A stretch of 64,000 bases of DNA from Rahnella victoriana (GTDB lineage: Bacteria; Pseudomonadota; Gammaproteobacteria; Enterobacterales; Enterobacteriaceae). Under the pieces are notes generated by a model, which was given only the letters and a program-made list of their open reading frames with translations, was not told where the DNA came from and did not search any database. The translations under genes were made by a program, and so were the position numbers. Where the stretch lies: positions 1 through 64,000 of the forward strand of contig NZ_SJOJ01000016.1 of the NCBI RefSeq assembly GCF_004330295.1, given 5' to 3'. Positions 1-64,000 of the stretch are shown piece by piece. The number at the start of each line of letters is the position of its first letter. Position 1 is the first letter of the stretch.

Positions 1-60
1 GTGTTAAGGTCAAAAACTACATTCAAAGTATGCTTTAACTTATTGTTTTGTATTTAAAAC

Positions 61-98
61 CCCCTCCCAGCCTCCCCCTTCGCAGGGGGAGGAGCAAA
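61..98 (-). repeat. GC-rich palindromic intergenic repeat, copy 1
   Basis: A near-perfect palindrome (CCTCCCCCTTCGCAGGGGG and flanks, about 71-92) sits in a longer C-rich element downstream of yhdZ. Read on the minus strand it gives GCTCCTCCCCCTGCGAAGG, then a G-rich stretch and TTTTAAA. The same arrangement recurs near 41.65 kb. It is non-coding, and I read it as a copy of a dispersed repeat family. It may also act as a transcription end signal for the yhd operon. Confidence 0.7.
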
Positions 99-117
99 AG
101 CCAAACCTTTAATGGTT

Positions 118-134
118 CCCCTTTTGTGAAGGGG
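118..134 (-). terminator. Short hairpin downstream of yhdZ
   Basis: A CCCCTT/AAGGGG stem with a five-base loop ends about ten bases after the yhdZ stop codon. There is no clear U-tract. It may be a weak terminator or a decayed copy of the neighbouring palindromic repeat. Positions 1-60 hold nothing else I recognise. Confidence 0.35.
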
Positions 135-144
135 AGGAGCAAGC

Positions 145-906
145 TCAATGAATCACCTGTGACAAGAACTCCCGCGTCCTGGCGGATTTCGGATTGGCAA
201 AGAATTCCAGCGGCGGCGCCTGCTCGACGATTTCCCCGCGATCCATAAAGATCACCCGGTCGGCGACGGTTCTCGCAAAGCCCATTTCATGCGTTACACA
301 CAACATGGTCATGCCTTCTTCCGCCAGCGTGATCATGGTGTCCAGCACCTCTTTCACCATTTCCGGATCCAGCGCAGAAGTCGGTTCGTCGAACAGCATG
401 ATTTTCGGCTTCATACACAGCGAGCGGGCGATCGCCACACGCTGTTGCTGACCGCCGGAAAGCTGTCCGGGAAATTTATGCGCATGTTCGGCGATACGGA
501 CGCGTTTCAGATAATGCATCGCCAGTTCTTCTGCCTCTTTCTTCGGCATCTTGCGCACCCAGCACGGGGCCAGGGTGCAGTTCTGCAACACGGTCAGATG
601 CGGGAACAGATTGAAGTGCTGGAACACCATGCCGACTTCAGTTCGCACGCGTTCGATGTTACGCAGATCGTCGTTCAGTTCGGTGCCGTCCACCACGATG
701 CGCCCTTGCTGGTGCTCTTCAAGATGGTTGATGCAACGAATGGTCGTTGATTTCCCTGAGCCGGAAGGGCCGCACAGCACGATGCGCTCGCGCGGTTTGA
801 CGCTCAGATTAATGTCTTTCAATACGTGGAATTGTCCGTACCACTTATTCACGTTTTCCAGCGTGATCATCATATTTTGGTTTTCAGTGACTTGATGGTC
901 GCTCAT
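145..906 (-). CDS. yhdZ: YhdZ, ATPase of polar amino-acid ABC transporter
   Basis: Cytoplasmic ATPase of the YhdWXYZ (AapJQMP-type) general L-amino-acid importer, 253 residues, as usual for the family. Visible motifs are Walker A ([10 protein letters not shown]), the ABC signature ([15 protein letters not shown]), Walker B ([12 protein letters not shown]) and the H-loop (VTHEMGFA). The sequence follows E. coli YhdZ closely from the [12 protein letters not shown] segment onward. The chosen ATG has a GAGGTA ribosome-binding site, and only eight bases separate it from yhdY. It is the last gene of a four-gene minus-strand operon whose sigma-54-type promoter suggests induction under nitrogen limitation. 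Confidence 0.95.
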
Positions 907-914
907 GGTTTACC

Positions 915-2024
915 TCAGTGTGCGGAACGTCCGGTGTGAAAGCGTCTTTCCAAATGCTGGCTATAACGCGACATGCTAAAACAGAAAATCCAGTAGACGG
1001 CGGCGGCGAAGACGTAGCCTTCGGTCGACATACCGAGCCATTCAGGATCGACGGTGGCTTGCTGGACGCTGCTGAACAGGTCGAACAGGCCGATGATGAT
1101 CACCAGACTGGTGTCCTTGAACAGCGCGATGATGGTGTTCACCAGACCCGGTATCACCATTTTCAGCGCCTGCGGCAGAATGACTAATCCCTGCGTTTTC
1201 CAGTAACCGAGTGCCAGTGATTCGGCAGCTTCGGTCTGGCCCTTCGGCAGCGCCTGTAATCCGCCGCGCACCACTTCCGCAACATACGCTGACTGGAACA
1301 GCACCACCCCCACCAGCGCACGCACCAGTTTGTCGATACTTGTCCCTTCGGTCATAAACAGCGGCAGCATCACCGACGACATGAACAGCACGGTGATCAA
1401 CGGCACGCCGCGCCAGAACTCGATGAAAATCACCGAGAGAATGCGCACGACAGGCAGACGTGAACGACGTGCCAGCGCCAGCATAATGCCCAGCGGTAAC
1501 GCACCTGCGATGCCGACCGCAGCGATAATCAGGGTCAGCGTCAGGCCGCCCCACTGGCGGGTTTCGACACGGCTCAGACCGAAGAATCCACCGTACAACA
1601 TGAACCAGGTGAAAATCGGGAAGAGCACCATCCAGCAGGCGATATAACGTCCGCGGTGTGGCGTGGCTTTAAAGAAGATCGGCGCAAGAGTCAGCAGGCC
1701 GACAATCAGCGTGACGTTGATGCGCCAGCGTTGATCGAACGGATACAACCCGTACATGAACTGGCCGAAACGTGCGTGGATAAACACCCAGCAGGCCCCG
1801 GCTTTGGTGCAGTCAGTGCGTGCGGTGCCTACCCAGTTGGCCTGAAAAATCACCCAGTTCAGCAGCGGAGGAATAATCAGCCACATCAGCCATACACAGA
1901 ACAGCGTCAGCAGGCTGTTAAACCAGCTCGAGAACAGATTTTTACGCGCCCACAGCACGGCGGTACCCAGTGGCGTTCCGGGCTTCACGGCTCTGACTCC
2001 CGGAGGAAGTGTTGTCATTGTCAT
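915..2024 (-). CDS. yhdY: YhdY, ABC transporter permease
   Basis: Second inner-membrane permease of the YhdWXYZ amino-acid importer, 369 residues. It has several hydrophobic segments and a C-terminal HisMQ-type domain with the EAA loop (EAAESLALGYWKTQGLVILPQA). The latter is the contact point for the YhdZ ATPase. The N-terminal half carries extra membrane segments and a periplasmic loop, as in AapM/YhdY. The start at 2024 gives the family length, with an ATG two codons in as an alternative. The ribosome-binding site is weak, which suggests coupling to yhdX, whose stop codon lies nine bases upstream. Confidence 0.93.
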   Translation of the reverse strand: MTMTTLPPGVRAVKPGTPLGTAVLWARKNLFSSWFNSLLTLFCVWLMWLIIPPLLNWVIFQANWVGTARTDCTKAGACWVFIHARFGQFMYGLYPFDQRWRINVTLIVGLLTLAPIFFKATPHRGRYIACWMVLFPIFTWFMLYGGFFGLSRVETRQWGGLTLTLIIAAVGIAGALPLGIMLALARRSRLPVVRILSVIFIEFWRGVPLITVLFMSSVMLPLFMTEGTSIDKLVRALVGVVLFQSAYVAEVVRGGLQALPKGQTEAAESLALGYWKTQGLVILPQALKMVIPGLVNTIIALFKDTSLVIIIGLFDLFSSVQQATVDPEWLGMSTEGYVFAAAVYWIFCFSMSRYSQHLERRFHTGRSAH

Positions 2025-2033
2025 GGGGTTCCC

Positions 2034-3212
2034 TTAACGCTCGACCAGCGCAATACGCCGGTTGTAAATGTTCATCAGGAACGAAATGCCCAGGCTGATG
2101 ATCAGGTAAACCGACATGGTGATGGCAATGGTTTCAATCGCCTGACCGGTCTGATTCAGCACCGTACCGGCGAACAGCGAAACCATATCCGGATAACCAA
2201 TTGCGGCAGCCAGAGAGGAGTTTTTAACGATATTGAGATACTGACTGGTCAGCGGCGGAATGATCACCCGCATCGCCTGCGGCAAAATCACCTGACGCAG
2301 CGTGACCGGATTCGGCAAGCCTAACGAACGGGCGGCTTCATGCTGACCGTGCGAAACAGACTGAATACCGGAGCGGATCACTTCGGCGATAAACGTCGAG
2401 GTATACACCGATAACGCCAGCGTTAACGCCGCCAGTTCCGGGATCAGCACCATGCCGCCACGGAAGTTAAATCCACGCAATGCCGGTACATCCCAGTGCA
2501 GCGCTGGCCCGAAGAACAGATGCGCTATGGCCGGAAAGACCACCAGCATGGCAATCGCCCACGGCCAGATATGCCAGACGCGTCCGGTGTGGATCTGACG
2601 GAAATGGTTGTAGCGTTGCAGTGCGATGATGCCAAAAATCGCCAGCAGAACGGCGATAAATCCCGCCAGACTGCCCGGTGACAGTTCCGGCGACGGCAGA
2701 TACAGACCACGGTTACTGACGAACGCCAGATCAAACGCATTCAGGCTCTGACGCGGTCCCGGCAGGTTGCGCAGTACGGCGAAGTACCAGAAAAAGATTT
2801 GCAGCAGCGGAGGAATATTACGGAACGTCTCGATATACACCGTCGAGACTTTACGGATCAGCCAGTTATCGGAGAGACGTCCTAAGCCGATAATGAAACC
2901 GAGAATGGAGGCAAAAACGATACACAGCGCGGAAACCAGCAGTGTATTCAGCAAACCGATAACAAATACGCGGGCGTAAGTGTCGCCTTCCTGGTAGTCG
3001 ATAAGATGCTGAACAATGCCGAAACCGGCACCTTTCTCAAGAAACGCAAATCCCGAGGTGATCCCTCGTGTAGTCAGATTGGTAATGGTGTTGTGGAGCA
3101 GGTAACCCAGACAGGCTACCAGCAACACCACCGCGACAATTTGGTAAATCCAGGCGCGTACCGCTGGGTTGGTCAGCGAGAACGAAGCCTTTACGGTTGG
3201 GCGTTGCGACAT
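2034..3212 (-). CDS. yhdX: YhdX, ABC transporter permease
   Basis: First permease of the YhdWXYZ importer, 392 residues (E. coli about 393). The N-terminal MSQRPTVKASFSL segment is followed by a membrane helix, and the C-terminal HisMQ domain carries the EAA motif (HEAARSLGLPNPVTLRQVILPQA). An in-frame start 24 codons further upstream was rejected. It would translate into an ERIC repeat, and the chosen ATG at 3212 has a GAGGTC ribosome-binding site and matches the known N-terminus. The ERIC element lies between this gene and yhdW and could modulate the ratio of binding protein to permease. Confidence 0.93.
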   Translation of the reverse strand: MSQRPTVKASFSLTNPAVRAWIYQIVAVVLLVACLGYLLHNTITNLTTRGITSGFAFLEKGAGFGIVQHLIDYQEGDTYARVFVIGLLNTLLVSALCIVFASILGFIIGLGRLSDNWLIRKVSTVYIETFRNIPPLLQIFFWYFAVLRNLPGPRQSLNAFDLAFVSNRGLYLPSPELSPGSLAGFIAVLLAIFGIIALQRYNHFRQIHTGRVWHIWPWAIAMLVVFPAIAHLFFGPALHWDVPALRGFNFRGGMVLIPELAALTLALSVYTSTFIAEVIRSGIQSVSHGQHEAARSLGLPNPVTLRQVILPQAMRVIIPPLTSQYLNIVKNSSLAAAIGYPDMVSLFAGTVLNQTGQAIETIAITMSVYLIISLGISFLMNIYNRRIALVER

Positions 3213-3225
3213 AGTAATGACCTCG

Positions 3226-3354
3226 AAATCCCCGTCGTACTTGACGCCGCAGCTGCGTTGGCTGCACGTGCTCACCCGAATCACTTACCTGAGTAAGCTC
3301 ATCGGGATTCACTTGTTTGCCGCCTTGCTGCAACGCCAATTACTTTGGGGATTT
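3226..3354. repeat. ERIC element (enterobacterial repetitive intergenic consensus)
   Basis: A 129-base imperfect palindrome with exact ends AAATCCCC (3226-3233) and GGGGATTT (3347-3354). The core reads CTCACCCGAATCACTTAC, six bases, then TAAGCTCATCGGGATTCAC, which matches the classical ERIC core. It fills most of the yhdW-yhdX intergenic space and would be transcribed within the operon as a long hairpin. ERIC copies inside operons are known to affect mRNA processing, but any effect here is inference. Confidence 0.9.
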
Positions 3355-3396
3355 TGTATGCAATTTCTTAAACAAATCTTATTTTAAAAAACTGGA

Positions 3397-4422
3397 TCAA
3401 CGGACGGGTGGTGCGTACTGGATCCCGCCTTTATTCCACAATGCGTTCTGACCCCGTTTGATTTTCAATTCGCTGCCCTGACCGACGTTACGTTCGAAGC
3501 TTTCGCCGTAGTTGCCGACTTGTTTAACGATTTTAACCACCCAGTCGTTAGGCACTTTCAGGTCAGCACCGTAGGTACCGGTTTTGCCCAGCAGGTTGCT
3601 CATATCCGGTGTGGTCGGGCTGGCGGCCAGCTGATCGACGTTGGCAGAGGTCACGCCCATTTCTTCGGCGTTCAGCATGGCGAACAGTGACCAGCGGACG
3701 ATCGCCAGCCAGTCTTCATCACCACGGCGAACCACCGGACCCAGAGGCTCTTTAGAGATCACTTCTGGCAGTACGATGAATTCGTTTGGTTTGCCCAGTT
3801 TGATACGCAGGGCATACAGCTGAGACTGGTCAGACGCCAGCGTATCGCAACGGCCTGAGTCCAGGGCTTTGGCACTTTCGTCTGAACGGTCGAAGGTCAC
3901 CGGGGTGTAAGTCATTTTGTTGGCTTTGAAGTAGTCAGCGACGTTCAGCTCGGTATCCGTACCGGCCTGCAGACAGACGGTGGCGCCATCAAGTTCTTTG
4001 GCGCTTTTCAGGCCCGCTTTCTGGTGAGTCAGGAAGCCGATACCGTCGTAGTAGTTTACGCCGGCGAAAATCATCCCCATGCCTGCGTCGCGGGAAGAGG
4101 TCCAGGTGGTGTTACGGGACAGGATATCCACTTCGCCAGACTGCAGCGCGGTGAAACGCTCTTTCGCCGTCAGCGGGGTGTATTTCACTTTTTCAGAATC
4201 ACCAAACACGGCTGCTGCCACCGCGCGGCAGACGTCAACGTCGATACCGGTGAATTTGCCTTTGGAGTCAGCGTAAGAGAAGCCCGGCAGGCCGTCGCTG
4301 ATACCGCATTGAACAAATCCTTTCTTTTTAACTGCATCCAGAGTGGTACCTGCATGAGCCTGACCAGCCAGTGTCACGAAGCTTGCTGCGGCAATCAGCG
4401 TTGAGAGCAATATTTTTTTCAT
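3397..4422 (-). CDS. yhdW: YhdW, periplasmic amino-acid-binding protein
   Basis: Solute-binding component of the YhdWXYZ ABC importer, 341 residues, SBP family 3. The N-terminus is a clear signal peptide (MKKILLSTLIAAASF..., cleavage expected after AHA, residue 24), followed by the family start TTLDAVKKKGFVQCGISDGLPGFS. The start at 4422 was preferred to one 18 codons upstream because the signal peptide begins there and AGGA lies at ribosome-binding distance. The reading frame is intact, whereas E. coli K-12 yhdW is annotated as a pseudogene. It is first in the operon and lies behind the sigma-54 promoter at 4515-4532. Confidence 0.95.
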   Translation of the reverse strand: MKKILLSTLIAAASFVTLAGQAHAGTTLDAVKKKGFVQCGISDGLPGFSYADSKGKFTGIDVDVCRAVAAAVFGDSEKVKYTPLTAKERFTALQSGEVDILSRNTTWTSSRDAGMGMIFAGVNYYDGIGFLTHQKAGLKSAKELDGATVCLQAGTDTELNVADYFKANKMTYTPVTFDRSDESAKALDSGRCDTLASDQSQLYALRIKLGKPNEFIVLPEVISKEPLGPVVRRGDEDWLAIVRWSLFAMLNAEEMGVTSANVDQLAASPTTPDMSNLLGKTGTYGADLKVPNDWVVKIVKQVGNYGESFERNVGQGSELKIKRGQNALWNKGGIQYAPPVR

Positions 4423-4514
4423 AAAGCGTCCTGTGAGACAAAACTGAAAATTATTATTGTATGAGTGCCGGAGCACCCTGTCTGTTTATGGGGCAACGCC
4501 CTCTGCACCTGTCT

Positions 4515-4532
4515 TTGCAAAGGGAGTGCCAA
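4515..4532 (-). promoter_or_regulatory. Sigma-54 promoter of yhdWXYZ
   Basis: On the minus strand the sequence reads TTGGCAC-TCCCT-TTGCAA, an essentially exact match to the -24/-12 consensus TTGGCACN5TTGCW. The -24 GG falls at 4530-4531 and the -12 GC at 4517-4518, so transcription would start near 4505, about 80 bases before yhdW. The E. coli yhdWXYZ operon is known to belong to the NtrC/sigma-54 regulon. I did not find a convincing pair of NtrC sites upstream. Confidence 0.88.
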
Positions 4533-4542
4533 CATCGAAAAC

Positions 4543-4593
4543 GCCCCGTCAATCAAGTCACGTAGAGGAATTGCACAGTAACATTGACGGGGC
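4543..4593. promoter_or_regulatory. Inverted repeats just upstream of the yhdW sigma-54 promoter
   Basis: GCCCCGTCAAT (4543-4553) is repeated exactly inverted as ATTGACGGGGC (4583-4593), with 29 bases between. A further GCCCCGT arm at 4608-4614 can also pair with the second copy. The pair lies about 40-90 bases upstream of the predicted start site, where an activator or bending protein would act. It does not resemble the NtrC consensus. The rest of the 4423-4829 gap shows only the sigma-54 promoter and the hairpin at 4751-4774. Confidence 0.5.
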
Positions 4594-4750
4594 TTATAAA
4601 ATTTATTGCCCCGTTTCAGTGCGCGGTCAATGTGGCTGCTTTAAAAGAGTGCGGAATATTTCAATATTGGAGTGCAGATCGCGCAGTTTGCAGCGAAGTG
4701 AAATGTACGGTCATATTTGGAAAAAAATTGAGGCGAAACGATGAGTAAAT

Positions 4751-4774
4751 CTCTCAGACCGGCGGGTCTGAGAG
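4751..4774. terminator. Perfect 10-bp stem-loop after the 61-residue gene
   Basis: CTCTCAGACC pairs perfectly with GGTCTGAGAG around a GGCG loop. It lies 56 bases past the stop of the small gene at 4830-5015 and upstream of the yhdW control region. The U-tract on the minus strand is poor, so it is either a weak terminator or an mRNA-end structure. Confidence 0.5.
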
Positions 4775-4829
4775 AGATATCGGTATGACGGGATCGGGAA
4801 CAGGGACGTTATCAGTGCAGCGGGGCGAC

Positions 4830-5015
4830 TTATTTGGTCTGGTCTTTACTGCCCTGGATCAGTTTGCGGGCGGCAGCAATCTGGTCGTTGTCCGGCGCTT
4901 TCGGTTTGGCTTTATTGAGTGCCGTGCTGAGGCCGGAACGGCCCCAAAGGTCAAAGCCGTCATCTTCTTTCAGATGATCAAAGATGGAAGGGGTCGCATC
5001 GGTTTTTTTAGCCAT
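4830..5015 (-). CDS. Small hypothetical protein, 61 residues
   Basis: I do not recognise this protein. The predicted product starts MAKKTDATPSIFDHLKEDDG and is hydrophilic, rich in Lys, Asp and Ala, with no signal peptide or membrane segment. It looks like a small soluble cytoplasmic protein. The ATG at 5015 was preferred to an upstream in-frame ATG at 5093 because the longer form would run through the lpxP terminator hairpin at 5056-5079. The ribosome-binding site (GGTAA) is modest. The gene sits between that terminator and a perfect hairpin at 4751-4774, as a separate unit would. Coding status rests on context and composition only. Confidence 0.55.
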   Translation of the reverse strand: MAKKTDATPSIFDHLKEDDGFDLWGRSGLSTALNKAKPKAPDNDQIAAARKLIQGSKDQTK

Positions 5016-5047
5016 GAGGATTACCGGTCTCTTAGTGGAGGTTATGA

Positions 5048-5079
5048 AAAGAAAAAGCCCGACGCGGTGGCATCGGGCT
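5048..5079 (-). terminator. Rho-independent terminator of lpxP
   Basis: On the minus strand AGCCCGA, a ten-base loop and TCGGGCT are followed directly by TTTTTCTTTTC. It starts 24 bases past the lpxP stop codon, which is the normal position for the end of that transcript. Confidence 0.85.
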
Positions 5080-5102
5080 GGGTGTTTTATCACATCGGGC
5101 GC

Positions 5103-6023
5103 TTATCGATAAAGCGAAGGCGCACCCGCCGGGCGGGTTTTAAAGCGGCGGTGCAGCCAGAGGTACTGATCCGGCGCGCGCATGATCTCTTTTTCGATCA
5201 CGCGGTTCATGTAGGCCGCTGCGGCCATTTCGTCATCGATAGGGTAATCCTGCAATTGCGGCTGAATGACCAGCTCGTAACCTTTACCGCAGGCTTTACG
5301 CACCAGCACCACAGTCACCAGCGCCGGTTTTGCCAGACGGGCCAGCATGAACGTGCCGCTGGTGGTGGCGGCCTGATCAACGGCAAACAGCGGCGCAAAG
5401 ACGCTGCCGCGCGGGCCGTAATCCTGATCCGGTGCAAACCAGACGGCTTCGCCCTTTTTCAGCGCGTGAACCATGCCGCGTAAATCTTTGCGATCCAGCA
5501 TCGCTTTGTTGGAACGCATACGGCCCCAGGTCTGCACGAATTCCATCGCTTTATTGTTGTGCGGACGGTACATCGCCATCATCGGCTGGCACAGACCCAT
5601 CGCGCGGCCTCCCAGTTCGAGAGACATAAAGTGCACGCCAATCACCAGCACGCCTTTATTGTTTTCCTGCGCCTTTTTCAGGTTGTGCAGGCCGCTGACA
5701 TCAAACCAGCGTTTTACCCGGGCGTCCGACCAGAACCAGGCCATGCCGGTTTCCAGCAGACCCATACCGAGGGATTCAAAGTTGCTGATAATACGGGCTT
5801 CAACCTGATCGGCGCTCAGATCCGGGAAGCACAGTTGCAGGTTGCGACGTGTAATAGACACGCGGCGTTTCAGAAAACGCATCGACGTGCGGCCGAGCCA
5901 GTTCCCCAGACGGTATAACACCGGATAAGGAAGCTGAACCAGCAGGAACAAGACGCCAAGGCCAAACCAGGTCAGCCAGTAACGTGGATGTAAAAATGAT
6001 GCGCGAAAACGAGGAGAGGTCAT
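5103..6023 (-). CDS. lpxP: Lipid A secondary acyltransferase, LpxP type
   Basis: Inner-membrane-anchored enzyme that adds the secondary acyl chain to Kdo2-lipid IVA, 306 residues (same length as E. coli LpxP and LpxL). There is one N-terminal membrane helix (WLTWFGLGVLFLLVQLPYPV). The catalytic HX4E motif is His131 to Glu136 (HFMSLE), and the conserved YRPHNN and IEKEIMRAPDQYLWLHRRFKTRP blocks follow. Several signature stretches (HFMSLELGGR, LCQPMMA, EKEIMRAPDQYLW) agree better with LpxP, the cold-induced palmitoleoyltransferase, than with LpxL. The distinction is moderate: the segment MLDRKDLRGM is LpxL-like. A possible extended -10 (TGTTATACT) lies about 230 bases upstream. Confidence 0.88.
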   Translation of the reverse strand: MTSPRFRASFLHPRYWLTWFGLGVLFLLVQLPYPVLYRLGNWLGRTSMRFLKRRVSITRRNLQLCFPDLSADQVEARIISNFESLGMGLLETGMAWFWSDARVKRWFDVSGLHNLKKAQENNKGVLVIGVHFMSLELGGRAMGLCQPMMAMYRPHNNKAMEFVQTWGRMRSNKAMLDRKDLRGMVHALKKGEAVWFAPDQDYGPRGSVFAPLFAVDQAATTSGTFMLARLAKPALVTVVLVRKACGKGYELVIQPQLQDYPIDDEMAAAAYMNRVIEKEIMRAPDQYLWLHRRFKTRPAGAPSLYR

Positions 6024-6446
6024 AAAAGCCTAATCATCTGCATTTAAAAAAACCGGGGTAACGCGTCAGGAGTTGGCTCAGTCGCGATACGGATTGTCTG
6101 TCAAAGAGTGGGACAACAGGGGTGTGTAAACGTTTTCGGTAACACACAAATTGACTCACTTTTACCTTATCGAGACACAATTAAAAGGCGGGATCGCGAA
6201 GCTGAAGGGCTGTCCGTAGGCGTTGAGCGAGGCGAATACGACTCTTGTCACAAGTATAACATGCAGCGTGATCGAACCGCAGAGGGTAATTGTCCGATAA
6301 ACGCACTATTTACTGTTTATTTACGTGTGGGTTTGCACAAAAAAACGAAAAGGTTACGGAAAGAAGGGATTAGCTTTTGGAACCCGAAACCTCCCCAGTA
6401 TGATATTTCAGCATGCTCCTTTCGCAAAGCATGCTGAACAGGCATA
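6024..6446. other. Intergenic region lpxP-doxX with a strong hairpin
   Basis: I see no supportable gene here. A 109-codon plus-strand frame has no ribosome-binding site or recognisable product. Nine bases past the DoxX stop, TTCAGCATGCT (6407-6417) pairs perfectly with AGCATGCTGAA (6428-6438). It looks like the end structure of the DoxX transcript, but it has no U-tract. On the minus strand an extended -10, TGTTATACT, at about 6253-6262 is the only lpxP promoter candidate and has no good -35. Confidence 0.5.
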
Positions 6447-6875
6447 TCAGCGGTAGAGCGGGTTGCTCATCACGGAATAGCGGCCACTGCCATACAGCGC
6501 AATCACGACGGCTGCCATAAAGTAGTAGATGATATCTTCAATCGCCCACGCCCCGACCGGAGACAGCGCGAAGGTATGATGAATACCCACCATCAGCCAG
6601 GCGACGATCATGGTCGCGGCCGCCGAAAGTGCCGCGAGACGGGTGAAAATGCCCAGCATCATCATAACCGGGGCGATGACTTCGCCGATAATCACGCCAT
6701 AAGCGACAAACGCCGGAATGCCATAACCTGCCAGCATGCCCTGAATACCGCCCAGCCCGTCATGCAGTTTATGCCAGCCATGAAAAATCAGCAGGCCGTA
6801 GGTGAGCCGCAGCAGCAAAATGGCCAGATCCGGTTTGTTCAGCGCCGCGGTAAAACGGAGATAAAGTTGCTTCAT
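6447..6875 (-). CDS. DoxX family inner-membrane protein
   Basis: 142-residue membrane protein of the DoxX family (YqjF-like). There are four hydrophobic segments. The first carries the family start LAILLLRLTYGLLIFHGWHKL, and the second follows PAFVAYGVIIGEVIAPVMMMLG. DoxX proteins are associated with thiol and oxidative-stress complexes or quinone chemistry in some bacteria, but the exact role of this one is unknown. The ATG at 6875 has GGAG upstream. It appears monocistronic, and a Fur-like box 65-80 bases upstream suggests iron or oxidative-stress control. Confidence 0.85.
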   Translation of the reverse strand: MKQLYLRFTAALNKPDLAILLLRLTYGLLIFHGWHKLHDGLGGIQGMLAGYGIPAFVAYGVIIGEVIAPVMMMLGIFTRLAALSAAATMIVAWLMVGIHHTFALSPVGAWAIEDIIYYFMAAVVIALYGSGRYSVMSNPLYR

Positions 6876-6939
6876 CAGTGTGACTCCAGGAGACGTATTA
6901 TTGTCTCTATAAGGTAATTCTTAATCACTGAATGCGGCG

Positions 6940-6955
6940 GATAATTATTCTCATT
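6940..6955 (-). promoter_or_regulatory. Putative Fur box upstream of the DoxX gene
   Basis: The minus strand reads AATGAGAATAATTATC, which agrees at 14 of 16 positions with the core Fur consensus AATGATAATCATTATC. It lies 65-80 bases before the DoxX start codon, as expected for promoter overlap. This is a pattern match only. Confidence 0.5.
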
Positions 6956-7020
6956 TGGGTTGATCTGCGTTAGGTTTTGCGCAAATTTTCGGCTAAAGGT
7001 TTGCGGGTAAAGCAGAAAAC

Positions 7021-7055
7021 AAAAAGGCGCTCCCCTTGCGGAAAAGCGCCTTTTT
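7021..7055 (-). terminator. Terminator of the dusB-fis operon
   Basis: AAAAAGGCGCT (7021-7031) pairs with AGCGCCTTTTT (7045-7055). Both strands end in a T-run, so it could work in both directions. It lies 21 bases past the fis stop codon. Confidence 0.92.
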
Positions 7056-7075
7056 AAGACATCGACTGATTAGTA

Positions 7076-7372
7076 TCAGTTCATGCCGTATTTTTTCAAT
7101 TTCTTACGCAGCGTACCGCGGTTGATACCCATCATCAGGGCCGCACGAGTCTGGTTGCCACGGGTGTACTGCATCACCATGTCTAACAGTGGCTGTTCAA
7201 CTTCAGCCAATACCAACTCATACAGGTCATTCACGTCCTGACCATTCAATTGAGCAAAATAGCCCTTAAGTGCTTGTTTTACCGAGTCACGCAGGGGTTT
7301 TTGGGTTACCTGATCCTGAGAATTAACGGTAGAAACGGTCAGTACGTCAGAATTCACGCGTTGTTCGAACAT
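7076..7372 (-). CDS. fis: Fis, nucleoid-associated DNA-binding protein
   Basis: 98-residue homodimeric DNA-bending protein that shapes the nucleoid, activates rRNA and tRNA promoters and stimulates site-specific invertases. The sequence matches E. coli Fis nearly throughout. From memory, only residue 37 (Gly here, Asn in E. coli) differs. The flexible N-terminal arm (residues 1-25) and the C-terminal helix-turn-helix ([20 protein letters not shown]) are complete. It is the second gene of the dusB-fis operon, 21 bases after dusB, and is followed by a strong terminator. Confidence 0.98.
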
Positions 7373-7393
7373 AGTTCTGTCAGCTCTTTTTTG

Positions 7394-8359
7394 TTACGCA
7401 AGATTTTCGAAATATGCTTCCAACGCCTCCAGCTGTTCGCTGGCATCCTCTATGGCGTTGAAGGAGCGCCGAAACTGGTCATTTGGGGCATGCTCCTGGA
7501 GATACCAGGAAACGTGCTTACGGGCGATACGGAATCCCTTGCCTTGACCGTAAAAGTCGTGCAATTCCCGTACGTGCCCTAGTAACAAGCGCTGAACCTC
7601 ACCCATAGGAGGTGGAGGTAACAGCTCCCCTGTGTCCAGATAATGCTGGATTTCCCGGAAGATCCAGGGTCTCCCCTGAGCGGCACGTCCTATCATCAGA
7701 GCATCAGCTCCGGTGTAGTCGAGCACCGCTCTGGCTTTATGCGGGTCAGTTATGTCGCCATTCGCGATAATCGGAATGGAAACACTCTGCTTAACTGTCC
7801 GAATACTGTCGTACTCTGCTTCTCCATTGAAGAGGCAGGCACGGGTTCGGCCATGAATCGTCAGGGCCTGAATTCCACAGTCTTCAGCCAATTGGGCAAT
7901 TTGTACACAGTTACGGTGTTCCGGTGCCCATCCAGTACGAATTTTCAACGTGACTGGCACATCTACCGCATTCACAACGGTAGTCAGGATTTGTTTCACC
8001 AAATCCGGATACTGCAATAATGCAGAACCTGCCAGTTTGCGGTTCACTTTCTTGGCCGGGCAGCCCATATTGATATCAATGATTTGCGCACCGCTTTCCA
8101 CGTTAATTCGTGCAGCAGCCGCCATATCGTCGGGGTCACAACCGGCAATTTGCACGGCGCGGATCCCCGGTTCATCGTTATGTACCATGCGCAAACGTGA
8201 CTTATCCGTCCGCCACACCTCCGGATTGGAGGAGAGCATTTCAGATACTGCCATTCCAGCCCCCATCGCATGACATAAGGCACGAAATGGTCGGTCTGTG
8301 ATACCGGCCATCGGGGCCGCAATCAGGCAATTTGTAAGCTGGTGGTGTCCGATGCGCAT
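7394..8359 (-). CDS. dusB: DusB, tRNA-dihydrouridine synthase B
   Basis: FMN enzyme that reduces U17 in tRNA to dihydrouridine, 321 residues (same as E. coli). It has an N-terminal TIM barrel with the [12 protein letters not shown] start and the catalytic Cys100 in the [19 protein letters not shown] block. The C-terminal helical tRNA-binding domain carries the conserved [12 protein letters not shown] motif. It is the first gene of the dusB-fis operon, and its GC-rich promoter just upstream is the classical fis promoter. In E. coli prmA precedes this operon directly. Here a carbonic anhydrase gene intervenes. Confidence 0.97.
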
Positions 8360-8398
8360 GAACTAGGAATGACCATACTGATGTCCGCAAGGGCGCGT

Positions 8399-8427
8399 AT
8401 ATTACGCATTTTCGCCACGATATGAAA
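8399..8427 (-). promoter_or_regulatory. dusB-fis promoter with GC-rich discriminator
   Basis: On the minus strand, TTTCAT (-35, 8422-8427) and TAATAT (-10, 8399-8404) are separated by 17 bases. The stretch after the -10 reads ACGCGCCCTTGCGG, the GC-rich discriminator typical of stringently controlled promoters. The layout matches the E. coli fis promoter. Nothing else was recognised in the 8360-8747 gap apart from the cah terminator. Confidence 0.8.
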
Positions 8428-8708
8428 GGCCAAACTTTGAGCAATTCATGAAGAAAAACCCTTGCCAGGGGTGAAATACAGCGGGATTTGTTTTTTTATC
8501 GAGGTTTTACATTGAGTTATGTGATGGCGGTCAAATTGTGCGCTTCAGCAAATTCCTAATATCTCTCTGAAACATCCTGTTATATCAGTTGATTCTAAGG
8601 GTAGATTTGTCGTTTTAAGCAGCAACAACCACAAAAATCCGTGATGCGGATCTCTTTTTGTTCAAAAAGTGACTCATTTTCAGAAAGCTTAACAAGCGGC
8701 AGAAAGAA

Positions 8709-8729
8709 GCGCAGAAAGGGTATCTGCGC
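8709..8729 (-). terminator. Terminator of cah
   Basis: GCGCAGA and TCTGCGC form a stem that on the minus strand is followed by TTCTTTCT. It begins 19 bases past the carbonic anhydrase stop codon. Confidence 0.65.
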
Positions 8730-8747
8730 CTCTTCACTCAGAGCAGA

Positions 8748-9500
8748 TTATTCGGCGACAACCACGCGACCGTGCAGACCCTGTACAGGGCGGTTATTTG
8801 CATGATGCATCGCATGCCGGAATTTCTCCAGTTGCGCTTCAGACAGCGTCTGAGGCTGTTTAACGACCAGCCAGCGAACGCCTTCCGTGCAGGGAGGCGT
8901 GGTCAGCGAACCGCTGAACCGGTAATGGGTCAGATCTTTTGGCAGCAGGCCATCAAGACTGACTTTTTGTTTCAGCGCGACAGGCTCGCCCGCCTTTTCC
9001 GGCATCTGCTGCCAGATTTTTTCCAGTTCAGCATTGGCCTTGCCGGTTTCAAACATCACGGCAATCACCGCAATTTCACCGTCCGCATCCATATGAACAA
9101 AGTGCGCTTCCATCGGGAAGGATTTCCCGTTGAGGGTATTTTCGCTCGGGGAATGGAAGTGGAATTGCTGAAGGACGAATTTTTCGCCGTCGAGGGTGAC
9201 GAAATCTCCCTCCCGGACGTTCACCTGCACGCTGTGGCCGTTATTGATGACGCCGACCGGCGGCAGCTGATAGCTGAGGTTCAGCGGGCGAGGGTGCACT
9301 TCCAGTGCATCTTTGATATCGATAGGTGACTGCGCTTTGCCTTGCTCACACAGATGGAAGTCGGGGCTGAGTTTCGACCAGTTTTGCGGGGCAGCCTCGC
9401 CATCATAGGACCAGTGTGGCGCTTCATTTGCGAAGACGGGCAGGGCGGTCACTGACAGCGTGAGGGCGGCCAGCGCGGCAGAGAGAATTGTTCCTTTCAC
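8748..9500 (-). CDS. cah: Periplasmic alpha-class carbonic anhydrase
   Basis: Interconverts CO2 and bicarbonate in the periplasm; 250 residues, typical of bacterial alpha-class enzymes. It has an N-terminal signal peptide (residues 1-25, ending LPVFA) and the zinc ligands His114, His116 and His133 within QFHFHSPSE and EAHFVH. Cys51 and the Cys in TTPPCTEGVRW probably form the family disulfide. The start is a GTG at 9498-9500 preceded by AGGGAT. A nearby ATG is out of frame. It is its own unit between terminators and is inserted between prmA and dusB, which are neighbours in E. coli. Confidence 0.93.
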   Translation of the reverse strand: MKGTILSAALAALTLSVTALPVFANEAPHWSYDGEAAPQNWSKLSPDFHLCEQGKAQSPIDIKDALEVHPRPLNLSYQLPPVGVINNGHSVQVNVREGDFVTLDGEKFVLQQFHFHSPSENTLNGKSFPMEAHFVHMDADGEIAVIAVMFETGKANAELEKIWQQMPEKAGEPVALKQKVSLDGLLPKDLTHYRFSGSLTTPPCTEGVRWLVVKQPQTLSEAQLEKFRHAMHHANNRPVQGLHGRVVVAE

Positions 9501-9599
9501 GAGATATCCCTTTCATTTAATGAGTAATAAAACCTCGCGAAGTGTAAGGGTTTTGTGCGACAGGAGAAATATGAGAAAAGGCCGGAATTGGACTTTAGG

Positions 9600-9637
9600 G
9601 GAAAACCCGCTCTTTCTGCACAAGCAGAAAAAGCGGG
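9600..9637 (-). terminator. Terminator of prmA
   Basis: On the minus strand CCCGCT pairs with AGCGGG across an internally pairing TTTTCTGC/GCAGAAAG segment and is followed by TTTTCCCC. It lies just past the prmA stop codon. Confidence 0.75.
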
Positions 9638-9647
9638 AGACGATAAA

Positions 9648-10532
9648 TCAGGCTTTTTTAACCCCGGTAATGCGGCACCATTCTTCTTTCTCGGCCACCG
9701 CATCCAGTTCAAATTTATCGTTGTAGGCATCCGCCACGCTTTGCGCCTGGCTGGCCAGTACGCCGGAAAGCCCCAGATGGCCGCCCGCGACCGGCAATAC
9801 GCTGATAAGCGGTGCCAGTTCACGCAGAGGACCGGCCAGAATGTTAGCGACGACCACGTCGGCTGACAGGTTCTCTGGCTGATCTTTCGGCAGATACAGC
9901 GACAGACGCTCTGAAACGCCATTACGCTCTGCGTTATCACGGCTGGCCTGAATCGCCTGCGGATCGATGTCGATCCCGACCACGTGTTTTGCGCCGAGCT
10001 TCAGGGCCGCGATCGCCAGAATGCCGGAGCCGCAACCGAAGTCGATCACCGTTTTATCGGTCAGATCCAGACTGTCGAGCCATTGCAGGCACATCGCGGT
10101 GGTCGGATGGGTGCCGGTACCAAACGCCAGACCCGGATCCAGCATCACGTTCACCGCATCCGGATCCGGCACATCGCGCCAGCTCGGGCAAATCCACAGA
10201 CGTTCGCCAAAACGCATCGGGTGGAAGTTATCCATCCATTCGCGTTCCCAGTCTTTGTCTTCGAGTTGCTCAATTTTGTGCACAAACCCTTTACCCAGCA
10301 GCGGTTCGTTTTCCAGCATGGCGACCACTTCGGCCATGTCGGTTTCTGCATCGTAAAGGCCGATAGCATCGGTATCGCCCCACAGCAGGGTTTCGCCCGG
10401 CAGGGGTTCGAAGACCGGATTATCGTGTGTGTCCTGGAAAGTCACGGACACGGCGCCACTTTCGATAAGCGCGTCGCTCAGCGTTTCCGCGTCGTTACCG
10501 GTGGTATTAATTTTCAGTTGGATCCAAGGCAT
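9648..10532 (-). CDS. prmA: PrmA, ribosomal protein L11 methyltransferase
   Basis: SAM-dependent enzyme that trimethylates ribosomal protein L11, 294 residues (E. coli 293). The N-terminal L11-binding domain ([21 protein letters not shown]) is joined to a Rossmann methyltransferase domain with motif I ([20 protein letters not shown]) and the catalytic-site motif [10 protein letters not shown]. The start at 10532 was chosen because it gives the known N-terminus and has AAGAGA upstream. The 34-codon upstream extension is not conserved in the family. It follows panF by 43 bases and probably shares its transcript. Confidence 0.96.
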
Positions 10533-10575
10533 AGCCATTCTCTTCTTAACAATCTGTAAAATCAGTGCCGCCCGG

Positions 10576-12021
10576 TCAGGACGGCTTGAATGCGGTTTCG
10601 CGTGGCGGTTTGCCAAAGGTATTGCCGACATAAAACGCCAGCAGACTCAGCAACAGCGACGGCACAATCGGGTGCAGACCGGCAATATGCAGGTCGATGC
10701 TGGCGAGCAGGGTATAACAAACCGCGCCAACAATCATTGAGCTGAGCGCGCCCGTGGCATTGGCCCGTTCCCAGTACAGACCGAGCACCAGCGGCCACAG
10801 GAACACCGCTTCCAGCCCGCCGAACGCCAGCAGGTTAAGCCAGATAATCATTTCCGGCGGGCGCCATGCGGCCAGCAGCACCAGTAAACCCAGCACAAAG
10901 GTTGCCCAGCTTGAGAAGCGTTTTAACTTGCGCTCGTTGGTCAGCTGTTCCGGTTTCACGCCGAGGTATAAGTCTTTAACGATAGTCGCAGATGACTGCA
11001 AAAGCTGTGCATTGATGGTCGACATAATGGCGGCCATCGGCGCGGCAAGGAAGATACCGGCGGCGTAAGGCGGCAGCACGGTGATCATCAGCGTCGGGAT
11101 CACCTGATCGGGAATTTTCAGATCAGGCAAAACCGCGCGCCCGAGTGCCCCCGCCAGATGCATACCGAACATCAGCACCGCGACCACCAGCGTGCCGAGC
11201 ACAATGCCCCGGTGCACAGCCTTGCTGTCTTTGTAGGAGATACAGCGCACGGCGGTATGCGGCAGGCCAATCACGCCAAAGCAAACCAATACCCAGAAAG
11301 ACGCCATAAACGGCAGCGAAAGGACGTCACCTCCGCCATGCACGGACACCAGTTTAGGGTCGATTTGCTGGAGTTTATTCACTGCGCTGTGCAGGCCACC
11401 GGCGGCGTGGATCACCGCTACCAGCAGCAAAATGGTGCCCAGAAGCATCACCAGCCCCTGCATGGCGTCGTTCAGCACGCTGGCACGGAAGCCGCCAAAC
11501 GCGGTATACAGCGCAATGCTGACACCGAAAATCAGCAGACCGGTGTCGTAAGGAATCCCCGCAGCGGTTTCCAGCAGGCGTGCGCCACCGATGAACTGTA
11601 CGGTCATCGCCCCCAGAAACGCCACCAGCAGGCTCAGGCTGGCCAGCCAGACCAGCAGACGGCTCTGATAGCGGGCAAACAGCATGTCATTCAATGTGAC
11701 CGCGTTGTAGCGGCGCGCCAGAATAGCGAATTTTTTACCCAGTACGCCCAGCGAAAGCCAGACAGCAGGCAGCTGGATCATCGCCAGTAATACCCAGCCC
11801 AGCCCAAATTTGTACGCTGCGCCGGGGCCGCCAATAAACGAGCTGGCGCTGATATAGGTTGCGGTCAGGGTCATGGCCAGCACGAAACCGCCCATCGACC
11901 GGTTACCGAGGAAATATTCGGTCAGGAAGTTGCCCTGTTCGCGGCGGGTATAGGCATAAACCGACAGCCCGAATACCAGCAGCAGATAGGCGATCAACGG
12001 TAATAAGACTTCAGTCTGCAT
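10576..12021 (-). CDS. panF: PanF, sodium/pantothenate symporter
   Basis: Inner-membrane Na+-coupled importer of pantothenate, precursor of coenzyme A, 481 residues. It belongs to the solute:sodium symporter family with about 13 hydrophobic segments. The conserved blocks [18 protein letters not shown] and [18 protein letters not shown] are visible. The ATG at 12021 was preferred to the adjacent GTG at 12024 because GGAGGA is better spaced to it. It overlaps the end of yhdT by 11 bases, so the two are translationally coupled as in E. coli. Confidence 0.96.
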
Positions 12022-12259
12022 CACTGTCCTCCAGCGGAATTTCGCGGTAAATCACGCGAACCATCAGCCAGCTTAAAAGAACGAATATCAGCGGAACCAG
12101 CAGGCAGGCCATTTCAAACCAGTGCGGCAGGCCGGTGATGCCCTGTTTATCGTCAGGAATATAAGCCGCACAGCCCCAGGCCAGCAGATAGGCGATTGTC
12201 AGCCCAAATGCCCAGCGGGCCTCGCGGTTAGCCTGTAAGAAACGTGTATCCAACGCCAT
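12011..12259 (-). CDS. yhdT: YhdT, DUF997 membrane protein
   Basis: 82-residue inner-membrane protein with two hydrophobic segments (FGLTIAYLLAWGCAAYI and WFEMACLLVPLIFVLLSWLMV). The family always sits directly before panF and probably forms a small partner subunit or chaperone for the symporter, but its function is not established. The ATG at 12259 has a GGGGAG ribosome-binding site. The 3' end overlaps panF by 11 bases. A terminator for accC lies just upstream, so yhdT-panF-prmA likely has its own promoter. Confidence 0.92.
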   Translation of the reverse strand: MALDTRFLQANREARWAFGLTIAYLLAWGCAAYIPDDKQGITGLPHWFEMACLLVPLIFVLLSWLMVRVIYREIPLEDSDAD

Positions 12260-12282
12260 TTACTTGTCTCCCCTCTGAACGT

Positions 12283-12307
12283 AAAAAAGGCCGGAATATC
12301 CGGCCTT
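12283..12307 (-). terminator. Terminator of accBC
   Basis: On the minus strand AAGGCCGG, a five-base loop and CCGGCCTT are followed by TTTT. It starts 31 bases past the accC stop codon, before yhdT. Confidence 0.88.
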
Positions 12308-12337
12308 GATAAGAGAGTACGCAACGGTACGGTCTTT

Positions 12338-13687
12338 TTATTTTTCCTGCAAACCGAGTTTTTTCTCGAGATAGTGGATGTTAGTCCCACCGTGCTCGAA
12401 GTTCTCGTCGTTCATAATGCGCATTTGCAGGTCAATGTTGGTTTTGATGCCGTCGATGATCAGTTCTGCCAGCGCATTTTTCATGCGGGCGATGGCCACT
12501 TCACGGGTTTCACCGTAAGTGATCAGTTTACCGATCATGGAATCGTAGTACGGAGGCACCGTGTAGCCTGCGTAAATGTGCGATTCCCAACGAACACCGA
12601 AGCCGCCAGGTGCGTGGAAGCGGGTGATTTTGCCCGGGCTTGGCAGGAAGGTGTTTGGGTCTTCCGCGTTAATACGGCATTCCACCGCGTGGCCTTTGAC
12701 TTTCACTTCGCTTTGTTTGATCGACAGAGGCTGGCCGGACGCAATGCGCAGCTGTTCTTTGATCAAATCCACACCGGTGATCATCTCGGTAACCGGATGC
12801 TCAACCTGGATACGGGTGTTCATTTCGATGAAGAAGAACTCACCGTTTTCATACAGGAACTCGAAAGTCCCTGCACCACGGTAGCCGATATCCACACAGG
12901 CTTTGGCGCAACGTTCGCCGATGAAACGACGAAGTTCTTCCGTAATGCCCGGTGCCGGCGCTTCTTCCACGACTTTCTGGTGACGACGCTGCATGGAGCA
13001 GTCACGTTCTGCCAGATAAACCGCGTTGCCCTGACCATCGGCCAGTACCTGAATTTCCACGTGACGTGGGTTTTCCAGGTATTTTTCCATATAAACCATG
13101 TCGTTGTTGAAGGCCGCTTTGGCTTCAGCACGGGTCATGTTGATGGACTGCTCGAGATCTTTGTCGCTGCGCACCACACGCATACCACGACCACCGCCGC
13201 CGCCAGAGGCTTTGATGATGACCGGATAGCCGATGCGTTTTGCGAAGCCACGGTTTTGATCCATGTCGTCGCCCAGCGGGCCGTCAGAGCCAGGTACACA
13301 AGGTACGCCAGCCGCTTTCATCGCGTGGATCGCAGAAACTTTATCGCCCATCAGACGGATAGTTTCCGCTTTCGGGCCGATGAAGATAAAACCAGAACGC
13401 TCAACCTGCTCTGCAAAATCCGCATTCTCGGACAGGAAACCGTAGCCCGGGTGGATAGCCACCGCGCCAGTGATTTCCGCCGCAGCGATAATGGCAGGGA
13501 TGTTCAGATAGCTTTTTACTGAAGGTGCAGGGCCGATACAGACGGTTTCGTCTGCCAGCAGCACGTGTTTCAGGTCACGGTCAGCGGTGGAGTGCACAGC
13601 AACGGTTTTGATGCCCATTTCTTTACAGGCACGCAAAATACGCAGGGCAATCTCGCCGCGGTTCGCGATAACAATTTTATCTACCAT
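12338..13687 (-). CDS. accC: AccC, biotin carboxylase subunit
   Basis: Carboxylates the biotin of AccB with bicarbonate and ATP, the first half-reaction of acetyl-CoA carboxylase in fatty-acid synthesis. It has 449 residues, identical in length to E. coli. The N-terminal domain starts [18 protein letters not shown]. The ATP-grasp glycine loop [11 protein letters not shown], the [17 protein letters not shown] active-site block and the C-terminal biotin-carboxylase domain are complete. It lies 11 bases after accB and is followed by a strong terminator. Confidence 0.98.
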
Positions 13688-13698
13688 GGTACGCCTCG

Positions 13699-14160
13699 TT
13701 ATTCGATGACGACCAGCGGCTCGTCGAATTCAACCGGTTGGCCGCTTTCTACCAGAATTGCTTTAACAACACCGGATTTGTCTGCTTCGATTTGGTTCAT
13801 CATTTTCATCGCTTCAACGATACACAGGGTATCGCCGGCGTTCACTTTCTGACCCACTTCGATGAAGGCTTTTGCGTCCGGGCTTGGCGTACGGTAGAAG
13901 GTCCCTACCATCGGTGAACGGACGATATGACCGCTGATGGCAGCCGGTGCAGCTTCTGCGGGTGCAGCCGCTGGCGCAACCGCAGCAGCCAGACCTGGCT
14001 GTTGGACAGGCATAGCATAAGCCTGTTGCATCATAGGATAAGCCTGCGCAGGTGCAGCACGGCTGATACGAACTGACTCTTCACCTTCAGAAATTTCCAG
14101 TTCAGAAATACCTGATTCTTCAACCAGTTCGATCAGTTTTTTGATTTTACGAATATCCAT
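13699..14160 (-). CDS. accB: AccB, biotin carboxyl carrier protein
   Basis: Carries the carboxylated biotin between AccC and AccAD, 153 residues. The N-terminal dimerisation region (residues 1-35) is followed by a flexible Ala/Pro/Gln-rich linker (about 36-76) and the biotinyl domain. The biotinylated residue is Lys119 in VEAMKMM. The linker is a few residues shorter than in E. coli (156 residues). It is co-transcribed with accC and possibly with aroQ, which ends 32 bases upstream. In E. coli AccB limits its own transcription. Confidence 0.98.
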
Positions 14161-14192
14161 GGGTGTGATTCCGTACTCTTTTTGCGTAGAAA

Positions 14193-14645
14193 TTAGTGGG
14201 TTTTTGACAAGCGGTTAACCGCTGCCTGTAATGCAAAGTGGTAGCCATCTGCGCCAAGTCCGCAAATAACGCCCACTGCGATGTCGGAAAGATAAGAATG
14301 GTGCCGGAACGCTTCGCGGGCATGTACATTCGACAGATGGATCTCGATAAACGGAATCGATACCCCCAGTAATGCATCGCGCAGCGCCACGCTGGTATGG
14401 GTAAAGGCCGCGGGATTGATCAGAATAAAATCGACGTTTCCGCGTGCCTGATGAATACGTTCAATCAGGACATGTTCTGCGTTGGATTGCAGATGGCTCA
14501 GTGCCACACCGGCAGCGGCAGCCTGAACTTCCAAACCTTTAACAATATCGTTGAGCGTGGTGTGTCCGTACGTTTCAGGCTCACGGGTACCTAACAAATT
14601 CAGGTTAGGACCGTTCAGTAGCAAAATGTCAAACTTATGCGCCAT
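14193..14645 (-). CDS. aroQ: AroQ, type II 3-dehydroquinate dehydratase
   Basis: Third step of the shikimate pathway, converting 3-dehydroquinate to 3-dehydroshikimate. It is a dodecameric 150-residue enzyme. The family start [21 protein letters not shown] contains the lid Arg and Tyr26. [17 protein letters not shown] and [14 protein letters not shown] supply the remaining active-site residues. It sits directly before accB, as in many proteobacteria that have the type II enzyme; E. coli K-12 has type I AroD instead. Confidence 0.97.
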
Positions 14646-14756
14646 TGTGAGCCTATCTCCGGCAATTAGACAAAGATTGTAGAAAATACCCTGATGTCAC
14701 CGATTTGTCACCTATTTCGCGGCAAATCGACCCGTCTCTTCGGCATGAGGTCGGGC

Positions 14757-14762
14757 ATTATA
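14757..14762 (-). promoter_or_regulatory. Possible -10 element for aroQ-accBC
   Basis: The minus strand carries a perfect TATAAT about 110 bases before the aroQ start. No good -35 hexamer lies at 16-18 bases. A second weaker -10-like TACAAT lies closer to the gene. The assignment is tentative. Confidence 0.35.
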
Positions 14763-14886
14763 ATGATATCGTGGCAATTCGCAGCTAAATACTGGTCTTA
14801 TCAGCGAAGATAATCAACCCTCGGCCGGTGAATGCGCGCGCAATTGGCACTATTCTGAGAGGCAACGCCCGCCTGTTTCCCCCGGT

Positions 14887-15489
14887 TTATCGCAGCCACT
14901 GGCGGAATTTTTTATAGCGAAAGGCCAGCAGGATCACGGCAAGTGTTGCGTAGATGATCGGTTGCGGTGACAACACTTTGACCGACCAAAGGTAGTGGAT
15001 CGGTGCCAGTATGGCGATCAGATAGATGAGATTATGTAACTTTTGCCAGCCAGCGCCCATTTTCCGCTGCGCCCACAATGTCGAGGTGCAGGCCAGCGCC
15101 AGCAGCAGGATCCAGCAAATAATGCCGAGCGTCAGATACGGGCGGGAAATCAGTTCATTGCCCAGCAGGCGAAGGTTGCTGATACCCAGTTCGAGGAACG
15201 AATAGCTGAGAAGATGCAGGGTTCCCCACGCAAAACACCATAAACCCAGCAGACGGCGGGTGCGGATCAGCAGCGGTTGTTTGCCATAGCGCGCAACCGG
15301 CGTCACCAGCAGCGTGACCAGCAGGAATTTCAGCGTCATCCGGCCGGTAAAATGCTGAATATCTTTTGCCGGATCGGCGCTGAACCAGCCCTGATCGACG
15401 GAAAGTATCAGCCAGAAGAAGGGCAGAATGGCGGCAAGGTAAATGATCACCTTCAGCCAGGTAATGTTGGCAGGGCTTAAACGACGCAT
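14887..15489 (-). CDS. msrQ: MsrQ, haem-binding membrane subunit of MsrPQ
   Basis: Inner-membrane b-type cytochrome that passes electrons from the quinone pool or flavin reductase to MsrP, 200 residues. There are about six hydrophobic segments of the ferric-reductase-like fold. Conserved His residues include those in [13 protein letters not shown] and [21 protein letters not shown], which are likely haem ligands. It follows msrP by 18 bases on the same strand and forms the standard two-gene operon that repairs oxidised methionines in envelope proteins. Confidence 0.95.
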
Positions 15490-15507
15490 AGCTGAGCGGC
15501 CTCTTCC

Positions 15508-16509
15508 TTAATAGAACTTACGTAAATCCATACCGTGATACAGCGAGGCCACCTGTTCCGCGTAGCCGTTGAACAGCAGTGTCGGCTGGCGTTGCACATC
15601 CAGCAAACCGCCGGAACCAATAAAGCGTTCCGTGGCCTGTGACCAGCGCGGGTGATCGACGTGCGGATTCACATTGGCGTAAAACCCGTATTCGTTGGCG
15701 GCAATCTGGTTCCAGGTGGTCGGCGGCTCATCATGGGTGAATTTAATGTTCACGATCGACTTGATGCCTTTGAAACCGTATTTCCACGGGATCGTCAGAC
15801 GAATGGGCGCGCCGTTTTGCGGCGGCAGTGCTTTGCCATAAACACCGACCGTCAGCATCGCCAGCGGGTTCATCGCTTCATCTATACGCAGCCCTTCGAC
15901 ATAGGGATAATCCAGCCCGCCGCCGATAAACCGGTCTTTTTGCCCCGGCATATGTTCAGGGTCATATAAGGTGGTAAACGCCACATATCGCGCATTACTG
16001 GTCGGTTCGGCCAGTTTCAGGATTTCACTGAGCTGGAATCCGACCCACGGCACCACCATTGACCAGGCTTCAACGCATCGCATGCGGTAGATCCGCTGTT
16101 CGAGCGGGAAACGCTTCATGATGTCGTCCATATCCAGCGTCATCGGTTTAGCGACTTCGCCTTCTATTTTTAACTTCCACGGAGACGTCACCAGTTGCCC
16201 GGCGTTCGCAGCGGGATCGGCTTTATCCAGCCCGAATTCATAGAAATTGTTATAGCCGGAGACTTTGTCTTCCGGCGTCAGCGGCAGATCATTTTGATAA
16301 GCGGGGGGTTTGGTGAAATCCAGGGGTTTACCGGCGGGCGCAGGGGCGCGGTCGTGGCCTTTAAACCAGGAAAGCAGATCCGCCTGCGCGTTTTGCGGCA
16401 GGGCGAGTGCGGCGGCGCTGATCCCCAGCGCCTGCAACACTTTGCGCCGGTCATGGAAAAGACTTTCGGGAGTGACATCGGCTTCGGTCAGTTTGCGGGG
16501 TTTGAACAT
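15508..16509 (-). CDS. msrP: MsrP, periplasmic methionine sulfoxide reductase, Mo-cofactor subunit
   Basis: Reduces protein methionine sulfoxide in the periplasm, 333 residues (E. coli 334). The N-terminus carries a twin-arginine signal (Arg21-Arg22 in [20 protein letters not shown]), so the folded molybdoenzyme is exported by Tat. Cys145 in [15 protein letters not shown] is the molybdenum ligand. The start at 16509 was chosen over one 11 codons upstream: it has GGAG at seven bases and aligns with E. coli. It is the first gene of msrPQ. Confidence 0.95.
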
Positions 16510-16825
16510 AGCATTCTCCGGCATTCTCATTTTATGGTTCATTATTATGGTTATAGACAGAGCATGGCGTGAAACTGACCGCTTTGCGAGACGTAGTCTT
16601 AAAATACCGCGTTTTGTGGCAGAGAAGGGCGGCCGCGTTTATCGTTTGTATAAGAATTCTGAATTGATGGGCTGTTGGATTGCTATGCTATGAATGTAAG
16701 CAAAGGTCTCTTTGGTAAATTTCTCCTTTCAGCGTGTTTTTCTGTTTTATAGTAGCGGCGCATTTTCGTAACAGGCCCAGAGAACGGGTTTGTTTCCACC
16801 CCACCGTAGCGAGTAAGGCACAGGG
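16510..16825. other. Divergent control region msrP / csrD
   Basis: This gap contains no supportable gene. A TATAGT at 16748-16753 on the plus strand is a possible csrD -10 but lacks a good -35. I saw no operator I could name for msrP. Confidence 0.3.
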
Positions 16826-18760
16826 ATGCGATTTACTACCAGACTCTCGGCACTGATGACGATGTTAGTCGCGCTGGCAATGTTACTGATGTTGCTCGGC
16901 GTCACTTTCAGCTTTATCTACCTGAACAAACAAGACACTGAACAACATCTTCAGGCACTTGCCACGACCTATGATCAGGCATTGCTGACCCATACGCCTG
17001 CCGAAGCCCGGCGCTGGATGCCGCAGGCGATGCGCATGCTCGACATCACGGATATCGACGTCAAACTCGATAACGCCACCATTTATGAATACCACGAGCG
17101 TCCGGATTTACACCGTTCGTGGGACAGCGTGATGCCGGAATATGACACCGCCATTATCCCGCTGATGCAAAACCACGCCATGACGCTGCATATTTCCTAT
17201 GTCGATCCGGTCAGCAGCTATATCCGCTCCCTGCGTTCTACCTTCACGATTGGTCTCGCCATTCTGGCCATGCTCGCCATGCTGCTGCTCAGTTTCCGTT
17301 GGCTGAGAAAAGAAACGGACGGCGTGGAAAAACTGGAAGACCGTGCAGTGCGGATTTTGCGCGGTGAACGTGAAGGTTTAACCGGCGATGTGGGCGAATG
17401 GCCGCATTCTGCCAGCAGCGCGATCGACCGTCTGCTGGGGGATCTGAATGAAGCGCGCGAACAGCGCAGCCGGGTGGATACCCTGATCCGCGCGTACGCC
17501 CAGCAGGATGCCCAAACCGGACTGAGCAACCGCCTGTTCTTTGATAATCAGCTGGCGACGCAACTGGAAGAAAAGGGCGCGCACGGCGTGCTGATGTTAT
17601 TACGCCTGCCTGATTTCGACACCATGCGCGAAACGCACGGTCAGACGATCGTCGAGGAACTGCGTTCGGCGATGGTCAATCTGTTATCCACCTTTGTCAT
17701 GCGTCATGTTGATGCCTTGCTGGCGCGCTATTTCCACAGTGATTTTGCCGTGCTGTTACCCCACCGCACATTAAAAGAAGCGGAAGTGATGGCCGGTCAG
17801 CTGGTCAATGCGCTTGGTGTTTTGCCCACGTCTTCGCTGATCGACCGTGAAGCTCTGATGTACATCGGGATCAGTGCTTATCGTTTTGGCCAGACGCCGG
17901 ATCAGGTGATGGACATGGCGGAACAGGCCACGCGGCATGCGGCTTTCCAGGGCAGCAACAGCTGGTTTATCTACGACAAAAATGTGCCGGAAAAAGGCCG
18001 CGGCAGTGTGCGCTGGCGGACCTTGCTGGAAAATACCCTGGCGCGCGGCGGCCCGCGCCTTTATCAGAAACCGGCCTTCACCCGCGATCACAAACAAGAT
18101 CACCGTGAGATCCAGCGACGCGTCTTCGACGGTGAGCAGGAGCTGCTGGCCGCCGAGTTTATTCCGCTGGTGGTGCAGTTCGGCTTATCGCAAAGTTTCG
18201 ACCGGGTGATGTTAAGTCAGATTATTCCGTTACTTAACCGCTGGCCGGACGAAACGTTGGCATTTCACCTGACGGTTGATTCATTATTGCAGCGCTCATT
18301 TGTACGCTGGTTACGCGATACCTTGCTGCAATGCGAAAGAACTCAACGAAATCGAATATTGATTGAACTTGCAGAGGCGGATCTCTGTCAACATACCGAC
18401 CGGCTGCGTCCTGCGATCAGATTGCTGCAGGGTTTAGGCTGTCGTCTGGCGGTTTCACAGGCCGGACTGACGGTGGTCAGCACCTCTTATCTGAAAACTT
18501 TCCCGGTGGAGAGAGTCAAACTTCACCCCGGCTTAGTGCGCGATATTGATAAAAGGGTAGAGAATCAACTTTTTGTCCAAAGCCTGCTCAGTGCATGCGA
18601 AGGGACTCAGGCGCTGGTATTTGCCTCCGGCGTGCGGACAAAAGAGGAGTGGGCCGTCCTGCTGAAAAGCGGGATCCACGGCGGTCAGGGCGATTTCTTT
18701 GCCGGTCCGGAGCCTGTTGAACCGGTCGGTAAAAAATATTCACACAACCGCGATGTTTAA
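16826..18760 (+). CDS. csrD: CsrD, regulator of CsrB/CsrC sRNA turnover
   Basis: Membrane-bound protein that targets the CsrB and CsrC sRNAs for RNase E decay, thereby releasing CsrA, 644 residues. Two N-terminal membrane helices (about 10-32 and 132-155) bracket a periplasmic domain. These are followed by a HAMP-like linker, a degenerate GGDEF domain (about 220-385; the signature reads HSDF) and a degenerate EAL domain (about 390-640; EAL motif replaced). Degeneracy of both motifs is diagnostic of CsrD, which neither makes nor degrades c-di-GMP. It precedes mreB as in E. coli. Confidence 0.94.
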   Translation: MRFTTRLSALMTMLVALAMLLMLLGVTFSFIYLNKQDTEQHLQALATTYDQALLTHTPAEARRWMPQAMRMLDITDIDVKLDNATIYEYHERPDLHRSWDSVMPEYDTAIIPLMQNHAMTLHISYVDPVSSYIRSLRSTFTIGLAILAMLAMLLLSFRWLRKETDGVEKLEDRAVRILRGEREGLTGDVGEWPHSASSAIDRLLGDLNEAREQRSRVDTLIRAYAQQDAQTGLSNRLFFDNQLATQLEEKGAHGVLMLLRLPDFDTMRETHGQTIVEELRSAMVNLLSTFVMRHVDALLARYFHSDFAVLLPHRTLKEAEVMAGQLVNALGVLPTSSLIDREALMYIGISAYRFGQTPDQVMDMAEQATRHAAFQGSNSWFIYDKNVPEKGRGSVRWRTLLENTLARGGPRLYQKPAFTRDHKQDHREIQRRVFDGEQELLAAEFIPLVVQFGLSQSFDRVMLSQIIPLLNRWPDETLAFHLTVDSLLQRSFVRWLRDTLLQCERTQRNRILIELAEADLCQHTDRLRPAIRLLQGLGCRLAVSQAGLTVVSTSYLKTFPVERVKLHPGLVRDIDKRVENQLFVQSLLSACEGTQALVFASGVRTKEEWAVLLKSGIHGGQGDFFAGPEPVEPVGKKYSHNRDV

Positions 18761-20158
<1,398 letters not shown>

Positions 20159-20182
20159 TCCCAGCGAAGACGTGTGGTTTTG

Positions 20183-20211
20183 AATAAGGCTTGTTTGAAG
20201 CAAGCCTTATT
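20183..20211 (+). terminator. 11-bp stem-loop between mreB and mreC
   Basis: AATAAGGCTTG pairs perfectly with CAAGCCTTATT around a seven-base loop. The tail TGCTGTAAAC has no U-tract, so it is more likely a partial terminator or a 3'-end stabiliser of mreB mRNA. No other feature was recognised in the 20159-20432 gap. Confidence 0.6.
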
Positions 20212-20432
20212 GCTGTAAACGACATCAGTCTGTCCGGGAAGGTGGTTGTCCGTCAGGTAAAACCTGCAACGTGAAGTGTGCAGTGTTCAATGTGGATCCG
20301 CGCAAACACTGGCTGAGCGATGATGCTTTGCCGGTGCTTTGGCTATCCCATGAGATTGCCGCCTTTTCTGTCAGGTGAAGTCTTTACTTCGACTGGCTGA
20401 AACCTTCTGTTGCCGAGGAACTCGCATATTTT

Positions 20433-21440
20433 ATGAAGCCAATTTTTAGCAGGGGACCTTCCCTGCAGCTGCGACTTTTTTTGGCTATTCTCACGGCCAT
20501 TGTCCTGATTGTTGCCGACAGTAAAATAGGTACGTTTGTTAAAATTCGCACCTATATGGATACTGCCGTCAGTCCCTTCTATTTTTTGTCGAATGCCCCG
20601 CGTGAATTTTTAGATCAGGTCTCCTCGACCTTTGCCACACGTGGTCAGCTGGAACTGGAAAACCGTGCCCTGCGCCAGGAATTGTTGCTGAAAAACAGCG
20701 ACCTGATGCTGCTCGGCCAGTACAAACAGGAAAATGCCCGTTTGCGTGAACTGCTGGGATCACCGCTGCGTCAGGATGAGCACAAAATGGTGACGCAGGT
20801 TCTGTCGACCAGCAATGACCCGTACAGCGATCAGGTGGTGATCGACAAAGGCAGCAATAACGGCGTGTATATCGGGCAACCGGTGATCAGCGACAAAGGC
20901 GTTGTCGGTCAGGTGGTGGCTGTGGCCGCGCTGACCAGCCGTGTTTTGCTGATTTGTGATGCGTCACATGCGCTGCCGATTCAGGTACTGCGTAACGACA
21001 TTCGCGTTATCGCGGCCGGCAGCGGTTGTGCTGATGATCTGCAACTCGAGCATCTGCCAAGCAATACCGATATTCGTGTCGGCGATGTGCTGGTGACCTC
21101 AGGTCTGGGCGGACGTTTCCCGGAAGGTTATCCGGTGGGCGTGGTGTCTTCGGTGAAAGTCGATAACCAGCGTGCTTACACCGTGATTCAGGCGCGTCCG
21201 ACCGCCGGTCTGCAACGTCTGCGTTATCTGTTGTTGCTGTGGGGTTCTGACCGTAACGGCGAGCATCCGCTGCCGCCGGATGAAGTCCATCGCGTGGCGA
21301 ACGAACGCCTGATGCAGATGATGCCGCAGGTATTGCCGCCTCCGGGCGATATGGGGCCGCCTGCGCCGGTTCCTCCTCCGGCAACCGGCACCGTGACGGC
21401 GCCAGTCAGCGCTCCGGCAGTACAGGGAGCGACGCAATGA
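20433..21440 (+). CDS. mreC: MreC, rod-shape-determining protein
   Basis: Bitopic inner-membrane protein of the elongasome that links MreB to RodA/PBP2, 335 residues. A short cytoplasmic N-terminus is followed by one membrane helix ([19 protein letters not shown]), a coiled-coil (about 65-110) and a periplasmic beta-barrel domain (about 110-270). The Pro/Ala-rich C-terminal tail is shorter than in E. coli MreC (367 residues). The stop overlaps the mreD start by four bases, so translation is coupled. Confidence 0.96.
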
Positions 21441-21925
21441 ACAGTTACCGGAGCCACGGACGTTGGATTATTTGGCTATCCTTCTTAATAGCCATGCTGC
21501 TGCAGGTGATGCCGTGGCCCGAACAGCTCTATATGTTCAGGCCGTCATGGCTGATGCTGATCCTGATTTACTGGGTGATGGCGTTACCGCATCGCGTCAA
21601 CGTGGGTACCGGTTTTATTGTCGGTTTCATTATGGATCTGATCCTGGGATCGACTCTGGGCATCCGGGCATTGGCGTTTGCCATCACGGCCTATCTGGTC
21701 GCGTTCAAATTCCAGTTATTCCGTAATCTGGCGCTGTGGCAACAAGCACTGATTGTCATGGTGCTTTCGCTGGCGGTGGACGTCATGGTGTTCTGGGGTG
21801 AATTTCTGGTGGTCAACGTGTCGTTCCGCCCGGAAGTTTTCTGGAGCAGTGTGGTTGATGGCGTTCTCTGGCCGTGGCTGTTCCTGCTGATGCGTAAAAT
21901 TCGCCGTCAGTTTGCTGTGCAATGA
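21437..21925 (+). CDS. mreD: MreD, rod-shape-determining membrane protein
   Basis: Polytopic inner-membrane protein of the elongation complex, 162 residues, identical in length to E. coli. There are five to six hydrophobic segments with the family features [23 protein letters not shown] and [13 protein letters not shown]. It overlaps mreC by four bases (ATGA) and is followed seven bases later by the maf start codon. Confidence 0.95.
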
Positions 21926-21932
21926 GGATGTT

Positions 21933-22526
21933 ATGACCGCACTTTATCTGGCTTCCGGTTCGCCGCGCCGCCGTGAATTACTGGCCCTGCTGGAGCAGCC
22001 TTTTGAACGTCTGGTCACCGACGTTGCCGAAGAGCGCCAGCCTGATGAAGCGCCGCAAGCTTACGTATTACGGCTGGCGAAAGAGAAAGCGCAGGCCGGT
22101 GTGGCGGTAGCAACAGAGGATCTGCCGGTGCTCGGCGCCGATACGATTGTGGTCCTCGACGGTAAAGTGTTGGAAAAGCCGCGTGACGAAGCGCAAGCCG
22201 CTGTTATGCTTAACTCATTGTCCGGCAGACAGCATCAGGTGATGACCGCCATTGCGTTTGCCGACAGGCGGGATTGCCTCAATACGTTGGTTGTGACCGA
22301 TGTCACCTTCCGTTCACTATCCCCGGATGACATTGCACATTATATTCTGAGCGGTGAGCCCATGGATAAAGCGGGCGCTTATGGTATTCAGGGAAAGGGC
22401 GGTTGTTTCGTCCGTGAAATTCGCGGCAGTTACTATGCAGTGGTGGGTCTTCCTCTGGTGGAAACCCAGGAACTGCTAAATGAATTTTCTGCCTTACGCG
22501 AGCTTAGGAGAAAACATGACAGCTGA
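21933..22526 (+). CDS. yhdE: YhdE/Maf nucleoside triphosphate pyrophosphatase
   Basis: House-cleaning enzyme of the Maf family that hydrolyses dTTP, UTP and modified pyrimidine triphosphates to the monophosphates, 197 residues. The N-terminal [14 protein letters not shown] motif binds the substrate phosphate. [12 protein letters not shown] supplies the catalytic Asp, and [13 protein letters not shown] is also conserved. The ATG at 21933 was preferred to one seven codons upstream because GAGGATGTT precedes it. Its 3' end overlaps rng by 11 bases. Confidence 0.93.
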
Positions 22527-23985
22527 ATTACTGGTCAATGTCACCCCGTCTGAAACCCGCGTGGCCTACATTGACGGTGGCATTCTGCAGGAAATCCATA
22601 TTGAGCGTGAGACCAAGCGCGGGATTGCCGGCAACATTTATAAAGGACGTATCAGCCGGGTTTTGCCTGGCATGCAGGCCGCTTTTGTCGATATCGGCCT
22701 TGAAAAAGCGGCGTTTTTGCACGCGTCCGACATCATGCCGCACACCGAATGCGTGGCGCGTGATGAGCAGAAAAATTTCCATGTGCGTGATATCGCCGAG
22801 CTGGTGCATCAGGGACAGGATCTGATGGTGCAGGTGGTGAAAGATCCGCTCGGCACCAAAGGCGCACGCCTGACCACTGACATTACGCTGCCTTCCCGCT
22901 ATCTGGTGTTTATGCCCGGCGCGTCACACGTGGGTGTGTCGCAGCGTATAGAAAGCGAAGCGGAGCGCGACCGCCTTAAACGTATCGTCTCGGAATATTG
23001 TGATGAGCACGGCGGCTATATTATCCGCACGGCGGCCGAAGGCGTGGGCGAAGAAGAACTTAAGCAGGATGCGGCCTACCTGAAACGCTTGTGGACCAAG
23101 GTGATGGAGCGCAAACGTCGCAACAAAACCAAGTGCAAGCTGTATGGCGAACTGGCGCTGGCGCACCGTGTGCTGCGTGATTTTGCCGGTGAAGCACTGG
23201 ATCGTATCCGCGTGGACTCCCGCCTGACCTATGAATTGCTGGTGGAGTTCACCAGCGAATACATGCCTGAAATGACCAGTAAGCTGGAGCATTACAGCGG
23301 CAAGCAGCCCATTTTCGATTTGTTCGATGTGGAGAACGAGATCCAGCGCGCGCTCGAGCGCAAGGTGGAACTCAAGTCCGGCGGTTATCTGATTATCGAC
23401 CAGACCGAAGCCATGACCACCGTGGATATCAACACCGGTGCGTTTGTCGGCCATCGCAATCTGGAAGACACCATTTTTAACACCAACACCGAAGCGACAC
23501 AGGCTATTGCCCGTCAGCTGCGACTGCGCAATCTCGGCGGCATCATCATCATCGACTTCATTGATATGTCGAATGAAGATCACCGCCGTCGCGTGTTGCA
23601 CAGCCTTGAGCAGGCGCTGTCGAAAGACCGCGTGAAAACCGGCATTCATGGTTTCTCGGCGCTCGGTCTGGTGGAAATGACCCGTAAACGCACCCGTGAA
23701 AGCGTCGAACATGTGTTGTGCAGCGATTGCCCGACCTGTCATGCGCGCGGCACGGTGAAAACCGTGGAAACCGTCTGCTATGAAATTCTGCGTGAAATCG
23801 TGCGTGTGCATCATGCGTATGATTCCGACCGTTTCCTGGTCTATGCGTCTGCGGCCGTCGGTGAGGCGCTCAAGGGAGAGGAATCCCATGCACTGGCCGA
23901 AGTGGAAATCTTCGTCGGTAAGCAGGTCAAAGTGCAGATTGAGCCGCTCTACAGTCAGGAACAGTTCGACGTCGTCATGATGTGA
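22516..23985 (+). CDS. rng: RNase G
   Basis: Endoribonuclease of the RNase E/G family that matures the 5' end of 16S rRNA and decays some mRNAs, 489 residues as in E. coli. It has an N-terminal S1 domain (about 38-128), the 5'-sensor and the DNase-I-like catalytic domain with conserved Asp residues ([13 protein letters not shown] and IIIIDFIDM). The zinc-link motif CPTCHARG is present. The ATG at 22516 has a strong TTAGGAG ribosome-binding site inside the end of maf. The longer upstream frame is just overlap. Confidence 0.96.
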
Positions 23986-24083
23986 TCAGATGGCTATTCG
24001 CCTGAAGCATCAGGAAGTTAAAGGTTTCCATTGCCGTCTGTGCGGGTGAAAACCGGCATGGAATGGAAAACAAGGAGAGAGGT

Positions 24084-27000
24084 TTGAGGCGACTGCCCGG
24101 TATCTTATTAACCACCAGCGCAACCCTTGTCGTGATAGTGGCTTTGGTGATCAGTGGCCTGCGTCTGGCATTGCCTCAGCTGACCCGCTTTCAGGATCAG
24201 CTGGTCGGGAAAGTCGAGGCGGTCACCGGCGTACCGATCGAATTGTCGCAAGTCAGCGCGAGCTGGAAAACCTTTGGCCCGGTTATGGAGATCCGTGGCC
24301 TGCAGGTGACCTTACCGGACGCCAAATGGCAGGTTCAGCGCATCACCATGGCGCTGGACGTCTGGCAATCGCTGCTGCACCTGCGCTGGCAGTTCCGCGA
24401 TCTCACCTTCTACAATCTGCAACTCGATCTCAACACCCCGCTGGGTGGCGATGCCAATAAAGGCAGCGGCATCAAGCCGGGGCGTGTCAGCGATATTTTC
24501 CTGCGGCAGGTCGACCATTTCGATCTGCGCAACAGCCGCATTTCTTTCCCGACGCCTTCCGGCCCGCGTGCAGAATTTGATATTCCGCAGCTCACCTGGC
24601 TGAACAGTCACAACCGTCACCGTGCCGAAGGGCAGCTTAGCCTGTCGAGTTTCAACGGGCAGCACGGTGTTGTGCAATTGCGTATGGATCTCAATGACAC
24701 CAACGGTCTGCTCAATAACGGTAAAATTTACCTGCAGGCGGACGACATTGATATGAAGCCGTGGTTCAGCCGCTGGCTGCGCAGCAATACCGGTCTGGAG
24801 AATGCCAACTTCAGCCTGGCGGCGTGGCTGACCGTGCGCAACGGCGAGATTTTTGCCGGAGACGCCTTGCTGAAAAACGGTTCCGCCATCTGGAAAACCG
24901 GCACGGATGAACACCGGCTGGATGTGGATAATCTGACGCTGCACGGTAATCGTCAGGGTAATGGCTGGCAGGTCGGTACGCAGCAGCTGAACCTGAAAAC
25001 CGATGGCGTGGCCTGGCCGAAAGGTCGCCTTGAGGCGCTCTATCTGCCGGAAAATACAGATTTTCTCGGGCCGACGCAGGGTGAAGAGTTACGTATCCGC
25101 GGCACGAATTTGCAGCTGGAACGTTTAGGGCCGGTGATCCCGACGTTTTCCTTCCTGACACCGGCGCTGCTGGAACGCTGGCAGGATTTAAAACCCGCCG
25201 GTAACGTCAATCGCCTCGCGCTGGATATTCCGCTCAAACAATTGGATCAGACCCGCTTTGATGTGAACTGGCACGATGTCAGCTGGCAGCGCTGGAAACT
25301 GCTGCCGGGCATCAACCATTTCAGCGGTGGCCTGAAAGGCAGTGTGGCAGGCGGTCAGATGACCGTGAAATTGCAGGACAGCCTGCTGCCGTACGGCGAA
25401 ATGTTCCGCGCACCGCTGGATGTCAGCGCCGCGACCGGAACCTTTAACTGGACCAACGGCAAGGATGGCTGGATGCTGTCGGGCAAAGACGTGGATATAC
25501 AGGCCAATGCGCTGTGGGCCAAAGGGGATTTCCGCTACAACCAGCCAGTCAAAGGCGAACCCTGGCTGAATATTCTGGCCGGTATCCGCCTGTATGATGC
25601 GGGGCAGGCGTGGCGCTATTTCCCTGAACCGCTGATGGGCAAACATCTGGTGGATTATCTGAGCGGCGCCATTCAGGGCGGTCAGGTGGATAATGCCACG
25701 CTGACCTTTAACGGCAATCCGCATCATTTCCCGTTCAAAAAGAATGAAGGGCAGTTTGAAGTCTGGGTGCCGCTGCGCCATTCGACCTTCCAGTACCAGC
25801 CAAAATGGCCTGCGCTGACCGATCTGGATATCGATCTCGATTTCCTTAACGACGGCCTGTTTATGAAAGCCGCGCATACCAAACTGGGCAACGTTGATGG
25901 CAATAACGTGGTCGCCAATATCCCTGACTACCTGAAAGAAAAACTGTTTATCGATGCCGATCTGCACGGCTCAGGTAAAGATATCGGCGATTACTTCATG
26001 AATACGCCGCTGCACGACTCGCTGGGTTCGGCTTTACAGGAACTGCAAATCGGCGGCGATGTGAATGGTCGCTTACATCTGGATATCCCGCTGGATGGCG
26101 AGCTGGTGCGCGCCTCCGGGGGCGTCACGCTCAATGACAACAGCCTGTTTATCAAACCGCTGAACAGCAAAATCAACAATCTCAGCGGCCAGTTCAGTTA
26201 TGACAATGGCAACCTGCAAAGTAACCGGCTCACCGGCAACTGGTTCGGGCAACCGGTTAACGTGATGTTCAGTACGCAGGAACTGCCGGATGATTTCAGG
26301 GTTCAGGTCGGGCTGGATGCCAACTGGCAATTGTCCAAAATTCCGGGTCTGCCTGCGGCGGCAGCCAGCAAGATTTCCGGCGGTACGCCGTGGAAAGGCG
26401 ACGTCAATATTACCCTGCCGCACAAAGGCACGCCGACATACACCGTCGATGTGAACGCCGATCTGAAAGATGTAAGCAGTCACTTACCTGATCCACTGAG
26501 TAAGAAAGCCGGGCAAGCGATGCCGCTGGTGGTGAATGTCAAAGGCGATCTTCACAGCTTTACCCTGCAAGGCGTGCTGGCGGGCAAGGACCATTTCAAC
26601 AGCCGCTGGCTGCTGGGTAAACAGCTGAAACTGGACCGTGCGGCATGGCAGGCAAACAGCAAAAAAACGCCGCCGTTGCCGGAGGACAGCAGCCTGACGC
26701 TGCATCTGCCTGCGCTGGATGGCGAGAACTGGCTGGGCCTGCTGTCGCCGGAAAAAGCGACACAGGATACCAAAAGCAAAGTGGCCGGTTTCAGCTTCCC
26801 GCACCAGATTATCCTGACCACACCGGCACTGACGCTGGCCGGACAGGTCTGGAACGATCTGACCCTCACCTCGGTTCAGGGGCATCAGGGCATGGAAGTG
26901 ACGGCCAAAGGGAAGGAAATCGACGGCAAGCTGAACATGAATGACAACGGCCCGTGGCTGGCGAATCTGAAATATGTCTATTTCAATCCGCAATGGACCG

Positions 27001-27911
27001 TGGCGGATGTCGCCAGCAGCGACCAGCCGGCGGGCAATCCGCTGGCAGGCGATAAGATTTCGTTCTCGGGCTGGCCTGCATTGCAGCTGCGTTGTGAAGC
27101 CTGCTGGTTCCTCGGACAGAACTTCCGCAAAGTGAACGCTGACCTGACGCCGCAGGGCGATAAGCTGATGTTGCGTAACGGTCTGATTGATACCGGCGTG
27201 GCGCGCCTTGATGTGCAGGGTGACTGGACGCAGAACGGACAGGGCGAGAATACCGGCCTGAAAGGCAAAGTTGCCGGTAAAGATATTGAGCAGGCCATGT
27301 CATTCTTTGGCGTGACCACGCCACTGAAAGGCGCGCCGTTTGACGTCAACTTTGACCTGCACTGGAAATCCTTGCCGTGGAAACCGGATATCAGCACGCT
27401 GAACGGCACGCTGAAAAACACGCTGGGCAAAGGCGAAATTGCGGATGTCGGCACCGGCCGCGCCGGACAATTACTGCGTCTGGTCAGCTTCGATGCCTTA
27501 CTGCGTAAATTGCGCCTCGATTTCAGCGATACCTTTGGTCAGGGCTTCTACTTTGACTCGATCAAATCGACCGCCTGGATTAAAGACGGTGTGATGCACA
27601 CGGACGACCTGCTGATAGATGGTCTGGAAGCGGATATCGCCATCACCGGCAAGGTCAACTTCGTGAATCAGCAGCTGGATCTGGAAGCGGTGATTGCACC
27701 GGAAATTTCCGCCACGGTTGGCGTGGCGACCGCCTTCGTCATCAACCCGGTGGTCGGCGTCGCCGTCTTTGCCGCCAGTAAAGTGCTGGCGCCGCTGTGG
27801 AATAAAATCTCGCTGATCCGTTATCAGATCAGCGGCACCATTGCGGATCCGCACATCAACGAAATTCTGCGCAAACCCGTGGAGCATCCGAAAGCCGCCG
27901 CGGCACAGTAA
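24084..27911 (+). CDS. yhdP: YhdP, AsmA-like intermembrane phospholipid transporter
   Basis: Very large envelope protein, 1275 residues, of the AsmA/TamB/YhdP group. In E. coli these proteins redundantly carry phospholipids to the outer membrane. One N-terminal membrane helix (LLTTSATLVVIVALVISGLRL) is followed by a long repeating beta-groove region. The C-terminal segment FGQGFYFDSIKSTAWIKDGVMHTDDLLIDGLEADI is strongly conserved. I chose the TTG at 24084 because AAGGAG lies six bases before it and the product then begins LRRLPGILL, like E. coli MRRLPGILL. An in-frame ATG at 24063 would add seven residues and has no good ribosome-binding site. Confidence 0.93.
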   Translation: MRRLPGILLTTSATLVVIVALVISGLRLALPQLTRFQDQLVGKVEAVTGVPIELSQVSASWKTFGPVMEIRGLQVTLPDAKWQVQRITMALDVWQSLLHLRWQFRDLTFYNLQLDLNTPLGGDANKGSGIKPGRVSDIFLRQVDHFDLRNSRISFPTPSGPRAEFDIPQLTWLNSHNRHRAEGQLSLSSFNGQHGVVQLRMDLNDTNGLLNNGKIYLQADDIDMKPWFSRWLRSNTGLENANFSLAAWLTVRNGEIFAGDALLKNGSAIWKTGTDEHRLDVDNLTLHGNRQGNGWQVGTQQLNLKTDGVAWPKGRLEALYLPENTDFLGPTQGEELRIRGTNLQLERLGPVIPTFSFLTPALLERWQDLKPAGNVNRLALDIPLKQLDQTRFDVNWHDVSWQRWKLLPGINHFSGGLKGSVAGGQMTVKLQDSLLPYGEMFRAPLDVSAATGTFNWTNGKDGWMLSGKDVDIQANALWAKGDFRYNQPVKGEPWLNILAGIRLYDAGQAWRYFPEPLMGKHLVDYLSGAIQGGQVDNATLTFNGNPHHFPFKKNEGQFEVWVPLRHSTFQYQPKWPALTDLDIDLDFLNDGLFMKAAHTKLGNVDGNNVVANIPDYLKEKLFIDADLHGSGKDIGDYFMNTPLHDSLGSALQELQIGGDVNGRLHLDIPLDGELVRASGGVTLNDNSLFIKPLNSKINNLSGQFSYDNGNLQSNRLTGNWFGQPVNVMFSTQELPDDFRVQVGLDANWQLSKIPGLPAAAASKISGGTPWKGDVNITLPHKGTPTYTVDVNADLKDVSSHLPDPLSKKAGQAMPLVVNVKGDLHSFTLQGVLAGKDHFNSRWLLGKQLKLDRAAWQANSKKTPPLPEDSSLTLHLPALDGENWLGLLSPEKATQDTKSKVAGFSFPHQIILTTPALTLAGQVWNDLTLTSVQGHQGMEVTAKGKEIDGKLNMNDNGPWLANLKYVYFNPQWTVADVASSDQPAGNPLAGDKISFSGWPALQLRCEACWFLGQNFRKVNADLTPQGDKLMLRNGLIDTGVARLDVQGDWTQNGQGENTGLKGKVAGKDIEQAMSFFGVTTPLKGAPFDVNFDLHWKSLPWKPDISTLNGTLKNTLGKGEIADVGTGRAGQLLRLVSFDALLRKLRLDFSDTFGQGFYFDSIKSTAWIKDGVMHTDDLLIDGLEADIAITGKVNFVNQQLDLEAVIAPEISATVGVATAFVINPVVGVAVFAASKVLAPLWNKISLIRYQISGTIADPHINEILRKPVEHPKAAAAQ

Positions 27912-27992
27912 TCTCAGCGGCGAAGGTGGCAGGAAACCTCGTGCGGGCTGTGTTAGGCTGTAAATAACCTTGTCACAATGGATTGTCTGGCA

Positions 27993-28019
27993 GGCTGACC
28001 GTTTTTATCACGGTCAGCC
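27993..28019 (+). other. Stem-loop between yhdP and tldD
   Basis: GGCTGACCG pairs perfectly with CGGTCAGCC around TTTTTATCA. No U-tract follows. It is probably a 3'-end structure of yhdP mRNA or a weak terminator 36 bases before the tldD start codon. Confidence 0.5.
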
Positions 28020-28054
28020 CGCCGGATTGTCGTCTAAAAAGAGAGTGAACATCT

Positions 28055-29500
28055 ATGAGTCTGGCCTTAGTCAGTGAGCAGTTACTAACTGCCAATAATC
28101 TGAGTCATCAGGATCTGTTTTCGGTGTTGGGCCAGTTGTCTGAACGTCGTCTTGATTATGCCGATCTCTTTTTCCAGTCCAGTTTCCATGAAGCCTGGGT
28201 GATCGAAGACAGCATCATCAAAGATGGTTCTTACAATATCGATCAGGGTGTGGGCGTCCGTGCGATAAGCGGCGAAAAGACCGGTTTTGCTTACGCCGAC
28301 CAGATCACCCTGAATGCCCTGAACCAGAGCGCGACAGCCGCCCGCAGCATTGTCCGTGAACAGGGCAATGGCAAAGCGCATACGCTGGGCGAAATTGCCT
28401 ATAAATCTCTTTATTCTCCGCTGGATCCGCTGCAAAGCCTGCCCCGCGAAGCGAAAATCGAACTGTTGCACCGCGTCGACAAAATTGCCCGTGCGGCAGA
28501 TAAACGCGTGCAGGAAGTCAGCGCCAGCATTACCGGCGTGTATGAAACCGTGCTGGTGGCGGCGACCGACGGGACGCTGGCGGCGGATATCCGTCCGCTG
28601 GTGCGTTTGTCTGTCAGCGTGCTGGTCGAGCAGGATGGTCGTCGTGAGCGTGGCTCAAGCGGCGGCGGCGGTCGTGTCGGTTATGACTATTTCCTCGAAA
28701 CGGTTAACGGTGAAGTCCGTGCTGAAGCCTTTGCCCGTGATGCGGTGCGGATGGCATTACTGAATCTGACCGCAGTGGCGGCGCCTGCGGGCGGCATGCC
28801 GGTGGTTCTGGGCGCGGGCTGGCCGGGCGTGCTGTTGCACGAAGCGGTCGGACACGGTCTGGAAGGCGACTTCAACCGTCGCGGCACCTCGGTCTTCAGC
28901 GGTCAGATGGGCAAGCTGGTGGCGTCTGAACTCTGCACAGTGGTGGATGACGGTACGATCCCGAATCTGCGCGGTTCGCTGGCGATTGATGATGAAGGTG
29001 TGCCGGGTCAGTACAACATGCTGATCGAAAATGGCGTGCTGAAAGGCTATATGCAGGACAAACTGAATGCGCGCCTGATGGGTGTTGCGCCGACCGGCAA
29101 CGGCCGCCGTGAATCCTATGCCCATCTGCCGATGCCGCGTATGACCAACACCTATATGCTCGGCGGCAAATCCACGCCGGAAGAGATCATCAGCAGCGTG
29201 GAGTATGGCCTGTATGCGCCAAACTTCGGCGGCGGCCAGGTGGATATCACGTCCGGTAAATTCGTGTTCTCCACCTCTGAAGCGTACCTGATCGAAAAAG
29301 GCCGGATCACCAAACCGGTGAAAGGCGCGACGCTGATCGGCTCCGGTATTGAAGCGATGCAGCAGATTTCCATGGTCGGTAACGATCTGGCGCTCGATAA
29401 AGGCGTCGGCGTATGCGGTAAAGAAGGCCAGAGCCTGCCGGTCGGGGTCGGTCAGCCAACCCTGAAACTGGATAATCTGACCGTCGGCGGTACTGCGTAA
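28055..29500 (+). CDS. tldD: TldD, metalloprotease subunit
   Basis: Catalytic subunit of the TldD/TldE heterodimeric zinc protease. In E. coli it processes microcin B17 and degrades the antitoxin CcdA. It has 481 residues, same as E. coli. The zinc motif HExxxH is His262 to His267 ([11 protein letters not shown]), and the C-terminal half forms the family beta fold. The partner gene pmbA (tldE) is also in this window, near 39.7 kb. It is followed by a short convergent intergenic region with a hairpin. Confidence 0.97.
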
Positions 29501-29522
29501 CAGAAGATGATTTCGGTGTTTT

Positions 29523-29546
29523 CCCTCCTCTTTGATAAGGGGAGGG
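29523..29546. terminator. Bidirectional hairpin between tldD and aaeR
   Basis: CCCTCCTC pairs with GGGGAGGG (one G-U) around TTTGATAA in the 46-base space between two convergent genes. The plus-strand tail is TTAATTCC. It is a plausible shared terminator, and it also resembles a degenerate member of the GC-rich palindrome family. Confidence 0.5.
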
Positions 29547-30485
29547 TTAATTCCACTGCGTGACTTTTTTGCCCTGCCTGTAGCCCTGATATACCTTGCT
29601 CACCCGTTTGAAATAATCCGTCAGATAATCAATGCACACCTGCACTTTCAGCGGCAGCTTGTCCTTTTCGGTATACAGCGCGTAGACCGGACGGGGATCC
29701 GACTGATAGCTCCTGAACAGGATTTCCACCTCACCGTTATTGATCTCCTCAATCACCCACATCAGCGGCACATAGGCGATACCGACCCCGGCTTTCAGCC
29801 AGCGGATCATGGTCTGCGAATCGTTGGTGACGAAACGGCCCTGCGGCGTAATGCGTGTCGAAATACCCTCGGGGGCGATCAGCTCAAATTCGCTGTCGGG
29901 ACGGACGCTGTATTCCAGCCACGAGAAATTCACCATATCGGCGGGTTTTTCCGGGGTACCGTGTTGCGCCAGATAACTGCGCGCCGCGCACACCACCATC
30001 GGCATCGATCCTAAGCGGGTGCAGAACAGGCTGGAATCCTGCAACGCACCGACGCGGATCACCACGTCCAGCCCGTCGGCGATCAAATCCGGTGCCGGAA
30101 TGCCGGTGACCAGATTGACGGTCAGTCCGGGGTATTCGGAGAGCATTTCCGCCGTCATCGCAGCAAGAACATTTTGTGCCATTGTGGAGGAGCTGCCGAT
30201 GCGTAATGTACCGGTCGGGGTGTTATTGAAGGCATACAATTGTTCATGCACTTCACGCACGTCATGCAGCATTTTCCGGCAGCCCTGATAGTACAGTTTA
30301 CCGGCTTCGGTCAGGCCGATACTGCGGGTGCTTCGGTTTAATAATTTGATTTGTAAATCATTTTCCAGTTTTGAGACAGTCTGGCTGATGGCGGAAACGC
30401 TCATGTCGAGACGTCGTGCGGCCGCAGTGAAGGAGCCGCTTTCCACCACCTGAGCAAAGATCGACATGCGTTTTAATCGGTCCAT
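29547..30485 (-). CDS. aaeR: AaeR, LysR-type regulator of aaeXAB
   Basis: LysR-family regulator that activates the aromatic carboxylic acid efflux operon, 312 residues. The N-terminal winged helix-turn-helix occupies residues 1-60 (FTAAARRLDMSVSAISQTVSKLE), followed by the effector-binding domain. The sequence agrees closely with E. coli AaeR (e.g. GTLRIGSSSTMAQNVLA and GISTRITPQGRFVTND). It is divergent from aaeX across a 274-base control region, the usual LysR arrangement. Confidence 0.94.
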   Translation of the reverse strand: MDRLKRMSIFAQVVESGSFTAAARRLDMSVSAISQTVSKLENDLQIKLLNRSTRSIGLTEAGKLYYQGCRKMLHDVREVHEQLYAFNNTPTGTLRIGSSSTMAQNVLAAMTAEMLSEYPGLTVNLVTGIPAPDLIADGLDVVIRVGALQDSSLFCTRLGSMPMVVCAARSYLAQHGTPEKPADMVNFSWLEYSVRPDSEFELIAPEGISTRITPQGRFVTNDSQTMIRWLKAGVGIAYVPLMWVIEEINNGEVEILFRSYQSDPRPVYALYTEKDKLPLKVQVCIDYLTDYFKRVSKVYQGYRQGKKVTQWN

Positions 30486-30503
30486 TGTTAACTCTGGCTT
30501 AAA

Positions 30504-30519
30504 AGTGATTTAGATCACA
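30504..30519. promoter_or_regulatory. Putative CRP site in the aaeR-aaeX region
   Basis: AGTGA-TTTAGA-TCACA matches the CRP consensus TGTGA-N6-TCACA with one mismatch, and the flanking A-rich bases fit too. It is centred 26 bases from the aaeR start codon and about 50 bases upstream of the predicted aaeX start site. It could repress aaeR or co-activate aaeXAB. Confidence 0.55.
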
Positions 30520-30524
30520 GAACG

Positions 30525-30554
30525 TTGATTACTTGATAATAAGCACGCTAATAT
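30525..30554 (+). promoter_or_regulatory. Putative aaeXAB promoter
   Basis: TTGATT (30525-30530) and TAATAT (30549-30554) are 18 bases apart. They give a start near 30561 and a leader of about 200 bases before aaeX. AaeR would be expected to bind around or upstream of it, but I could not single out its site. Confidence 0.5.
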
Positions 30555-30759
30555 ACCCTTCCGGGTGATAAACCTCAGGTTTCAGTATTCCTGACTGACT
30601 GCTTACCTTCGCACACTTCCCTGGCAACCCCATGGTTTTACCGTTCACTTCCGCTGAATTTATTTTTCAACGGGGTCGCGTGCCGTTGCCTAAAATAATG
30701 AATAATGCGTGCGCGGGACGATACTGGTTTGTCCGTCGTAATAATGTAAGGAATTTTTG

Positions 30760-30963
30760 ATGAGTTTGCTTCCGGTAATGGTGATTTTCGGATTGTCGTT
30801 TCCTCCGGTGTTTTTTGAAATACTGCTGGCGCTGGTGGTGTTTTTCCTGCTGCGGCGCGTATTGCAACCTACCGGGATCTACGACTTTGTCTGGCACCCG
30901 GCGTTGTTCAACACAGCGTTGTACTGCTGTCTTTTTTACCTGATCTCCTGCATGTTCGTCTGA
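30760..30963 (+). CDS. aaeX: AaeX, small membrane protein of the Aae system
   Basis: 67-residue inner-membrane protein with two hydrophobic segments. It is almost the same as E. coli AaeX, including the stretch [20 protein letters not shown]. Its precise function is not known, but it always heads the aaeXAB operon. The ATG at 30760 has AAGGA eight bases upstream; the preceding in-frame TTG is not needed. aaeA begins seven bases after the stop. Confidence 0.94.
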
Positions 30964-30970
30964 GGGCGTT

Positions 30971-31906
30971 GTGAAAAATTTCTCCATAAAAATAATACGT
31001 TATGCAATAACGTTGATTCTTGTCGTGCTGGCTGTCATCGCAATCTTCAAAGCCTGGGCGTTCTATACCGAATCTCCGTGGACCCGTGATGCCAAATTTA
31101 CCGCAGATGTCGTGTCTATCGCGCCCGACGTCACCGGTCTTATCACCGATGTGCCGGTGATTGATAACCAACTGGTGAAGAAAGGCCAGGTGCTGTTCAA
31201 AATCGACCAGCCGCGCTACCAGCAGGCGCTGGACGAAGCGAGTGCTGACGTCGCCTATTACCAGGCGCTGGCAGCCGAGAAAAAACGCGAAGCCGGACGT
31301 CGTGTGAAACTGGGCGTGCAGGCCATGTCACAGGAAGAGATCGACCAGGCCAATAACGTGCTGCAAACCGCCCAACATCAGCTGGCGAAAGCGCAGGCTG
31401 CGCGGGATCTGGCGGTGCTGGATCTGGAACGTACCGTGGTGGTTGCGCCTGCCGATGGCTGGGTGACGAACCTCACCGTGCATCCGGGCAACTACATCAA
31501 CCGTGGCTCTACCGCCGTGGCGCTGGTGAAGAAAAATTCTTTCTACATTCTGGCTTATCTGGAAGAAACCAAATTGCCTGGGCTGAAAAAAGGTGACCGT
31601 GCGGAAATCACGCCGCTGGGCAGCAACCGCATCATGCACGGTACGGTTGACAGTGTGGCAGCCGCAGTGACCAACAGCTCTTCCTCTGCGGCGACCAACG
31701 GTCTGGCGACCATCGACAGTAACCTGGAATGGGTGCGTCTGGCGCAGCGTGTGCCGGTGAAAATCGTGCTCGACGATGAAGATCAGCAACATCCGTATCC
31801 GGCAGGCACCACGGCCACCGTGGTTATCACGGGTCAGCATGACCGTAAACAAGATGAAGGATCTCCGTTCCTCCGCCTCCTGCATCGCCTGAGAGAGTTT
31901 GGTTAA
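30971..31906 (+). CDS. aaeA: AaeA, membrane fusion protein of the efflux pump
   Basis: Periplasmic adaptor of the AaeAB pump, which exports p-hydroxybenzoate and other aromatic carboxylates as a metabolic relief valve; 311 residues. It has an N-terminal membrane helix ([19 protein letters not shown]), a lipoyl-like beta domain ([26 protein letters not shown]), a coiled-coil hairpin and the second half-lipoyl and barrel domain. The start is a GTG at 30971 (GTGAAAAATTTC). It lies seven bases after aaeX and nine before aaeB. Confidence 0.95.
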
Positions 31907-31915
31907 GGCCGGAAA

Positions 31916-33874
31916 ATGAATAGCGTACTTATCCCGCGCGTCCGTTTTGCCTGCAAGCTGACATTCGCCATCCTCGGCGCGCTGGTTCTCGGGTTCTATT
32001 TGCAACTCGAAACCCCGCGCTGGTCAGCCATGACCGCCGCCATTGTCACCTCCGGCCCTGCGCTGGTGGCGGGTGGCGAACCCTTTGCCGGGGCTATTCG
32101 TCACCGTGGTTTCCTGCGCGTGATCGGCACTTTTATCGGCTGTATCGCGGCGCTGGTGATTGTTATCGCCACCGCCCGCGCGCCGGTGGTGATGTTGCTG
32201 TTGTGCTGTATCTGGGCCGGTGTCTGCACCTGGTGGTCTTCACTGGTGCGCGTTGAGAATTCCTATGCACTGGGGCTGGCCGGTTATACCGCGCTGATTA
32301 TTGTGGTGACCTCCGCCAGTGCGCCGTTACAGACACCGCAGTTTGCGGTGGAACGTTGCAGTGAAATCGTTATCGGGATTTGCTGCGCCATTGTCGCCGA
32401 CCTGCTGTTTTCTCCCCGTTCCATCAAAAAAGATATCGACCGTGCGGTCAGTCAGCTGGTGCTGGATCAGTTTGCGCTGATGCGGATTTGCGTGAATGTC
32501 GGCACCCGCGAAGAAATTGATAAGTCGTGGAATAATCTGGTGAAAAGCACCACGGCGCTGAACGGCATGCGTGGCAGCCTGATGATGGAATCCTCGCGCT
32601 GGCAGCGGGTCAACCGTCGTCTGAAAGCGCTGCACAGCACGTCGCTGAGTATGATTACTCAGGCGTGCGAAACCTACCTGATCATGCAAAACACGCCGGA
32701 ACGGCTGTCTCCTGAGCTGAAAGCGATGTTTGCGGAACCGGCTGAAAACGTGGCGGATGTGCATCGCAGGCTGAAACAGTTGCGTCAGATCATCACCGGC
32801 ACGCACAGCGACAACGTGCTGATGACCCTCAGCGCGTGGACCGGCGCCGGTACCCGTGCGCTGTTGCTGATGAAAGGCATCCATACCAACAGCAGCATTA
32901 ACAATGTTGAAAGCGGTGTGCTCGACGGTGAAGTGGTGGTGCGTCCTGTTTCTGCGGAACGCCATCATGCGCTGGTCAACGGCCTGCGTACCTTTACGGC
33001 GACCGCCATCGGCTGCCTGATGTGGTTGTGGACCGGCTGGACGTCGGCCAGCGGCTGCGTGATTATCATCGCCGTCGTGACCTCGCTGGCGATGCGTACG
33101 CCGAACCCGAAAGGCATGGCGATGGACTTTATCGTCGGCATGTTGCTGGCGATCCCGGTCGGCTCGATGATGTTTATGCTGATCATGCCCGCGACGCAGC
33201 AAAGCCTGTTTTTGCTCTGTCTGATGCTGGGGATTTTCACCTTCTTTATCGGTATCGAAGTCACCAAGCGCCGCCTCGGCATGCTTGGCCTGCTGGCGGG
33301 CACCATCAACATTCTGGTGCTCAGCAACCCGATGGTCTTTAACGTGACGTCGTTTCTCGACAACGCGCTGGGGCAGGCGATTGGTACGGTGATCGCCATG
33401 GCGGTGTTGCTGATTATTCGCGATAAATCCCGCGAGAAAACCGGTCGTACGCTGCTAAACCGCTTCATGAGCAGCGCGGTGTCGGCGCTGACCACCAAAG
33501 CGTACCGTCGTCGGGAAAACCATCTTCCGGCGCTGTACCATCAGTTGAACCAGTTGCTGGTGATGTTCCCGAATGACATCGGTAAGTACCGTCTGGCGCT
33601 GTTGTTGATCATCGCCCATCAGCGCATGAAACTGGCCGAAGTGCCGGTGAATGACGAGCTGTCAGCGTTCCACAAGAAAATCCGTAACACCGCCGATCAT
33701 GTGGTGTCGTCCTCAGGCGAAGGCAAACGCACCTATTACTATCAGCGTTTACTGAAAGAGCTGGGCGAATATCAGGAAAAACTGGTTGAGTACGACGCAC
33801 CGCTGAAAGTGACCGAGCCGGTGCGGCGTCTGACTGACATGCTGCACCGTTATCAGCATGCGTTCCTTGCCTGA
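31916..33874 (+). CDS. aaeB: AaeB, efflux pump inner-membrane subunit
   Basis: Inner-membrane component of the AaeAB aromatic-acid efflux pump, 652 residues, FUSC/PET family. There are two clusters of membrane helices (about 10-165 and 355-500). Each is followed by a cytoplasmic helical domain, the duplicated layout of the family. The start at 31916 ([18 protein letters not shown]) agrees with E. coli AaeB. It ends only seven bases before the convergent acetyltransferase gene, with no room for a separate terminator. Confidence 0.95.
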
Positions 33875-33881
33875 CCGGCGG

Positions 33882-34463
33882 CTATTTCAGGAAAGCCTCA
33901 CGGTCGCTGGCGGTGATCGGACGTAATACGCGGCAGGGTACACCTGCCGCGACCACATCCGGGGGAATGGATTTGGTCACCACACTGCCAGCTCCAATCA
34001 CGCTGTTACGCCCAATCGTCACCCCCGGATTGACTATCACGCCGGTGCCCAGCCAGACATTATCTTCAATGACGATAGGCAGCGAGAATTGCTGACCGGT
34101 GATGCGGATGTCAGGATCGATGGGATGTCCGGCGGTGGCGAGGGTGACGTTCGGTGCGAACATCACGTTATCGCCAATGGTCACGGTGGCGTCATCCACC
34201 ACCGTGAGATTGAAGTTAGCGTAGAAGTGATTGCCGATATGAATATGCGTGCCGTAGGCGACACGCAGCGGCGGCTCTATCCAGCAGGACTCCCCCAGAC
34301 TGCCCATAATACTTTTGAGCAATTGCAGGCGCTTTGCCTCTTCATAAGGGCGCGTGAGATTGAAATCATACACCCGCTCTTTTCCGGCACAGCGTTCCTC
34401 CGGCAATCCTTCGCCCATGTCCGTATACAGCTCACCCTTATTCATCTTTTCGCGCGTCGACAT
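33882..34463 (-). CDS. Sugar O-acetyltransferase, LacA/Maa family
   Basis: Hexapeptide-repeat acetyl-CoA-dependent acetyltransferase, 193 residues, probably a trimer in the cytoplasm. The N-terminal Mac domain (MSTREKMNKGELYTDMGEGLPEER) is followed by left-handed beta-helix repeats. The catalytic His is probably in ATAGHPIDPD. The closing block is GVTIGRNSVIGAGSVVTKSIPP. It resembles galactoside acetyltransferase LacA slightly more than Maa. The start at 34463 has AAGGA upstream; an extension of 21 codons was rejected. The natural acceptor sugar is unknown. Confidence 0.88.
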   Translation of the reverse strand: MSTREKMNKGELYTDMGEGLPEERCAGKERVYDFNLTRPYEEAKRLQLLKSIMGSLGESCWIEPPLRVAYGTHIHIGNHFYANFNLTVVDDATVTIGDNVMFAPNVTLATAGHPIDPDIRITGQQFSLPIVIEDNVWLGTGVIVNPGVTIGRNSVIGAGSVVTKSIPPDVVAAGVPCRVLRPITASDREAFLK

Positions 34464-34556
34464 TGCGTGTTCCTTTGTCAGAGAATGGCGGAGTAAAACC
34501 CGCAGTCTACTGACAAAGAAACGCAATGTGAACGTACGACAATTTCATTACATCAA

Positions 34557-36155
34557 CTATGCGACACGGGTCTCGCGGCGCGGGCTGACCGGTGTGTCGT
34601 CTTCCTCGTCATCCTGCGGGATTTCCAGTTTTTCATGCCCGGAAGCCACGCCCCAATAATAGCAAACCAGCGTCACGACCACGACCAGCACCATGTCCAG
34701 CGGGCTGGAAATCGCACCCGTTCCGCCGTAGGTGCCGAAGTAAGAGAGAATGAAAATCGCGATGTAATAAGCCAGCAACCACCACGCGCTCTGCACATCA
34801 CGTTTGAAATGCTGATCTTTCTTGCCGAACAAAACGTACGCCACCCACGCAATGACCAGGATCGGGATCAGCAATTCGTTCACCGACCAGCCGCTCCAGT
34901 AAATCAGCAGGGTACTGGCGACAAACGCCAGCGGGCTGAGCAGGCCAAACACCGGCAACCGGAACGGACGTGGCAGATTTGGTAACCGTGAGCGCATAAC
35001 ACCGGCGTTGACCGGACCGGGCATATAGGTGAACACGGTCGCGGACGTCACTGCACCGATCAGCCCGCCCCAGACCTGAAATTCAGACGGCAGCGTCCAG
35101 GCAATGGCCAGAATCAGCGACAGCCAGAGTGCGCCGCGCGGTACGCCGGATTTCGGATCGACTTTGGCGAAAATCGAGAACAGATGGCCGTTCTTCGCCC
35201 AGGCAAACAGCACGCGGGAAGCCCCGGCGAGATAGATATTCCCGGTCCCTGCCGGAGAAATGACGGCGTCGATCAGGATCAGGTTAATCAGCCACGTAAT
35301 GCCCAGACTGCGCGCCAGATCGGCATATGGGGACTGGAAGATCGTTTTCAGCCCGACCCAGCCATGTGCGCTGAGGATGTCGGCGGGCACTGCGCCCATA
35401 AAGGCGAACTGCAACAGAATGTAGATCACGAAGCTGATGCCAATGGCCAGCATGATGGCGATCGGGATATTGCGCTGCGGGTTTTTCGCCTCGCTGGCGA
35501 AATCTACCGCCTGACGGAAACCGAGATACGCAAACACAATGCCAGCGCCGGTCAGCGACGAGAAGATACCGTGCACGCCGCCCGGTGCAGTGCCCGGTAC
35601 GCTCAGGTTACCGCCGTGGAAATAGCCGAACAGCGTCACAATTACCATCAGCGGGACGATGAATTTGAAGGTCGTAATAATGGTATTGATGCGCCCGAAG
35701 AAACTGACGCTCCAGTAGTTCAGCAGGAAGAAACCCACCAGCAGAACGATTTGCATCACAAAGCCGAGACCGGTCGGGCTGCCGTCGGTCTGGCCCAGCG
35801 CGGGCCACCAGTACATCGCATACTGACGCACGGCTTCCACTTCCACGCCAGCAGTACTGGTGTACGCCAGCAGCGAACTCACGCCGATAACAAAACCCAC
35901 CACATTACCGTGCGTGTAATTCGGATAGCGGACAAAACCCCCGGCACGCGGAATGGCGGCGGCAAGCTCGGCGAACACCAGCCCAATCAGCAGCACCATC
36001 ACTGCGCCGAGCAGCCACGCCCAGCCGGTTAATCCGCCCGCATAGCCGGAACTGGTGAGTGCCGCATAAAGCCATCCGGAACCGATCATGGAGCCGACAC
36101 CAAGTAATGTCAGATCCACCAGTCCTAATTTCTTTTTCAACGTCCCCTGAGTCAT
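34557..36155 (-). CDS. APC-superfamily amino-acid permease
   Basis: Inner-membrane amino-acid/proton symporter of the APC superfamily, 532 residues with about 12-14 hydrophobic segments. The family motif GVGSMIGSGWLYA in helix 1 and the FAYLGFRQAVDFASEAKNPQRNIP block in helix 6 are clear. It looks like the Bacillus YveA/aspartate:proton symporter subgroup rather than GabP or AnsP, but I cannot assign a substrate. The C-terminal tail is acidic and polar (PQDDEEDDTPVSPRRETRV). The ribosome-binding site is AGAGGAT. A perfect CRP site lies about 130 bases upstream. It is divergent from the succinate-semialdehyde dehydrogenase gene. Confidence 0.88.
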   Translation of the reverse strand: MTQGTLKKKLGLVDLTLLGVGSMIGSGWLYAALTSSGYAGGLTGWAWLLGAVMVLLIGLVFAELAAAIPRAGGFVRYPNYTHGNVVGFVIGVSSLLAYTSTAGVEVEAVRQYAMYWWPALGQTDGSPTGLGFVMQIVLLVGFFLLNYWSVSFFGRINTIITTFKFIVPLMVIVTLFGYFHGGNLSVPGTAPGGVHGIFSSLTGAGIVFAYLGFRQAVDFASEAKNPQRNIPIAIMLAIGISFVIYILLQFAFMGAVPADILSAHGWVGLKTIFQSPYADLARSLGITWLINLILIDAVISPAGTGNIYLAGASRVLFAWAKNGHLFSIFAKVDPKSGVPRGALWLSLILAIAWTLPSEFQVWGGLIGAVTSATVFTYMPGPVNAGVMRSRLPNLPRPFRLPVFGLLSPLAFVASTLLIYWSGWSVNELLIPILVIAWVAYVLFGKKDQHFKRDVQSAWWLLAYYIAIFILSYFGTYGGTGAISSPLDMVLVVVVTLVCYYWGVASGHEKLEIPQDDEEDDTPVSPRRETRVA

Positions 36156-36277
36156 AGGATCCTCTTTAGGGTTGAAGAGTTGGGAAGACGGCAGAAACCT
36201 TCACTGCCAAAAAGGGAATTTGCACCGGCGCAGGAATTGCGCGGTCGGAAGGTATTGAGCAGGAACCATGCCAGTCA

Positions 36278-36293
36278 TGTGATTTGCATCACA
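36278..36293. promoter_or_regulatory. CRP-cAMP binding site
   Basis: TGTGA-TTTGCA-TCACA is an exact CRP consensus with the outer bases also symmetrical (ATGTGAT...ATCACAT). It sits in the 413-base region between the divergent permease and dehydrogenase genes, closer to the permease. On the minus strand it is directly followed by CTGGCAT-GGTTC-CTGCTC (36257-36274), a sigma-54-like -24/-12 element with GG and GC conserved but two mismatches. The rest of the gap shows only a possible TATACT -10 at 36517-36522. Confidence 0.8.
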
Positions 36294-36568
36294 TTCTGTC
36301 CCTGACGGCGCAAATCACACTCTGCTTATGGTTTGCATGCTATCTGATGGCGCAAAAAGACACCGGGAAGGTCACGTCATGCACCTGCGGGGTGCAGCTG
36401 ACGCCTCATGGTTATGCGGAGGTTTTGGCTAATCTCAGCAGAAAAGCCTGGTGTAACTGAATGTTACAAGCACAGAACGCTAAATGTCCTGTGCCTTCGC
36501 CTTCCTTTTTAGAGTCTATACTTACTGCCATATCCCGTGTTGAACGGCATAAATCAGGAGGATCCCCT

Positions 36569-38029
36569 ATGTCTGCCCAATCAGAAAAGCTGTCTGCGCA
36601 TCCTTTATTCAAGACCGGTTACTTTGCCGGGGGTAAATGGCATGAGGCCAGAGAAACGTTTGATGTGCTGAATCCGGCCACCGGCGAGGTGGTGGCTAAA
36701 GTGGCAAAAGCCGGTAAAGCAGAGACGGAAGCTGCGGTGAAGGCGGCCAGCGACGCGTTCCCTGAATGGCGCAAAACCACGGCAAAAGCCCGTTCTGAAA
36801 TTCTGCATCGCTGGTATGAGCTGATGCTGGAAAACAAACAATTCCTCGGCGAGCTGATGGTGGCCGAACAGGGCAAGCCGCTGAAAGAGGCGCTGGGCGA
36901 AGTCGATTACGCCGCCAGCTATCTGCAATGGTTCAGCGAAGAAGCCAAACGCGCCAACGGCGAAATCATCCCTCCGGCCAAAGCCGGCTCGCGCATTCTG
37001 GCGACCCGCGAACCGGTCGGGGTTGTCGCGGCAATCACGCCATGGAATTTCCCCCTGGCGATGCTGACCCGCAAACTGGGTCCGGCGCTGGCGGCAGGCT
37101 GTACCGGCCTGATCAAACCGGCCAGTAACACGCCGTTGTCGGCCTTTGCCTTGTTGCAACTGGCGCAGGACGCCGGTGTACCGGATGGCGTGATCAACGG
37201 CGTGGCCGGGGACACGGCGGCGATCAGCGACGTGATCATGGCGAGCGACGCGGTGCGCAAAGTCTCCTTTACCGGATCGACCGCCATCGGTAAAACGCTG
37301 GTGCGTAACAGCGCCGACACCATGAAAAAAGTGTCGATGGAACTGGGCGGCAACGCGCCGTACATCGTGTTTGACGATGCCGATATTGAGGCGGCGGTGC
37401 AGGGCGCGATCACCTGTAAATTCCGCAACAGCGGACAGGTTTGCGTGTGCATCAACCGGATTTACGTGCAGGACGGCGTGTACGAGGCATTCACCTCGCG
37501 TCTGGTGGAAGAGGTGCGCAAGCTTAAAGTCGGCAACGGCATGGACGAGGGTGTGATTGTCGGGCCGCTGATCAATATTCAGGGGCTTGAGAAAGTCGAA
37601 GAGCACGTCAAAGACGCGCTGGAGAAAGGCGGACGGCTGATGGAAGGCGGCCAGCGTCATAAACTCGGCGGTAACTTCTTCCAGCCGACGGTCATTATCG
37701 ATGCGACGGATGACATGAAAGTGGCGCACGAAGAAACCTTCGGCCCGCTGGCAGCCTGTTTCCGTTTCAGCACGGAAGAAGAGGTGATTAAACGCGCCAA
37801 TGACACGCCTTTCGGGCTGGCGGCGTATTTCTACAGCCAGAACCTGAAACGCATTTTCCGCGTCGCGGACGCCATCGAAAGCGGCATGATCGGCGTTAAC
37901 GAATGTGCGATTTCCAATGAAGCCGCGCCGTTCGGCGGGGTGAAAGAATCCGGCCTGGGACGCGAAGGCTCGGTGCTGGGGCTGGAAGAGTATTTGCAGG
38001 TGAAAACGCTGCATTTAGGAAATCTTTAA
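36569..38029 (+). CDS. NAD(P)+-dependent succinate-semialdehyde dehydrogenase
   Basis: Oxidises succinate semialdehyde to succinate, the last step of 4-aminobutyrate breakdown, 486 residues (GabD family). The cofactor site (TPWNFPLAMLTRKLGPALAAGC), catalytic Glu in SMELGGNAP and catalytic Cys in NSGQVCVCINR are visible. The C-terminal block AAPFGGVKESGLGREGS is typical of GabD. The ATG at 36569 has a strong AGGAGGAT; the 36-codon upstream extension was rejected. No gabT or gabP is present nearby. The divergent permease might supply its substrate or precursor. Confidence 0.88.
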   Translation: MSAQSEKLSAHPLFKTGYFAGGKWHEARETFDVLNPATGEVVAKVAKAGKAETEAAVKAASDAFPEWRKTTAKARSEILHRWYELMLENKQFLGELMVAEQGKPLKEALGEVDYAASYLQWFSEEAKRANGEIIPPAKAGSRILATREPVGVVAAITPWNFPLAMLTRKLGPALAAGCTGLIKPASNTPLSAFALLQLAQDAGVPDGVINGVAGDTAAISDVIMASDAVRKVSFTGSTAIGKTLVRNSADTMKKVSMELGGNAPYIVFDDADIEAAVQGAITCKFRNSGQVCVCINRIYVQDGVYEAFTSRLVEEVRKLKVGNGMDEGVIVGPLINIQGLEKVEEHVKDALEKGGRLMEGGQRHKLGGNFFQPTVIIDATDDMKVAHEETFGPLAACFRFSTEEEVIKRANDTPFGLAAYFYSQNLKRIFRVADAIESGMIGVNECAISNEAAPFGGVKESGLGREGSVLGLEEYLQVKTLHLGNL

Positions 38030-38106
38030 GTCAGCTTTCCAGATACGGCGTTTTAAGAAACAATAAACAGGAACAGATCGATGCGGGCTAAACACAAAGG
38101 ACGCCA

Positions 38107-38556
38107 ATGACGGTATTTAACGGGCTACGGCCGCGCAAACTGATGATGGCGGTCGCCGTGATCGCGGGACTGTGTGGCATCGCAGGGCCGATTGTCGCGA
38201 AAACGACACACAACCCGGGCACTATCGTGACGGGGACGGAAGAGAAAACGGTGATCAGCTATTTGCGCCAGAATCATCAATTGCCGGAAAACTACATCAC
38301 CAAGAAAAAGGCGCGGGAAGCCGGATGGGATGCACGCGCCGGGAATCTGTGTGATGTCTTGCCGGGCAAAGCCATCGGCGGCGACCGTTTCTCTAACCGG
38401 GAAGGGCGGCTGCCTTCGGCCTCAAAACGGGTCTGGCGTGAAGCGGATATCAACTATCGCTGCGGACGCCGCGGCGCTGACCGCGTGCTGTTTGCCAGCG
38501 ACGGGCTGATTTACGTCAGTAAAGATCATTATCAAAATTTCGTTCGGGTGGAGTAA
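38107..38556 (+). CDS. Secreted barnase-family ribonuclease
   Basis: Guanyl-preferring extracellular or periplasmic RNase of the barnase (N1/T1/microbial RNase) family, 149 residues. An N-terminal export signal (about 11-31, LMMAVAVIAGLCGIAGPIVA) precedes the catalytic domain. The alignment with barnase is easy to see: LPENYITKKKAREAGW, GNLCDVLPGKAIGGDRFSNREG and READINY...DRVLF.SDGLIYVS.DHYQNF. Catalytic Glu73, Arg83, Arg87 and His102 of barnase correspond to Glu112, Arg122, Arg126 and His141, and Lys27 to Lys66. All are intact, so the enzyme should be active. The barstar gene starts five bases downstream. Confidence 0.95.
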   Translation: MTVFNGLRPRKLMMAVAVIAGLCGIAGPIVAKTTHNPGTIVTGTEEKTVISYLRQNHQLPENYITKKKAREAGWDARAGNLCDVLPGKAIGGDRFSNREGRLPSASKRVWREADINYRCGRRGADRVLFASDGLIYVSKDHYQNFVRVE

Positions 38557-38561
38557 CGTCG

Positions 38562-38855
38562 ATGAATAAAGTGAGCTTCGATTTTAATCACATCCCGGAT
38601 TTACCCGCATTCTACCGCGAGTTTGCCCGTCAGTTTGCGCTGACCGACAGCTTCGGCGCGAATCTGGACGCACTCTGGGACGAGGTAACGGGCGGAATTG
38701 CACTGCCGGTTGAGATAAATTTCATGAACCTGAATGCCAGCCGTAAACGACGTTTCGGCGCATTAATTTTGCTGTTTGAAGAAGCGGAAGAAGAACTGGA
38801 AGGCGCGCTGCGTCTTAACCTGCCGGAGAAACCGGCGGCGAAGGCCAAAGGCTGA
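38562..38855 (+). CDS. yhcO: YhcO, barstar-family ribonuclease inhibitor
   Basis: Cytoplasmic inhibitor that protects the producer from barnase-type RNase, 97 residues. The barstar interface NLDALWDEVTG is conserved; Asp36 and Asp40 correspond to barstar Asp35 and Asp39. The C-terminal FGALILLFEEAEEELEG block matches E. coli YhcO. In E. coli, yhcO stands beside aaeB without an RNase partner. Here the pair is intact and co-transcribed, with a GGTGGAG ribosome-binding site and a five-base gap. A strong terminator follows. Confidence 0.94.
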   Translation: MNKVSFDFNHIPDLPAFYREFARQFALTDSFGANLDALWDEVTGGIALPVEINFMNLNASRKRRFGALILLFEEAEEELEGALRLNLPEKPAAKAKG

Positions 38856-38861
38856 AAAGAA

Positions 38862-38886
38862 AAAACCCGCCATCAAAGCGGGTTTT
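38862..38886. terminator. Bidirectional terminator yhcO / darP
   Basis: AAAACCCGC and GCGGGTTTT form a stem between the convergent yhcO and darP genes. A T-run follows on the plus strand (TTTTTGTTTTTT) and another on the minus strand. Confidence 0.92.
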
Positions 38887-38892
38887 TGTTTT

Positions 38893-39444
38893 TTAGTCCT
38901 GACCTTCAGCCAGTTCGCGCAGATACTGGAAGATCTGGCGGTAAGATTTTGGCGGCTTGTTGGCGGCTTTCTCTTTCTGTGCGTTGCGGATCAGCGCACG
39001 CAGCTGCTGGCGGTCGGCTTCCGGATACAGTTCCAGCACCGGCGGGATCGCATCGTCACCTTCTTCCACCAGACGGTCACGCAGCATTTCCAGTTTATGG
39101 AACAGCGACACCTGCTGGTTGTGGCGGTTTTTCAGCTTATCCAGCGCAGTCTGGATTGGCTCGACATCGCGGGAACGCAGCATTTTACCGATCAGCTGAA
39201 GCTGACGGCGGCGGCCTTCTTTCTTGATCTTCTGCGCTAAGTCGATCGCCGCGCGCAGATCGTCGTCCAGCGGCAGTTTGTCCAGCGAGTTTTTACCCAG
39301 CTCAACCATTTCTGCACCGAGATCTTTCAGCGCCTCGGCGTCACGTTTGATTTCACTTTTACTGACCCAGATGATTTCATCATCATCGTCGTTCTCGTTG
39401 GTGTCGGGAACGTCGTCGTGCCAGTCGTCAATTTTCTTTGTCAT
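38893..39444 (-). CDS. darP: DarP (YjgA), 50S ribosome assembly factor
   Basis: 183-residue all-helical protein that binds late 50S precursors near the peptidyl-transferase centre and helps ribosome maturation. The acidic N-terminus (residues 1-25) and the charged family core ([25 protein letters not shown]...[14 protein letters not shown]) match E. coli YjgA. The start codon at 39444 gives the usual length. It is divergent from pmbA, as in E. coli relatives, across 221 bases that show no other gene. Confidence 0.95.
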
Positions 39445-39665
39445 GGGCGCTTCCTCTTAACGAGGTAATCCTGTCAGTTTGATTGTGCTTTATTGCTTCG
39501 GCGGCATTATGCAGGGTTATGCCGCATACATCCATGTTCTGTTGCAACTTTGGGCATAACAACGCCGGAGTGAATGCGAAATTGTGGCGAGTCTCTGTTA
39601 GACTCAAAGGTAAGCGTTTCTGTATATCAGTGTAGAACAAACCCTTTAATCTCATAAGCGATGGC

Positions 39666-41012
39666 ATGCCGATGAACGTAGTGAATCAAGTAGCGCAACA
39701 GCGTAAAACCCTGGAACAGGCCGTATCTCAGGCGCTGGAACTGGCGAAAGCCGGTTCAGATGCTGCCGAAGTGGCGGTCAGCAAAACCACCGGTATCGGC
39801 GTCAGTACCCGTTTTGGCGAAGTGGAAAACGTTGAATTCAACAGCGACGGCGCGCTGGGCATTACCGTTTATTATCAGAACCGTAAGGGCAGCGCCTCTT
39901 CTACCGATTTAAGCCCGGACGCCATTTCCCGCACCGTGCAGGCGGCGCTGGATATCGCCCGTTACACCTCGCCGGATCCGTTCGCGGGCGTGGCTGACAA
40001 AGAGATGCTGGCATTCGACGCGCCGGATCTGGACCTCTTCCACCCGGAAGAACTCGATGCCGATCGCAGTATCGAACTGGCCGCCCGTGCTGAACAGGCG
40101 GCGCTGAAAGCCGATAAGCGCATCACCAACACCGAAGGCGGCAGTTTCAACAGCCATTATGGCATCCGCGTGTTCGGCAACAGCCACGGCATGTTGCAGA
40201 GCTATTGCTCGACGCGCCATTCGATTTCCGCCTCGGTTATCGCGGAACACCAGGGCGACATGGAACGCGACTACGCTTATTCCATCGCGCGTAAAATCAG
40301 CGACCTGAAAGATCCGGAATGGGTCGGCGCAGAATGTGCACGCCGCACCTTATCGCGTCTGGCTCCGCGTAAATTACCGACCATGCAGGCTCCGGTGTTG
40401 TTCGCTTCCGAAGTGGCGACCGGCCTGTTCGGGCATCTGGTCGGGGCGATCAGCGGCGGCAGCATTTACCGTAAATCGTCCTTCCTGCTCGACAGCCTCG
40501 GCAAGCAGATCCTGCCGGAGTGGCTGACCATCGAAGAGCATCCGCATCTGTTACAGGGGCTGGCATCCACGCCGTTCGACAGCGAAGGTGTGCGCACTGA
40601 GCGTCGCGATATCGTTAAAGACGGCATCCTGCAAAGCTGGCTGATGACCTGTTATTCCGCACGTAAACTCGGTCTGCAAACCACCGGTCACGCGGGCGGC
40701 ATCCATAACTGGCGCATCGCCGGTCAGGGTGATGATTTCGCCGGTATGCTGCGTAAGCTCGATAAAGGTCTGGTCGTGACGGAACTGATGGGTCAGGGCG
40801 TCAGCGGCGTCACCGGTGACTACTCACGCGGCGCGGCCGGTTTCTGGGTCGAGAATGGCGAAATCCAGTATCCGGTCAGTGAAATCACCATCGCCGGAAA
40901 CCTGAAAGACATGTGGCGCAACATGGTCGCCATCGGCAGCGATATCGAAACCCGCAGTAATATCCAGTGCGGTTCCGTGCTGTTACCGGCAATGAAAATC
41001 GCCGGCGAGTAA
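39666..41012 (+). CDS. pmbA: PmbA (TldE), partner subunit of TldD protease
   Basis: Non-catalytic half of the TldD/TldE heterodimer that encloses the TldD zinc site; needed for microcin B17 maturation and CcdA turnover in E. coli. It has 448 residues. Conserved blocks include [31 protein letters not shown] and [21 protein letters not shown]. It lacks the HExxxH motif of TldD, as expected. The first ATG at 39666 is used, and a second in-frame ATG at 39672 is equally possible. A hairpin (41023-41048) follows. Confidence 0.96.
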
Positions 41013-41022
41013 TTTTCCTGCA

Positions 41023-41048
41023 AAGCAGCGGTCGCCCGATCGCTGCTT
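41023..41048 (+). terminator. Hairpin after pmbA
   Basis: AAGCAGCG pairs with CGCTGCTT around a ten-base loop 11 bases past the pmbA stop codon. The tail CTCACCTGCC has no U-tract. It is probably the transcript end or a processing structure. Confidence 0.5.
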
Positions 41049-41171
41049 CTCACCTGCCACCCTTCTTTACAAAAAATTCATCCCGTTTTCCTCTCTCTCA
41101 GCCTATTTTTATAAAGCCTTACAAGCAATGTCGTTTTATCTAACAAATAAATAACAATAGAGAGAAAGATC

Positions 41172-41558
41172 ATGCGTAAAAAACTGATGGCGTTAGCGGT
41201 AGTCGCAATGCTGGGAAGCAGCACGGTGGCACTGGCAGCAGATTTAGAAACGGACATGGACACCATTTCTGATAATTACAGCAAGGTGCTGAAAACCAAC
41301 GATCAGGCCGAACTGACCACCGGTCTGGCGAACATGAAAGCCGCAGCGGAAGACGCGAAAAAAGCCACGCCACCGAAACTGGAAGGCAAAGCCCCTGACA
41401 GCCCGGAAATGCAGGATTACCACAAAGGGCTGGATACGCTGATCGGCCAGATTGATAAAGCTTCTGCTTTAGCGAAAGCGGGTAAAGTGGATGAAGCGAA
41501 GAAAGAAGCCGAAGGGTTCAAGGCGACAAGGAATGAGAACCACAAGAAGTTTAAGTAA
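41172..41558 (+). CDS. cybC: Cytochrome b562
   Basis: Soluble periplasmic four-helix-bundle b-type cytochrome of uncertain electron-transfer partner, 128 residues. A signal peptide (MRKKLMALAVVAMLGSSTVALA, cleavage after ALA at about residue 22) precedes the mature start ADLETDMDTI. The haem ligands are Met7 of the mature protein and the His near the C-terminus in TRNENHKKF, with E. coli spacing. ATPPKLEGKAPDSPEM is conserved. E. coli K-12 cybC is often annotated as N-terminally truncated, but this copy is complete. Confidence 0.95.
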   Translation: MRKKLMALAVVAMLGSSTVALAADLETDMDTISDNYSKVLKTNDQAELTTGLANMKAAAEDAKKATPPKLEGKAPDSPEMQDYHKGLDTLIGQIDKASALAKAGKVDEAKKEAEGFKATRNENHKKFK

Positions 41559-41574
41559 GCAGATGGCGGGTGTC

Positions 41575-41611
41575 TTGCTCCTCCCCCTGCGAAGGGTAGG
41601 GAGTAAACCCC
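41575..41611 (+). repeat. GC-rich palindromic repeat, copy 2 (partial)
   Basis: Begins TTGCTCCTCCCCCTGCGAAGG and then diverges (GTAGGGAGTAAACC). It is the same start as the 41652 copy, which lies 77 bases downstream in the same orientation. Confidence 0.65.
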
Positions 41612-41651
41612 ACATTATTTCATGGTGAGAAATAGCCGGAATTGATCGCTG

Positions 41652-41698
41652 TCCTGCTCCTCCCCCTGCGAAGGGGGAGGCGGGGAGGGGGTTTTAAA
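41652..41698 (+). repeat. GC-rich palindromic repeat, copy 3 (full)
   Basis: Reads TGCTCCTCCCCCTGCGAAGG, then GGGAGGCGGGGAGGGGG and TTTTAAA. This is the same order of parts as the reverse complement of positions 61-98, which argues for one dispersed element of about 45 bases and not chance GC-rich hairpins. Confidence 0.75.
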
Positions 41699-41746
41699 GG
41701 CAAAACCAATGTCAGTGCAAACTTCAACTTATTGATTCGCCATTAA

Positions 41747-41784
41747 TACCCCACCCCAACCCTCCCCTTCGCAGGGGAGGGAGC
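41747..41784 (-). repeat. GC-rich palindromic repeat, copy 4 (inverted)
   Basis: Inverted relative to copies 2 and 3. The minus strand gives GCTCCCTCCCCTGCGAAGG, then GGAGGG and GTTGGGGTGGGG. A further decayed fragment (CTCCCACCTTCGCAG) follows at about 41801-41815. Three to four copies thus fill the cybC-rnk gap. Confidence 0.65.
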
Positions 41785-41832
41785 CGTTCAGCGCGTTGCC
41801 TCCCACCTTCGCAGAAAAAGGAGTTAACTGCC

Positions 41833-42243
41833 TTAACGTCTCAACTCCCCCGCCGCCTCCGGCTGAAACAACAACTCCAGCACGGTGATGTGGCTTTCCT
41901 CGCCATTGGGCATTTCCCACGTGATACTTGCGCCCACGCGCAGCCCCAGCAGGGCAGCGCCCAGCGGGGCCATCACCGACAGTTGCTCGTTGCTGTCTTT
42001 CAGCGCCGCCGGATAGACCAGCGTGCGGATGTGTTCTTCGCCGTCTTTACCTTCAGTAAAGCGAACCTTGCTGTTCATCGTCACTACGTCGGCAGGGATT
42101 TCCTCGGGCGGCAAAATCTCGGCGCGATCTAACTCGTCATTCAGTGCGTCGGCGACCGGGCTGCTGGCAAACGCCGGTTGCGCCAGCAGTGTGTCCAGGC
42201 GTTCTGCGTCAAGTTCATTGATGATCAGTGTCGGTTTACTCAT
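41833..42243 (-). CDS. rnk: Rnk, GreA-like regulator of nucleoside diphosphate kinase
   Basis: RNA-polymerase-binding protein related to GreA/GreB, 136 residues as in E. coli. It has a short N-terminal coiled-coil ([20 protein letters not shown]) and a C-terminal FKBP-like domain ([17 protein letters not shown]). It affects nucleoside triphosphate and polyphosphate balance. The ATG at 42243 has GGAGAA upstream. The 43-codon in-frame extension passes through a terminator hairpin and is not coding. A strong intrinsic terminator sits in its leader. Confidence 0.94.
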
Positions 42244-42302
42244 AACATTCTCCATGGTTCCTTTTGCATCACCCGCTTCATGCGAGTGGGGTGCCGGTCG
42301 GC

Positions 42303-42338
42303 AAAAAATAACACCCCTGCGGGTAAGCGCAGGGGTGT
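42303..42338 (-). promoter_or_regulatory. rnk leader attenuator (intrinsic terminator in the 5' UTR)
   Basis: ACACCCCTGCG (42311-42321) pairs perfectly with CGCAGGGGTGT (42328-42338). On the minus strand the stem is followed by TATTTTTTG, so it is a complete Rho-independent terminator about 60 bases before the rnk start codon and just after the predicted promoter. An enterobacterial rnk leader RNA of this kind has been predicted as an attenuator. It could equally end a short leader RNA. Confidence 0.8.
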
Positions 42339-42361
42339 CGGTAATTTGCATGTGTTCTTTG

Positions 42362-42390
42362 ATACTAGGCACTCTTAAGCGGAAATGAAA
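42362..42390 (-). promoter_or_regulatory. Putative rnk promoter
   Basis: On the minus strand TTTCAT (42385-42390) and TAGTAT (42362-42367) are 17 bases apart. They place the start about 20 bases before the attenuator stem. Confidence 0.5.
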
Positions 42391-42642
42391 GCGTTGTGAG
42401 GGAATTAATCCGCATTGCGAAAAATCCGATTACCAGTGTAATACGCTGCTACACCCTGCAATATTCAGTGATATGGCGACTTAACTTTTCGTTTTGCGAA
42501 TTGGATCTGCTCAGCGCATCGTATTTCCACTTCGAACTGGAAAAAGACCCTCTACACAGGAAATCTTACCGGGGTTAGGGTAAAGACAGACGAAATACAC
42601 GGCTGAAAATAGTGGGCCGGGCAAGGAGAGAGGTAACCGCGA
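42391..42642 (+). other. Control region of the DUF4310/4311/4312 operon
   Basis: No gene seen. This 252-base stretch must hold the promoter and the operator for the nine-gene locus. Small dyads are present (ATTAC-CAGT-GTAAT at 42429-42442 and CGCATTGCG just before it), but I could not identify a convincing -35/-10 pair, a sigma-54 element or a CRP site. Confidence 0.3.
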
Positions 42643-42993
42643 GTGAATAACGCAAGCGCATCTGTGAATGGGACCGGGCGGATTGAATTGAAAGATGCTG
42701 CGGCGATAACAGAGCAAGTATTAAAAGATATTCAGACAATGCAAAGTGCGAAGAATATCTACACCACCGATGTTCAGTTGCAGATGTTAACGTCACACGT
42801 TAAAGCCATGGTATTACGCTCGATTACCGGTGAGCCGTTGCCTGAAGTCGAAAAAGAGTTATTTGATGAAATCTCTGCCGACTCCATGCAAATGGCAGAG
42901 GACGTGGTGAGCTGGTTCGGGAATTTACCGATTGAGGAAGCGTATTTGCTCTCGGTACATTTTGAAGTGGCCAGAGACAACGAGCAGAAATAA
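42643..42993 (+). CDS. Stand-alone PRD-domain protein
   Basis: 116-residue soluble protein that appears to be a single PTS regulation domain without any DNA- or RNA-binding part. His52 in MLTSHVKAMVLRS and His106 in EEAYLLSVHFEVAR occupy the places of the two conserved PRD histidines that HPr or EIIB phosphorylates. It starts at a GTG with GAGGTAACC upstream. It is the first gene of the SFCGS/DUF4312/DUF4311/DUF4310 operon, and similar single-PRD proteins accompany that cluster elsewhere (E. coli YhfY is a comparable single-PRD protein). I infer it senses PTS phosphorylation state or modulates the transporter. No function has been shown to my knowledge. Confidence 0.8.
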   Translation: MNNASASVNGTGRIELKDAAAITEQVLKDIQTMQSAKNIYTTDVQLQMLTSHVKAMVLRSITGEPLPEVEKELFDEISADSMQMAEDVVSWFGNLPIEEAYLLSVHFEVARDNEQK

Positions 42994-43039
42994 TTTTTAT
43001 TGAAATTTTAATACATTAATTAATGTGGAGATGTGAATC

Positions 43040-43405
43040 ATGGGACAAGTATTAGTTGTGATCGGCGACCGTTTAGGTAAAGGCCAGAAAGTGGCAGCAG
43101 GCGTGGAAGCGGCTGGCGGAAAAGCCATTGTTGTCCCCGGTATGGCGGCAGACATGAAACTCGGCGACGTGATGAAAGCAGAAGGCGCGACCTTTGGTAT
43201 TTCTTTCTGCGGCAGTGGCGGTGCAGGTGCGATTACCGCACAAAACAAATACGGATATAAAGCGAAGTACGGGATGCGTTCAGTTGATGAAGGTGTCACG
43301 GCGATTAACGAAGGCTGTTTAGTATTAGGGTTCGGATTTATGGATAAAGAAGAACTGGGTCAGCGTCTGGTTGAAGCTTATAACAAGAAGTATGGTCAGG
43401 CGTAA
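43040..43405 (+). CDS. Glycine-rich SFCGS family protein
   Basis: 121-residue soluble protein of the Gly_rich_SFCGS family, function unknown. The N-terminus looks like an alpha/beta fold (GQVLVVIGDRLGKGQKVAAGVEAAGG). The family motif lies at residues 54-64, with Cys57 in ISFCGSGGAGA, at the end of a predicted strand followed by a glycine loop. That pattern (hydrophobic strand, Cys, Gly-rich loop) recalls the phospho-cysteine loop of PTS EIIB proteins, which would fit a phosphorylating transporter, but this is my inference. The stop codon overlaps the next gene's start by one base. Confidence 0.85.
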   Translation: MGQVLVVIGDRLGKGQKVAAGVEAAGGKAIVVPGMAADMKLGDVMKAEGATFGISFCGSGGAGAITAQNKYGYKAKYGMRSVDEGVTAINEGCLVLGFGFMDKEELGQRLVEAYNKKYGQA

Positions 43406-43704
43406 TGAAGCAACAATTAACCACAACAGTCCGGGTTGAAGGAAAGGGCGAAAATAAGGCTGCCGCCTTTTCTTCCGCACTGAGTCAGGTTCAGAGAACG
43501 GTTCTCAAATCGTCTGCTAATAATGTCTTGCTGCGCATTGAACCGCAGGACGTCAAGGTAATAAAGGCAGAGGAGTCGGTTAAAAGAGAAAAGTTTCTGT
43601 TCTTTTTTCTGGCCAGGGAAAGAAAGAGTTATTACGTGGCGTTAGACATTACCGTCAACCTGACTGTTATTAATACGGAACAGGTAGTTTTTGTCACGAA
43701 ATAA
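43405..43704 (+). CDS. DUF4312 family protein
   Basis: 99-residue soluble protein of unknown function. It is mostly beta strands and charged, with one hydrophobic patch (EKFLFFFLARERKSYYVALD). There is no signal peptide or membrane helix. It overlaps the SFCGS gene by one base and lies 32 bases before DUF4311, so it should be made together with both. Its constant placement between the SFCGS protein and the two membrane proteins suggests a cytoplasmic subunit of the same transporter. Nothing in the sequence shows a catalytic site. Confidence 0.82.
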   Translation: MKQQLTTTVRVEGKGENKAAAFSSALSQVQRTVLKSSANNVLLRIEPQDVKVIKAEESVKREKFLFFFLARERKSYYVALDITVNLTVINTEQVVFVTK

Positions 43705-43736
43705 AAACGTTAGCTATAAATGACAAGGATATACTG

Positions 43737-44513
43737 ATGTTTTTAATTATTTTATTTAAGTCGCTTATTATCGGCGGACTGGTTGGGGTGGGCGTAGGTG
43801 CGGGTGCCGCACGTATGTTCCATGCGCCAACCGTGCAAGGAATGGGGGCTTTTCGTACGCTTGGGGAATTAAACTCCTGTGAAGGCGATCCGGCTTCGCA
43901 TTTCTCATTCGGTCTGGGCTTCTTCTTTAACGCCTGGGCATCTTCCGTGGCGGCAGGTTCTTTCACTCAGGACGTTGACCACCGCATCATTCCTCACTGG
44001 GCCACCGCTGCCCTGATGTTCAAAAACCGCAATGTCACTGAAACCCTGCACGACCCGCGCAAGATGGCGATTGCGGGCGGCATCATCGGCATGATTGTGG
44101 TGGCCTTCCTCAACACCACCGCGTCTGCCGTGCCTGCGGCGTTGCAGGTCACGGCCATTAAAGTGCTGGTGCCTGCGGCTAACCTGCTGGTGAACACCGT
44201 CATGCCGGTGATTTTCTGGCTGGCGGCGATCGATGCAGGACGTCGTTCCGGTTTCTGGGCCACCATTTTTGGCGGTCTGGCGCAGATGATCATGGGGAAC
44301 GCCGTGCCGGGTCTGGTACTGGGTATCCTGATCGGTAAAGGCGTCGAAGAGAGCGGCTGGAACCACGTCACCAAAGTGATGATGGCGGCGATTATCGCGC
44401 TGTTCGTTCTCAGCGGTTTCTTCCGTGGTTTCGACGTCAAGCTGTTGCAATCCTTCATGCTGGACGTCCCGACATGGCTGAACGGCATTCACAACTCACT
44501 CAGCGGTAAGTAA
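43737..44513 (+). CDS. DUF4311 family membrane protein, putative transporter subunit
   Basis: 258-residue inner-membrane protein with about six hydrophobic segments. The N-terminal helix (FLIILFKSLIIGGLVGVGVG) is followed by a conserved polar and aromatic stretch, LGELNSCEGDPASHFSFGLGFFFN, that could line a substrate site. Gly-rich helices follow (GGIIGMIVVAFLN, MPVIFWLAAIDAGRRSGFWATIFGGLAQMIMGNAVPG). The start has an AAGGA ribosome-binding site. Paired with DUF4310 it probably forms a two-polypeptide membrane channel, like the split EIIC/EIID or glucitol EII proteins. Substrate unknown. Confidence 0.85.
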   Translation: MFLIILFKSLIIGGLVGVGVGAGAARMFHAPTVQGMGAFRTLGELNSCEGDPASHFSFGLGFFFNAWASSVAAGSFTQDVDHRIIPHWATAALMFKNRNVTETLHDPRKMAIAGGIIGMIVVAFLNTTASAVPAALQVTAIKVLVPAANLLVNTVMPVIFWLAAIDAGRRSGFWATIFGGLAQMIMGNAVPGLVLGILIGKGVEESGWNHVTKVMMAAIIALFVLSGFFRGFDVKLLQSFMLDVPTWLNGIHNSLSGK

Positions 44514-44520
44514 GGGGAAC

Positions 44521-45174
44521 ATGACAATGGAAGAACAAGCCAAACGTGGTTTCTGGTACGCCGAGTGGTCGTTCCCGATTTTTGTCGGACTGCTGTCTTC
44601 CGGCGTTTTCGCCGGGACACACATGTATTACCTGTACGGCATCGGTGCATTTAACGAAGTGGCCTTTGTGTCGATGCTGCGTTCCGGCATGGATACCGGC
44701 GTGTACGGCGCAGTGGCGGCCTTTGGTGCCAGCTTCCTGTTTGCCCGCATCATCGAAGGTTCGCTGGTCGGTATTCTCGATATCGGCGGCGCGATCCAGA
44801 CCGGTATCGGCCTGGGCGTTCCTGCAATGCTGCTGGGCGCCGGGATTATCTTCCCGGTGGCGAACTTTGCCGCCTCGCTGGTGACCGGCCTGATCCTCGG
44901 GTTAGCCGTCGGTTACATCATCATTCTGGCGCGTAAATTCACCATCAATCAGAGCAACTCCACCTACGGCGCTGACGTGATGATGGGCGCGGGTAATGCC
45001 TCCGGCCGCTTCCTCGGGCCGTTGATTATCCTCTCCGCAATGGCCGCATCGATTCCAATCGGTCTTGGCTCGCTGATTGGCGCACTGGGTTTCTATCTGT
45101 GGCAGAAGCCGATTACCGGTGGTGCCATTCTCGGTGCGATGGTGCTGGGCGCCATCTTCCCGGTTTCACTGTAA
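44521..45174 (+). CDS. DUF4310 family membrane protein, putative transporter subunit
   Basis: 217-residue inner-membrane protein with about six Gly/Ala-rich helices. Among them are FPIFVGLLSSGVFAGTHMYYLYG, GSLVGILDIGGAIQTGIGLGVPAMLLGAGIIF and the C-terminal GGAILGAMVLGAIFPVSL. A polar loop (RKFTINQSNSTYGADVMMGAGNASGRFLGP) is conserved-looking. The first ATG at 44521 has GGGGAAC before it; an ATG at 44527 is an alternative. It begins seven bases after DUF4311, so a two-subunit complex is likely. A 12-bp hairpin follows before the metabolic genes. Confidence 0.85.
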   Translation: MTMEEQAKRGFWYAEWSFPIFVGLLSSGVFAGTHMYYLYGIGAFNEVAFVSMLRSGMDTGVYGAVAAFGASFLFARIIEGSLVGILDIGGAIQTGIGLGVPAMLLGAGIIFPVANFAASLVTGLILGLAVGYIIILARKFTINQSNSTYGADVMMGAGNASGRFLGPLIILSAMAASIPIGLGSLIGALGFYLWQKPITGGAILGAMVLGAIFPVSL

Positions 45175-45196
45175 GAAGCAGTACATAAGCAGTAAA

Positions 45197-45224
45197 CGGG
45201 CGTCAGGAACACTCCTGACGCCCG
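45197..45224 (+). other. 12-bp perfect stem-loop between transporter and enzyme genes
   Basis: CGGGCGTCAGGA pairs with TCCTGACGCCCG around ACAC. There is no U-tract, and the next gene's ribosome-binding site (TGGAGAA) follows at once. It probably protects the upstream mRNA or reduces read-through, so that transporter and enzyme levels differ. Confidence 0.65.
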
Positions 45225-45243
45225 AGATTATGGAGAACGTCGT

Positions 45244-46377
45244 ATGTATGACTTAATCATCCGCCAGGCATTACGCGCAGACGGCAGCCTGACTGATATT
45301 GCAATTCGCGACGGCAAATTCGCCGCCATTGGCACGCTGGCTTCCGATGCCACCGCCCGCCAGACCCTCGATCTTCAGGGCAAGGTTTACGCCAGCGCAG
45401 GCTGGATCGACTCCCATGTTCACTGTTATCCCAAATCGCCGATTTATCATGACGATGCTGACCTGATTGGCGTCGCCTGCGGTGTCACCACCGTGGCGGA
45501 TGCCGGCAGCACCGGTGCCAATGATGTCGACGATTTTTATCAGCTCACCCGTGCGGCGAAAACCAACGTTTACGCGTTTCTGAATATCGCGCGTACCGGC
45601 ATTGTCACGCAGAACGAACTGGCGGACATGACGCAGATCGACAAGGTCGGCGTGCGTGACGCCATCGCGCGAAATCCCGGTTTTATTATCGGTATCAAGG
45701 CGCGGATGAGCAGCAGCGTGGTCGGCCAGAACGGCATCAAACCGCTGGTGCGCGCCAAAGAAATTCAGCACGAAAACAACGACCTGCCGCTGATGGTGCA
45801 TATCGGCAATAATCCGCCGAACCTCGATGAAATCGCGGATTTACTGACCTCCGGCGACATTATTACTCACTGCTATAACGGTAAACCGAACCGCATTCTT
45901 TCGCCGGAAGGCGTGCTGCGCGATGCCATCAAACGTGCGCTGAGCCGCGGCGTGTTGCTGGATGTCGGTCACGGCACCGCGAGTTTTAGCTTCGACGTGG
46001 CGGAACGGGCGATTAAGCAGGGCATTTTGCCGCACACCATCAGCTCCGATATTTATTGCCGCAACCGCATGAACGGGCCGGTGCACAGCCTGGCGACCGT
46101 GATGTCGAAATTCTTCAGCGTCGGCATGACCCTGCCGCAGGTGATTGACTGCGTCACCTCGCACGCCGCCGACGCGCTGCGCCTGCCTGCCAAAGGCCGT
46201 CTGGAAGTCGGTGCTGACGCCGACCTGACCCTGTTTGAATGCCGTCAGACGCCGCAGGTGTTTGTCGATTCCGAAGGACAGTCCGTGAAGGGCGAAAGTT
46301 TGCTGGTGCCTCTGGCCGCTGTGGTCGCGGGCGTCACCCTGTTAACCGAAGAAGGGAAATCTGCTCATGTCTTCTGA
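45244..46377 (+). CDS. Dihydroorotase-like amidohydrolase/deacetylase
   Basis: Metal-dependent hydrolase of the amidohydrolase superfamily (COG3964 type), 377 residues, cytoplasmic. The metal site can be read from the sequence: His58 and His60 in DSHVH, Lys152 (probably carboxylated) in GIKARMS, His186, His209 and the catalytic Asp269 in SSDIYC. Family members tested elsewhere cleave N-acetyl or ester groups from small acids, so a deacylase role is likely. It overlaps the lyase gene by 11 bases. Here it probably removes an N-acyl group from an amino-sugar acid, possibly phosphorylated, before the lyase acts. Confidence 0.85.
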   Translation: MYDLIIRQALRADGSLTDIAIRDGKFAAIGTLASDATARQTLDLQGKVYASAGWIDSHVHCYPKSPIYHDDADLIGVACGVTTVADAGSTGANDVDDFYQLTRAAKTNVYAFLNIARTGIVTQNELADMTQIDKVGVRDAIARNPGFIIGIKARMSSSVVGQNGIKPLVRAKEIQHENNDLPLMVHIGNNPPNLDEIADLLTSGDIITHCYNGKPNRILSPEGVLRDAIKRALSRGVLLDVGHGTASFSFDVAERAIKQGILPHTISSDIYCRNRMNGPVHSLATVMSKFFSVGMTLPQVIDCVTSHAADALRLPAKGRLEVGADADLTLFECRQTPQVFVDSEGQSVKGESLLVPLAAVVAGVTLLTEEGKSAHVF

Positions 46378-47494
46378 ACACTCTTTATATGAAAAATATG
46401 ATTTAAAACAGGTTATTAACGCCTCAGGTCGCATGACGGCGCTGGGTGTGTCCACGCCGCGTGAAGAAGTGGCGGCAGTGGTGAATACCGGCCTGAATCA
46501 TTACTTCGAGATGAAAGATCTGGTGAACAAAACCGGCGCTTATATCGCGAAACTGCTTAACGTCGAAAATGCCGTGGTGGTGTCCTGCGCCTCTGCCGGG
46601 ATCGCGCAGTCCGTTGCGGCGGTGATCGTCAAAGATGACGCCTGGCTGCTGGAAAACCTGCACGCTGCGCCGCTGGAGATCCCGCACGATATCGTGCTGC
46701 CAAAAGGCCATAACGTGAACTTCGGCGCGCCGGTCGCCACCATGGTCACGATGGGCGGCGGCAAAGTGGTGGAAGCCGGTTACGCCAACGAATGTTCTGC
46801 CGCGCAACTCGCCGCCTGCATCACGCCGCGTACGGCCGCCATTCTGTACATCAAATCGCATCACAGCGTGCAGAAAAGTATTTTGTCGGTGGCCGAAGCC
46901 GCAGAAGTGGCGCGTGCGCATAACCTGCCGCTGATTGTTGATGCCGCCGCAGAAGAAGATCTGACCTGCTATTACGAGATGGGCGCGGATCTGGTGATTT
47001 ACAGCGGCGCAAAAGCCATCGAAGGGCCGACCAGCGGTCTGGTGCTCGGCAAGAAACAGTACGTTGAATGGGTAAAACTGCAATCCGGCGGCATTGGCCG
47101 TGCGATGAAAGTCGGCAAGGAAGGCATTCTCGGCCTGACGCAGGCGATCGAAAGCTATCTCACTTTGCCGAAAACCACCGGGCAGGAAATGGTCGACAAG
47201 ATGACGCCATTCATCGCCAGCCTGAATGAGATCAACGGCGTGACCGGTCGTGTGGTCTGGGACAGTGCCGGACGCGATATTGCCCGCACGGAAATTACTT
47301 TCGATGAAGCGGTGCTCGGCTGGAAAACCAAAGACATTGTGGATGCCATGAAGAACGGCGATATCGCCATTTACTTCCGTGGCTACCGCGCCAACGAAGG
47401 CAAGATTGAAGTCGATGTGCGCAGCGTGACGCCGCCGCAGCTCGCCATCGTCGCACAACGTTTTAAACACCTTTTCAGCGGAGATAAAGCATGA
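46367..47494 (+). CDS. DgaE-family PLP-dependent ammonia-lyase
   Basis: Fold-type I PLP enzyme of the SelA/DgaE group, 375 residues. The PLP lysine is Lys216 in VIYSGAKAIEGPTSG; DAAAEEDL upstream provides the ring-binding acid. In Salmonella, DgaE converts D-glucosaminate-6-phosphate to 2-keto-3-deoxy-6-phosphogluconate plus ammonia. The neighbouring KDGP aldolase here makes an equivalent alpha,beta-elimination on a 2-amino-aldonate phosphate the best guess. It overlaps both neighbours, by 11 and four bases, so the three enzymes are coupled. Confidence 0.85.
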   Translation: MSSEHSLYEKYDLKQVINASGRMTALGVSTPREEVAAVVNTGLNHYFEMKDLVNKTGAYIAKLLNVENAVVVSCASAGIAQSVAAVIVKDDAWLLENLHAAPLEIPHDIVLPKGHNVNFGAPVATMVTMGGGKVVEAGYANECSAAQLAACITPRTAAILYIKSHHSVQKSILSVAEAAEVARAHNLPLIVDAAAEEDLTCYYEMGADLVIYSGAKAIEGPTSGLVLGKKQYVEWVKLQSGGIGRAMKVGKEGILGLTQAIESYLTLPKTTGQEMVDKMTPFIASLNEINGVTGRVVWDSAGRDIARTEITFDEAVLGWKTKDIVDAMKNGDIAIYFRGYRANEGKIEVDVRSVTPPQLAIVAQRFKHLFSGDKA

Positions 47495-48231
47495 AGCTGA
47501 CCCCGAATTTCTACCGTGACCGCGTGTGCCTGAATGTGCTGGCCGGTTCTAAAGACAATGCCCGTGACATTTACGCCGCCGCAGAGGGCCACGTGCTGGT
47601 CGGCGTGCTGTCGAAAAATTACGCCGATGTGACGAGCGCGGTCGCGGACATGAAGGAATACGCGGCGCTGATTGAAAACGCCTTGTCCGTCGGCTTAGGC
47701 GCGGGCGATCCGCGGCAGTCGCTGATGGTCAGCCAGATTTCTGCACAGGTTCAGCCGCAGCACGTCAATCAGGTGTTTACCGGCGTCGGCACCAGCCGTG
47801 CGCTGCTCGGGCAAAACGACAGCGTGGTCAACGGTCTGATTTCTCCGACCGGCAAAGTGGGCTTTGTGAAGATCAATACCGGGCCGCTGAGTTCTGCGGC
47901 CAGCGATGCGATTGTGCCGGTGGAAACGGCGATTGCGCTGCTGAAAGACATGGGCGGCAGCTCGGTGAAATATTTCCCGATGGGCGGCCTGAAAACCCGT
48001 GACGAATTCGCCGCCGTGGCGCGTGCCTGTGCGGAGCAGGATTTCTGGCTGGAGCCAACCGGCGGAATCGATCTGGAAAACTTTGAGCCGATTATGGAAA
48101 TCGCGCTGGCGGCAGGTGTCACCAAAATCATCCCGCATATCTACAGTTCGATTATCGACAGCGCGTCGGGCAACACCCGTCCTGACGATGTGAGAACGCT
48201 GCTGGCCAGTGTTAAAAAACTGGTGGGCTGA
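47491..48231 (+). CDS. KDGP aldolase family protein (DgaF-like)
   Basis: 246-residue aldolase of the DgaF/KDGP family, expected to split 2-keto-3-deoxy-6-phosphogluconate (or an epimer) into pyruvate and glyceraldehyde-3-phosphate. Lys160 in SVKYFPMGGL lies in a KxFP context like the Schiff-base lysine of KDPG aldolases. The C-terminal block LEPTGGIDLENF resembles the phosphate-binding part of those enzymes. The start overlaps the lyase stop by four bases (ATGA). A terminator-like hairpin follows. Confidence 0.86.
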   Translation: MKLTPNFYRDRVCLNVLAGSKDNARDIYAAAEGHVLVGVLSKNYADVTSAVADMKEYAALIENALSVGLGAGDPRQSLMVSQISAQVQPQHVNQVFTGVGTSRALLGQNDSVVNGLISPTGKVGFVKINTGPLSSAASDAIVPVETAIALLKDMGGSSVKYFPMGGLKTRDEFAAVARACAEQDFWLEPTGGIDLENFEPIMEIALAAGVTKIIPHIYSSIIDSASGNTRPDDVRTLLASVKKLVG

Positions 48232-48276
48232 AGGTTCTGACCTTTCCTGCGCGGTAAGCCGTCTGCGCGGTTAAAC

Positions 48277-48312
48277 ACTCTGCATCCCTCAACCTTCGGG
48301 CGGATGCAGAGT
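48277..48312 (+). terminator. Terminator-like hairpin after the aldolase gene
   Basis: ACTCTGCATCC pairs perfectly with GGATGCAGAGT across a 14-base loop, then TATCTTGTTTGTC. The T-content is moderate, so termination may be partial, leaving the lactonase and regulator less expressed. Confidence 0.65.
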
Positions 48313-48353
48313 TATCTTGTTTGTCTGACAGCCCCCAAATTTTGAGGAAATGT

Positions 48354-49562
48354 ATGAGAAACTGGTTTCTGATTTCAGGTTTAACCTCCGCGATGCTGGC
48401 CGTGACCGCCGCGCCGCTTTATGCAGCAGAAAAAACAATGACCTCCACGACTCCGCAGTTTGCTTACGTCGGCACCTACAACCCGAACGGGGAAGGTGTC
48501 TACCGCTTTAAATTCGATCCGAAAACCGGCGCACTGAGCGATAAAACCCTCGCCAGCCAGTTGCCCAATCAGGCGCAGATGGTGCTCAGCCACGACGGCA
48601 AAACGCTGTTCATCGGCAGTGAAACTGATGATTACAACGGCGGCAAACACGGTGCCGTGGCCGCTTACCGTATTGCGCCGGAAGACGGCAGCCTGACGCT
48701 GATCAATCAGGTGGATTCGCAGGGCGCAGGGCCGGTGTATTTGTCGCTGACGCCAAAAGGCGACCATCTGCTGGTGGCGAATTATATCAGCGGCGTGGTG
48801 GCGGTATTCCCGGTGGATGCCAGCGGAAAACTGAGTGAGGCCAGCAACAGCCAGCAGGATTCCGGGCCGGCGGGCGCAGGTAAACCGGCGGCGGCGGCAG
48901 AAGGCAGCTTTGCCATCAGCGACCATAACGGGCCGCACGCTCACATGATCGCCACCGATCCTTCCGGTAAATTCGTGTTCTCCACGGATCTCGGTCTGGA
49001 CAGGATTTATCAGTGGAAACTCAACAGCGAAACCGGCGTGCTGGAAGCCAACGATCCGCCGTTTATCAACGCGTCTTCAGAAGGTGCAGGGCCGCGCCAT
49101 TTTGTGTTTCATCCGAACGGCAAAGTGGTTTTCCTGATCAACGAGGAAGCCTCGACGCTGACCAGTTATCGCCTTGATGCGGCAAAAGGCACGCTGACGC
49201 AACTGCACAGCCTTTCATCGCTGCCGGCCGGTTTCAAAGGCACTAACTTTGCCGCAGGCATTGTGCTGAGCAGGGACGGCAAACATCTGTATGTGGCGAA
49301 CCGTCTGCATAACAGCATTGCGCAGATCAACGTGACCGGCGAAGGCACGATGACCTGGCACGATGACGTCTGGACGCGCGGCGACTACCCGCGCACGCTG
49401 ACATTGTCACCGGATGGCAAATATATTTACGCAATGAATCAACGAAGCGATAACATCACCCGATTCAAGGTATCTGCTGAAAACGGCACACTGACGTTCG
49501 TCGATGGCTATGTTGCGGTCGGCAGTCCGTCGCAAATGGTGATCGCGCCGTCGCCGGAATAA
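48354..49562 (+). CDS. Exported beta-propeller lactonase (6-phosphogluconolactonase-like)
   Basis: 402-residue seven-bladed propeller of the YbhE/lactonase family with an N-terminal signal peptide (MRNWFLISGLTSAMLAVTAAPLYA), which places it in the periplasm. Cytoplasmic Pgl has no such signal, so a role in the pentose phosphate pathway is unlikely. The blades repeat [33 protein letters not shown] and DGKYIYAMN motifs, and the conserved NGPHAHM and GAGPRHFVFHPNGK blocks are present. The ATG at 48354 has TTGAGGA upstream; 11 upstream codons were rejected. It may open an aldonolactone to the acid that the adjacent transporter takes up. Confidence 0.88.
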   Translation: MRNWFLISGLTSAMLAVTAAPLYAAEKTMTSTTPQFAYVGTYNPNGEGVYRFKFDPKTGALSDKTLASQLPNQAQMVLSHDGKTLFIGSETDDYNGGKHGAVAAYRIAPEDGSLTLINQVDSQGAGPVYLSLTPKGDHLLVANYISGVVAVFPVDASGKLSEASNSQQDSGPAGAGKPAAAAEGSFAISDHNGPHAHMIATDPSGKFVFSTDLGLDRIYQWKLNSETGVLEANDPPFINASSEGAGPRHFVFHPNGKVVFLINEEASTLTSYRLDAAKGTLTQLHSLSSLPAGFKGTNFAAGIVLSRDGKHLYVANRLHNSIAQINVTGEGTMTWHDDVWTRGDYPRTLTLSPDGKYIYAMNQRSDNITRFKVSAENGTLTFVDGYVAVGSPSQMVIAPSPE

Positions 49563-49574
49563 TATGGAAAAACA

Positions 49575-51494
49575 ATGGTGAGATTTCCCAATCAACGGCT
49601 GGCGCAATTGTTTGATGCGCTGCAAACCGAAACGCTGCCTCAGGATGAACTGGCGAAACGTCTGTCCGTCTCGACGCGGACGGTGCGTGCAGACATCACG
49701 GCGCTGAATGAAATCATCGCAGACTATGGCGCGACGTTCGTACACAGCCGTGGCAGCGGTTATCAGTTGCGGATTGACGATCACACCTTGTTCTCCTCAT
49801 TACAGCAGCCGGTGCAGCGTAAACCGAACCCGACGCCGCGCACGGCGGCTGAGCGGGTAAAGACGTTGCTGATCCGCTTTCTGACCTCGGCCTTTTCTTT
49901 GAAGCTGGAAGATCTGGCCGATGAATGGTTTGTCAGCCGGGGCACGCTGCAAAATGATATGGCCGACGTACGCGAGCATCTGGCGCGTTATCACCTGAAT
50001 ATCGAAACCAAACCGCGCTATGGCATGAAGTTGTTTGGCGCGGAGCTGGCGATCCGCGCCTGTCTGACCGATCTCTTGTTCCAGCTTGATGCCGAGGAGC
50101 AGGCCAATCCGCTGCTGAAAGCGGAAAGTCTGGAACCTGAGGCGCTGGTGCCGCTGACGCGCTTTATGCATCAGCTGCTGGCGCAGTCTGCCATTCAGCT
50201 GACCGACGAAGGCGAGCAGTATTTAATTCTGTATTGCGCGGTGGCGATCAAGCGTATTACCGGCGGTTATCCGCTGACGGATTTCGATGCCGAAGACGGC
50301 GATCCGGCGGTGAAGCAGGTGTCCGTGCGTCTGGCGGCGGAACTGAAAAATCTGGTGGGTAAGGAAATCCCGGCCTCCGAAGAAGCCTATCTGCGGGTCA
50401 ATATCGCCGCCCGCCGGGTGCAGCAGATTTTGCCGACGGATATTAACGCCGACGATGACGAGTCGCTGGTCGATTACATTCTCTCGTATATCAATTCGCA
50501 CTATAACTATGATTTGCAGGGCGATAAGCAGCTGCGCGCCGACCTGCTGACCCACATCAAGACCATGATTACGCGGGTGAAATACCAGATTAATATCCCC
50601 AATCCGCTGCTGAACAACATCAAACAGCATTACCCGATGGCGTATGACGTTACGCTGGCGGCGGTGTCGAGCTGGGGGAAATACACGCCGTACACCCTGA
50701 GCGAAAACGAGATCGGTTTTCTGGTGCTGCATATCGGCGTCGGACTGGAGCGGCATTACAACATCGGCTATCAGCGCCATCCGCAGGTGATGCTGGTGTG
50801 CGATACCGGTAATTCGACCATCCGCATGATCCAGGCGCAGATTAACCGTAAGTATCCGCAACTGGTGATGAAGCAGATTGTGACGCTGCGCGATTACGAG
50901 CAACTGGAACATATCGACGAAGATTTTATTATTTCTAACGCCCGCATCAGCGAGAAGAACAAGCCGGTAGTGGTGTTGTCGCCTTTCCCGACGGAATACC
51001 AGATGGAACAGCTCGGCAAGCTGGTGCTGGTCGACCGCACGCGGCCTTATATGCTGGAAAAATTCTTCGACGAAAAACACTTTATGATCGTCAACCAGCC
51101 GATGACGCAGGCGGAGTTATTCCGCCATGTGTGCTCACAGCTGGAAGAAGAAGGCTACGTCGATCAGGCGTTTTACCCGTCAGTGGTCGAGCGCGAAGAG
51201 ATTGTCTCCACCATGCTCGGCGAAGGCATTGCGCTGCCGCACTCGCTGGGGTTGCTGGCGAAGAAAACCGTGGTGATCACCTTGCTTTCGCCGCAGGGCA
51301 TTGCGTGGGGAGAAGGGGAAACCGCGCACGTGATTTTCCTGCTGGCGATCAGCAAGGCAGATTATGAAGAGGCGATGGCGATTTACGATTTGTTCGTGAC
51401 GTTTGTGCGGGAACGCTCAATGAGCCGTTTGCTGAGCAGTGAGAACTTTGAAAGCTTTAAGGCCATTGCTATCGACTGTTTAAGCCGTATTTAG
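49575..51494 (+). CDS. PTS-controlled transcriptional regulator (HTH-PRD-PRD-EIIB-EIIA)
   Basis: 639-residue regulator of the MtlR/ManR type (often annotated as BglG-family antiterminator). An HTH_11 domain lies at about 5-65 (AKRLSVSTRTVRADITALNE), a second HTH at about 95-160, PRD1 at about 185-290 and PRD2 at about 300-400. An EIIB-like domain follows (about 403-490, Cys409 in VCDTGNST), then an EIIA domain of the fructose/mannitol type (about 505-639, His556 in GIALPHS). PRD2 keeps both histidines (His327, His386). In PRD1 the two sites read Cys221 and Asn276. With DNA-binding HTH domains it should act at a promoter and not on RNA. It probably controls the upstream operon. Confidence 0.9.
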   Translation: MVRFPNQRLAQLFDALQTETLPQDELAKRLSVSTRTVRADITALNEIIADYGATFVHSRGSGYQLRIDDHTLFSSLQQPVQRKPNPTPRTAAERVKTLLIRFLTSAFSLKLEDLADEWFVSRGTLQNDMADVREHLARYHLNIETKPRYGMKLFGAELAIRACLTDLLFQLDAEEQANPLLKAESLEPEALVPLTRFMHQLLAQSAIQLTDEGEQYLILYCAVAIKRITGGYPLTDFDAEDGDPAVKQVSVRLAAELKNLVGKEIPASEEAYLRVNIAARRVQQILPTDINADDDESLVDYILSYINSHYNYDLQGDKQLRADLLTHIKTMITRVKYQINIPNPLLNNIKQHYPMAYDVTLAAVSSWGKYTPYTLSENEIGFLVLHIGVGLERHYNIGYQRHPQVMLVCDTGNSTIRMIQAQINRKYPQLVMKQIVTLRDYEQLEHIDEDFIISNARISEKNKPVVVLSPFPTEYQMEQLGKLVLVDRTRPYMLEKFFDEKHFMIVNQPMTQAELFRHVCSQLEEEGYVDQAFYPSVVEREEIVSTMLGEGIALPHSLGLLAKKTVVITLLSPQGIAWGEGETAHVIFLLAISKADYEEAMAIYDLFVTFVRERSMSRLLSSENFESFKAIAIDCLSRI

Positions 51495-51505
51495 CCTGCG
51501 TCCCT

Positions 51506-51574
51506 GACGCCGCAGCGGCGTTAGAGGCGTGCGTTCACCCGAATCACTGACTGATGTCAGCTCATCGGGAGTGA
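51506..51574. repeat. Partial ERIC-like element
   Basis: Contains TTCACCCGAATCACTGAC, four bases, then GTCAGCTCATCGGGAGTGA, preceded by GACGCCGCAG. These match the core and left arm of the ERIC element at 3226-3354; the right arm is missing. It lies between the convergent regulator and ptsO genes and can fold as a hairpin, so it may also end both transcripts. Confidence 0.75.
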
Positions 51575-51580
51575 GGCGTA

Positions 51581-51853
51581 TTAGTCTTCGTCAAATCCTG
51601 AATTGATCAGATTTACCACTGCCGTCAGTGCCTGTTCTTCGTCGGGGCCGGTGGCCTCGATTTCAATCTGCTGACCTTTCGGCGAATCGAGCATCAGCAG
51701 CGCAATCACGCTGCTGGCTTCTGCTTCAATGCCTGTGCCGTTGCGCAGCATCACTTCTGATTCAAAGCTCTGCACCAGTTCAAACAACTTCATCGCCGGA
51801 CGGGCATGCATGCCTAACCGGTTTTTGATTTCTACCGTTTGTTTCACCGTCAT
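51581..51853 (-). CDS. ptsO: NPr, HPr-like phosphocarrier of the nitrogen PTS
   Basis: 90-residue phosphocarrier that relays phosphate from EI-Ntr (PtsP) to PtsN. The active site is His16 in RLGMHARPA, and the HPr fold is complete ([30 protein letters not shown]). In the nitrogen PTS the chain ends at PtsN and controls potassium transport and envelope stress rather than sugar uptake. It overlaps rapZ by four bases as the last gene of the rpoN operon. E. coli carries yrbL downstream; here the PTS-regulated locus begins instead. Confidence 0.96.
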
Positions 51854-52701
51854 TTGCGTTTTTCCAGCGTGCGATGGCGGGACTGAACATTCTTCCCACG
51901 GGAACGGAAATAGTCGGCCAGTTGTTCTGCGATATACACCGAACGGTGTTTACCGCCGGTACAGCCAATGGCGACGGTCAGATAGCTGCGGTTGTTGGTT
52001 TCCAGCATCGGCAGCCATTGTTCGAGATAGCTTCGGGTCTGGTAGATAAAGTTGTGTACTTCGGTATGACGGTCAAGGAACGCCGCCACCGGCTTATCAA
52101 GGCCGGTCATCGGACGCAGTTTCGGATCCCAGTGCGGGTTCGGCAGGAAACGCACGTCGAAGACGTAATCCGCATCAATCGGAATGCCGTGTTTGAAACC
52201 GAAGGACTCGAACACCATCGTCAGTTCGCGCTCGCGTTTCCCCAGCAGGCGGGTACGCAGCATTTCTGCCAGCTCATGTACGGACATTTCGGAGGTGTCG
52301 ATGATCAGATCCGCCGACGAACGCAGCGGTTCGAGCAGATCGGCTTCTTCATCAATGGCACTTTCGAGGGATAAATTTTTGCTGGAAAGCGGGTGCAGAC
52401 GACGCGTGTCGCTGTAGCGGCGGATCAGGGTATTGCGGTCAGCATCAAGGAACAACAGCTGCGGTGAGAAGCTCTCCGGCAGTTGTGACATCGCATGCTC
52501 ATAAACTTCCGGTGTTTCTGGCATGTTACGGACGTCAATGCTGACGGCCGCAGACGTATTGCGTTCAACAAGGGTCTGGGCGAGCTGCGGCAGTAACACC
52601 ACCGGCAGGTTGTCCACACAGTAAAAACCCATGTCTTCGAGTGCCCTCAGGGCAACCGACTTCCCGGAACCGGAACGGCCGCTGACAATCATCAGCACCA
52701 T
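51850..52701 (-). CDS. rapZ: RapZ, RNase adapter protein and GlmZ regulator
   Basis: 283-residue adaptor that delivers the sRNA GlmZ to RNase E and senses glucosamine-6-phosphate, thereby tuning GlmS. The N-terminal P-loop is at residues 8-15 (GRSGSGKS). The C-terminal domain carries the conserved [17 protein letters not shown] and the basic RNA-binding tail [10 protein letters not shown]. The start at 52701 ([11 protein letters not shown]) has GGGGAG upstream; a longer 11-codon form was rejected. It is translationally coupled to ptsO. Confidence 0.97.
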
Positions 52702-52767
52702 GGTGTCACTCCCCTGGCATTCAGTGTTCAGCATTCATTTTCCCGGCACGAAAACCGGGATCAGACG

Positions 52768-53238
52768 CTATTCGTTTTCAGTCATTATCTGGAACAGTTC
52801 TTCGTCGCTTTGCGCTCCGCGCAGACGGCGACACACTGTTTTATCAGCCAATTTCTTAGCAACTAACGATAAGGTGTGTAAGTGGGTTTTACATTGATCT
52901 GCCGGAACCAGCAAGGCAAAAAGTAAATCTACCGGCTGATTATCGATGGCGTCAAAAGCGATCGGCTGTTCCAGCTGAATGAACACCCCGACGGCACGTA
53001 AAGTATCTTCTTCCAGCTTTCCGTGCGGGATGGCGATCCCGGCACCGATCCCGGTGCTGCCCATACGTTCACGGGTCAAAATGGCGTCGAAAATCACCTG
53101 TGGCGATAAATTTAATTGCTTAGCGGCCAGTTCGCTGATGATTTCCAGTGCGCGTTTCTTGCTGGCGCAATGAACGCCACTTTTGGTGCATTCGGCATTG
53201 AGCACCGACGTTAATTGCATTGCAGTATCGTTAATCAT
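52768..53238 (-). CDS. ptsN: PtsN, EIIA-Ntr
   Basis: Terminal phosphoacceptor of the nitrogen PTS, 156 residues, with regulatory rather than transport roles (TrkA, KdpD, RapZ-linked networks). His72 in GIAIPHGKLEEDTLRAVGVF is the phosphorylated residue. The ATG at 53238 (MINDTAMQL) aligns with the E. coli start; an in-frame GTG four codons upstream is an alternative. It lies between hpf and rapZ in the conserved rpoN operon. Confidence 0.96.
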   Translation of the reverse strand: MINDTAMQLTSVLNAECTKSGVHCASKKRALEIISELAAKQLNLSPQVIFDAILTRERMGSTGIGAGIAIPHGKLEEDTLRAVGVFIQLEQPIAFDAIDNQPVDLLFALLVPADQCKTHLHTLSLVAKKLADKTVCRRLRGAQSDEELFQIMTENE

Positions 53239-53348
53239 GTCATCTTTCACTTTTGCGCTGTTTCACCCTTAAAGCTATATCGGCTCGTTTCCCGAAGGTC
53301 ACAAGCCGATGCCCGAAGGTTTGTAGCACAGGGTTGGCTACATGAATG

Positions 53349-53636
53349 TCAGTGCTGTTTCAGTTTGTCTTTATGTTTATTCAGCTGGCGGGCCAGTTTA
53401 TCAACCAGTCCGTCAATCGCTGCGTACATATCCTGATGTTCCGAGGTGGCATGTAATTCGCCTCCATTCACATGCAAAGTCGCTTCCGCAACTTTTTGCA
53501 CCTTTTCCACGCTCAACACCACATACACCTGATTAATCCTGTCGAAATACTGCTCGAGCTTGGCCAGCTTCGACGTGATGAATTCTCTCAGGGGATCCGT
53601 GATCTCAATGTGATGTCCGGTAATGTTGAGCTGCAT
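53349..53636 (-). CDS. hpf: HPF, ribosome hibernation promoting factor
   Basis: 95-residue short-type HPF that binds the 30S decoding region and promotes 100S dimers in stationary phase, together with RMF. MQLNITGHHIEITDPLREFI and the C-terminal YAAIDGLVDKLARQLNKHKDKLKQH match E. coli nearly throughout. The ATG at 53636 has a strong AAGGAAG; nine upstream codons were rejected. It follows rpoN by 23 bases. Confidence 0.97.
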   Translation of the reverse strand: MQLNITGHHIEITDPLREFITSKLAKLEQYFDRINQVYVVLSVEKVQKVAEATLHVNGGELHATSEHQDMYAAIDGLVDKLARQLNKHKDKLKQH

Positions 53637-53659
53637 AATGTCTTCCTTCTCTGTTGAGG

Positions 53660-55093
53660 TCAAACTAACTGTTTACGTTGGTTTGAGGGCGGGATGGACA
53701 AAGACTCTCGGTATTTGGCGACGGTCCGTCGTGCGACCATGATCCCCTGATCGGAAAGCAGGGTCGCTAACTTACTGTCGCTGAGCGGTTTTACAGGATT
53801 CTCCGCTGCGATTAATTTCTTCACCAGCGCCCGGATGGCGGTTGACGATGCCTCGCCGCCGCTGTCTGTACTGACATGGCTGGAGAAGAAATACTTCAGT
53901 TCGAAAATGCCACGCGGACTGTGCAGGAACTTCTGCGTCGTCACACGTGAAATTGTCGATTCGTGCATTTCTACGGCACTGGCGATATCGGCCAGCACCA
54001 TAGGTTTCATAAATTCTTCACCCAGTTCAAAGAACGCCTGCTGCTGCTCAACGATGCAGCGCGTCACTTTTAACAGCGTGTCGTTACGGCTTTCCAGACT
54101 TTTGATTAACCACTTGGCTTCCTGCAGATTGCTGCGGATAAACTGGCCGTCGCTGTCGCTGCGTGCGGAATTGCCCATTGCGGCGTACTGCTGGTTAATC
54201 TTCAGTCGCGGAATGCTGTCGGAATTCAGTTCGACCGTCCAGACACCTGACACTTTACGCACCAGCACATCCGGGATCACGTATTCGGATTCACCGGTAT
54301 TGATCGACTGGCCCGGACGCGGATCAAGAGACTGGATCAGGAGCATCGCTCCTTTCAGTGTATCTTCTTTTAACCGGGTTGATCGCATAAGTGCACGGAA
54401 ATCATGGTTCGCCAGCAAATCGAGATGTTCGCTGATGATCAGACGGGCTTCGGTGATAAACGGGGTGTCAGTAACATATTGAGAAAGCTGGATCAGCAGA
54501 CAGTCGCGCAGATCACGCGCCGCCACGCCCACCGGGTCAAAGCGTTGAACGCGCTTAAGCACGGCTTCAACTTCGTCCATGGTGATGTTTTCGTCACCCA
54601 CGCTTTCAAGAATATCTTCAAGGGAAACGGTGAGGTAACCGGTGTCATCCACCGCATCGACGATGGAGGTGGCAATCGCGGCATCGGTATCGGAAAACGG
54701 CGTCAGTTCCACCTGCCACATCAGGTAATCCTGCAGGGTCTGGGTGGTTTCGCCCTGGTAAATCGGCAATTCGTCGTCGCTGTAATCATTGCCGGTACCG
54801 GACGGCGTGCCTGCGGTGTAAATCTCATCCCAGGTCGCATCCAGCGGCAGCTCTTCGGGCATGTCTTTTTGCTCGAGGGCTTCGCGGGTATCTAATCCTT
54901 CGTTGTCGGTGGCTTCCACCGCATCGATTTCATCATGAAGGTCGGTTTGTTCCAGCAGAGGGTTGCTCTCCAGCGCGAGTTGGATCTCCTGCTGGAGCTC
55001 GAGCGTGGACAATTGCAACAGGCGGATGGCCTGTTGTAACTGAGGAGTCATTGCCAGTTGTTGGCTGAGTCTGAGTTGCAAACCTTGCTTCAT
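53660..55093 (-). CDS. rpoN: RpoN, sigma-54
   Basis: Alternative sigma factor for nitrogen assimilation and other enhancer-dependent genes, 477 residues as in E. coli. Region I is Gln/Leu-rich ([25 protein letters not shown]), followed by an acidic region II, the core-binding region and the DNA-binding C-terminus. The RpoN box [10 protein letters not shown] is at residues 454-463. The yhdWXYZ promoter at 4515-4532 in this window is a likely target. It lies 101 bases after lptB with a hairpin between. Confidence 0.98.
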
Positions 55094-55147
55094 ATCTTGG
55101 CTTAATTCCGTTGATGAGTGAGAACGGCAACACTTCTGTCAGAGACG

Positions 55148-55175
55148 GCCTGTTTCAGTTTAAGTTGAAACAGGC
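55148..55175. other. 10-bp stem-loop between lptB and rpoN
   Basis: GCCTGTTTCA pairs exactly with TGAAACAGGC around an eight-base loop. There is no U-tract on the minus strand. It may reduce read-through from the lpt genes into rpoN or stabilise the lptB mRNA end. Confidence 0.55.
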
Positions 55176-55194
55176 ACGGTTCCGGCGGCACAGA

Positions 55195-55920
55195 TCACAG
55201 ACGGAATTCTTCACCAAGATAAACACGTTTAACTTGTTCATCAGCAAGAATGTCGGCTGGCGTGCCGTGGGCGATCAATTTCCCCTGACTGACGATATAC
55301 GCGCGTTCACACACATCGAGTGTTTCGCGCACGTTATGGTCAGTGATCAGTACGCCGAGGCCGCTGTCACGTAAATGCTCAATGATTTTTTTGATGTCGA
55401 TAACTGAAATCGGGTCAACCCCGGCGAACGGTTCATCCAGCAGGATGAATTTCGGGTTCGCTGCCAGCGCACGGGCAATTTCTACACGACGGCGTTCACC
55501 CCCGGACAGTGACTGACCGAGGTTATCGCGCAAATGAGAAATATGGAACTCTTCCATCAGTTCATTGGCGCGATCGTTACGCTGTTCTTTGTTCAGATCA
55601 TCACGGATCTGCAACACCGCCATCAGGTTATCAAACACGCTGAGACGACGGAAAATGGACGCTTCCTGCGGAAGGTAGCCAATACCGCGACGGGCGCGGG
55701 TATGCAGCGGAAGCAGGCTGATGTCTTCTTCATCGACGACAATACGCCCCGCATCGCGCTGAACGATACCCACCACCATGTAAAAAGTGGTGGTTTTACC
55801 GGCACCGTTTGGCCCTAATAATCCGACGATTTCACCTGAGTTGACCATCAGGCTGACATCTTCAACGACCTTGCGGCCTTTGTATGCCTTGGCCAGATTC
55901 TCTGCGATTAATTTTGCCAT
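55195..55920 (-). CDS. lptB: LptB, ATPase of the LPS exporter
   Basis: Cytoplasmic ATPase of LptB2FGC, which extracts lipopolysaccharide from the inner membrane, 241 residues. Walker A is at about 36-43 ([10 protein letters not shown]). The signature [15 protein letters not shown], Walker [13 protein letters not shown] and the H-loop [10 protein letters not shown] are all present. It lies six bases after lptA in the kdsC-lptCAB cluster. Confidence 0.98.
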
Positions 55921-55926
55921 AAAATA

Positions 55927-56484
55927 TCAGTTACTCTTTTTGGTCGGCTGGCCGCCTGCTGCAGGCGTTTTCTGTTGCAGCTGCGAAGGAACCAGTACGG
56001 TCGTCACACGGTTACCTTTATCACTAAAAGCTTCCATTTGCTGTTTTTGCACCAGATAGGTGATGCGGTCGCCTTTGACATTGCTGTCCAGCTGTTCAAG
56101 GTAAGCATTGCCGGTCAGGGTCACCAGATCGTTTTCCACTTCGTAGCGGACTTTCTGGGCGTGGCCTTTAACCGGTTTACCGTTGTCCTGCATCTGATAG
56201 AACGTCACCGGGTTGCCGTAACCTTCCACCACTTCTTTACCGGAAACACCCTGAGGGCGGATCACGACAACTCTATCGGCTTTCACCTGGATCGTCCCCT
56301 GATTCACCACCACGTTGCCGGTGAAGGTCGCGGTATTGGTGTTCACATCCAGCGCCTGATTTTGCGAATCAATGGTGATCGGCTTCGTCGTGTCATCTTT
56401 TAATGCAAAGGCCGGAATGCTGACGGCTAACAATGAGCTGACGATCAGGAGATCACGGAATTTATTTTTTGCTTTGAATTTCAT
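55927..56484 (-). CDS. lptA: LptA, periplasmic LPS bridge protein
   Basis: Forms the periplasmic beta-jellyroll bridge that carries LPS from LptC to LptDE, 185 residues. A signal peptide (FRDLLIVSSLLAVSIPAFA) precedes the mature domain with the family segments PITIDSQNQALDVNTNTATFTGNVVV and GTIQVKADRVVV. Its start overlaps the end of lptC by 23 bases, as in E. coli. Confidence 0.96.
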   Translation of the reverse strand: MKFKAKNKFRDLLIVSSLLAVSIPAFALKDDTTKPITIDSQNQALDVNTNTATFTGNVVVNQGTIQVKADRVVVIRPQGVSGKEVVEGYGNPVTFYQMQDNGKPVKGHAQKVRYEVENDLVTLTGNAYLEQLDSNVKGDRITYLVQKQQMEAFSDKGNRVTTVLVPSQLQQKTPAAGGQPTKKSN

Positions 56485-57031
56485 AAGAGGTCGTTACCTT
56501 TTCGATCAGCTCTGCTGTTTTATCACGCAGATTACCACGCATTTTCATGCCATTAGATGTAAAACCTGTGCCATAAAGCGTTACTTCATCGTCTGAGGCA
56601 ACGTCCTGTGTCGTCAGGTTAACCCGTGCATTGTCCGTTTTGATTCTTTGCAGCTGTGATGTTTCAGGGGTCAGGCTGTCGGCCTGCACATGCCCGTAAA
56701 GATAGAGCATCTTATCCTGAGTCAGTTTCGCTTTATCAGAACGCAATACCCAGGTGGCGACTTTGTTCTTGTCATACATGGTGGCTACCGGATTGGTAAA
56801 CCATGTCACCTGATCAGCGGTGTAATATTTTACCTGATCTGACACCAGTTTATACGTCAGGCTGCCCAGCGGGTCATACACCATCGTGACGGTGTGGGCG
56901 CTCTGATAGGTCGGATCCTGATCGTTGACGGCCTGCGGGGCATCATCGCTGTTGTCAGACAGCGACCAGCCAATCAGTATCAGAACAATGGCCGTCAGAG
57001 CCAGAATAACCCAAAGTCTTGTTTTACTCAT
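56462..57031 (-). CDS. lptC: LptC, inner-membrane LPS transport protein
   Basis: Bitopic subunit that receives LPS from LptB2FG and hands it to LptA, 189 residues. One N-terminal membrane helix (RLWVILALTAIVLILIGWSL) is followed by a periplasmic jellyroll (YDPLGSLTYKLVSDQVKYY). It overlaps kdsC by four bases and lptA by 23, so the three are coupled. Confidence 0.96.
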   Translation of the reverse strand: MSKTRLWVILALTAIVLILIGWSLSDNSDDAPQAVNDQDPTYQSAHTVTMVYDPLGSLTYKLVSDQVKYYTADQVTWFTNPVATMYDKNKVATWVLRSDKAKLTQDKMLYLYGHVQADSLTPETSQLQRIKTDNARVNLTTQDVASDDEVTLYGTGFTSNGMKMRGNLRDKTAELIEKVTTSYEIQSKK

Positions 57032-57594
57032 ATCGACAGCCCTTTGGCGTCCTCCAGCTTACCCTGCGCCAGCAGAATCAAATCACACAATTCACGCACT
57101 GCGCCGCGTCCACCCGCAATTCGGGTCACATAATCTGCTTTCGGCAACAGGATAGGATGCGCATCCTGAACCGCGACAGAAAGGCCCACTTCGGCCATCA
57201 CCGGCCAGTCAATCAGGTCATCACCGATGTAAGCCACTTCGCTGGCCTGTAAAGACAGTGTATCTAACAGTTCGCGGAAGGCCAAAAGCTTATCCGATTG
57301 CCCCTGATACAAGTGGCGTATGCCGAGGGTTTTGGCGCGATCTTCCAGCAATTTTGCATTGCGGCCTGTAATAATCGCGACCTCAATGTCAGATGTCAGC
57401 AGGCAGCGGATACCGTAACCGTCGCGAACGTTAAAACTTTTCAGCTCTTCTCCCTGATTTCCCATATAGATCAGGCCATCAGACATGACGCCGTCCACAT
57501 CGCAAATCAGCAGGCGGACCGCTTTCGCCCGCTCCAGCACGTCTGTGCTGACCGGGCCGTAGCAGGTGTCCACCAGGGCTGCGCTATTACTCAT
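57028..57594 (-). CDS. kdsC: KdsC, KDO-8-phosphate phosphatase
   Basis: HAD-superfamily tetrameric phosphatase that releases KDO for lipopolysaccharide core synthesis, 188 residues. The catalytic motif is Asp32-x-Asp34 in LLICDVDGVMSDG, and GDDLIDWPVM is HAD motif IV. It follows kdsD by 16 bases and overlaps lptC by four. Confidence 0.97.
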   Translation of the reverse strand: MSNSAALVDTCYGPVSTDVLERAKAVRLLICDVDGVMSDGLIYMGNQGEELKSFNVRDGYGIRCLLTSDIEVAIITGRNAKLLEDRAKTLGIRHLYQGQSDKLLAFRELLDTLSLQASEVAYIGDDLIDWPVMAEVGLSVAVQDAHPILLPKADYVTRIAGGRGAVRELCDLILLAQGKLEDAKGLSI

Positions 57595-57610
57595 TCAGGG
57601 CATTCCTCAA

Positions 57611-58597
57611 TTAAACTACGCCAGCGCGCAGCATATCGTGCATATGTAACACACCCAGCAACTGGTCACCATCAGCGACCATGACGCAGGTAATGTGTTT
57701 TTCCTGCATTAAATTCAGTGCATCCACCGCCAGAAGAGAAGGGCGGACGCGGATACCGCCGGTGGTCATCACATCGGCAATCGATGCCGTGTTGATGTTA
57801 ACGCCCATATCAAAGATGCGGCGTAAATCCCCGTCGGTAAAGATGCCTTCGATTTTCATCAAATCATTGCAAATCACCGTCATACCAAGGTTTTTGCGGG
57901 TGATTTCCAGAAGGGCATCCCGCAGGGAGGCGTCGCGGGTGACATGCGGGATGTCATCGCCGGTGTGCATAATATCGCTGACACGCAGCAACAGCTTGCG
58001 ACCCAGTGCTCCGCCCGGATGCGACAGCGCGAAATCTTCCGGCGTAAAGCCACGGGCTTCCAGCAGCGCAACCGCCAGTGCATCGCCCATCACCAGTACC
58101 GCCGTCGTGCTGCTGGTCGGTGCCAGACCCAGCGGACAGGCTTCTTTCGGCACTTTCACGCAAAGGTGGACATCAGCGGCTTTGCCCATCGTGCTTTCCG
58201 GATTGGACGTCATGCAGATGAGCGTGATGTTCAGGCGCTTCAGGACCGGGATCAGCCCCAGAATTTCATGGGCCTCGCCGGAGTTGGAGATCAAAATCAC
58301 CACATCCTGCTTCGACACCATGCCCAGATCGCCGTGGCTGGCTTCGCCCGGATGGACAAAGAATGCCGGTGTGCCGGTGCTGGCAAAGGTGGCGGCCATT
58401 TTGCGGCCGATATGCCCGGATTTGCCCATCCCCATCACCACGACTTTGCCTGTGCAGGCAAAGATTTTTTCGCAGGCGCGGGTGAAATCACCGTTAATGT
58501 ATTGATCTAACTGCTCAAGTCCTTCACGTTCTGTTTTCAGCACATCGCGACCGACGGCCTGGAAATCAAAGTCGGCGGCGAAGGTAAAGTTAGCCAT
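57611..58597 (-). CDS. kdsD: KdsD, arabinose-5-phosphate isomerase
   Basis: Converts ribulose-5-phosphate to arabinose-5-phosphate, the first step of KDO synthesis, 328 residues as in E. coli. The SIS domain (about 40-180) carries GMGKSGHIGRKMAATFASTGTP and a second conserved block with ISNSGEAHEI. Two CBS domains follow (about 205-328). The start at 58597 has AGGAAC upstream; the 31-codon extension into yrbG was rejected. It lies 19 bases after yrbG. Confidence 0.97.
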   Translation of the reverse strand: MANFTFAADFDFQAVGRDVLKTEREGLEQLDQYINGDFTRACEKIFACTGKVVVMGMGKSGHIGRKMAATFASTGTPAFFVHPGEASHGDLGMVSKQDVVILISNSGEAHEILGLIPVLKRLNITLICMTSNPESTMGKAADVHLCVKVPKEACPLGLAPTSSTTAVLVMGDALAVALLEARGFTPEDFALSHPGGALGRKLLLRVSDIMHTGDDIPHVTRDASLRDALLEITRKNLGMTVICNDLMKIEGIFTDGDLRRIFDMGVNINTASIADVMTTGGIRVRPSLLAVDALNLMQEKHITCVMVADGDQLLGVLHMHDMLRAGVV

Positions 58598-58616
58598 AGT
58601 CAGTTCCTGACAGAGT

Positions 58617-59594
58617 TCAGAAGGCAATGCTGTCCGGTTGCAGGAACAGCAGCGCCATATAGGCGATAAATCCACACAGCAACAATGCACCGGCTAAATG
58701 ACCGATACGGTGTTTACGCATCAGACACAGGCCGGAAAGCACCACACTGACCGCCAGCATCACCCAGTAATCGCGATGGAATGCGTCCGGGTTGAACGAA
58801 CCGGGTGCCACCAGCGCGGGTAATCCCAGCACCAGGCAGGTGTTAAAAATATTGGCACCGATGATATTGCCCAGCGCGATATCATCCTCACCCTTAATCG
58901 CCCCGGCGATAAATGTCGCCAGTTCCGGCAAACTGGTGCCGATAGCAATGACTGTCAGACCAATGACCAGTTCACTGACGCCGAAATAGCGGGCAATCAC
59001 TGTACTGTTGTCGACAATCATCCCGGACGCCAGCGGCATGATGATAAAGCCCAGCGCCAGCCACAGAAACGCCACGGTGTTGCTGCTGTCCTGCGGAAGT
59101 TCGGACATCTGCTCGTAGGTCAGCGTATCCAGTCCTTCTTTCTCGGCGGCGCGGGCGATTTTTATCACCAGCATCATAAACACGGCGGCACTGGCCAGCA
59201 GCAACACACCATCAATGCGGCTGAGTTCGCCGTCGCTGAGCAGAAAACCGCACAGCGCAGTGACCAGTAACAATAGAGGGAGTTCGCGGCGTAATATATC
59301 AGAACGAACGGAAAGTGGATGAATCAGGGCGGCACCGCCCAAAATCAGAAGAATATTAATGATATTCGAACCAATTGCGTTTCCGACGGCCAAATCCATC
59401 TGATCGTTGATGGCGGCCGTGGTGGACACCACCAGCTCCGGCAGGGAGATCCCGACGCCGACGACGGTCATGCCAATCACCAGCGGAGGAATGCCCATTG
59501 AGCGTGCCAACACTGCGGCTCCGTACACCAGACGATCGGCGGCGTAAACTAACAGTAACAAGCCGACAATCATCAGTACGATAGCGAGAAGCAT
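58617..59594 (-). CDS. yrbG: YrbG, calcium/sodium antiporter-family protein
   Basis: Inner-membrane protein of the CaCA cation/Ca2+ exchanger family, 325 residues with ten hydrophobic segments. The two alpha-repeats are clear (GMTVVGVGISLPELVV with GNAIGSNIINILLILG, and GLTVIAIGTSLPELAT with GNIIGANIFN). The physiological cation is uncertain, because loss in E. coli has little phenotype. The start at 59594 has AAAGGA upstream. It is divergent from mlaF. Confidence 0.94.
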   Translation of the reverse strand: MLLAIVLMIVGLLLLVYAADRLVYGAAVLARSMGIPPLVIGMTVVGVGISLPELVVSTTAAINDQMDLAVGNAIGSNIINILLILGGAALIHPLSVRSDILRRELPLLLLVTALCGFLLSDGELSRIDGVLLLASAAVFMMLVIKIARAAEKEGLDTLTYEQMSELPQDSSNTVAFLWLALGFIIMPLASGMIVDNSTVIARYFGVSELVIGLTVIAIGTSLPELATFIAGAIKGEDDIALGNIIGANIFNTCLVLGLPALVAPGSFNPDAFHRDYWVMLAVSVVLSGLCLMRKHRIGHLAGALLLCGFIAYMALLFLQPDSIAF

Positions 59595-59904
59595 GAAACA
59601 TCCTTTATTGGGTATAATGCGAGGTTCGTTGCCTTTGCAGGCAGGCGATTCCTTCGTCAACATGAGCTGAAGCAACATTTTCTCTGAAAACGACGCCGTC
59701 AGCAGGTTCCTGTATGTTAGACGATGAAGGCTTTTAATTTAACATGGTAATTCGTCGATTTTGACCGTCTGTGGTGGAAAAGTAAATCGATGGCAAGTTT
59801 GGTAACGAAACCGGGGTAAGTTTTTGTAAAAATACCAAAGTTATACGACTCCCGGTGCGGGTCAGACGTATTCTTAGCGAAAGCATTCCGAAGGGATAAA
59901 CTGA
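59595..59904. other. Divergent region yrbG / mlaF
   Basis: This region of 310 bases has no gene. It should contain the promoters of both operons. A TATAC-containing -10 candidate lies near 59843 for mlaF and an ATTATACC near 59615 for yrbG, but neither has a convincing -35. Confidence 0.3.
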
Positions 59905-60708
59905 ATGAGTCAAAGCGAATCGAATCTGGTAGAGATCAAAGGCATGAGTTTCGTGCGCGGCGATCGTCCCATTTTCGAAGAGATAAACATGACAGTGCCA
60001 CGGGGCAAGGTTACCGCCATTATGGGGCCTTCGGGGATCGGCAAAACCACCTTGCTGCGCCTGATCGGCGGGCAACTTGCGCCGGACAGCGGCGAAATCT
60101 GGTTTGACGGCGATAACATTCCGACGCTGTCGCGCCGCAAACTGTACGAATCGCGCAAAAAAATGAGCATGCTGTTTCAGTCCGGTGCCTTGTTTACCGA
60201 CCTGACTGTGTTCGAAAATGTGGCATTTCCGCTGCGTGAGCACAGTAAATTGCCAGAAGCGTTATTGCGCAGCACCGTGACCATGAAGCTGGAAGCGGTC
60301 GGTCTGCGCGGTGCCGGTGATCTGATGCCTGCCGAATTATCAGGCGGGATGGCGCGTCGTGTGGCGCTGGCGCGGGCTATCGCGCTGGATCCGGAGCTGA
60401 TCATGTTCGATGAACCTTTCGTCGGACAGGATCCCATCACCATGGGCGTGCTGGTCAAACTTATCGACGAACTGAACCATGCGCTGGGCGTGACCTGTAT
60501 TGTGGTGTCTCATGATGTGCCTGAAGTGCTGAGCATCGCGGATTACGCCTATATTGTGGCGGCGCAGCGGGTGATTGCAGAAGGAACGCCGGAGGCATTG
60601 CAAAACAATCCTGATCCGCGGGTTCGCCAGTTCCTCGACGGTATTGCCGACGGACCGGTGCCTTTCCGATTCCCGGCCGGTGATTACAAAACCGAGTTGC
60701 TCGGATGA
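59905..60708 (+). CDS. mlaF: MlaF, ATPase of the phospholipid transporter
   Basis: Cytoplasmic ATPase of MlaFEDB, which maintains outer-membrane lipid asymmetry by moving phospholipids between the membranes, 267 residues. Walker A is at 41-48 (GPSGIGKTT), the signature is LSGGMARRVALARAI and Walker B is LIMFDEPFVGQD. The C-terminal tail (FRFPAGDYKTELL) wraps the partner subunit in known structures. It is the first gene of mlaFEDCB, with AAGGGAT before the ATG. Confidence 0.97.
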   Translation: MSQSESNLVEIKGMSFVRGDRPIFEEINMTVPRGKVTAIMGPSGIGKTTLLRLIGGQLAPDSGEIWFDGDNIPTLSRRKLYESRKKMSMLFQSGALFTDLTVFENVAFPLREHSKLPEALLRSTVTMKLEAVGLRGAGDLMPAELSGGMARRVALARAIALDPELIMFDEPFVGQDPITMGVLVKLIDELNHALGVTCIVVSHDVPEVLSIADYAYIVAAQRVIAEGTPEALQNNPDPRVRQFLDGIADGPVPFRFPAGDYKTELLG

Positions 60709-60723
60709 TGGAGTTATCTGCTT

Positions 60724-61506
60724 ATGTTAACTAAGGCACTCGCCTCAGTCGGACGTCGCGGGATAAATACCTGTGCGTCTTTTGGCCGTGCCGGTCTGAT
60801 GCTCTTCCGGGCATTGATCGGTAAGCCGCAATTTGCCAAACAATGGCCGCTGCTGGTTAAGCAGCTCTACAGTGTTGGCGTGCTTTCCCTGTTAATCATC
60901 CTGGTGTCCGGTTTGTTTATCGGCATGGTGCTTGGCTTGCAGGGCTATCTGATTTTAACCACCTACAGTGCGGAAGCCAGTCTGGGCATGATGGTGGCGC
61001 TCTCTTTACTGCGCGAACTCGGTCCGGTGGTCACAGCACTGTTGTTTGCCGGTCGCGCGGGATCTGCGCTGACCGCTGAACTGGGGCTGATGAAAGCCAC
61101 CGAGCAAATCTCAAGTCTGGAAATGATGGCAATCGATCCGCTGCGCCGCGTTGTGGCACCGCGTTTCTGGGCCGGTCTGATTTCCATGCCTCTGCTGACG
61201 GCGATTTTTGTCGCCGTCGGGATCTGGGGCGGTTCGCTGGTTGGCGTGGACTGGAAAGGGATCGACAGCGGTTTCTTCTGGTCTGCGATGCAAACTGCCG
61301 TAGACTGGCGGACTGACCTGCTTAACTGTCTGATAAAAAGCCTTGTTTTCGCTATCACTGTGACCTGGATTGCGTTGTTCAATGGCTATGATGCGATACC
61401 GACGTCCGAAGGGATCAGCCGGGCAACGACACGTACTGTGGTGCATTCGTCACTGGCGGTGCTGGGATTGGATTTTGTGCTGACAGCACTGATGTTTGGA
61501 AATTAA
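60724..61506 (+). CDS. mlaE: MlaE, permease of the phospholipid transporter
   Basis: Inner-membrane permease of MlaFEDB, 260 residues, with an amphipathic N-terminal interfacial helix and five membrane segments. The MlaE family core is clear: [62 protein letters not shown]. It lies 15 bases after mlaF and three before mlaD. Confidence 0.97.
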
Positions 61507-61509
61507 ACC

Positions 61510-62070
61510 ATGCAAACGAAAAAGAGTGAGATCTGGGTAGGCGCGTTTTTAATCATCGCATTGATCGCGGTGTTATTCCTGTGTCTGAAAGTGGCGGATA
61601 TCCGTTCCATTGGTTCTGATCCGACTTACCGTATTTCTGCCGACTTCGATAATATCGGCGGCCTGAAAAGTGGTTCTCCGGTGAAAGTCGGCGGCGTAGT
61701 GATCGGCCGCGTCAGCAGCATCACGCTGGATAAAAACTATTCCCCACGCGTAGAAATGGACATCGACCAGAAGTATAACCAGATCCCGAGCACCAGTACG
61801 CTGGCGATCCGTACCTCGGGTTTATTGGGCGAACAGTTCCTGGCCCTGAACATTGGATTTGAAGACCCTGACATGGGAACGACTATCCTTAAAGAGGGTG
61901 GCGTCATTCAGGACACCAAATCAGCGCTGGTTCTTGAAGACCTGATTGGTCAGTTCCTTTACAAGAGTGGCGACGGCAAAGCTGACCCGGATGCGACTGC
62001 GGCGCCTGCTGCGCCGGAAGGGAATACCGCGCCTGACGCGAATACGGCACCCCAACCGGCTGCCCATTAA
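61510..62070 (+). CDS. mlaD: MlaD, MCE-domain substrate-binding protein
   Basis: Inner-membrane-anchored MCE protein that forms a hexameric lipid pore over MlaE, 186 residues. One N-terminal helix ([22 protein letters not shown]) is followed by the MCE domain (about 38-118; [26 protein letters not shown]). The C-terminal helix leads to an Ala/Pro-rich tail. The tail is more extended in Ala, Pro, Thr and Asn than in E. coli. Confidence 0.97.
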
Positions 62071-62111
62071 GAATTTGCTATCACGGATTCTCCAAAAAAG
62101 AGGAAATGAGT

Positions 62112-62747
62112 ATGTTTAAACGTTTAATGATCGCTGCCCTGCTGGTGGTTATGGCTCCGCTGGCGAATGCCGCGGTGGATAAAACCAATCCTTACAGCGT
62201 GATGAATGAAGCGGCGAACAAAACCTTCACCCGCCTCAAAACCGAACAGCCGAAGATTAAGCAGGATCCTAATTATCTGCGTCAGATCGTCCGCGAAGAA
62301 CTGCTGCCGTACGTGCAAATCAAATACGCCGGTGCGCTGGTGTTAGGTCGCTATTACCAGCAGGCAACGCCGGCACAGCGCGACGCCTATTTCGCCGCGT
62401 TCTCTGACTATCTGCAACAGGCTTACGGTCAGGCGCTGGCGATGTACAACGGCCAGAGCTATACCGTACAACCGGAGCAGTCTTATGCCGGTAAAGACAT
62501 CATTGCGATCCGTGTGACCATTACCGATCCGAATGGCCGTCCGCCGGTTCGTCTGGATTTCCAGTGGCGTAAAAACAGCCGCACCGGTGAGTGGCAGGCG
62601 TATGACATGATTGCCGAAGGCGTCAGCATGATTTCCACCAAGCAGAACGAATGGGCGGATATCCTGCGTCAGAAAGGCATTGATGGTCTGACTGCCCGTC
62701 TGAAACAAGCGGCGGCTCAGCCGATCACGCTGGATAAACAACAATGA
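62112..62747 (+). CDS. mlaC: MlaC, periplasmic phospholipid-binding protein
   Basis: Soluble shuttle that carries phospholipids between MlaA at the outer membrane and MlaD, 211 residues. The signal peptide ([20 protein letters not shown]) precedes a mature domain with [23 protein letters not shown] and FDAY-type loops. I chose the ATG at 62112 because GAGGAA is correctly spaced to it and the E. coli protein starts MFKRLM. The ATG at 62106 overlaps that ribosome-binding site. Confidence 0.96.
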
Positions 62748-63058
62748 GTGAAGCCCTGCGCTGGGAATCGCAGCCGCCGCGACTGAGGTTGCACGGTGAA
62801 CTTGATCGCGAAACGCTGGTGGCATTCTGGGATGTGCGTAAAACGCTGATGGCCGGCGTGACCTGTCTGGATGTGTCCGGGCTGGCGCGTGTGGATTCTT
62901 CCGGGCTGGCGCTGCTGGTGCATTTGCGCGAAGAAGCCAGCCAGCAGGGAACGTCGCTGACCATCGCGGGGATCACCGACCGTCTGCGTACACTGATTGC
63001 ATTGTATAACCTTCAGGACATCATTCCGTCTGACACCACGGCCTGCGCTGTTGAGTAA
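62744..63058 (+). CDS. mlaB: MlaB, STAS-domain subunit of the phospholipid transporter
   Basis: Cytoplasmic STAS protein that binds MlaF and is needed for assembly and activity of MlaFEDB, 104 residues. The STAS core [25 protein letters not shown] contains the conserved Ser near residue 52. It overlaps mlaC by four bases and closes the operon, with a strong terminator 60 bases downstream. Confidence 0.95.
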
Positions 63059-63120
63059 ATATGTCAGCAGTTCCCGTGAGTTAGGCCGCGGGAGACGGAT
63101 CACCGCCTGAATGTCCCCAA

Positions 63121-63155
63121 AGCCCCTGTGCGAAACTCTTCGTCAGGGGCTTTTT
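63121..63155 (+). terminator. Terminator of mlaFEDCB
   Basis: AGCCCCTG and CAGGGGCT form a stem across a 15-base loop, followed by TTTTCG. It separates the mla operon from ibaG-murA. Confidence 0.9.
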
Positions 63156-63225
63156 CGTGGTTTAAGAATTGCGCCGATCCCTATAAGATATCGGGCTGTT
63201 ATGATTCTCAGAAGAATAGATCCCT

Positions 63226-63480
63226 ATGGAAACAAGTGAAATTAAAGACGTGCTGATGAATGCATTGGCACTGGACGAAGCCCACATTACTGGCGATGGC
63301 AGTCATTTTCAGGCCATAGTCGTTGGTGCGATGTTTGATGGCATGAGCCGCGTGAAAAAACAGCAGACCGTTTACGCCCCGCTGATGGAATACATCGCCG
63401 ACAATCGAATCCACGCCCTGTCTATCAAGGCTTATACCCCGGAAGAATGGGCGCGTGACCGTAAACTGAGCGGTTTATAA
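63226..63480 (+). CDS. ibaG: IbaG, BolA-family protein
   Basis: 84-residue BolA-like protein linked to iron-sulfur handling with Grx4 and to acid stress. [39 protein letters not shown] matches the BolA fold, and the C-terminal [16 protein letters not shown] contains the conserved His that helps bind the cluster. The start at 63226 follows TGATTCTCAGAAG with a weak ribosome-binding site. It precedes murA by 67 bases, as in E. coli. Confidence 0.95.
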
Positions 63481-63535
63481 GACTGCCGGCGTCCCGGCAG
63501 CTTCCTCGTATCTGACCTGTCGTTTTAATGAATAG

Positions 63536-64000
<465 letters not shown>

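Follow-up and report, generated by a model that had tools for sequence, protein, structure and literature searches.

A conserved gene cluster in Rahnella that may import and degrade an N-acylated amino-sugar acid by a PTS-coupled route

The window analysed here is a 64,000 nucleotide stretch of contig NZ_SJOJ01000016.1 from Rahnella victoriana. Rahnella is a soil and plant bacterium. Positions 42643–51494 of the window's plus strand contain ten co-directional genes, each confidently assigned to a family with NCBIfam and Pfam profiles. All ten are present as listed in an earlier note on this DNA:

42643..42993, +, single-PRD protein (EF_0829 family); TIGR03582, 131 bits (cut-off 69)
43040..43405, +, SFCGS protein; TIGR03577, 219 bits (cut-off 141), PF14272
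43405..43704, +, DUF4312 small protein; TIGR03578, 124 bits (cut-off 90), PF14189
43737..44513, +, DUF4311 membrane protein; TIGR03580, 498 bits (cut-off 301), PF14188; hydropathy
44521..45174, +, DUF4310 membrane protein; TIGR03579, 390 bits (cut-off 215), PF14187; hydropathy
45244..46377, +, amidohydrolase-superfamily putative deacylase (EF_0837 family); TIGR03583, 553 bits (cut-off 432)
46367..47494, +, DgaE-family PLP ammonia-lyase; TIGR01437, 585 bits (cut-off 385)
47491..48231, +, DgaF/KDPG aldolase; TIGR03581, 399 bits (cut-off 222); DgaF equivalog NF047796, 386 (300)
48354..49562, +, exported 7-bladed beta-propeller lactonase, accessory; PF10282
49575..51494, +, HTH-Mga-PRD-PRD-EIIB-like-EIIA transcriptional regulator; Pfam HTH_11, Mga, PRD, EIIA_2

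The lactonase open reading frame was listed from a TTG at 48321, but the ATG at 48354 is the more likely start, as on inspection it gives an ordinary-looking signal peptide. The region corresponds to a cluster recorded in NCBIfam as EF_0829–EF_0839 / AHA_3910–3917, the models for which carry the type hypothetical equivalog and name no pathway. The route, which had been called undescribed, was thus already on record as a set of conserved hypothetical families, and one paper has suggested amino or other sugars as substrates for the E. faecalis aldolases EF0839 and EF2975 (PMC7701990, in the accessible text). A literature search found no fuller functional account of the cluster.

Gene order was compared at 80 loci, the best 80 of 494 relatives and nearly all from Enterobacterales. 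An eight-gene core is present in one order on the same strand in 79 of them, with a largest gap between core genes of 279 bases, and the sole exception is a locus cut by a contig end. In a survey of 197 genomes at order level, the same 20 contained both DUF4310 and the deacylase, and 19 of the 20 also had the aldolase and SFCGS; the genome without a match to the latter two, G448, is fragmentary. A decayed copy of the cluster was seen in G459. The same core order is seen across Enterobacterales, in Bartonella and also in Enterococcus, though there three genes have been inserted and the regulator lies in front; Bacillota are represented by one E. faecalis record. As the same order is found in all three groups, the recurrence of the cluster is far beyond chance, and the cluster behaves as a single unit, as the earlier note had supposed. 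Clusters that regularly lack the lyase and aldolase, which that note had named as telling against its model, did not appear in the neighbourhood survey. In a phylum sample, DUF4310 was found in 12 of 398 genomes, all from the window's family, and in a sample of relatives it was found in 24 of 59. When the DUF4310 gene was used to query an E. coli genome collection with blastn, no match was returned. The residue counts given below include close relatives and the window's own copy (L099) and do not represent independent events; sequences outside 0.8–1.2 times the length of the window protein were dropped before alignment.

The score of the lyase, its PLP lysine and the second histidine of its HH pair place it in the DgaE family (TIGR01437). 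K216 and H166 are identical in 98/98 aligned sequences and H165 in 97/98, with Ala in its place in Bartonella. Against the true DgaE equivalog model the lyase reaches 353 bits, far below the cut-off of 600, and a dga-type control lyase scores 711. R307, R338 and R352, identical in 98/98 sequences, align in the D-glucosaminate-6-phosphate lyase (DGL) structure 7lc0 with R301, R332 and R346, the phosphate-cluster arginines that were placed by a manual docking model (PMC9529869). With all three 6-phosphate-site arginines kept, the substrate of the lyase is probably phosphorylated, which strengthens the phosphorylation step of the earlier model and argues that it precedes deamination. An Arg has also been placed near the carboxylate of the substrate; at its position, 59/98 lyases have Lys and 39/98 have Arg. 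The aldolase, which has PDB relatives 3lm7, 3m0z and 3nzr, exceeds the DgaF KDPG aldolase cut-off of NF047796 (386 versus 300 bits).

The Salmonella dga operon reportedly takes up D-glucosaminate via a mannose-type PTS. The two systems share a DgaE-family lyase followed by a DgaF aldolase, PTS-linked uptake and the 6-phosphate-site arginines. However, the cluster is without EIIA-B-C-D and has instead four uncharacterised families, an extra deacylase and an optional lactonase. A classical dga operon, with mannose EIIA-B-C-D, DgaE and DgaF, was found at locus L128 of G014. The cluster lyase and aldolase are 38.5% and 47.1% identical, respectively, to the pair in L128, and the 18 kb examined around that operon contained no match to the deacylase. 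As the lyase–aldolase pair in G014 lies behind a true PTS permease, the position of SFCGS, DUF4312, DUF4311 and DUF4310 suggests that they fill the permease role.

In the deacylase, H58, H60, K152, H186, H209 and D269 are identical in 118/118 aligned sequences, and this HxH, Lys, His, His, Asp set fits the metal-ligand pattern of the amidohydrolase superfamily. PDB relatives are 8wzy, 2ics and 2ogj. Family score and candidate metal ligands both identify an EF_0837-type deacylase, and enzymes of this type are said to hydrolyse N-acyl or O-acyl D/R-2-substituted acids. The lyase family, going by the title of a report (Phillips 2018), is likewise said to act on D-configured 2-substituted acids, which suits the proposed substrate. 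The enzyme calls of the earlier note were upheld: the hydrolase is from a family acting on acyl groups, the lyase is of the DgaE family and the aldolase is a KDPG aldolase. Other labels are in circulation: gene lists name the lyase selA, selenium transferase or selenocompound metabolism (PMC9015054, PMC7701990, PMC11135667, in the portions available), and in the PDB, members of the deacylase family carry the names dihydroorotase or adenine deaminase. Such activities, or a SelA-like part in selenium metabolism, are most improbable, as the lyase scores 585 bits with TIGR01437 versus 50 bits with SelA, matches the DGL structure at 2e-82 versus 1.4e-7 for SelA structures, and the partner genes encode an aldolase and a deacylase.

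N-acetyl-D-glucosaminate (GlcNAc1A) is the oxidised end unit of chitin. In the ong pathway of Pseudoalteromonas prydzensis, as described in the accessible parts of two papers, it is deacetylated and deaminated, then yields KDG-6-phosphate (PMC9537276, PMC12017989). The order of deacetylation, deamination and KDG-6-phosphate formation and the proposed substrate are the same here. However, the ong route uses a deacetylase with a Cys/His/His site, a PLP enzyme resembling D-amino-acid deaminase, a sodium symporter and phosphorylation by KdgK after deamination (PMC9537276, PMC12017989). An OngB-type assignment for the cluster deacylase was rejected, as OngB is reported to have a subtype V Cys/His/His site (PMC12017989), in contrast to the invariant residues of the cluster enzyme.

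No PTS family match was found in Pfam for SFCGS, DUF4312, DUF4311 or DUF4310 at E-values up to 0.1, and the absence of a recognisable PTS permease domain, on which the earlier note had remarked, is confirmed for all four. The PRD histidines of the single-PRD protein, H52 and H106, are identical in 97/97 aligned sequences. DUF4311 has H29, H55, H82 and H105 in 119/119 and DUF4310 has H34 in 118/118, and these two proteins are candidate permease subunits. The structure model of DUF4311 that was compared with the mannose-type EIIC/EIID fold had a pLDDT of only 58. SFCGS is predicted to have an RpiB/LacAB-like isomerase fold, a likeness recognised here for the first time, with the active-site Cys loop kept and Cys57 invariant among the aligned sequences. 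In RpiB, His99 serves in ring opening and C-terminal arginines bind phosphate. SFCGS is shorter; in the sequence alignment Asn occupies the position of His99, and the C-terminal extension bearing the arginines is missing. The RpiB family PF02502 was matched weakly by 25/34 SFCGS members (best E-value 0.0012) without the gathering score being reached, and is not among the matches listed for the window's SFCGS.

The regulator has H327 and H386 in 95/95 aligned sequences, EIIA H556 in 94/95 and C409, in a part that appears EIIB-like on inspection, in 85/95. A plasmid copy of the cluster in Bartonella adjoins its own HPr-EI fusion. This ties the cluster to the PTS, in support of the link drawn in the earlier note, though the fusion could serve the regulator only. 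The PRD and EIIA domains of the regulator are a second link to the PTS. The E. faecalis cluster includes a lactose/cellobiose-type EIIC and a MupG-family protein, has a PfkB-type sugar kinase beside it, and its regulator is without the EIIA histidine.

A phosphorylating permease is one of two ways to read the uptake genes. The same catabolic pathway could instead be fed by an uptake module that does not phosphorylate. DUF4310/DUF4311 would then be an ordinary (e.g. ion-coupled) transporter and SFCGS a subunit derived from RpiB that binds the substrate or resembles an isomerase; a kinase encoded elsewhere would phosphorylate the substrate, and the PTS would act through the PRD proteins in regulation alone. 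We give this about one chance in three. It would suit four proteins with no PTS EII domain, the predicted RpiB fold of SFCGS, which is not evidently like that of EIIB, the E. faecalis kinase, and the non-PTS sodium symporter reported to carry GlcNAc1A in Pseudoalteromonas (PMC9537276). It sits less well with the Bartonella HPr-EI fusion, with an invariant Cys57 where other isomerase residues are unmatched, and with the gaps between core genes, the only space examined for a kinase, which in the 79 loci are too small to hold one, although the phosphate-site arginines of the lyase are conserved.

The E. coli yhf operon also has a PRD protein, an RpiB-like Cys protein (DUF2620) and a membrane protein, and the three occurred together in 3/3 clusters examined. 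The second PRD histidine is absent from YhfY, unlike the cluster PRD protein, and the yhf operon has different enzymes. YhfT, a single sequence, gave no significant hhalign match to the cluster membrane proteins, the profiles being shallow. The set yhfY-yhfU-yhfT looks like a sister module of the cluster uptake genes, a relationship not drawn previously. A tentative and rather unlikely extension is that the two sets are branches of an unrecognised class of PTS-energised permease, the orphan E. coli genes being the second. In it, the one-domain PRD protein would replace EIIA, with phosphate on the invariant histidines, RpiB-fold SFCGS would replace EIIB, with phosphate or substrate on Cys57, and a new two-subunit membrane pore would replace EIIC/EIID.

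The lactonase, for which the nearest PDB entry is the periplasmic gluconolactonase 6igb, was found in 37/80 loci (38 at a looser threshold) among the best 80 of 494 relatives. It is therefore optional, and its place as a core step in the earlier model was not borne out.

On balance, we favour PTS-coupled import and breakdown of an N-acylated 2-amino-2-deoxy-D-aldonate, most likely N-acetyl-D-glucosaminate. Where present, the lactonase would open a sugar lactone in the periplasm. SFCGS, DUF4312, DUF4311 and DUF4310 would make up the permease, for which the stand-alone PRD protein would sense or carry PTS phosphate, and the substrate would arrive as, or soon become, a 6-phosphate. The EF_0837-type amidohydrolase, going by its family chemistry, would take off the acyl group; the DgaE-family lyase may then convert the 6-phospho-D-2-amino acid to 2-keto-3-deoxygluconate-6-phosphate and ammonia, and DgaF would cleave this to pyruvate and glyceraldehyde-3-phosphate, a step with a strong family assignment. 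The PRD/EIIA regulator would switch the operon via PTS phosphorylation. An enzyme order acting on a 6-phospho amino-aldonate is likely, more so than any other part, and a permease formed by the four families is nearly as likely; that this permease phosphorylates its substrate falls a little short of an even chance. Counting against the whole are the lyase score far below the DgaE equivalog cut-off, the frequent Lys for the carboxylate-side Arg, and the kinase and histidine-less regulator of E. faecalis.

N-acetyl-D-glucosaminate itself is a guess, if a reasoned one, and slightly less than evenly probable as the exact substrate. LPMO genes were found in 7/20 genomes with the cluster and 41/177 without (p = 0.27, not significant), and no LPMO_10 match was found in the window's own genome. 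This lack of coupling leaves room, at roughly one chance in three, for another acylated acid, such as a galactosaminate or mannosaminate stereoisomer, an amino-acyl or lactyl conjugate, or a cell-wall (muramate-derived) acid. The founder of the MupG family, to which the E. faecalis gene belongs, splits a muramyl disaccharide phosphate (PMC12791066, in the part available). In favour of N-acetyl-D-glucosaminate, the same source reports from genetics that L. paracasei requires a GH170 (MupG-type) enzyme to use chitobiose. The DgaF score exceeds the KDPG-aldolase cut-off and the lyase site is conserved; both point to the gluco series, without settling the configuration or the acyl group for certain.

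If the PTS-coupled model is true, seven NCBIfam families that now have the type hypothetical would gain a function, among them DUF4310, DUF4311, DUF4312 and SFCGS, which occur in Klebsiella, Serratia, Pantoea, Yersinia, Enterococcus and others. A study of Aeromonas reported LPMOs and, in the text available, no close OngB or OngC, and left other deacetylases and deaminases possible (PMC11653859). For oxidised chitin, the cluster would then match the marine route with one from terrestrial and host-associated bacteria. Should the uptake module be PTS-driven, it would represent a new class of permease and provide a concrete handle on the uncharacterised yhf genes of E. coli.

The earlier note had described a ten-gene cluster on the plus strand, and this was found to be right. 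The genes occupy 42643-51494, are separated by short gaps or overlap, and can all be assigned clearly to a family:

Plus strand, single-PRD protein
Plus strand, SFCGS protein
Plus strand, DUF4312 protein
Plus strand, DUF4311 protein
Plus strand, DUF4310 protein
Plus strand, EF_0837-type amidohydrolase
46367-47494, plus strand, DgaE-family PLP lyase
Plus strand, DgaF/KDPG aldolase
Plus strand, exported beta-propeller lactonase
Plus strand, HTH-Mga-PRD-PRD-EIIB-like-EIIA regulator

The NCBIfam names EF_0829 to EF_0839 and AHA_3910 to AHA_3917 cover these families, so curators had already recorded them as conserved, without a function. In open-access full text, no functional description of the cluster was found beyond hints from E. 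faecalis.

Among the best 80 of 494 relatives, the eight-gene core from the PRD protein to the aldolase was complete in 79 loci, with order and strand identical in all 79 and core genes never more than 279 bases apart; in the remaining locus (L073) a contig end cuts the cluster. Of these 80 loci, 78 had the regulator and 37 had a lactonase gene; a more permissive threshold raised the lactonase count to 38, with 33 copies lying directly 3' of the aldolase. DUF4311 of the closest loci, from Rahnella species, was 98-99% identical to that of the window, which places the window in Rahnella. Across 197 genomes sampled at the level of the order, the window's own among them, DUF4310 and the deacylase model each scored above cut-off in 20, and the aldolase and SFCGS in 19. 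These were the same genomes, with only G448 lacking aldolase and SFCGS matches; it is a fragmentary assembly (75% complete) in which the cluster contig begins inside DUF4311 and stops within the aldolase. All eight core genes were found in 13 of 15 further loci, the other two being those of G448 and G459, a 2.4-Mb genome with a decayed cluster (L113:8272-12200) in which at least two genes carry stops and no DUF4311 or DUF4312 was found. Clusters without the lyase and aldolase, which the earlier note had named as counting against its model, did not appear among the loci and genomes surveyed. The cluster is one heritable unit.

Its spread is patchy (24/59 relatives; 12/398 phylum genomes), extending to Klebsiella, E. 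faecalis and a Bartonella plasmid, and blastn returned no match in the E. coli genome collection. The Rahnella cluster adjoins npr-rapZ-ptsN-hpf-rpoN (51581-55093; names from reading ORFs), probably by coincidence, unlike the Klebsiella cluster (L104), which is flanked by cybC and nrdG. Outside the cluster, at 36278-36293, there is a perfect CRP-type palindrome between permease and aldehyde dehydrogenase genes read from the sequence. The aldolase of E. faecalis IDRL-9065 (L102:15738-16490) shows up as matches in two distinct open stretches, with no entry in the record's gene table, which suggests a break or a sequencing error.

Against the DgaE equivalog the lyase scored 353 bits (cut-off 600) and the lyase of the classical dga operon in G014 scored 711, making the cluster enzyme a sister of DgaE rather than DgaE itself. 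The appearance of this family as selA or selenium transferase in gene lists within PMC9015054, PMC7701990 and PMC11135667 appears to be a label error. Manual docking described in PMC9529869 places the substrate phosphate of D-glucosaminate-6-phosphate lyase near Arg301, Arg332 and Arg346 and the carboxylate near Arg226, with His163 as proton donor. In the alignment, the phosphate arginines correspond to R307, R338 and R352 and the proton donor to H166, all kept in 98/98 sequences, and Arg226 to K229, a position occupied by Lys in 59 sequences and by Arg in the other 39. In our view these site residues are the strongest argument for a 6-phosphorylated D-2-amino-aldonate as the substrate of the lyase.

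The aldolase scores above the DgaF equivalog cut-off (386 against 300), and the solved structures closest to it are of putative KDPG aldolases. Amidohydrolase residues H58, H60, K152, H186, H209 and D269 are kept in 118/118 sequences, and its PDB relatives include 2ics and 2ogj, which we take to be EF_0837 and Atu3266. For Atu3266, hydrolysis of R-hydroxy-acid acetyl esters has been reported, along with weak activity on N-acetyl-D-serine, a compound that corresponds to the first three carbons of N-acetyl-D-glucosaminate (GlcNAc1A). The amidohydrolase would deacylate first and the lyase deaminate after, because a DgaE-type lyase requires a free amino group.

Where the dga operon (L128) has a mannose-type EIIA-B-C-D, the cluster has the PRD protein, SFCGS, DUF4312, DUF4311 and DUF4310, and no PTS domain match was found in the last four. 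SFCGS, with a predicted RpiB fold, would sit within a permease of a so-far unclassed type. In the uncharacterised yhf operon of E. coli K-12 (L122:2033-7423; yhfY, yhfU, yhfT), a comparable module is made up of a PRD protein together with the RpiB-like protein of DUF2620 and one membrane protein. The two routes occur together in G014, which has the dga operon (L128:5433-9833) as well as the cluster. On the 55.7-kb plasmid of the bat-faeces isolate Bartonella sp. HY406 (L103, 40803-55674), which also carries the type VI secretion genes tssA and tssM, a gene for an HPr-EI fusion of 671 residues (HPr 9-86, EI 116-666) comes after the core and regulator. This fusion is the clearest sign that PEP phosphoryl flow is needed, but it could serve the regulator or the PRD protein alone. 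The stand-alone PRD protein keeps its two histidines in 97/97 sequences and the regulator keeps H327 and H386 in 95/95, and the E. faecalis regulator has Gln for the EIIA histidine; judged from these residues, the PRD protein is the most constant candidate phosphate carrier outside the regulator.

GlcNAc1A, the oxidised end unit of chitin, is the naturally occurring acid that fits these requirements; a different stereoisomer or acyl group is also possible. LPMO_10 was found in 7/20 cluster-bearing and 41/177 other order-level genomes (p = 0.27), and the window's own genome had no match; these counts speak against the proposed chitin link, although a scavenger need not make an LPMO. The AHA_ tags, presumably for Aeromonas hydrophila, place the cluster in Aeromonas. 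For two Aeromonas species, PMC11653859 records LPMOs and no close OngB or OngC, the Pseudoalteromonas enzymes for GlcNAc1A. In Pseudoalteromonas, as outlined in PMC9537276, GlcNAc1A is deacetylated, deaminated and phosphorylated last. In E. faecalis the cluster has, in addition, an EIIC of lactose/cellobiose type, an unassigned protein of 99 residues and a MupG-family protein, with a PfkB kinase downstream; with such a set, an oxidised disaccharide could be imported and split into GlcNAc-6-phosphate and GlcNAc1A, after which GlcNAc1A would be phosphorylated. A promoter of EF0839 or EF2975 is listed in PMC2912369 as recovered among urine-activated ones in E. faecalis. The PTS-linked route put forward in the earlier note appears largely right, its PTS link coming from the Bartonella fusion and its lactonase step reduced to an accessory one, and is sharpened to a pathway in which phosphorylation would precede deamination and an RpiB-fold protein would form part of the permease.
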